From a virus, in IMG/VR virus record IMGVR_UViG_3300038856_000027, positions 1 through 20,683 of that record: a stretch of 20,683 nt of DNA; one strand, given 5' to 3'. A model generated the notes under the pieces. That model had not been told where the DNA came from. It did no database searches and saw only the letters and a program-made list of their open reading frames with translations. Positions 1 through 20,683 of this stretch are shown here, one piece after another. A program made the position numbers and the translations under genes. The first letter of the stretch is position 1. Each line of letters starts with the position of its first letter.

Positions 1-195
1 CGCATCCGCAGCATTGCCGTGATTGTGTCGCGTGGACCCAACGCGCGGGCCGCCGGCTGCCGGCTGTCCGCCGGAGAAGATTTCAGCCGTAACGCCTAGT
101 TCAGGCAGAAACGACAGCGCACTTGCAAGCTGCGGAGATAGCGGCTGGCTGCGTATTGCGCCCTGATTGGCGTAACGTAGATAAGATGGTTGCAT
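1..195 (-). CDS. Probable M15-type peptidoglycan peptidase, N-terminal part (runs off left edge)
   Basis: This open frame of 65 codons starts at an ATG 12 bases after the preceding gene and has no stop before the window edge, so only the N-terminus is seen. It begins MQPSYLRYANQGAIRSQPL. Near the edge it carries SGGQ followed by GSTRHNHGNAADA. That resembles the zinc-binding S-x-x-H-x-x-G-x-A-x-D signature of M15/VanY-like peptidases, which cleave D-Ala or cross-link peptide bonds in peptidoglycan. As the next gene after an ejection-type protein it could be a virion-associated lysin that opens the cell wall during DNA entry, or the endolysin. The motif is clear but the catalytic domain is cut off, so the family call is an inference. 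No strong ribosome binding site is visible. Confidence 0.6.
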   Translation of the reverse strand, partial: MQPSYLRYANQGAIRSQPLSPQLASALSFLPELGVTAEIFSGGQPAAGGPRVGSTRHNHGNAADA

Positions 196-207
196 TACCG
201 AAATCGC

Positions 208-1092
208 CTAGTAAGGACCGATAATCTGCCCCGGACCCCACAAGGAACCGGCTGCCATTGCCGGGCCTGCCGGGTTGCCGAACAGGGTGGATGCGAGCGA
301 AACACCGCCCAAAATGGCCTGAAGCGGGCTGCTGCCGCCCGATTGCGTCTGTGTCTGTGTCCCGAAACCGGAACCGCCGCCGCCCGTCGGGTTGATGATA
401 CCGGCATATTTCGACAGGTCCGACCACGGGGCGTTTGCCTGTTCCTGCTCGAAGCCGCGATAGGCCCCGCCGATCTGCGCCAGTTTCGCCGGGTCCGAGT
501 ACCGCATTTCATTGACGGATGGTGCAAGGGATGCGCCCTGAAGCGCCTGTTGCTGTCCTTGCGCATTGGCCCCGAACAACTGGTTGGCCGCGCCCATCTG
601 GTTCTGGACCTGCTGGTTATAATCGCCATAGCGCATGTTGTTCATCATTTCGCCTATACCGCGTGTCAGTTCGCCGGTATTGTAGGCGTTGCCGCCACCG
701 CGTCCGAGGCCCTGGGACGTCGATTTGACGGATTCCGTGATGTCCTGCGTGTTCTGGCTGATGATGTCGTCCAGATACGGGTTGCCGCCGCTGAGATATT
801 GGCCTGTCGCATACGGCATGAGCGATCCGGCAACGTCTTGCTGCTGCTGGTTCATGCCGCCGGACGAGACAATGTCATTGACAGCGCCGGGAGCCGACGA
901 TGCAAGCGGGCTGCCCTGGTTGGCAATCCCCGTCATCTGTTCAAGCGCCTGCGTCTGTAGCTGGTTCGGATCTACGAAAGACGAACCTTGCCCGTAAATA
1001 TCGGACGCCTCGCCCAGGATTTCCTTGAGATAAGGTTCTGCCGGTTTCCACGGCCTGCTCTCTTGAGTTGTTGTCGTATCGCCACCGGGCAT
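208..1092 (-). CDS. Internal virion / DNA ejection-like protein
   Basis: A 294-aa protein rich in Gln, Asn, Gly, Ser and Ala. It begins MPGGDTTTTQESRPWKPAEP, a start of a type found on podophage proteins encoded near the tail genes. The middle (about residues 60-215) is Q/N-rich and probably helical. The C-terminal third is glycine-rich and then turns hydrophobic (SPLQAILGGVSLASTLFG, about 255-272). This layout, a helical body plus a glycine-rich hydrophobic end, is usual for proteins stored in the capsid and ejected to form a channel across the envelope. Its place after the tail proteins and before a peptidase supports that role. The ATG follows the previous stop by one base. No enzymatic motif is seen, and the ejection role is inferred from composition and position. 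Confidence 0.55.
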   Translation of the reverse strand: MPGGDTTTTQESRPWKPAEPYLKEILGEASDIYGQGSSFVDPNQLQTQALEQMTGIANQGSPLASSAPGAVNDIVSSGGMNQQQQDVAGSLMPYATGQYLSGGNPYLDDIISQNTQDITESVKSTSQGLGRGGGNAYNTGELTRGIGEMMNNMRYGDYNQQVQNQMGAANQLFGANAQGQQQALQGASLAPSVNEMRYSDPAKLAQIGGAYRGFEQEQANAPWSDLSKYAGIINPTGGGGSGFGTQTQTQSGGSSPLQAILGGVSLASTLFGNPAGPAMAAGSLWGPGQIIGPY

Positions 1093-1093
1093 T

Positions 1094-1498
1094 TCAAGTC
1101 TCCATTTCGATAACGTGGCGCACCGGTTTCAATCCAAGTGCGCGGCCCCATCCGGGGCGGCCTTCTGCAACCATGATTTTGCAATCTTCTTCGCGGCCAT
1201 GCCGTTTCATTTCTTCGGTAAACGTCTCAAGCCATTTGTGCATACTGTTTCCGGCAAGGCCGATAATCCTTAATCTCCGGCCTTCCATCCACTCTTCAAC
1301 GCCCGTGAACGCTACGCCCAAGGGCGTCTTGTCCTCTGCAATGACCCACATCACGGAATTGCCATTGATGGCAGTCTGGAGCATCTTTTGCGGGTTTGTC
1401 CCGCCGGAGCCGCGTGAAAATATCTTGCTGACGAAATGCGCCAGGACCGTTGCCGTCTTGGCAACCTCGTCTGGAGCGACGGCCAGAACCCGTATCAT
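1094..1498 (-). CDS. GNAT-like acetyltransferase-fold phage protein (T7 gp13-like position)
   Basis: A 134-aa protein beginning MIRVLAVAPDEV. It contains VMWVIAEDKTPLGVAFTGVE (about residues 49-68) followed by RRLRIIGLAGNSMHKWLETF. The strand pattern and the G-x-A-containing core resemble GNAT-fold proteins. Similar small proteins in podophages lie between tail and internal-virion genes and are related to T7 gp13-type proteins, which are needed for particle assembly. A classical acetyl-CoA loop (Q/RxxGxG/A) is not clearly present: IIGLAGNS is the closest match. It may therefore be a structural relative rather than an active enzyme. The start codon overlaps the previous stop as ATGA, implying translational coupling. 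The GNAT assignment is by recognition and is moderately sure. Confidence 0.5.
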   Translation of the reverse strand: MIRVLAVAPDEVAKTATVLAHFVSKIFSRGSGGTNPQKMLQTAINGNSVMWVIAEDKTPLGVAFTGVEEWMEGRRLRIIGLAGNSMHKWLETFTEEMKRHGREEDCKIMVAEGRPGWGRALGLKPVRHVIEMET

Positions 1499-1860
1499 AT
1501 ACCCCCGACACCGATTGTCTTGGGCTGTTCGAAATAGGTTGCCGTCAAGTGAACTTCGTCAGCCGTCCCGATGGTGAAGCGCAGTTTTTCCGTGCGCGCC
1601 AACGTGAACGGTGTTTCAATCTCCACGACACCGGATGCCGGGACCGGGTATTGATAAATCTGGTAGAACGAATTGGACCCGTCATATCGCTCCACGGTCG
1701 CTGCGACCGTTGAGCCTGTGTTCAGATTGGCGATTATCAGGCCAAGGACGGTCACCGAGCGGTCAGAAGGAGCCGTAATGACGTCAGTGACGTTCGTGTT
1801 CGCAGGGGCGCTGTATGCCGTCTTGATGTCTGTGCCGGGATCGACGGTGAAAGTGCTCAT
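1495..1860 (-). CDS. Small virion protein, hypothetical
   Basis: A 121-aa protein beginning MSTFTVDPGTDIKTAYSAPA and rich in Thr, Val and Ala, with alternating hydrophobic and polar residues that suggest an all-beta fold (for example VTVLGLIIANLNTGSTVAAT at about 36-55). It has no cysteine, no signal peptide and no catalytic motif. Its ATG directly abuts the TGA of the upstream gene, and its own stop overlaps the next start as ATGA, so it is locked into the tail-gene operon. A beta-rich head or tail accessory protein is the most likely identity. I do not recognise a named family. Confidence 0.6.
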   Translation of the reverse strand: MSTFTVDPGTDIKTAYSAPANTNVTDVITAPSDRSVTVLGLIIANLNTGSTVAATVERYDGSNSFYQIYQYPVPASGVVEIETPFTLARTEKLRFTIGTADEVHLTATYFEQPKTIGVGGI

Positions 1861-2730
1861 TCAAACCACCAATGCCAAGTAACCGGAAGCCTCGGCAAAT
1901 ACCGGTGCTGTGTTGGCGTCACAAACTGCCCGGATGCGCCAGTCATGGTTCTTCGGGACAACGCGGTAAGGAGCGAAATCGAACGGTGTCGGGTTTTGCG
2001 CAGCGACAATCAAGACAATATCCCTGCCCATTGGCCTCCAAACGCCACCGTTGAACACGTCTCGCATTTCCATGCGCACCACGATTTCAGCCGCGTTGCC
2101 GGGATTGCTGCCGACGCCCGCAGTCATCTGCGTGATAATCCAGTAATCCTGTGACGATATTGAAGTTGCAGACTTCTCAGACTGTGTTTCCCCGGCTGTC
2201 AACAAGAGTTTGGTGGCCGCCGGCACGGTGGGAGTGCCGGAACCTACCCCGCCCGCGTCGTCATAGACAAACAGTGTGCCCGCCAGGGCCGTTTGTGGGC
2301 TATTGAACGTGCCGCTGTTCTTGATATAAAGCCGGTTGGCCCTTGCAAGCGGCGTGGTCAGCGTCACCTTGGTCTGTCCGTCGCTGGCATCTGTCGTGGC
2401 GTCTTGGGACACAAACGTCAGGTTGCCGGAGCCGTCTATCGTATGCCCCTCAATGGTAACCGTCTTGCTTTGATCGGCAGAATTGCTGGACGAAATGCTA
2501 TCTATCAAGTCGGTTGAAACAAACGTCTCGTTAATCTCCGAACCCTGGAATTCCGAAACGGTCTCGAACGCCGTAGCAACAGACAGATTGCGCCCGAATT
2601 TGTTGAGCGGTTTGGCTTTTTCGACAACCGAAACATTGTCACCATACTCATTGAAAATGAAGTTGATGGCTTCCGCTATATTAGGGTCGTTGACATCGAA
2701 ATTCGGATAAGGCGGGATAACGCGAACCAT
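1861..2730 (-). CDS. Hypothetical virion (tail-region) protein
   Basis: A 289-aa protein beginning MVRVIPPYPNFDVNDPNIAE. A helical N-terminal segment (about residues 13-30) is followed by a long Ser/Thr/Gly/Ala/Val-rich part with the look of stacked beta sandwiches (for example VTIEGHTIDGSGNLTFVSQD at about 90-109). The C-terminal stretch contains DWRIRAVCDANTAPVFAEAS. No enzymatic motif is visible. The start overlaps the stop of the propeller-like gene by one base (TGATG), which suggests reinitiation after that protein. From composition and position it is likely a tail or head-surface component. I do not recognise a named family, so no more specific function is claimed. Confidence 0.6.
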   Translation of the reverse strand: MVRVIPPYPNFDVNDPNIAEAINFIFNEYGDNVSVVEKAKPLNKFGRNLSVATAFETVSEFQGSEINETFVSTDLIDSISSSNSADQSKTVTIEGHTIDGSGNLTFVSQDATTDASDGQTKVTLTTPLARANRLYIKNSGTFNSPQTALAGTLFVYDDAGGVGSGTPTVPAATKLLLTAGETQSEKSATSISSQDYWIITQMTAGVGSNPGNAAEIVVRMEMRDVFNGGVWRPMGRDIVLIVAAQNPTPFDFAPYRVVPKNHDWRIRAVCDANTAPVFAEASGYLALVV

Positions 2731-4220
2731 CAGAAGCGTCCCGTCCGCTTGCCCACTGGCATTTCAACGCCCGTTGCATGTTCCCAAGCAGTCGCTGCCG
2801 GTATCCTAACCCTGAACCTGTGCAAGCGCGCATCTCTCATGCCGGGGATAAGCCCATGCGATTCCTGCGCCGCCTCGCCTGTCCATGTGCGGTCGTCGCC
2901 ATGGGTCTCCTTGCCGCCAATCTGCCCGTAAAGGCCGTCAGCGTCGATTACAGGGCGGAAACCGTTGACAAAGGCCCTTCTACCCTCTCCGCCTACAATA
3001 TGGTCTGACGTCTCTAATACGGCCTCCAGCGGCGTACCGGAGAAGAACCCAAGCGTGTTGTCCGTGCCGAAACCGCCAAGGCCGGGACGCCCGCCTTTCC
3101 ATTGCCTTGAATCCAGCGCGGCGGGAATGGAATCGACCGTGGCATAACTCAACGTCGTCTCAAGCTCGTCCATCGTGTAGCCCGGTGTCGTTGCCGTCAC
3201 GAAGCCTTGCAAATCTATCTCGATATAGGACCAGCGGTTCATCGTCACGGAGTAGGCCAGAACCTTGTCCGTTGTCCCCGTGCCGCCTTCCGCGTTGCCT
3301 GAGCGGTAGCGCCAGAAAATGTTCTTTGTCACCGGGTCGGCAATACCCTGAACGCGCTCCAGAAAGTCCAGATCGACATCCCCAAGGAAAAACCGGTCCA
3401 CCCGCTCATCCCCGATTGGAACCGGGTTGCGGTTATCCAGTTGTGCAAAGCCGCTTTCTGACAGGTAATAGACCATGCCCCCGTACTGGACGATGGAACC
3501 CGGCGCGATAACCGCTGCTACTTCATCGCCCTTGGATGACGACGGGATGATTTCATCAAAGCGGAACACCGCCCTGTTACCCGGCAAAAATGTCATGCGC
3601 CACCAGCCGGACGTGGTTGCGATAAATGCACCCGTTTCATCCCCGGCTATCCCGGTGACAAACCCTGGTATGGGCAAATCCTGGTAATCCGACAGGTCCG
3701 TGCCCGCCGTCCAGCCGGTTGCGTCCTCAATGGCCGACCACTGCACCCGCTTGGGGTTGTTTGCAATGCCCGCAAGGACGACAAAGCCCGCTGCACGGCC
3801 AATATATGACGCCTGTGGGGGTGAACCACTCAGGTCCGCGAAATTGCCCGCAGCACCCGCCGTAATGGCTTGCACAGGGTCTCCGACATTGGTTGCAAGG
3901 ATGGTGTCGCCGAATTGCAGGAAATACCAGGTATCGGAGGATGCGAGATTATAGGTATCCGTGGTTTTGGACTTCTCGTCCCAACTTGTCCCGCTCAACG
4001 TATAAAGGTTGTCGCTGATCCCGGCGTAAAAATAATAGTTGCCCTGTGTTCCACGCGCGAGGATGCCACCCCTTGCCCGTTCGCTCAATGCTGCCGAGTA
4101 GGCACTGAGGGAAGGCATGGGGCCGTATGTCTTGGCCTGTACCAGTACATTGCGGATGGCATCGCTCGCCGCAGGATCGGTATCGGCGCGGTCTGGTGCG
4201 AATTCGGCAAATGGAAGCAT
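2730..4220 (-). CDS. Podovirus tail protein, probable beta-propeller (P22 gp10-like position)
   Basis: A 496-aa protein beginning MLPFAEFAPDRADTDPAASD, followed by AYSAALSERARGGILARGTQ and repeated blade-like blocks (YYFYAGISDNLYTLSG, WYFLQFGDTILATNVGD, AAGFVVLAGIANNPKRVQWS, GGMVYYLSESGFAQLDN). The regular Trp/Tyr and Gly-Asp repeats suggest a beta-propeller. The N-terminus is typical of podophage proteins annotated as packaged-DNA stabilisation or tail hub proteins, and in P22 the equivalent place after gp4 holds gp10. It probably builds the short tail and closes the portal channel after packaging. It starts two bases after the adaptor stop with no strong ribosome binding site, so it is probably coupled. 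The fold and the P22 parallel are inferences from sequence pattern and gene order. Confidence 0.6.
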   Translation of the reverse strand: MLPFAEFAPDRADTDPAASDAIRNVLVQAKTYGPMPSLSAYSAALSERARGGILARGTQGNYYFYAGISDNLYTLSGTSWDEKSKTTDTYNLASSDTWYFLQFGDTILATNVGDPVQAITAGAAGNFADLSGSPPQASYIGRAAGFVVLAGIANNPKRVQWSAIEDATGWTAGTDLSDYQDLPIPGFVTGIAGDETGAFIATTSGWWRMTFLPGNRAVFRFDEIIPSSSKGDEVAAVIAPGSIVQYGGMVYYLSESGFAQLDNRNPVPIGDERVDRFFLGDVDLDFLERVQGIADPVTKNIFWRYRSGNAEGGTGTTDKVLAYSVTMNRWSYIEIDLQGFVTATTPGYTMDELETTLSYATVDSIPAALDSRQWKGGRPGLGGFGTDNTLGFFSGTPLEAVLETSDHIVGGEGRRAFVNGFRPVIDADGLYGQIGGKETHGDDRTWTGEAAQESHGLIPGMRDARLHRFRVRIPAATAWEHATGVEMPVGKRTGRF

Positions 4221-4222
4221 GG

Positions 4223-4876
4223 TCAGGAATCGTTATCGTAATCATAGTACCGGTTGTTCCCGCCGATACTGGTCAGGCCCGGATCGACCGTGGCCATTGC
4301 ACGGTGCTGTTGGGCAATGATGTTGCGAACCGATGGCAGGCCGGCTTGCAGGATGGATGCATATTTCGCTACCCGGTCGTCGTCCTCCGTATACATACCT
4401 CCCCACATGATACAGGCCGCCAGATAGACGTCTGGATGGTTGGTGAGCAGCCAGTTTGTCGTAGCACTATCGGATAGGGTGAAGCGTTCCCGGTATTGAA
4501 AACGGAAGGAGTAGGCTTGGTCGCACGGACGGTTGAAATTGATTTCCTCGTCGTCGCTGTCGTAGGACCACATCTCCGGTTCATCGGATGTGCTGTCATA
4601 GGCGAACGTGTTCTTTTTCGTCAGCCTGATTTCATCGCCGGAACTGGTTTCCGTGAGATAAAGCGCCATCGGTTCGACAATCGACAGGGACGAGACGTCA
4701 ATGGTTCGGCTGTCTACCGTGCCCGTCAGCGTTGCCTCTTCCTCCACCGGGTTCAGTTCCCGGTTCAGATGCGATTCCGCAAGCGTCACCCAGTCGGCAA
4801 CGTTGCCAGTCACGTCAGACCGGTGCATCCAGTCTGAGACGGCTGCCTTGAGTTCATCGTATGTGCTGAGTGCCAT
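4223..4876 (-). CDS. Head-tail adaptor / tail accessory protein (phage adaptor family, P22 gp4-like)
   Basis: A 217-aa protein beginning MALSTYDELKAAVSDWMHRS, then WVTLAESHLNRELNP, the helical signature of the phage head-tail adaptor proteins that bind under the portal ring in podoviruses. The middle is beta-rich and acidic (DEPEMWSYDSDDEEINF), and helices return in the C-terminal part (TNHPDVYLAACIMWGGMYTE, then a helix ending near IIAQQHRAMA). The family is normally about 170-220 aa, so this is full length. GGAG lies eight bases before the ATG, inside the end of the glycosyltransferase gene. It is flanked by that gene and the propeller-like tail protein. Role: bridging portal and tail after DNA packaging. 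Confidence 0.78.
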   Translation of the reverse strand: MALSTYDELKAAVSDWMHRSDVTGNVADWVTLAESHLNRELNPVEEEATLTGTVDSRTIDVSSLSIVEPMALYLTETSSGDEIRLTKKNTFAYDSTSDEPEMWSYDSDDEEINFNRPCDQAYSFRFQYRERFTLSDSATTNWLLTNHPDVYLAACIMWGGMYTEDDDRVAKYASILQAGLPSVRNIIAQQHRAMATVDPGLTSIGGNNRYYDYDNDS

Positions 4877-4879
4877 TGT

Positions 4880-6238
4880 TCAGGCTCCAAGGCGGCCTAT
4901 TACAAACGGGCGCGGCCCGTTCTTGATTGTTTCCCATTGCCCCGGACCCTGCATGTCCCTGATATCGTCAAGGATAGCGATGGCACCGGGCTTGACGATG
5001 CCGCGACCGAGATTGTCCTTGCGCAGCATCCATAGCCGGTCAACGTTGCGTACTTCAAGCCCAACCGGGCTGACAAGATGGTCGTCGCTTATCGAGCCTG
5101 AGCGGCGCGGCCCGTCAACAACCATCATGTCGGCTTCAATGCCGTCCAGTGCTTCCCCGACATTGTACCAACTGCCGTTCATGGGCGCGACACGGATATC
5201 AGCCTCAAGGCTGTGTTCGGTCATTATCGCATCACATTCTTCTGCCCATTTGCCGGATTCCTCAATCGCGATAACCTTGCGGCCCGTCGATGCCAGGATA
5301 ATGGTTGAAAGGCCCGTGCCGCACTCCAGTATTGTAGCGTCCTCGTCTAACGACATGGCCATCTGCCAAGCCGAGAACAGGAACTCCGGCCTACATGCCC
5401 ATGGCTTGTTTCCGTAGGCATTGGCCAGCCGGTAGAAATCTGCGATATTGGGCTTTTCGGTCTTGAGAAAGATTTTCAGGACATCCCCGAAATCTTCCTT
5501 GTACATCGGGACAGGGTCTCCGCTGCCGGTCGTGTGGTTTACCGCATTATCCGGGTTTGCCAGATATTCGGAGAAATTGCCCCTCCACATATTTTCCCCG
5601 ATGTGGCCCAATGTCAGGGTCGGGTCAATGTGGATCTTGCCGCCGGCTGCAATCCATTTGCGGCAGAACGTGACGTCACCGCCATCATAGGAGTGATCTG
5701 TATAACAGCGCTCGAAAAAGCGCCTGCTCTGGTTGAGGGTGCCGACTTCGTAATAATTGGGAGACAGGGTTTCGAAAACGCTCCGGGGGATGCGCATGAA
5801 CCCGGTTGGTGCATAGGATACGCTGAGCAATGCCTTGCGGTGTTTCGCGCTCTTGATGCCGCCTTCGACCAACCGCCCGACAGGGAATTCCCCGCTGTTC
5901 GATTTATACCGGTATGCACCGGCTACAACGTCGCTGGTCTTGTGTTGGATCAGCTTCAGGAACGCATCCGGTTCCCACATCATGTCCGCGTCGATGAACA
6001 CCAGATCCGTGCATTGCGTATTTTCAAGGAAATCGCGCACCATTTCATTTCGCCCGTCATCAACGTGGCAGTTGTTGAACATGATGTTGATGGTATGCGG
6101 GATATGATGTCTGGTCAGTTCCGAGACAGTCTTTGCCAAGCTGAGCGCATAGCCCGCCTTGACGCTCTCATAAGCAGCGGTTGCGATATAGACAGACTGT
6201 CCGACCGTTTCCAGGCCAGCGGCACGATATGACGGCAT
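4880..6238 (-). CDS. Fused GT-A glycosyltransferase and class I SAM-methyltransferase-like protein
   Basis: A 452-aa two-domain protein. Residues about 15-225 look like a GT-A glycosyltransferase: an N-terminal strand VYIATAAYES, the metal-binding DxD motif in LVFIDADMMWEPD (DAD at 83-85), an acceptor segment SYAPTGFMRIPRSVF, and the late GGDVTFCRKW...LTLGHIG block with the second metal/catalytic positions. Residues about 270-450 look like a Rossmann methyltransferase: ATILECGTGLSTIILA (301-316, SAM-binding motif I), KVIAIEES (motif II) and MMVVDGPRR (371-379, motif IV-like). The ATG is preceded by AGGAG. It sits among assembly genes between a coat-accessory gene and the head-tail adaptor, so the likely target is a virion protein or a host surface glycan made during late infection. 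The substrate cannot be read from the sequence. Confidence 0.75.
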   Translation of the reverse strand: MPSYRAAGLETVGQSVYIATAAYESVKAGYALSLAKTVSELTRHHIPHTINIMFNNCHVDDGRNEMVRDFLENTQCTDLVFIDADMMWEPDAFLKLIQHKTSDVVAGAYRYKSNSGEFPVGRLVEGGIKSAKHRKALLSVSYAPTGFMRIPRSVFETLSPNYYEVGTLNQSRRFFERCYTDHSYDGGDVTFCRKWIAAGGKIHIDPTLTLGHIGENMWRGNFSEYLANPDNAVNHTTGSGDPVPMYKEDFGDVLKIFLKTEKPNIADFYRLANAYGNKPWACRPEFLFSAWQMAMSLDEDATILECGTGLSTIILASTGRKVIAIEESGKWAEECDAIMTEHSLEADIRVAPMNGSWYNVGEALDGIEADMMVVDGPRRSGSISDDHLVSPVGLEVRNVDRLWMLRKDNLGRGIVKPGAIAILDDIRDMQGPGQWETIKNGPRPFVIGRLGA

Positions 6239-6289
6239 TGCATCTCCTTGTGTGTGAAATGGGAGGGGCCGAAACCCCTCCCGGTTGGT

Positions 6290-6628
6290 TTACGAACTGG
6301 CGAACAGTCCGAGTGCGCGCAGTTTGGTAATCAACTGGTTGATGGCAACGGCCTGCGCCGCGCTATCGGTAATAAGCCTGTTGATTGCCTCTGCCTGCAA
6401 CTGCGAATCGACCAGAACCGCCTCAACAGCGGTCGTGTTGACCGTAGTGCCGTTATAGGCGGTTGTAATTGCGGTTGAATCGACCGTGGTAATGGCAGTG
6501 GAATCGACAGTCGTCACAACCGCCTGCTTCGCCGTTACGGTTGTTACACCGAAAAAGCTGCCTTTTTCGCCGCTGCGAAACACCACGGACCCATCCGGGC
6601 CGCCGTCGCTGAGATATTGAATAGCCAT
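6290..6628 (-). CDS. Small head fiber-like virion protein
   Basis: A 112-aa protein beginning MAIQYLSDGGPDGSVVFRSG, an N-terminus common to small proteins encoded just after the coat gene in many phages. The middle is Thr/Val/Ala-rich and contains a perfect tandem repeat of VDSTAITT (residues 41-48 and 49-56). The C-terminal third is helical (QLQAEAINRLITDSAAQAVA, then INQLITKLRALGLF) and probably trimerises as a coiled coil. This fits a short fiber or decoration protein on the capsid. GGAG lies six bases before the ATG. There is a 51-base gap to the glycosyltransferase start. The fiber role is inferred from the domain layout. Confidence 0.55.
   Translation of the reverse strand: MAIQYLSDGGPDGSVVFRSGEKGSFFGVTTVTAKQAVVTTVDSTAITTVDSTAITTAYNGTTVNTTAVEAVLVDSQLQAEAINRLITDSAAQAVAINQLITKLRALGLFASS
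6461..6508 (-). repeat. Two tandem 24-bp in-frame repeats encoding VDSTAITT
   Basis: Two adjacent 24-base units encode identical octapeptides within the small fiber-like gene. The DNA copies differ at a few third-codon positions, so the protein repeat is conserved better than the DNA. The unit is in frame, so copy-number change by slippage would lengthen or shorten the protein shaft without breaking it. Confidence 0.8.
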
Positions 6629-6652
6629 TTCAGGCTCCTTTCAAGGTTGGGG

Positions 6653-7906
6653 TTAGGCTACATCAGCCATGAGCGATGCACGGACTGCCATGCGCGGATC
6701 AATACAATCCACGCCGTACAGAACATCAAGACGCCAGTTGGACACGTCGTTGATGCCATCAAAGTAGGGGATAACCCTGACCGAGATGCCCTTGTAAGAC
6801 CGCCTTCCGACATCAACCGCTCCCGGTGGACTCACCATCGGAACCATAGTCAGCGCGAACGCATTCTTATGGAAGAACAGAGATTGCGGGAAGTTGGTGG
6901 ACGCCGTGCCCTGATAGGTGACGGTGTTGCTGTTGAGGTCGGACTCGCCGAAATCAACGTTCTTCTGCGCACCGGAACCGATGAGCGGCGGCCAGATGGA
7001 AAGGTCACCCTCCGTCGTTGCGGTGAACGTGGCATCCGCCATGACGACGAACTGCTTGAGATGGCCCAAGCGCGCCTTGGACACGGGATTGACATCCCAT
7101 GCGCCATCGATTTCAAGGATATCGCCCTTCTTGAAGGTCGAACCGCTGACCACGTTATCGAAGTGAACGGTTGCAGTCGTTGCATCCTTGTAGGTCGCCC
7201 ACGTATGCGTGGTGGCCGTCAGGGCCTGGTCCGTCAGGTCCGTGCCCGTTCTCGTGCCGGTCGTGTGCGTCGGCACATTCTGCGACATGTAGGTGTCGAC
7301 ACCGCCAACCATGCCGAGACGTGCAGAGCGATAGGCCCCGCGCGCCGCGTCCTGGATATAAAGGCCGGTCTGGGAACCAAGCAGTTCCCAATGGTTATCC
7401 GGGCTCAGAACGGCGTTTCGTCCCTCCTGCGGGATGGAGCAATTGTCCATCAGTTTCGGTGCAAGAGAGAAGTCGGCAAACGAATCCATACCACCAGACG
7501 GCAACGTGACATGACGGGGAACTTCGTTGTAAAGCCCCATGACGTCCGTATCAATCTGGTTGGCAAGCTGGATCATGGCCGGCTTGATGACACGCTCCGA
7601 AAGTGCGCCAATCTGCAAGGTCAGGTCTTCCGACGTGAACTTGAAGTCAATGCCTTTCTGCTTGTCAACGGTAACGGTCGTCTTGCCTTCGACAACGTCC
7701 TGGATATCGGCCACGCGGCCATCTCGGACAGTGAAGTCAGTCGGCCTGCGGATGGACACTGCTTCGCCCACCTTGTAGCCGTTTGGCTTCTTGTCGAATT
7801 CGTTTTCATAACCGCGATGGACGAGATTCGCCATCACGCAGTTGTTTTCCAATATCATCACCGCTTCTTTGGCAATGATATCAGCAGTCAGTGTAGTGTT
7901 GGACAT
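6653..7906 (-). CDS. Major capsid (coat) protein, P22 coat family
   Basis: A 417-aa protein taken from the ATG that gives MSNTTLTADIIAKEAVMILE. AAGGA lies eight bases upstream, whereas the frame eight codons further up has no better signal. The N-terminal sequence, then NLVHRGYENEFDKKPNGYKV and SIRRPTDFTVRDG, is characteristic of P22 gp5-type coat proteins with the HK97 fold. Later blocks such as GIDFKFTSEDLTL and the C-terminal VRVIPYFDGINDVSNWRLD with DVLYGVDCIDPRMAVR agree with this. Length fits the family (P22 coat is about 430 aa). It lies directly after the scaffolding gene, the usual P22 order. It builds the icosahedral shell with the scaffold and is expected to be the most abundant late protein. 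Confidence 0.9.
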   Translation of the reverse strand: MSNTTLTADIIAKEAVMILENNCVMANLVHRGYENEFDKKPNGYKVGEAVSIRRPTDFTVRDGRVADIQDVVEGKTTVTVDKQKGIDFKFTSEDLTLQIGALSERVIKPAMIQLANQIDTDVMGLYNEVPRHVTLPSGGMDSFADFSLAPKLMDNCSIPQEGRNAVLSPDNHWELLGSQTGLYIQDAARGAYRSARLGMVGGVDTYMSQNVPTHTTGTRTGTDLTDQALTATTHTWATYKDATTATVHFDNVVSGSTFKKGDILEIDGAWDVNPVSKARLGHLKQFVVMADATFTATTEGDLSIWPPLIGSGAQKNVDFGESDLNSNTVTYQGTASTNFPQSLFFHKNAFALTMVPMVSPPGAVDVGRRSYKGISVRVIPYFDGINDVSNWRLDVLYGVDCIDPRMAVRASLMADVA

Positions 7907-7922
7907 GGTATTGGTCCTTCGG

Positions 7923-7940
7923 GCCGGCACTCAGGCCGGC
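7923..7940 (-). promoter_or_regulatory. GCCGGC hairpin in the coat gene leader
   Basis: The 78-base gap between scaffold and coat genes contains two copies of the self-complementary hexamer GCCGGC, six bases apart, within a near-perfect 12-bp direct repeat (7923-7934 and 7935-7946). In RNA they can pair into a six-bp all-GC stem about 17 bases before the coat start codon, just upstream of its AAGGA. It could protect the coat message 5' end after processing. No T-run follows, so it is not an intrinsic terminator. Confidence 0.4.
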
Positions 7941-7984
7941 ACTGGGAATCGCGCGTCTCACGACGGGCTTTTCACTGGTTGCTT

Positions 7985-8926
7985 TTAGCCAGACTTGTAC
8001 CCTTGGGCTTTCCGTGCCTTGACGTATTCATCCATCGACATGTCCGAGAACGCTTTGCGCACCGGGGCGTTCGAGCGGGATGAAACGGTCTTGAGCGGCA
8101 CGGCCTGCTTGCGGGGCGGTGTGGCCGGTCCTTTAAGGGTTTCTTCGCCAATCATGGCTTTGTGCAAGATGCTGAAGACAACCGGGCTGATGTTGGATTG
8201 CAGTTGTTCCTGTGTAAGGCCCTGTTCCAACGCAAATTCAGCTACGCGCTTCTCCATCTCGTTATTGAAGCCCTTGATGTTTTTCTGTGCATACTCCCGC
8301 GTTTGGCCGATGCGCTTGGCAAGGTCTTGCTGCGCTTCCTGGCTACGCTTGGTTGCGAATTCATCCAGTTGCTGCTTTCTCTCGCCGGAGCGGCGGATCA
8401 AGTCCTCGTACTGGAAACGAGCTTTCTGGGCTGCAACCGGTTCCTGATCCGCCCATGCCGACCAGTCAATATCTTCATATTGCTTGATTGCAGCATCGAA
8501 CGCCCAGGCTTCCGCCCGCAGTTCCATTTCTTCATCGGTTGCCTTGGCTCGCTCCTGAACGGATTGCTCGAATGCTTCGAGTTCCTTCCGGCGTTCCGCG
8601 ACTTCCTGTGTTTTCTTCGTATAATCGGCGTGCATCATCACGCCGTCCTTGAGGCCTTTTGGCCCCATTATCGTCTTGCCGTCCCATTCGAATTCCTCAA
8701 GCTGGTCCTCGTCGGACTCTTGAGTATCTTCGTCAGTTTCGGGTTCGCCTTCCGGTTCCGCCTCGCCTTCATCGTTCTGAGGTTCGTCAACCTGCTCCGG
8801 TTCCTCGGACGTTGGCTGTTCGTCAGGTTCTTCGGATTGTCCGCTGTCTTCAACGGGTTCCGGTTTATCTGCAAACGGCTGTTCCGTGGCCGGGATGAAA
8901 GGGATAGGGGCTTCTTCTTCAGACAT
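7985..8926 (-). CDS. Scaffolding protein
   Basis: A 313-aa protein. The first 80 residues are extremely acidic and Glu/Pro/Asp/Gln-rich. The middle (about 95-240) is charged and helical with coiled-coil character (TKKTQEVAERRKELEAFEQS, later RRSGERKQQLDEFATKRSQE). The C-terminus is basic and Ser-rich, ending DMSMDEYVKARKAQGYKSG. Scaffolding proteins of P22-like phages are mostly helical, have a C-terminal coat-binding segment, lie directly before the coat gene, and are of this size (P22 gp8 is 303 aa). The protein would direct procapsid assembly and then leave. GAAGGAG lies 8-10 bases before the ATG. The very acidic N-terminal tail is longer than I would expect from P22 itself. Confidence 0.82.
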   Translation of the reverse strand: MSEEEAPIPFIPATEQPFADKPEPVEDSGQSEEPDEQPTSEEPEQVDEPQNDEGEAEPEGEPETDEDTQESDEDQLEEFEWDGKTIMGPKGLKDGVMMHADYTKKTQEVAERRKELEAFEQSVQERAKATDEEMELRAEAWAFDAAIKQYEDIDWSAWADQEPVAAQKARFQYEDLIRRSGERKQQLDEFATKRSQEAQQDLAKRIGQTREYAQKNIKGFNNEMEKRVAEFALEQGLTQEQLQSNISPVVFSILHKAMIGEETLKGPATPPRKQAVPLKTVSSRSNAPVRKAFSDMSMDEYVKARKAQGYKSG

Positions 8927-8975
8927 GGATGCACTCCTTCATAGGTTGGTGCTGGTAAATCTTGAACCTTGTTTC

Positions 8976-10766
8976 TTACTCAGTGAACGCGCCGATTTCC
9001 ACAACGGTCGCCCGCGCATCCCCGGCAAAGTCTGTCGGGACATCTGCTGTCGTGTCAAAACCGGCGTTGATAGCAGGTGAGCCGACACCGGGCGAATAAT
9101 CGCCGTTGGTTTCGTCGGTGAACAGCGGATCGCCTTCTACGCTGTTGGCCTCCGCGCTGGAGAAATCGACGTTGTATGCAGTCAGATCCGCATAGGGCGT
9201 GTTCGAACCATCATCGACGGCATATGTATTGAGCGTGTTCCGGTAAAACAGGTTGTTCGAAGCCGTGAAGGTTGAGACATAGGACGACGCATCCACACGG
9301 ATAAGGGCGCTTGAACCTTCCTGGTCCGGGCGATAGAAGATGTTGTTCCTGATTTCCGAACCCGTGATGCTGTCGGATATCCGCATCAACTCGCCGCCCT
9401 CATACTTGATGAAGAGGTTGTTATAAATCTTCCAGCTTTCATTGCCGGAGTCGGCTGCAAATGAAAGCGGACGCAACGAACCAGCAACACTGACAGATAC
9501 GATGTTGTTTCGGATTATCCCGGAGGCTGTTTCTCCGCTCAGCGTTTCTGAATCCTGCTTGAGCAAGGTGAAGCCGTCCTGGCCGCCGTGGATATAATTT
9601 TCCTCGGCAACGAACGTCGACAGATTCGCCCCACCCAGGTTTGTCCCTGCGGTGATACTGACGATTTGAGTGTCGAAAACCTCGTTGCCCCGGATAGTGA
9701 TGCCCGGTCCTTTCCGAACCTTGATGCCGTTCGATCCGCGAACAACCCGATTATACTCCAGTGTCGTGTTGTCCGCATCGGAAAGATAGATATTCCAGTC
9801 GAAAACTGAGCCGGATTTACCGTTGTCCTCAAACTCACAGAACCGGATATTTCCATCCTGTGATTCAAAGAACAGTCCTTGCGTGTGGCCGGTTTCCGGG
9901 GGAATTCCGTAGTTTCTCTTGATGGTGCAGCACTCAAACGTGTGGTTGGTCTCGTCTATGTTCAGCCCTGTAGGGTTTTCCAGAAAATCCACCCTGAAAC
10001 AAGAAATATTAGACGGTTTGTAGGTGCGTGTGCTTTCCGATATTTGCAGCGCAGTGGACCTACTCTCAGGCGCTCCAGTTGAACGCATGACAATATCTTG
10101 CACATGAACATATGCACTTTCATCGTTTTCCACGTTCGCGCCCCTGAACCAGAGGGCGGCAGAAAAACTAGCAATCGGGTTCAGTTCGGGCTTTGCGCCC
10201 GTCCCTGTTGCGCCGAAAATAATCGGGTTGGAACTTGTGCCCCGCGTTTCGTCCAGCGTAATGCCGCCGGTCATGTCCCACTGGTGTCCGCGCGTGAGCA
10301 GGATTGCATCGCCCGCCGAAGCACCATCCAAGGCCGCCGTAATCGTTGCTATGCTGTCCGCCGACGTGAAGACGGTAATAGTGCCGTCCTGGATCGTCCC
10401 CGTCGCCGTGGCGTCCTCGATTGTCGTATTGGACGCATTTGACAGGGTGCATGTCATTGTCCGGTTGCCCTGCGCGCTGGCGCGGGTGATGGTGTGCACC
10501 GTAATCGTTTTATACAGTTCCCGGTCTGCGAAAGTCAGCGTCCCGGTCAGTGCATCTGCCGAATTGTCGTAATCGGTATCGACCGCAGCCGTGCCGTCCG
10601 TGATGGCATAGTCAACCGAACACGTCCCGTAGGCATGTTTACGGCAGACGTTGAAGACCAGATCGCCTCCCTCGGTCATGATGCTGTCGTAGACGACAAT
10701 GCGTGACAGGAACCCGGATAGAGCGCCGGGAAGAACAGAATCGACGCCCAGAAAGAGGAACGCCAT
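8976..10766 (-). CDS. Tailspike-like protein: Calx-beta domain plus right-handed beta-helix
   Basis: A 596-aa protein. The chosen ATG overlaps the preceding stop (TGATG); an in-frame ATG five codons upstream is possible. Residues about 20-128 have a Calx-beta pattern (IVVYDSIMTEGGDLVFNV ... TAAVDTDYDNSADALTGTLT ... ASNTTIEDATATGTI). From about residue 135 to the end the sequence has pectate-lyase-type beta-helix coils: repeated short N/G turns such as NTTLEYNRVVRGSNGIKV, GITIRGNEVFDTQIVSITAG, IIRNNIVSVS and GSEIRNNIFYRP. It closes with DPLFTDETNGDYSPGVGSPA, a frequent ending in these helices. Such proteins bind or cleave surface polysaccharide. It lies between portal and scaffold, far from the tail genes. 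No catalytic residues can be assigned, so enzyme activity is unproven. Confidence 0.7.
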   Translation of the reverse strand: MAFLFLGVDSVLPGALSGFLSRIVVYDSIMTEGGDLVFNVCRKHAYGTCSVDYAITDGTAAVDTDYDNSADALTGTLTFADRELYKTITVHTITRASAQGNRTMTCTLSNASNTTIEDATATGTIQDGTITVFTSADSIATITAALDGASAGDAILLTRGHQWDMTGGITLDETRGTSSNPIIFGATGTGAKPELNPIASFSAALWFRGANVENDESAYVHVQDIVMRSTGAPESRSTALQISESTRTYKPSNISCFRVDFLENPTGLNIDETNHTFECCTIKRNYGIPPETGHTQGLFFESQDGNIRFCEFEDNGKSGSVFDWNIYLSDADNTTLEYNRVVRGSNGIKVRKGPGITIRGNEVFDTQIVSITAGTNLGGANLSTFVAEENYIHGGQDGFTLLKQDSETLSGETASGIIRNNIVSVSVAGSLRPLSFAADSGNESWKIYNNLFIKYEGGELMRISDSITGSEIRNNIFYRPDQEGSSALIRVDASSYVSTFTASNNLFYRNTLNTYAVDDGSNTPYADLTAYNVDFSSAEANSVEGDPLFTDETNGDYSPGVGSPAINAGFDTTADVPTDFAGDARATVVEIGAFTE

Positions 10767-11473
10767 CAGGCAGCAGCCCATGTAACCAAGGTCAGGGCTC
10801 TATCGGCGGATGTTGTCCATGACATCGAAGTGCTATATGTCGGGTCACTGGAAGCTGGACTAAGGGCGTGGAACGCCATCCCTCTTTTATTGTTGCCCTC
10901 TTGTTGAGTAAATGTATCGTCAGCGGAGATAGCTTCGCTAGAAGTCACGTTGCCGGGCGCTGACGACGCCGCAAAGATTGGCACACCGGCTGTAGCACTG
11001 AAATCTGCTGGTGTAATCGATGTCCCGGAAGATACTTCGGCATTTGTGATAATCGGCGACCCAGAGATGCGATTGTCATCTACAGTAAACACGAAGCAGT
11101 GCGTGTCTGAAGCTGGTCCGGCACTGAAGTTCAGCACTACAGTACCTGTATCTCCTGCCGAAACGACTGCTGAGACGGCGTAGACGCAGGAATCTTGGGC
11201 CGAAAAAACATCCGTGGCCTGGTGAACTGTAACGGACTCCCCGCCAATCGACCCACCATTGAGCGTTTCACCAAGACCAAACCTGTTTGTGATAAGCAGG
11301 AAAACACGTCTTGAGGAATATGCGGTGCCTATATCAATGGCGGCATCGGAACTATCGCCGCCAGTGAACGATGGTTGAAAGAATGTTTCATAAGTGCTGG
11401 CTTGAAGATCCGCCGCAACAGCCGGTTCCTTATAGAGCAGTGCCGTTTTTCGGACACCCATCAAGCTAGGCAT
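10766..11473 (-). CDS. Hypothetical virion protein (beta-rich)
   Basis: A 235-aa protein beginning MPSLMGVRKTALLYKEPAVA, with a long Ser/Thr/Gly/Val-rich part of alternating hydrophobicity (RRVFLLITNRFGLGETLNGG, DTGTVVLNFSAGPASDTHCF) and a C-terminus ending TSADRALTLVTWAAA. The pattern is that of a jelly-roll or similar beta-sandwich in virion surface proteins. GGGAGG lies six bases before the ATG. The stop overlaps the start of the tailspike-like gene (TGATG), which suggests the two are made together and may interact, for example as an anchor for the spike. That partnership is an inference from coupling only. No family recognised. Confidence 0.6.
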   Translation of the reverse strand: MPSLMGVRKTALLYKEPAVAADLQASTYETFFQPSFTGGDSSDAAIDIGTAYSSRRVFLLITNRFGLGETLNGGSIGGESVTVHQATDVFSAQDSCVYAVSAVVSAGDTGTVVLNFSAGPASDTHCFVFTVDDNRISGSPIITNAEVSSGTSITPADFSATAGVPIFAASSAPGNVTSSEAISADDTFTQQEGNNKRGMAFHALSPASSDPTYSTSMSWTTSADRALTLVTWAAA

Positions 11474-11485
11474 AACGGGCCTCCC

Positions 11486-12415
11486 TTAGTCGCGGATCAT
11501 TTTGAAGCGGAGTTGCACCGCTGTGGTTGCCTCCAGCGTGTTGCCCGTCCTGTCCACCACGACCGCCCAGAGCGATGTGGCATCACAGATATACGGGATG
11601 TTCAGGTTCTTGGCCTGTAAGATACTGACGTTGCCGCAGTCGAAGAATTCATCGAGCGTAATGACGGCCTCAACCTCGAAGGCGTCGGCATCCGACACCG
11701 CCAGCGCGATATTGTCCGTATAGGTGCCGGCAGGATTGGACTTGAAGATGATGATATCATAGTCCGATGCTGCAACGCCGTTCGCAGAATCATCCTCAAC
11801 CGCCATGACAATCTGCGTAATAATCCCGCCGCCGCCGGATATGCGGGCTGCCGTGGTGATTTCAATCTCGCCGCCAACGCAGTCATCAGCCGTATAGGCA
11901 CCAGCCGAGACAGTCGGCGCGTTCTCAAAGGCAAATATCTGCCCACCATCGACGCGCAAATCACCGGTTGCCGCATTGATGGAAAAGAACGCCGCATCCG
12001 TATCGGTCAGCGCAGCCTTGGACGTCAGCGCGTGGCCGACAATCGGGACTGACGAGGTTCCAGATGCCAAGGTGGCATCTTCAGCAATGCCGATAGGGTC
12101 TTGAACCGTACCGGACGAGTTCGCGACCTGGGTGATGGCATGACCTTGAGCGGATAGCGCAAGCTCTCCCCTGTCACCGTTGTCCAGTGTCCGGGCCGAA
12201 CTGTCATAGCGCCCGCCGATTGCAACGGGATTGCCACCCGCCGCCGCGTCTTCCGCATCTGCGCCCTGAACCGGCATCGGTGTCGCTTCATTGACGTCGT
12301 TGGCCGTACCGTCAGCGCCCCATGTTACCTTGACGCGCTGATAGAACACGCTTGATATGTCGTCGGCGGCAACTGTCGTGCCTGACCCGGCTGTGATTGC
12401 TACATTGTCAACCAT
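11486..12415 (-). CDS. Hypothetical phage structural protein
   Basis: A 309-aa protein from the second of two adjacent ATGs, six bases after AGGAG (the first, three bases away, is less well spaced). It begins MVDNVAITAGSGTTVAADDI, then SVFYQRVKVTWGADGTANDV. This N-terminal block recurs in many phage structural proteins encoded near portal or capsid genes. The rest is Asp/Ala/Gly/Thr-rich and apparently all beta: PVAIGGRYDSSARTLDNGDR at about 64-83, DDCVGGEIEITTAARISGGG further on, and a C-terminal VQLRFKMIRD. No enzymatic motif is visible. It is likely a virion surface or decoration protein. It is part of the unusual cluster between portal and scaffold. Confidence 0.65.
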   Translation of the reverse strand: MVDNVAITAGSGTTVAADDISSVFYQRVKVTWGADGTANDVNEATPMPVQGADAEDAAAGGNPVAIGGRYDSSARTLDNGDRGELALSAQGHAITQVANSSGTVQDPIGIAEDATLASGTSSVPIVGHALTSKAALTDTDAAFFSINAATGDLRVDGGQIFAFENAPTVSAGAYTADDCVGGEIEITTAARISGGGGIITQIVMAVEDDSANGVAASDYDIIIFKSNPAGTYTDNIALAVSDADAFEVEAVITLDEFFDCGNVSILQAKNLNIPYICDATSLWAVVVDRTGNTLEATTAVQLRFKMIRD

Positions 12416-12424
12416 CATATACTC

Positions 12425-12562
12425 CTATGAGGCTTTTGTAAGAAGAAGCAGAAGCCCGATTGGCGAACCCTGACCGCCGGGGCCTTGAACAGGGCCACTG
12501 GCACCTGCATTGCTGCCGGAACTGAGGATGACGCGCCTTGAGCCGCAATATGGGCCGGGCAT
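12425..12562 (-). CDS. Short 45-aa Gly/Ser-rich protein
   Basis: A 45-aa frame whose ATG overlaps the previous stop by one base (TGATG). It begins MPGPYCGSRRVILSSGSNAG, continues with a Gly/Pro/Gln-rich stretch and ends in a Leu run (GLLLLLTKAS). The next gene's AGGAG overlaps the end of this frame. It fills the only non-coding-looking gap in this stretch, and its boundaries fit the coupling style of its neighbours, which supports it being translated. The length is below what most gene finders accept. It has no recognisable domain. It could also simply be a ribosome-travelled spacer that couples its two neighbours. Confidence 0.5.
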   Translation of the reverse strand: MPGPYCGSRRVILSSGSNAGASGPVQGPGGQGSPIGLLLLLTKAS

Positions 12563-13026
12563 CAGTACATCACCCCAATCTGGATGCTCAGGCCATCTGC
12601 CGAGTAGGTGGGAGTGCCGGAACGACAGACCGCTCCGACATAGATTGAATCGTCGCCCATCGCCGCCTTGACCATAAGGCCGATGTTCGCCTTGGTGAGC
12701 GTCTGCCCGTTCGTGGCATCCGAGTAATCGGCGTTCTCCAGGAGCACCGTGCCAACGACCGTGCCCAGAACGGCATCTGTCGGGGCATAGGTTGAGTTCT
12801 CAGCACCAATCGAACCGGTTGCGTTCATGAACACCAGTTCAACGTCCGTGCCTTGATCGTCGTCGTCCGTCAGGACAACCGAGTGGATATATGCAATCCC
12901 GCCCTTGTTTCGGAAGAAGCTGGGGATTTCCTGCGGGGCCGCAATGACGTCATTGTCCGCCATCGCTGACGTGTCCGCCGAAAAGGTAAGTGTCCTGACG
13001 TCTCCGTCGCCTACTGCGTTTGCCAT
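12562..13026 (-). CDS. Hypothetical virion protein, 154 aa
   Basis: A 154-aa protein beginning MANAVGDGDVRTLTFSADTS. It has a beta-strand pattern and acidic turns (AYIHSVVLTDDDDQGTDVEL, PTDAVLGTVVGTVLLENADY) and ends in LSIQIGVMY. The composition (many Asp, Ala, Thr, Val; one Cys; no signal peptide) matches small capsid-surface proteins. The ATG lies 16 bases inside the portal gene and is preceded by a GAGAGA-rich stretch in the portal 3' end. Directly after its stop comes the 45-aa frame in TGATG overlap. No family recognised; structural role inferred from location and composition. Confidence 0.65.
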   Translation of the reverse strand: MANAVGDGDVRTLTFSADTSAMADNDVIAAPQEIPSFFRNKGGIAYIHSVVLTDDDDQGTDVELVFMNATGSIGAENSTYAPTDAVLGTVVGTVLLENADYSDATNGQTLTKANIGLMVKAAMGDDSIYVGAVCRSGTPTYSADGLSIQIGVMY

Positions 13027-15110
13027 GTTTCTCTCTCTTGTGTCTGTGCCTGTATGCGGGCCTTATCTGCTGCAATTCGTTCCTGTGATGCAATTTTAAG
13101 GCGCTCGATTTCTTCATGAGATTGGATTTTCATCATCTCCAGTTGCTTATCGGATTCGATCTTGGCCGCTGCCTGCTCCCTGTCCATCTGCATCTTGGCC
13201 GCCGCTTCCTGCTGGTCGGCCTGCACCTCCGCCATCTTCTCCGATTTATCCATTTTCAGTTGCTGGTTTTCCTGCTGAAGCTTGGCAATCATCTCCTTGC
13301 CCTGCTCCATCATCTTCTGGATTTCAGGAGATGGCTGCCCGGAACTCATCTGTTCCAGTTCCTCCGCGATATCATCGGCACCCGGCCAATCGAGGTTCCT
13401 TGCCAGATGCTTGCCCAGAACAGGGACAGCCGCCGGCAATGCGCGGATCATCTCCGTCATCTGCATGGCTGCTTCCTCGCGCCGTGTCGTGAAGGATGGT
13501 CCGGTCGTTACCGTCAGGTCGTACTTGCCCGATGTCAGGTCATGCATCGCCATGACAGCCTGCCCCATCTCGTCAACAACCGGCTGGCCCTTCTTGTCCA
13601 GTTCCGGGGCCTGCTGGTTGACGGTCTGCGCTGTCTGTGTGCCGTCCTCGCCGATGACCCGGACAATGCGGGGCGTGTCATAGACTTTCGGGATCAGGTC
13701 AATGAGGATGCGACCAGTCTGTCTAATCGCACGGGACATATTATCGATGAAGTGGAAGCTTGAAACATCGCCCTCACGCTGACGGGCCATGATAGCCCTG
13801 CCTGATGTCTCATTGGAACGTGCGCCCAACGATGCATCGTACATGCCCAAGATGGCCTTGATATCATCCGAGGCGTTCATGGCCTCCTGGAGCGCGCCGG
13901 CTGCGGCCCCGCTGTCCAAGGGCTGCCGCTGCGGTGTGCCGGCAGGGCCGTCCACCTTCACGTCATACTCAAGATAGGGATGGTTCTCCGTCGCCGCCGT
14001 GTTCCAACGGTCCTGGTCGCTGTCAAAAGCGCCCTTGGGGCCGATATAAGGGACCCGCGGGGCAAGGGCCACCAACTCGGTTGAAGCCGTGCGCCAGTAA
14101 TTGAACATGCGCTGCGCGTCGACGGCGTTGTGCACAAGGCTGCGGAAATACCGCTTGCCCTCGATATCGTACTCTTCACCATACACCGGGACGATGGGTA
14201 TCCAGTGGCCGGGCCACTCGTTTTCCTCCAGGACTTCCCGTCCCGTCATGATGCGCTGTGTGACCTTGCAGGTCTGCGTGATACGCTCGCCGTGGATCTG
14301 CAATTGCCCGGCGCGGATAAGAGCCTGTAGCTGCTGCGATTCCTCAATCTCGTCTTTGCCGAACACCTTGCCGTCCGACATCTGGACAATCTCGCGGTCC
14401 ACCTTCTCCCGTGTCCACCACTCGGCAATCAGGACGCCTTCATCCGTCAGCCAACTGGAATCGTCGCTCTGAAGCTGTGCCCAGCCTTCATCTTCCCAAT
14501 CGACCTTGTCGGCCTTGGGATACTCACGCTCGAATTCAGTCTTGCTGAGCCTGTCCGTGACAAAGGCAACATCCCAATCATCCGACGTGGCCGAGCGGCT
14601 GTTCGGGTCTTCATAGACACTGAACGGGTTGGACACGCGGTCAATCTTGATGTCCATATCGAAGGCGTCATCATAGGAATAGTCAAGCCCGATGCGCACA
14701 TAGCCGAAGCCACCGGACACGGCACACTCAACAGCCGTATCATAGGCGATATCGGCGTTGGACATGTACTCGATGTTGCGTATCAGGCCGGAGATGATTT
14801 CAGCCGTCTTGAGATCCGCCCCGCTGTCTGCCGGATGCACCTTGATTGAGGGCTTGTTCTGGCGCTGGTCGTTGACAACCTGCCGGATGAAGGATGGTAG
14901 CTTGTTGATGGTGAGGCACGGCTTGCCGGCAATCTCACGCTTCTTGCGGATGTCCTCCGGCCACTGGATACCCTCACGGGCGAACTTGATGTCCTCCAGG
15001 GCGGTACGGCGATTGTCGGTCGATGCGTCAAGGCACTGCTGGAACTGGTCGCGGGCAGTCGCAATCATGTCGTCGCTGTCTTTGACCTTGCGCTTTGGTT
15101 GCTTAGGCAT
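13011..15110 (-). CDS. Portal protein, P22 type
   Basis: A 699-aa protein from the ATG giving MPKQPKRKVKDSDDMIATAR; the open frame extends 12 codons further up but begins with TTG there. The block KFAREGIQWPEDIRKKREIA, then PCLTINKLPSFIRQVVNDQR and GGFGYVRIGLDYSYDDAFDM, is the N-terminal signature of P22 gp1-type portals. Length fits (P22 portal is 725 aa). The last 100 residues form a long charged, Gln/Glu/Lys-rich helix with coiled-coil heptads, matching the portal barrel. The protein forms the 12-fold ring at one capsid vertex through which DNA enters and leaves. Its start overlaps the Tat-signal gene by eight bases. An alternative start three codons upstream is also possible. Confidence 0.9.
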   Translation of the reverse strand: MPKQPKRKVKDSDDMIATARDQFQQCLDASTDNRRTALEDIKFAREGIQWPEDIRKKREIAGKPCLTINKLPSFIRQVVNDQRQNKPSIKVHPADSGADLKTAEIISGLIRNIEYMSNADIAYDTAVECAVSGGFGYVRIGLDYSYDDAFDMDIKIDRVSNPFSVYEDPNSRSATSDDWDVAFVTDRLSKTEFEREYPKADKVDWEDEGWAQLQSDDSSWLTDEGVLIAEWWTREKVDREIVQMSDGKVFGKDEIEESQQLQALIRAGQLQIHGERITQTCKVTQRIMTGREVLEENEWPGHWIPIVPVYGEEYDIEGKRYFRSLVHNAVDAQRMFNYWRTASTELVALAPRVPYIGPKGAFDSDQDRWNTAATENHPYLEYDVKVDGPAGTPQRQPLDSGAAAGALQEAMNASDDIKAILGMYDASLGARSNETSGRAIMARQREGDVSSFHFIDNMSRAIRQTGRILIDLIPKVYDTPRIVRVIGEDGTQTAQTVNQQAPELDKKGQPVVDEMGQAVMAMHDLTSGKYDLTVTTGPSFTTRREEAAMQMTEMIRALPAAVPVLGKHLARNLDWPGADDIAEELEQMSSGQPSPEIQKMMEQGKEMIAKLQQENQQLKMDKSEKMAEVQADQQEAAAKMQMDREQAAAKIESDKQLEMMKIQSHEEIERLKIASQERIAADKARIQAQTQERETWQTQ

Positions 15111-15306
15111 TGGTCTCATCCGGTTCCAGCCCCTGAGAACGGACAAAAGGCGGCAGTTTGTTGAAGGCTATCGCGGGATGACGCCGTGTCATCACATGTT
15201 CAGGCCACTGCTCAGGGTGAGGCGCGGCAGCAACATGCAGAGCGCGGCCAGCCACAAGCGCAGCAGCACTCGGAACGATTCCTTGAATAAATGTCCGTCT
15301 GTTCAT
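15103..15306 (-). CDS. Small protein with twin-arginine (Tat) signal peptide
   Basis: A 67-aa protein beginning MNRRTFIQGIVPSAAALVAG, followed by RALHVAAAPHPEQW. The twin arginine directly before T-F-I, a moderately hydrophobic Ala/Val-rich core and an A-x-A site (AAA, about residues 26-28) make a convincing Tat-type signal peptide. Cleavage would leave about 40 residues rich in Pro, His and Arg with no recognised domain. The stop overlaps the portal start by eight bases and the start follows the previous stop by two bases, so it is part of the operon. A Tat signal on a protein this small among packaging genes is unusual. The mature part may be a short periplasmic peptide, or the motif may be coincidental. 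Confidence 0.6.
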   Translation of the reverse strand: MNRRTFIQGIVPSAAALVAGRALHVAAAPHPEQWPEHVMTRRHPAIAFNKLPPFVRSQGLEPDETNA

Positions 15307-15308
15307 GG

Positions 15309-15512
15309 CTATAAACTTTCGTCCGACATGATGTCAGGGAGGATTTCGGCTTCCTGCACGATGCGCGCCGTCTTGAGGTGCGTCAGCAGCTTGTTCATTT
15401 CGTCGTTGACAAGGGAGATTTCATATTCGTCGGCCTCAACAGCCCAATTGGCGAAGTCCGTGAGGTAACGAGACATCTCCCTGAGCAGAACGTCACGGTT
15501 CAGGCCGCTCAT
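15309..15512 (-). CDS. Hypothetical 67-aa protein
   Basis: A 67-aa acidic, helical protein beginning MSGLNRDVLLREMSRYLTDF and ending ILPDIMSDESL. It has no cysteine, signal peptide or membrane segment. Two amphipathic helices are suggested (about residues 6-25 and 35-55), so it may be a small oligomeric adaptor. Its ATG overlaps the stop of the 49-aa gene before it (ATGA), and the Tat-signal gene starts two bases after its stop. Coupled position and clean reading frame make it a likely real gene. Function unknown. Confidence 0.65.
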   Translation of the reverse strand: MSGLNRDVLLREMSRYLTDFANWAVEADEYEISLVNDEMNKLLTHLKTARIVQEAEILPDIMSDESL

Positions 15513-15658
15513 TTCAAAACGTCCCTGATGCGGGCAATCAGCCTGTCACGATGCATGACCGGCAAGTGCATGGTTTCCACGATATCCTCCAGGATAGACA
15601 GAATTGCTTCTACCTTGGCTGCGGAGTAAACGCGGGGTTTGGCCTTGGTTTTTTCCAT
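15509..15658 (-). CDS. Hypothetical 49-aa protein
   Basis: A 49-aa frame beginning MEKTKAKPRVYSAAKVEAIL, continuing with an amphipathic helix (LSILEDIVETM) and a basic end (HRDRLIARIRDVLK). It is the first minus-strand gene after the plus-strand cassette and overlaps the next gene as ATGA. There is no obvious Shine-Dalgarno before its ATG and no other in-frame start nearby, so the start is less sure than the frame. With a divergent gene 93 bases away, its transcription would need either read-through from the terminase side or a promoter in that gap; I see only a weak candidate there. Confidence 0.55.
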   Translation of the reverse strand: MEKTKAKPRVYSAAKVEAILSILEDIVETMHLPVMHRDRLIARIRDVLK

Positions 15659-15696
15659 CTAAATACCGTTTTCTGTAAAAAAGTGCATATCGGCCC

Positions 15697-15725
15697 TTGC
15701 AATGTGTGTTACTAAGGCATATGTT
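15697..15725 (+). promoter_or_regulatory. Promoter of the plus-strand cassette
   Basis: TTGCAA at 15697-15702 and TATGTT at 15720-15725 are separated by 17 bases and lie about 27 bases before the first plus-strand start codon, which has GGGAG upstream. Four of six positions match the consensus in each box. It is the best sigma70-type site in the 93-base divergent gap. A dyad sequence covers its -10 box. Confidence 0.6.
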
Positions 15726-15730
15726 CTAGT
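15711..15730 (+). promoter_or_regulatory. Candidate operator: 20-bp imperfect palindrome over the -10 box
   Basis: The sequence reads ACTA, three bases, CATATG, three bases, TAGT. Both outer tetramers and the central hexamer are perfectly symmetric, giving 14 of 20 palindromic positions. It covers the -10 element of the plus-strand promoter, where a bound repressor would block polymerase. A GCATAT copy at 15685-15690 repeats part of it 32 bases upstream, about three helical turns away. The HTH protein encoded two genes downstream is the obvious candidate ligand; this is an inference. Confidence 0.45.
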
Positions 15731-15751
15731 CATCAGCAAGGGAGATTGGAT

Positions 15752-15904
15752 ATGGCTAATTTGAAATCGCTATCGAGCACCGCCGGGTTCACCCCGCTTC
15801 ACTTCCTGCTGGATAGTGACGGGATGCTGGACACCAGCGGCATGGATCAGTTTACGCGGCGCTTGTGGCTCCATCTGGCAAAAACAGCGCGTGGGGGACA
15901 ATGA
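15752..15904 (+). CDS. Hypothetical 50-aa protein, first gene of plus-strand cassette
   Basis: A 50-aa frame beginning MANLKSLSSTAGFTPLHFLL and ending WLHLAKTARGGQ, with GGGAG seven bases before the ATG and a promoter about 27 bases upstream. Its stop overlaps the start of the HTH gene as ATGA, a coupling typical of two proteins made in fixed ratio. The middle (DSDGMLDTSGMDQFTRRLW) is acidic and then helical. It has no recognised domain. A partner or target of the HTH protein, for example in a toxin-antitoxin-like or host-modulating pair, is possible but unproven. With the next gene it is the only plus-strand coding in the window. Confidence 0.6.
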   Translation: MANLKSLSSTAGFTPLHFLLDSDGMLDTSGMDQFTRRLWLHLAKTARGGQ

Positions 15905-16092
15905 CCCCGGAAACCTTTGAGAACTGGCTCGCTGACATGAAGTCGGCGGGCCTAGCCCGTTCAGACGCAGCCTGTGCCAGATTGCTGGGCTGTTCCGTAC
16001 ACACCATTGTCAAGCGCAAGAAGCGGGGCTGTGACCGTGAAACCGCCCTTGCCTGCCGTGCGCTGCTGCACAGGCTTACGCCCTACGCCTAG
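15901..16092 (+). CDS. Small helix-turn-helix DNA-binding protein
   Basis: A 63-aa protein from the ATG at the ATGA overlap, beginning MTPETFENWLADMKSAGLAR. The block SDAACARLLGCSVHTIVKRK (about residues 21-40) fits a helix-turn-helix: the A-x-x-L-G-x-S-x-x-T-I pattern of Cro/CI-type proteins. A helical C-terminus follows (ETALACRALLHRL). Proteins of this kind, with the MTPETF start and the closing ALACRAL helix, are common in prophages and genomic islands. The gene ends 12 bases before the stop of the convergent HNH gene, with no room for a terminator, so transcripts may run antisense into the HNH and terminase genes. It is the likely regulator of its own promoter. Confidence 0.7.
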   Translation: MTPETFENWLADMKSAGLARSDAACARLLGCSVHTIVKRKKRGCDRETALACRALLHRLTPYA

Positions 16093-16104
16093 TTGGATTT
16101 GGTG

Positions 16105-16563
16105 TTAGTCACGTTTGTCATATTCCCGTTTGATACGGCTGATATATTGGACGTCAGTATTATATTTTGCGGCTAAAGCCAGATGGCTTTCTTCCGATGC
16201 GCGAATTTCTGAGATTTCCTTTTCAAAGAAACGCTGCCTCCAACGCCCACCGCCTCGAAGCACACCATGTCGTTTGGCATCTGCCATATTCTTGATCGCA
16301 TCACCCCAATATAGATGCATTGGGTTCACGCAAAGTTTGTTACCACATTTGTGGGCTGCTTGACTTTTGTCGTGTGGAGCCGGCCCATGAGCCTGTTCGC
16401 AGGCATAGCGATGAGCGTCAACGTTTCGCCTTCCATCGCCCCGACCAACACTATGAGCGCCATAACCGCTCGACTTCCGAACCGCAAAGGGCCAAATTAT
16501 ACAACTATCGGATTCGGCAACCCTAGCATCAGAAATAAACTGCTCACGCTTAGAACCAGCCAT
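16105..16563 (-). CDS. HNH homing-type endonuclease
   Basis: A 152-aa protein from the ATG giving MAGSKREQFISDARVAESDS, seven bases after GGGAG; six codons upstream the frame offers only TTG. It contains AHRYACEQAHGPAP, then AAHKCGNKLCVNPMHLYWGD and IKNMADAKRHG. The His-His-Asn/His positions, together with the Cys pairs in HKCGNKLC, match zinc-containing HNH endonucleases of the phage homing type. The last 40 residues (SEESHLALAAKYNTDVQYIS, then RIKREYD) form a helix-turn-helix for target recognition. Such enzymes cut related phage genomes lacking the gene and spread by repair. The gene overlaps the large terminase 3' end by 67 bases in another frame. Confidence 0.85.
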   Translation of the reverse strand: MAGSKREQFISDARVAESDSCIIWPFAVRKSSGYGAHSVGRGDGRRNVDAHRYACEQAHGPAPHDKSQAAHKCGNKLCVNPMHLYWGDAIKNMADAKRHGVLRGGGRWRQRFFEKEISEIRASEESHLALAAKYNTDVQYISRIKREYDKRD

Positions 16564-17870
16564 GCAATAACTCCCATCCAACTTCCTGCACCGTGGTAAG
16601 CGCGCTCTTTCGGTTTCTTCGCTTCCTGCGGCTTCTCATAGGCAACGCACATCAGGCCGAAGCCATCGGCGAAATGACTTGACCAATCGTGTTCGGGGCC
16701 AAGGCCATGCCCTAGTTCGTGCTTCTTCTCGTGATACCAGCCGAGCGCATCGCGGAGCGGTTCGGTTGTCTTCTCATTGAACCAGATGCTTGGGAACAGC
16801 CGGCGAGCCGCTTCAATGCGAAGCTTGGCAGCGCCCTTGCCCTGGTTGCCGATTACGTCAACTTCGAAGTCTGCTTCAACGAGGGCAGACCGGTAACTGA
16901 CGTCGTGCACTCTGTCGTTGGTGTCCCCGTCATGTGGCAAAATACATAGCGCTTTGCTGTAGCCATTTTCACGCAACCAAGCGACATGCGTAGCAAGAGG
17001 CTGACCGACCGCTTCATAGCAGTCCAGAACGCGGATTTCCCGGCCCACAAACTGCGCAATGATGATTGTACACGCATCTGCTTTTGCTCCTGTGCCGCCG
17101 ATGTCCCAGAACGCACGATACGTCATGAGCGGGTCTGGTGATACGTTCCCGATGCGGTTGGCGTTCTTTGCTGCGGTTAGTGAGGCAGCGTAGTAAGCCC
17201 CTTCAACAACCGTCACGAAGTCGCCTTCCCAGACATGCTCATATTGTTCCGGGCGCTTGGCCAAGTCCTCGTTACGCTCGAACTCCAGTTCAGCCGGGAA
17301 CCACGGATTGTCCCGCCAGTTCAGTTCTATAATCTTTGAGCCTGTCGGTGGATCGGCCCTGAACCGCAGGTGCGTTGCGCTGTTCTTGCGCTCCGGGTTC
17401 CAGGTAACCCAGATTTCAGATCCAGCCTCACGAATTGTCGGGATGGTGACGCGCCATGCCGTTTCGCTTATCTGTTCCGCTTCGTCGGCCCAGAACAGCC
17501 GTATAAGGCCCTTGGACTTGATGGAGGCCAGATTGTGCCTGAGACCGCTAAAGGCATACTCTATCCGCTTGTCGCGCGTCCTGATGAACCTGTCGCCTAT
17601 CTCGTAATGATCGGCCAGCCACTCTTCGGAAAGGATTGATGCGCGTATCTCTGCAAACGAACTGTCAGCCAGCGAGTTCATGAATTCACGACCGCAGACG
17701 ATTAGGCCTTCTTCACCAGCCATGGAGAGCTGATAGCCTCGCACGGCAGTCATCTTAGCAAAGGAACGTGTCTTGCCTGAACCGCGCCCGCCATATGCAC
17801 CGCGATAGCGAGCCTCGCCCAGGAACACAGGAACTAGTTTGGGCGGTAACTCAACTCTCGCCGTTGCCAC
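16497..17870 (-). CDS. terL: Terminase large subunit (packaging ATPase and nuclease)
   Basis: A 457-aa protein that must start at GTG, as no ATG is available before residue 40. The N-terminal ATPase has Walker A GGRGSGKT (27-34), Walker B LIRLFWADE (122-130) and coupling motif VTWNPE (155-160). The RNase H-like nuclease has acidic residues in AFWDIGGTG (D256), LPHDGDTND (D314) and DWSSHFADGF (D395/D402). It powers DNA translocation into the procapsid and cuts headful ends. It overlaps the small subunit by 20 bases. The natural end resembles GAGSWM, but the frame continues 25 residues as a Leu/Val-rich tail (VIAWLVLSVSSLFLML) that overlaps the HNH gene. That tail is probably an insertion by-product. 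Confidence 0.92.
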   Translation of the reverse strand: MATARVELPPKLVPVFLGEARYRGAYGGRGSGKTRSFAKMTAVRGYQLSMAGEEGLIVCGREFMNSLADSSFAEIRASILSEEWLADHYEIGDRFIRTRDKRIEYAFSGLRHNLASIKSKGLIRLFWADEAEQISETAWRVTIPTIREAGSEIWVTWNPERKNSATHLRFRADPPTGSKIIELNWRDNPWFPAELEFERNEDLAKRPEQYEHVWEGDFVTVVEGAYYAASLTAAKNANRIGNVSPDPLMTYRAFWDIGGTGAKADACTIIIAQFVGREIRVLDCYEAVGQPLATHVAWLRENGYSKALCILPHDGDTNDRVHDVSYRSALVEADFEVDVIGNQGKGAAKLRIEAARRLFPSIWFNEKTTEPLRDALGWYHEKKHELGHGLGPEHDWSSHFADGFGLMCVAYEKPQEAKKPKERAYHGAGSWMGVIAWLVLSVSSLFLMLGLPNPIVV

Positions 17871-18339
17871 CAGCTACCAACTCGATGGTATGCATGATCG
17901 GTCCTCCGCCCTCGCCGCCATGCTCGTGCTCAATCTTATCGCGCCAATCATCTCTGCGCCGGTTCTTCAACCAGAATATCATGGCCGTCGTGTCTGGTGG
18001 TTGGTAACGCTCCACCTCAACAACCTCAACCTCTTCCTCATACTGGGCTACTTTGATTTTGAATGCCTGCTCCTCCGTGAAGAAAAAACCTGACGCCCTC
18101 TGGTACAGGGAACGCTCAATCCGGTTGTCCGACTGCTCCTTACCAGCCTTTAGGGCCTGACAAAACGCATCACTATCCAGCTTCCAGCGGTATATCGTGC
18201 GAGTGGAAACGTCGAAGAACTCAGCAATTTCCTCGTCCGTTGCCCCCAATGCACAAAGCTTTTCAGCCTGCTCAACGAACGCTGGCTCAAACTTACTTGG
18301 CCTACCGCCTGCGCCCTTACTATCTTCGGCCTTAGCCAT
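17851..18339 (-). CDS. terS: Terminase small subunit
   Basis: A 162-aa protein beginning MAKAEDSKGAGGRPSKFEPA. The HTH ATDEEIAEFFDVSTRTIYRW (33-52) is the DNA-recognition motif of small terminases. It is followed by LKAGKEQSDNRIERSLYQRA and SGFFFTEEQ, common in terminase small subunits of proteobacterial phages. The part MIFWLKNRRRDDWRDK (about 120-135) is the typical C-terminal signature. It recognises the packaging start site and loads the large subunit. The GTG start of the large subunit lies 20 bases inside this gene, and its own ATG overlaps the preceding stop by eight bases. A pac or cos site would be expected in or near this gene; none can be identified by eye. Confidence 0.88.
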   Translation of the reverse strand: MAKAEDSKGAGGRPSKFEPAFVEQAEKLCALGATDEEIAEFFDVSTRTIYRWKLDSDAFCQALKAGKEQSDNRIERSLYQRASGFFFTEEQAFKIKVAQYEEEVEVVEVERYQPPDTTAMIFWLKNRRRDDWRDKIEHEHGGEGGGPIMHTIELVAGGNGES

Positions 18340-18541
18340 TGCTAATATCCATGCGGTTTTGGTTCAGCGATAAAAGGCTTTCAATCAATTCGGTCTGCCG
18401 TTCCATGATAGATGCTGCCTGGTCGCGCTGCCTGCAAGCTATCTCGCATTGCTCACGATAGTCAGTCTTTGGATCAAACGTGAAGAACCAGAAGGCTGCA
18501 CCAACCAGAAAACCAAGGCCAAATGCTATTGCTAGTTCCAT
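18332..18541 (-). CDS. Small single-TM protein (holin- or spanin-like candidate)
   Basis: A 69-aa protein from an ATG four bases after the previous stop (MELAIAFGLGFLVGAAFWFF); the frame opens further up, but that would overlap the previous gene by more than 60 bases. Residues about 2-22 form one membrane helix, followed by a hydrophilic segment with two cysteines (REQCEIACRQRDQA) and a helical end (ERQTELIESLLSLNQN). This one-TM plus helix layout occurs in inner-membrane spanins and some pinholins, but no lysis enzyme is adjacent, so a lysis role is only a suggestion. It overlaps the small terminase by eight bases. Ribosome binding signal weak; probably coupled. Confidence 0.6.
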   Translation of the reverse strand: MELAIAFGLGFLVGAAFWFFTFDPKTDYREQCEIACRQRDQAASIMERQTELIESLLSLNQNRMDISNG

Positions 18542-18545
18542 GGGG

Positions 18546-18722
18546 TTAGCTCTTGTTTTCGCGGCAGATTTTCTCAATCTCTTTGCGCGCTTCATCAATG
18601 AGGACATCAACCAGCAGGTTCATGTAAACGCCTATGCCCAATTCCATGCTGGCACTTTCGACGCCGGCACGTTCGGCCATGATGGCTTCAATGTTCTTTC
18701 TGGTGATGTTGCTCTCTGCCAT
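18546..18722 (-). CDS. Hypothetical 58-aa helical protein
   Basis: A 58-aa frame beginning MAESNITRKNIEAIMAERAG and ending RKEIEKICRENKS. It is highly helical: the middle VESASMELGIGVYMNLLVDV is an amphipathic stretch, and the basic end suggests a small oligomeric or nucleic-acid-associated protein. It starts four bases after the preceding stop. The next gene starts four bases after its stop, so it fills a gap that would otherwise be empty in a dense operon. No recognised domain. Confidence 0.65.
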   Translation of the reverse strand: MAESNITRKNIEAIMAERAGVESASMELGIGVYMNLLVDVLIDEARKEIEKICRENKS

Positions 18723-18726
18723 TGCC

Positions 18727-18993
18727 CTACTTCCGTTTCCCCATGCCGCCGTGTTTGTCGCCGTCGTGGCTGGTGTGGCGCCCTGTCACGTCTCCATCGC
18801 GGCTGTCGGGCTTTCCAGGCTTGTCCGGCTTGGAGACAGTGCGCTTGGCCTTGCTGAGGCTGGAACGGGCAGGCTCATGGTCTTCACACCATGCAGGCAT
18901 GGATGAGCCGGACTGTGAGCAAATGTGCAGTTGGGCTGCTGATACGGGAGTTGCGAAGGCGATGATGCACAACGCTGCGAACAAATGTTTCAT
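18727..18993 (-). CDS. Small secreted protein with Sec signal peptide
   Basis: An 88-aa protein with a clear Sec signal: MKHLFAALCIIAFATPVSA, then AQLHICSQSG. Cleavage after A-x-A near residue 19 would release about 69 residues. There is no cysteine at the cleavage site, so it is not a lipoprotein. The mature part has two cysteines (HICSQSGSSMPAWCEDHE) that could form a disulfide. It then becomes a Lys/Asp/Gly/Pro/His-rich disordered tail (KPDKPGKPDSRDGDVTGRHT, ending GGMGKRK). A phage gene making a periplasmic protein is likely to modify the host envelope, for example in superinfection exclusion or lysis. The start overlaps the previous stop (ATGA). Function unknown. Confidence 0.65.
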   Translation of the reverse strand: MKHLFAALCIIAFATPVSAAQLHICSQSGSSMPAWCEDHEPARSSLSKAKRTVSKPDKPGKPDSRDGDVTGRHTSHDGDKHGGMGKRK

Positions 18994-19334
18994 TTCAGTT
19001 TCCTCAGTGCATTGGCTATTGCTTTGGATTGGGGAAAGGGGCCAACGCCTTCCTGCGCTTCCCTAACAAGTTGGTTGTCGATGGAGACGCCGCACGGCAT
19101 ACCTTGCGCATTGAGGATGATATCCACGCCCGGCGCAATCTGGTGGTAGATGTGCATTTCGTCGGTGAACACCATCTCCATGCGGTCGCTCTCGTCGTAG
19201 TCGATGATGCAGGGCGTGAACGCGGCATCGGTGGGCGTATTATTAATCATCACAAGGCCCATAGGCTTTTCCCAATCTGGATAACCGTTCTCGCCTATGG
19301 CTGGCTTGCAAGGATTGTCGGTCATCGGATTCAT
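18990..19334 (-). CDS. Hypothetical 114-aa protein, first gene after the structured leader
   Basis: A 114-aa protein from the ATG giving MNPMTDNPCKPAIGENGYPD; AGGAG precedes this ATG by two bases and the next in-frame ATG (three codons later) by 11, so the true start may be either. The open frame extends 40 codons up only through a TTG. It contains MGLVMINNTPTDAAFTPCII and HIYHQIAPGVDIILNAQGMP, a beta-rich pattern with acidic turns, and ends SKAIANALRKLK. No recognised domain. It is the first gene after the hairpin-rich leader, and its stop overlaps the secreted protein's start by four bases. Confidence 0.65.
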   Translation of the reverse strand: MNPMTDNPCKPAIGENGYPDWEKPMGLVMINNTPTDAAFTPCIIDYDESDRMEMVFTDEMHIYHQIAPGVDIILNAQGMPCGVSIDNQLVREAQEGVGPFPQSKAIANALRKLK

Positions 19335-19692
19335 CACTCCTATGAGAAAGCACAGGGAGGAAGACGGGACGCCCCACTCCCTCCGGCAGGCTGGGTATCT
19401 TCTGGGCCGAAGCCCGATCCTGCGCCTGCGAACCGGTGCTCCGGTTCTGTGCAATCAGTTCAAGACGGGCCGGGTGCTCCCGACTGGCGGCCTTCGTTGC
19501 ATCCGCTGTACTCGCAAGCTATGCGAGCCACCGCCTTGATGGTGTCAAAGCAGTAACCAAAGTCTAGCCGTATCGAACGGCTTTCACACGCCTAGGTCTT
19601 GTGTGCTGCATTCCGCGCTTAACTCTGGCCCTGCTTTGATTCTATACCGCCGGAGCGGTGAAATCCTGTTTCATCCACATTTCTGCCGATGA
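19335..19692 (-). ncRNA. Hairpin-rich non-coding leader RNA candidate
   Basis: About 360 bases with no convincing gene lie between a TTGACA promoter and the first gene below it. On the minus-strand transcript I find six perfect hairpins in order: 19659-19646 (5-bp stem), 19605-19585 (5-bp stem, 11-base loop with CCTAGG), 19582-19566 (5-bp stem, loop TTCGATA), 19527-19511 (6-bp stem), 19447-19430 (7-bp stem) and 19415-19404 (4-bp GC stem capped by a C-TTCG-G tetraloop). No T-run follows any of them, so they are not intrinsic terminators. Candidate roles are an antitermination leader for the late operon, a leader sensing something, or a small phage RNA. Low coding potential and stacked stems are what I see; the function is inferred. 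Confidence 0.5.
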
Positions 19693-19698
19693 TGAGTT

Positions 19699-19727
19699 AC
19701 AGTCCCTGATTTGAGAAAACTTGTCAA
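19699..19727 (-). promoter_or_regulatory. Promoter candidate for the late operon
   Basis: Read on the minus strand, a perfect TTGACA (19727-19722) is followed after 17 bases by GACTGT (19704-19699). The -10 box is weak by the E. coli consensus, but the combination would fit an alphaproteobacterial promoter. Transcription would begin near 19692 and run through the hairpin leader into the terminase and structural genes. It lies just after the stop of the zinc-ribbon-like gene. A second TTGACA (19548-19543) has no good partner box. Confidence 0.5.
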
Positions 19728-19731
19728 GGGT

Positions 19732-19902
19732 TCAACTTTTATACGCCCTGCCCTTTCCACATCGCTTGCAGCGGTACAGCCACTTCGTTTCGCAGGGCCG
19801 ATTGTCATCAGGACTTTCGTATATATTGGAACGTTGCATAAGTTCCCAATCGTGCTCGCAACGTGGCGGCCAAATGAACGTATCCCAAAGCCATTGAAGC
19901 AT
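19732..19902 (-). CDS. 56-aa zinc-ribbon-like phage protein
   Basis: A 56-aa frame beginning MLQWLWDTFIWPPRCEHDWE and ending WLYRCKRCGKGRAYKS. Cys15 and His17 (RCEHDW) together with the C-terminal CKRCGK make a likely zinc-binding knuckle of the kind found in very small phage and prophage proteins (C-x-H-x-W plus C-x-x-C-G). The N-terminal Trp/Leu/Phe-rich helix is short and amphipathic. Its ATG overlaps the stop of the 199-aa gene (TGATG), and AAGGAGG lies about seven bases upstream inside that gene. It is the last gene before the late promoter. A nucleic-acid or host-factor contact role is plausible but not shown. Confidence 0.65.
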   Translation of the reverse strand: MLQWLWDTFIWPPRCEHDWELMQRSNIYESPDDNRPCETKWLYRCKRCGKGRAYKS

Positions 19903-20501
19903 CACGCCGCCCTCCTTTCCGCTCCTGAGAGCATGGCCGAAACTACGTTCATTGCCTCCCGGAAATCTCCGGCAAGTGACAAGGTTTCAACATTTTCTAT
20001 CGCTATCGTCTTGGCTGCGAACCAGTGAAGTTTACCGGAACGAAGCAATGCACCACGGACAGCCGACCATTGCGCCCGCTTGCGCTTGCACCAGTCCACA
20101 TACTCCGGGTCTGTGCCGTCCAGGTCCAGGGGCTTGCCGCCTTTCGGTTTATCGCCCGCTGGCGTCCTTGGAAGGTCCGGGCAGCGTATTGCCTTCAGGT
20201 TGTCGAAATAAAGCCTCTGGAGCGCTTCAGCGGCCTTGTAGTGGTGTTCCTGGATGAGTGTAGCCCCGTCCACTACCCGCTTGGACCAGCGCCATGCTAC
20301 GATGGGAGAAAGAGCGTCCTTTGCCAGATCCTCGGATATGCCCAGGTGCTTCTGACGTTGTTCAATGACGACCGCGAGGTTTTCCTGTTCCCGTTCCCGC
20401 GCCCGGCGGCGCTTTTCCGCCTTGGTGAGGTCCCCGTTCGCATAGCGCTCGCCCGCCGTGCGCGGCCTCCCGCCCTTGTTCCTCTTGCCGCGTTTTGTCA
20501 T
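19902..20501 (-). CDS. Hypothetical 199-aa basic protein
   Basis: A 199-aa protein with a highly basic N-terminus (MTKRGKRNKGGRPRTAGERY) and then KAEKRRRAREREQENLAVVI, a charged helix. The middle has AWRWSKRVVDGATLIQEHHY, and the C-terminal half has EYVDWCKRKRAQWSAVRGAL and KTIAIENVETLSLAGDFREA. Lys/Arg clusters and paired Trp residues suggest nucleic-acid binding. GGRPRT-type starts are common on phage DNA-packaging and recombination proteins. I do not recognise a family. It starts two bases after the stop of the membrane gene and ends in a TGATG overlap, so it belongs to the transcript that comes in from the right edge. Confidence 0.6.
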   Translation of the reverse strand: MTKRGKRNKGGRPRTAGERYANGDLTKAEKRRRAREREQENLAVVIEQRQKHLGISEDLAKDALSPIVAWRWSKRVVDGATLIQEHHYKAAEALQRLYFDNLKAIRCPDLPRTPAGDKPKGGKPLDLDGTDPEYVDWCKRKRAQWSAVRGALLRSGKLHWFAAKTIAIENVETLSLAGDFREAMNVVSAMLSGAERRAA

Positions 20502-20503
20502 GG

Positions 20504-20683
20504 TTAGTCCAATTCTAGTTTGCTAAGAACGTCTTCTTTCGAATGGCATTCTGTTGAACTGTTGGTAAACTTCGTGATGGCCTTCAGGATGAACAGGACG
20601 AGGATAATTCCGTTCATGAAATATGATCCGCCGATGAATTCGTAGTTGAACCAAATCGCAGCTACCAGCAGTCCAATCGACAC
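20504..20683 (-). CDS. Small membrane protein, C-terminal part (runs off right edge)
   Basis: The last 59 codons and stop of a gene that enters from the right edge; no start is visible. It shows two hydrophobic segments, SIGLLVAAIWFNYEFIGG and FMNGIILVLFILKAITKF, separated by a few polar residues. A short hydrophilic end follows (STECHSKEDVLSKLELD). The two-helix hairpin with a charged tail resembles small holins and other phage membrane proteins, but the missing start prevents a call. The 199-aa gene begins two bases after its stop. Confidence 0.55.
   Translation of the reverse strand: MSIGLLVAAIWFNYEFIGGSYFMNGIILVLFILKAITKFTNSSTECHSKEDVLSKLELD

Follow-up and report, generated by a model that had tools for sequence, protein, structure and literature searches.

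The leader locus and its hairpins

The DNA analysed here (the window, 20,683 nt) is a virus record whose annotated minus-strand genes include the small and large terminase subunits (TerS and TerL) and a P22-like portal protein. The closest relatives of its TerL in bacterial genomes are found mainly in Rhizobiales and other Alphaproteobacteria. On the minus strand, about 390 non-coding bases (19335-19731) separate the open reading frame (ORF) of a 57-aa CxxC protein from an ORF of 113-116 aa (Table 1). No minus-strand frame is open across this leader from a plausible start, in agreement with the initial annotation of the gap as non-coding, and a protein coded across it was rejected for that reason. 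The 57-aa protein of CxxC/HD type encoded directly upstream shows weak similarity to several phage families of unknown function.

Table 1. Features of the leader and its flanking genes, listed in the direction of minus-strand transcription.
Feature	Position	Strand	Basis
57-aa CxxC protein, small, zinc-ribbon-like	19732-19905	-	phrog_8294, E 3.6e-5
TTGACA, perfect -35-like hexamer, no recognisable -10	19722-19727	-	sequence; promoter scan negative
Hairpin ACCGC-TCCG-GCGGT, upstream of the element	19646-19659	-	sequence and fold; no homologue found
Element with long outer closing helix	19545-19639	-	fold z -4.42, 0/200 shuffles; inverted repeat
Conserved tRNA-like core (closing stem, D-arm, variable arm, T-arm)	19560-19625	-	model R3, 65.2 bits; covariation in 10 distinct sequences
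D-arm-like hairpin CGCGGAATG	19609-19617	-	conserved RGAAT loop and CGY/GCG stem
Variable arm CACAC-(11 nt)-GTGTG	19585-19605	-	paired despite differing sequence (36/40 cells, 0/5000 shuffles)
T-arm AGCCG-TTCGATA-CGGCT, 5-bp stem and 7-nt T-loop	19566-19582	-	exact 17-mer scan; stem invariant in all members
Hairpin CTCGCA-TAGCT-TGCGAG	19511-19527	-	sequence and fold; no homologue found
Hairpin GAACCGG-AGCA-CCGGTTC	19430-19447	-	sequence and fold; model R2, no homologue
Hairpin GGGC-TTCG-GCCC (UUCG tetraloop)	19404-19415	-	sequence and fold; no homologue found
Last hairpin before the ribosome-binding site	19356-19384	-	fold; no homologue found
Shine-Dalgarno AGGAG and start codons (19334-19332 or 19325-19323) of the 113-116 aa gene (18990-19334)	19323-19341	-	sequence
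Terminase small subunit, downstream of the leader in the same direction	17851-18339	-	phrog_309, E 1.9e-57
Terminase large subunit	16497-17870	-	PF04466, E 1.1e-20; phrog_3717, E 2.1e-57

The promoter initially annotated directly upstream of the leader stands only in part: the TTGACA is a perfect -35 hexamer, but the hexamer at 17-nt spacing from it is GACTGT, and a sigma-70 scan found 0 sites where 0.9 were expected.

As minus-strand RNA, the leader reaches -167.4 kcal/mol against a mean of -138.0 for shuffled sequences (z -4.4; 0 of 100 shuffles as low), and in 150-nt windows folding is stronger on the minus than on the plus strand (-4.36 versus -2.73 and -3.57 versus -1.16). Folding energy alone would not single out the leader, since coding parts elsewhere in the window reach similar or lower z-scores in 150-nt windows, with a minimum of -6.5. 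This minimum lies at 8601-8750 (minus strand), inside a coding region of the late operon; further low-z spots occur at 4701-4850 (plus strand) and 6251-6400 (both strands). Within the leader the folding excess is concentrated at 19543-19641 (z -4.4), and the two domains closer to the gene are near chance (z -0.9 and -1.9). By sequence and fold, all six stems described in the initial annotation are present, including the one with the C-UUCG-G tetraloop. A model of the hairpins at 19355-19450 (R2) found no relative, and the hairpins at 19356-19540 and 19646-19659, which are without relatives, could be incidental.

A conserved 66-nt element and its relatives

BLASTN of the leader against phages and plasmids gave no real match, searches of viral contigs with the 113-aa ORF and a 199-aa ORF yielded no relatives, and neither the leader nor the 66-nt element within it occurs in some 160 TerS/TerL relatives. 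An exact scan of 2.9 million viral contigs with the T-arm 17-mer retrieved 11 contigs. In eight of these (six distinct) the upstream sequence, which had not been used in the search, again reads GAGCGYGGAATGC or close to it; this D-arm is followed by a differing hairpin, the T-arm and a differing closing stem, with order and spacing kept. Two further scans, in which either two stem positions or three loop positions were left free, added contigs L205 and L206 and phage phiN3, and a BLAST search with the consensus led to the Sinorhizobium phages phiM12, phiM7, phiM19 and phiN3 (Emdodecavirus, host S. meliloti), in all of which the element is intergenic. Ten distinct members are known in total, including the window; eight of the other nine come from metagenomic contigs only and one, the phiM12 group, from cultivated phages. 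Eight contigs (L187, L188, L189, L196, L197, L200, L208 and L209) in which the pattern is incomplete were set aside as chance matches. The exact T-arm 17-mer of L189 (3537-3553, minus strand) is located within a cluster of five phage tRNA genes, has no D-arm, and may be a decayed or divergent relative.

The members are well separated from other sequences by model score. Model R1, based on the window alone, gives the relatives 21-32 bits, contigs with the T-arm only 13-14 bits, and a best score of 15.4 in about 1.7 Mb of TerS/TerL loci; model R3 gives members 54-77 bits and everything else at most 25 bits. The pattern scan was negative in all 385 bacterial genomes searched, and R3, run with stricter filters on 289 and 398 genomes, gave a best score of 25 bits or nothing. 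The Alphaproteobacterial or other same-phylum genomes examined contained no element under these stricter filters, with no positive control among the genomes. The element is also absent from HK022 and from seven further phages that are relatives of the window or of L191, as well as from the 337-nt gap before terS in Sphingopyxis phage VSN-002, a similar-looking region that was rejected as unstructured (z 0.6). Searches of Rfam 15 gave no family match to the element that exceeds chance (E up to 5); sub-threshold matches (gntR-DTE at 23 bits and snoRNAs) are on the plus strand, far below the cut-off. No description of the element was found in open PMC text.

The consensus order of the members is closing stem, GA, D-arm (CGY/GCG stem, RGAWT loop), variable arm, GGA, T-arm, a single A and closing stem, with varying lengths of the closing stem and of the third-arm loop. 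The GG of the D-arm CGCGGAATG corresponds to G18 G19 of tRNA, its first G being replaced by A in three members. The T-arm combines a 5-bp stem with a T-loop of the form TTCRANN in the window; the loop begins with TTC in seven of the ten members and with TGC in three (variants TGCGATA and TGCAATA). In the window the closing stem extends into an outer helix of 19 bp with one bulge, the outer 9-bp arms of which lie at 19631-19639 and 19545-19553, and a long outer helix also surrounds the element in L195 and L194. By eye, the L194 element (5116-5177, minus strand) is placed inside an enclosing helix of ~24 bp (GGGTGGTTTGGATGGGCAGTACGG / CCGTACTGCCCTCCCAAACCACCC); another region enclosed in a similar way lies downstream of it, which gives the impression of a tandem of two large RNA domains.

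Downstream of the element, similarity between the window and its relatives is not significant. Only L190 (~6270-6310) and L198 (~1700-1750) share a second domain just past it, GGGGGYTAGTGGTTWTGACCACAAGGGMGG...CCCCCGCCA (alignment z 7.3), which indicates that the element can belong to a larger conserved RNA. L190 also has a near-identical 16-nt direct repeat, GTTTARAGATTTATGG, ahead of the element and ahead of the next structured domain.

Comparison of the members supports the named structure: 98% of the cells pair, whereas shuffled sequences give 78% and sliding the partner gives 23-43%, and 11 of the 17 pairs change on both sides. Since this alignment had been fitted to the structure of the window, the test was repeated with positions counted only from the conserved anchors. 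The closing stem is then paired in 37 of 40 cells, a value reached by 0 of 5000 shuffles, and the variable arm gives the anchor-based counts listed in Table 1. Among the members, 14 GU/UG pairs versus three CA/AC pairs point to RNA of the minus (element) strand rather than to a DNA structure. Compensatory changes, which the initial annotation had named as support for a structured leader, were thus found for one 66-nt element and not for the whole leader.

The invariance of the T-arm is partly a matter of ascertainment, because the scans required most of it; two pairs of the T-stem were left free in one scan and yet stay constant in true members. In the D-loop, the base that precedes the invariant G is a guanine where the T-loop has UUC (six members) and an adenine where it has UGC (three members), which makes nine of nine, one member having a gap. 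In tRNA, residues 18 and 55 touch, and 19-56 is the exposed elbow pair (PMC4810234). A joint change of the D-loop and T-loop position 55 is what an elbow would predict, with only three of the nine members carrying it, perhaps by shared ancestry.

We are thus confident that the leader carries a member of a previously undescribed phage RNA family, defined by a tRNA-like cloverleaf with a T-loop/D-loop elbow and by the lack of a 7-bp acceptor stem, an anticodon loop and a CCA end.

Genomic contexts and possible roles

Exactly one copy of the element is present in each of 14 whole records (29 to 242 kb), and the neighbouring genes of the members are mutually unrelated. A ribonucleotide reductase gene precedes the element in L198; in L191 it is flanked by a head protease gene upstream and cement and capsid genes downstream; a gene for a protein of unknown function, then exonuclease VIII, lies near it in L192; and small proteins of unknown function are the neighbours in other members. 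In eight of the ten members a start codon with a Shine-Dalgarno sequence lies downstream on the same strand. Five of the ten (L191, L192, L198, L205 and L206) have this sequence and the ATG within 18-66 nt of the element; the distance to the start codon is 184-234 nt in the window, L190 and phiM12, and L194 and L195 have no adjacent downstream gene. Several members are located mid-operon, 10-20 nt past a stop codon, and in L191, L198 and L206 the element comes after the stop codon of one gene and before the start codon of its successor.

In phiM12 the element is preceded by a promoter-like site (TTGACA-17-TATCGT, 10/12) and directly followed by a hairpin resembling a terminator, a layout that, judged from sequence, suggests a free-standing RNA of about 90 nt. 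No own promoter is evident for the element in the window, L191, L195, L198 and L206. The phiM12 element, at record positions 79755-79812 on the minus strand, is ~1.3 kb from a tRNA cluster, L195 has tRNA genes nearby, and L194 has a weak tRNA match about 210 nt away. About 30 nt past the phiM12 element (L201, 2556-2668) there is another tRNA-like piece, degenerate in form, in which a perfect T-arm (GGGTTCGAATCCC) is combined with a GTGGT/ACCAC acceptor followed by ACCA; it is unannotated and is called by neither ARAGORN nor Rfam.

We tentatively propose that the element is a tRNA-mimicking phage RNA that would act, mainly in trans, on host machinery that grips tRNA elbows. It would be made once per phage genome, either within an mRNA or, as the arrangement in phiM12 suggests, as a discrete RNA with a promoter of its own. 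With its putative tertiary elbow, it would then bind a host component that recognises both tRNA elbows and the invariant T-arm, for which the candidates are the ribosome, RNase P or Z, a tRNA-modifying enzyme or a tRNA-directed defence nuclease. Its effect would be mainly that of a competitor or decoy in trans rather than one on the adjacent gene. The single copy per genome, the unrelated neighbours and the phiM12 layout favour such a trans-acting RNA; the five members located 18-66 nt upstream of a Shine-Dalgarno sequence and start codon favour a cis role at least as much. A narrower version is conceivable but on the unlikely side: a free-acting elbow mimic, usually present in one copy per phage, would compete for a specific tRNA-binding factor of the host or disarm it, and this factor might be a defence directed at tRNA.

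The cis role would be that of a tRNA-like leader raising or gating translation of the next gene via the ribosome, and we regard it as rather unlikely. It has a direct precedent, since the yjdF aptamer is tRNA-like and tRNA-like elements upstream of a Shine-Dalgarno sequence raised translation 2- to 6.3-fold in vitro (PMC9142559). It would suit the five members close to a start and draws on the eight that precede one on the same strand, but is at odds with the unrelated downstream genes, the one copy per genome, the distant starts in the window, L190 and phiM12, and the lack of an adjacent gene in L194 and L195. The members between a stop and the next start also invite a reading as an RNA-processing or stability element that separates messages, either as a substrate for cleavage by host RNase P or RNase Z or as a block to exonucleases. 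An elbow with stacked closing and T stems is indeed what both enzymes grip (PMC4810234); closing stems of mostly 4-5 bp, and of 19 bp in the window, however, leave no fixed cleavage geometry, and we consider this role improbable.

The initial annotation had offered two roles for the leader. An antiterminator of the HK022 put type, modifying RNA polymerase for the late operon, would fit the window, where the leader heads the packaging operon in a promoter-proximal position, and phiM12, where a promoter-like site lies directly upstream; it is argued against by the tRNA-like cloverleaf fold, by the many members that are mid-operon rather than promoter-adjacent, by the absence of a good promoter in the window and by the lack of an R3 match in HK022, so that we consider it quite improbable. 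The other role, a separate phage small RNA, is supported in kind by the compensatory changes in the 66-nt element. The tRNA genes near the element in phiM12 and L195, together with the weak match in L194, could point to a functionless relic of phage tRNA genes, but across widely divergent phages the T-arm is invariant and the stems covary, a sign of selection, and no member has an anticodon loop or acceptor; a relic is therefore very improbable. Chance hairpins in GC-rich non-coding DNA would agree with the similar z-scores of coding regions and with the absence of homologues for most other leader hairpins. This explanation may hold for the hairpins at 19356-19540 and 19646-19659, but it is refuted for 19560-19625 by independent members with compensatory changes, and overall it is hardly credible.

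The element looks like a previously undescribed tool used by phages on their hosts. It would add to the known RNAs a family absent from Rfam 15 and common to unrelated phages, and its cultivated carriers phiM12, phiM7, phiM19 and phiN3 make it testable at once in a laboratory host. An invariant T-arm, present once per genome in unrelated neighbourhoods, raises the question of which host tRNA-handling component is targeted by the RNA. If a free-acting elbow mimic proves true, it would be an RNA counterpart of protein anti-defence genes.

Comparison with known systems

Plant viruses and a few bacterial mRNAs provide well-known cases of tRNA mimicry. The put RNAs of HK022 are two-hairpin antiterminators; the element resembles them in being a structured leader RNA of a phage near the beginning of an operon and differs by its four-way tRNA-like junction. 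The R3 search of the whole HK022 genome, which gave no match, probes for the element in HK022 and not for put in the window. The tRNA-like domain of tmRNA has a T-arm, a reduced D-arm and a third helix that replaces the anticodon arm, whereas the element is far smaller and has neither a reading frame nor a CCA end; the tmRNA search produced only a trivial partial match in one relative (11 bits). The bacterial Y RNA YrlA (RF02553) is a non-coding RNA with a tRNA-like module; the element differs in its short variable arm, and no Ro/Rsr-binding Y stem was identified in it. Neither the RF02553 model nor that of the yjdF (azaaromatic) riboswitch (RF01764) matches the window at E up to 10. The yjdF RNA, which resides in mRNA leaders and affects translation, is similar in its tRNA-like fold with equivalents of the D-loop and T-loop, and different in its conserved sequence; the element, in turn, occurs in phages with unrelated downstream genes.

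From tRNA itself the element differs in: i) a closing stem of mostly 4-5 bp (19 in the window) in place of the 7-bp acceptor, with one unpaired A between it and the T-stem, and ii) the absence of a 7-nt anticodon loop and of CCA, combined with an invariant T-stem sequence. ARAGORN and the Rfam tRNA model (RF00005) have no match in the window and none at the element in its relatives. The element nevertheless shares with tRNA the cloverleaf order of closing stem, D-arm, third arm and T-arm, the 5-bp T-stem with the T-loop TTCGATA, and the GG of the D-loop with its tRNA-like covariation with loop position 55.
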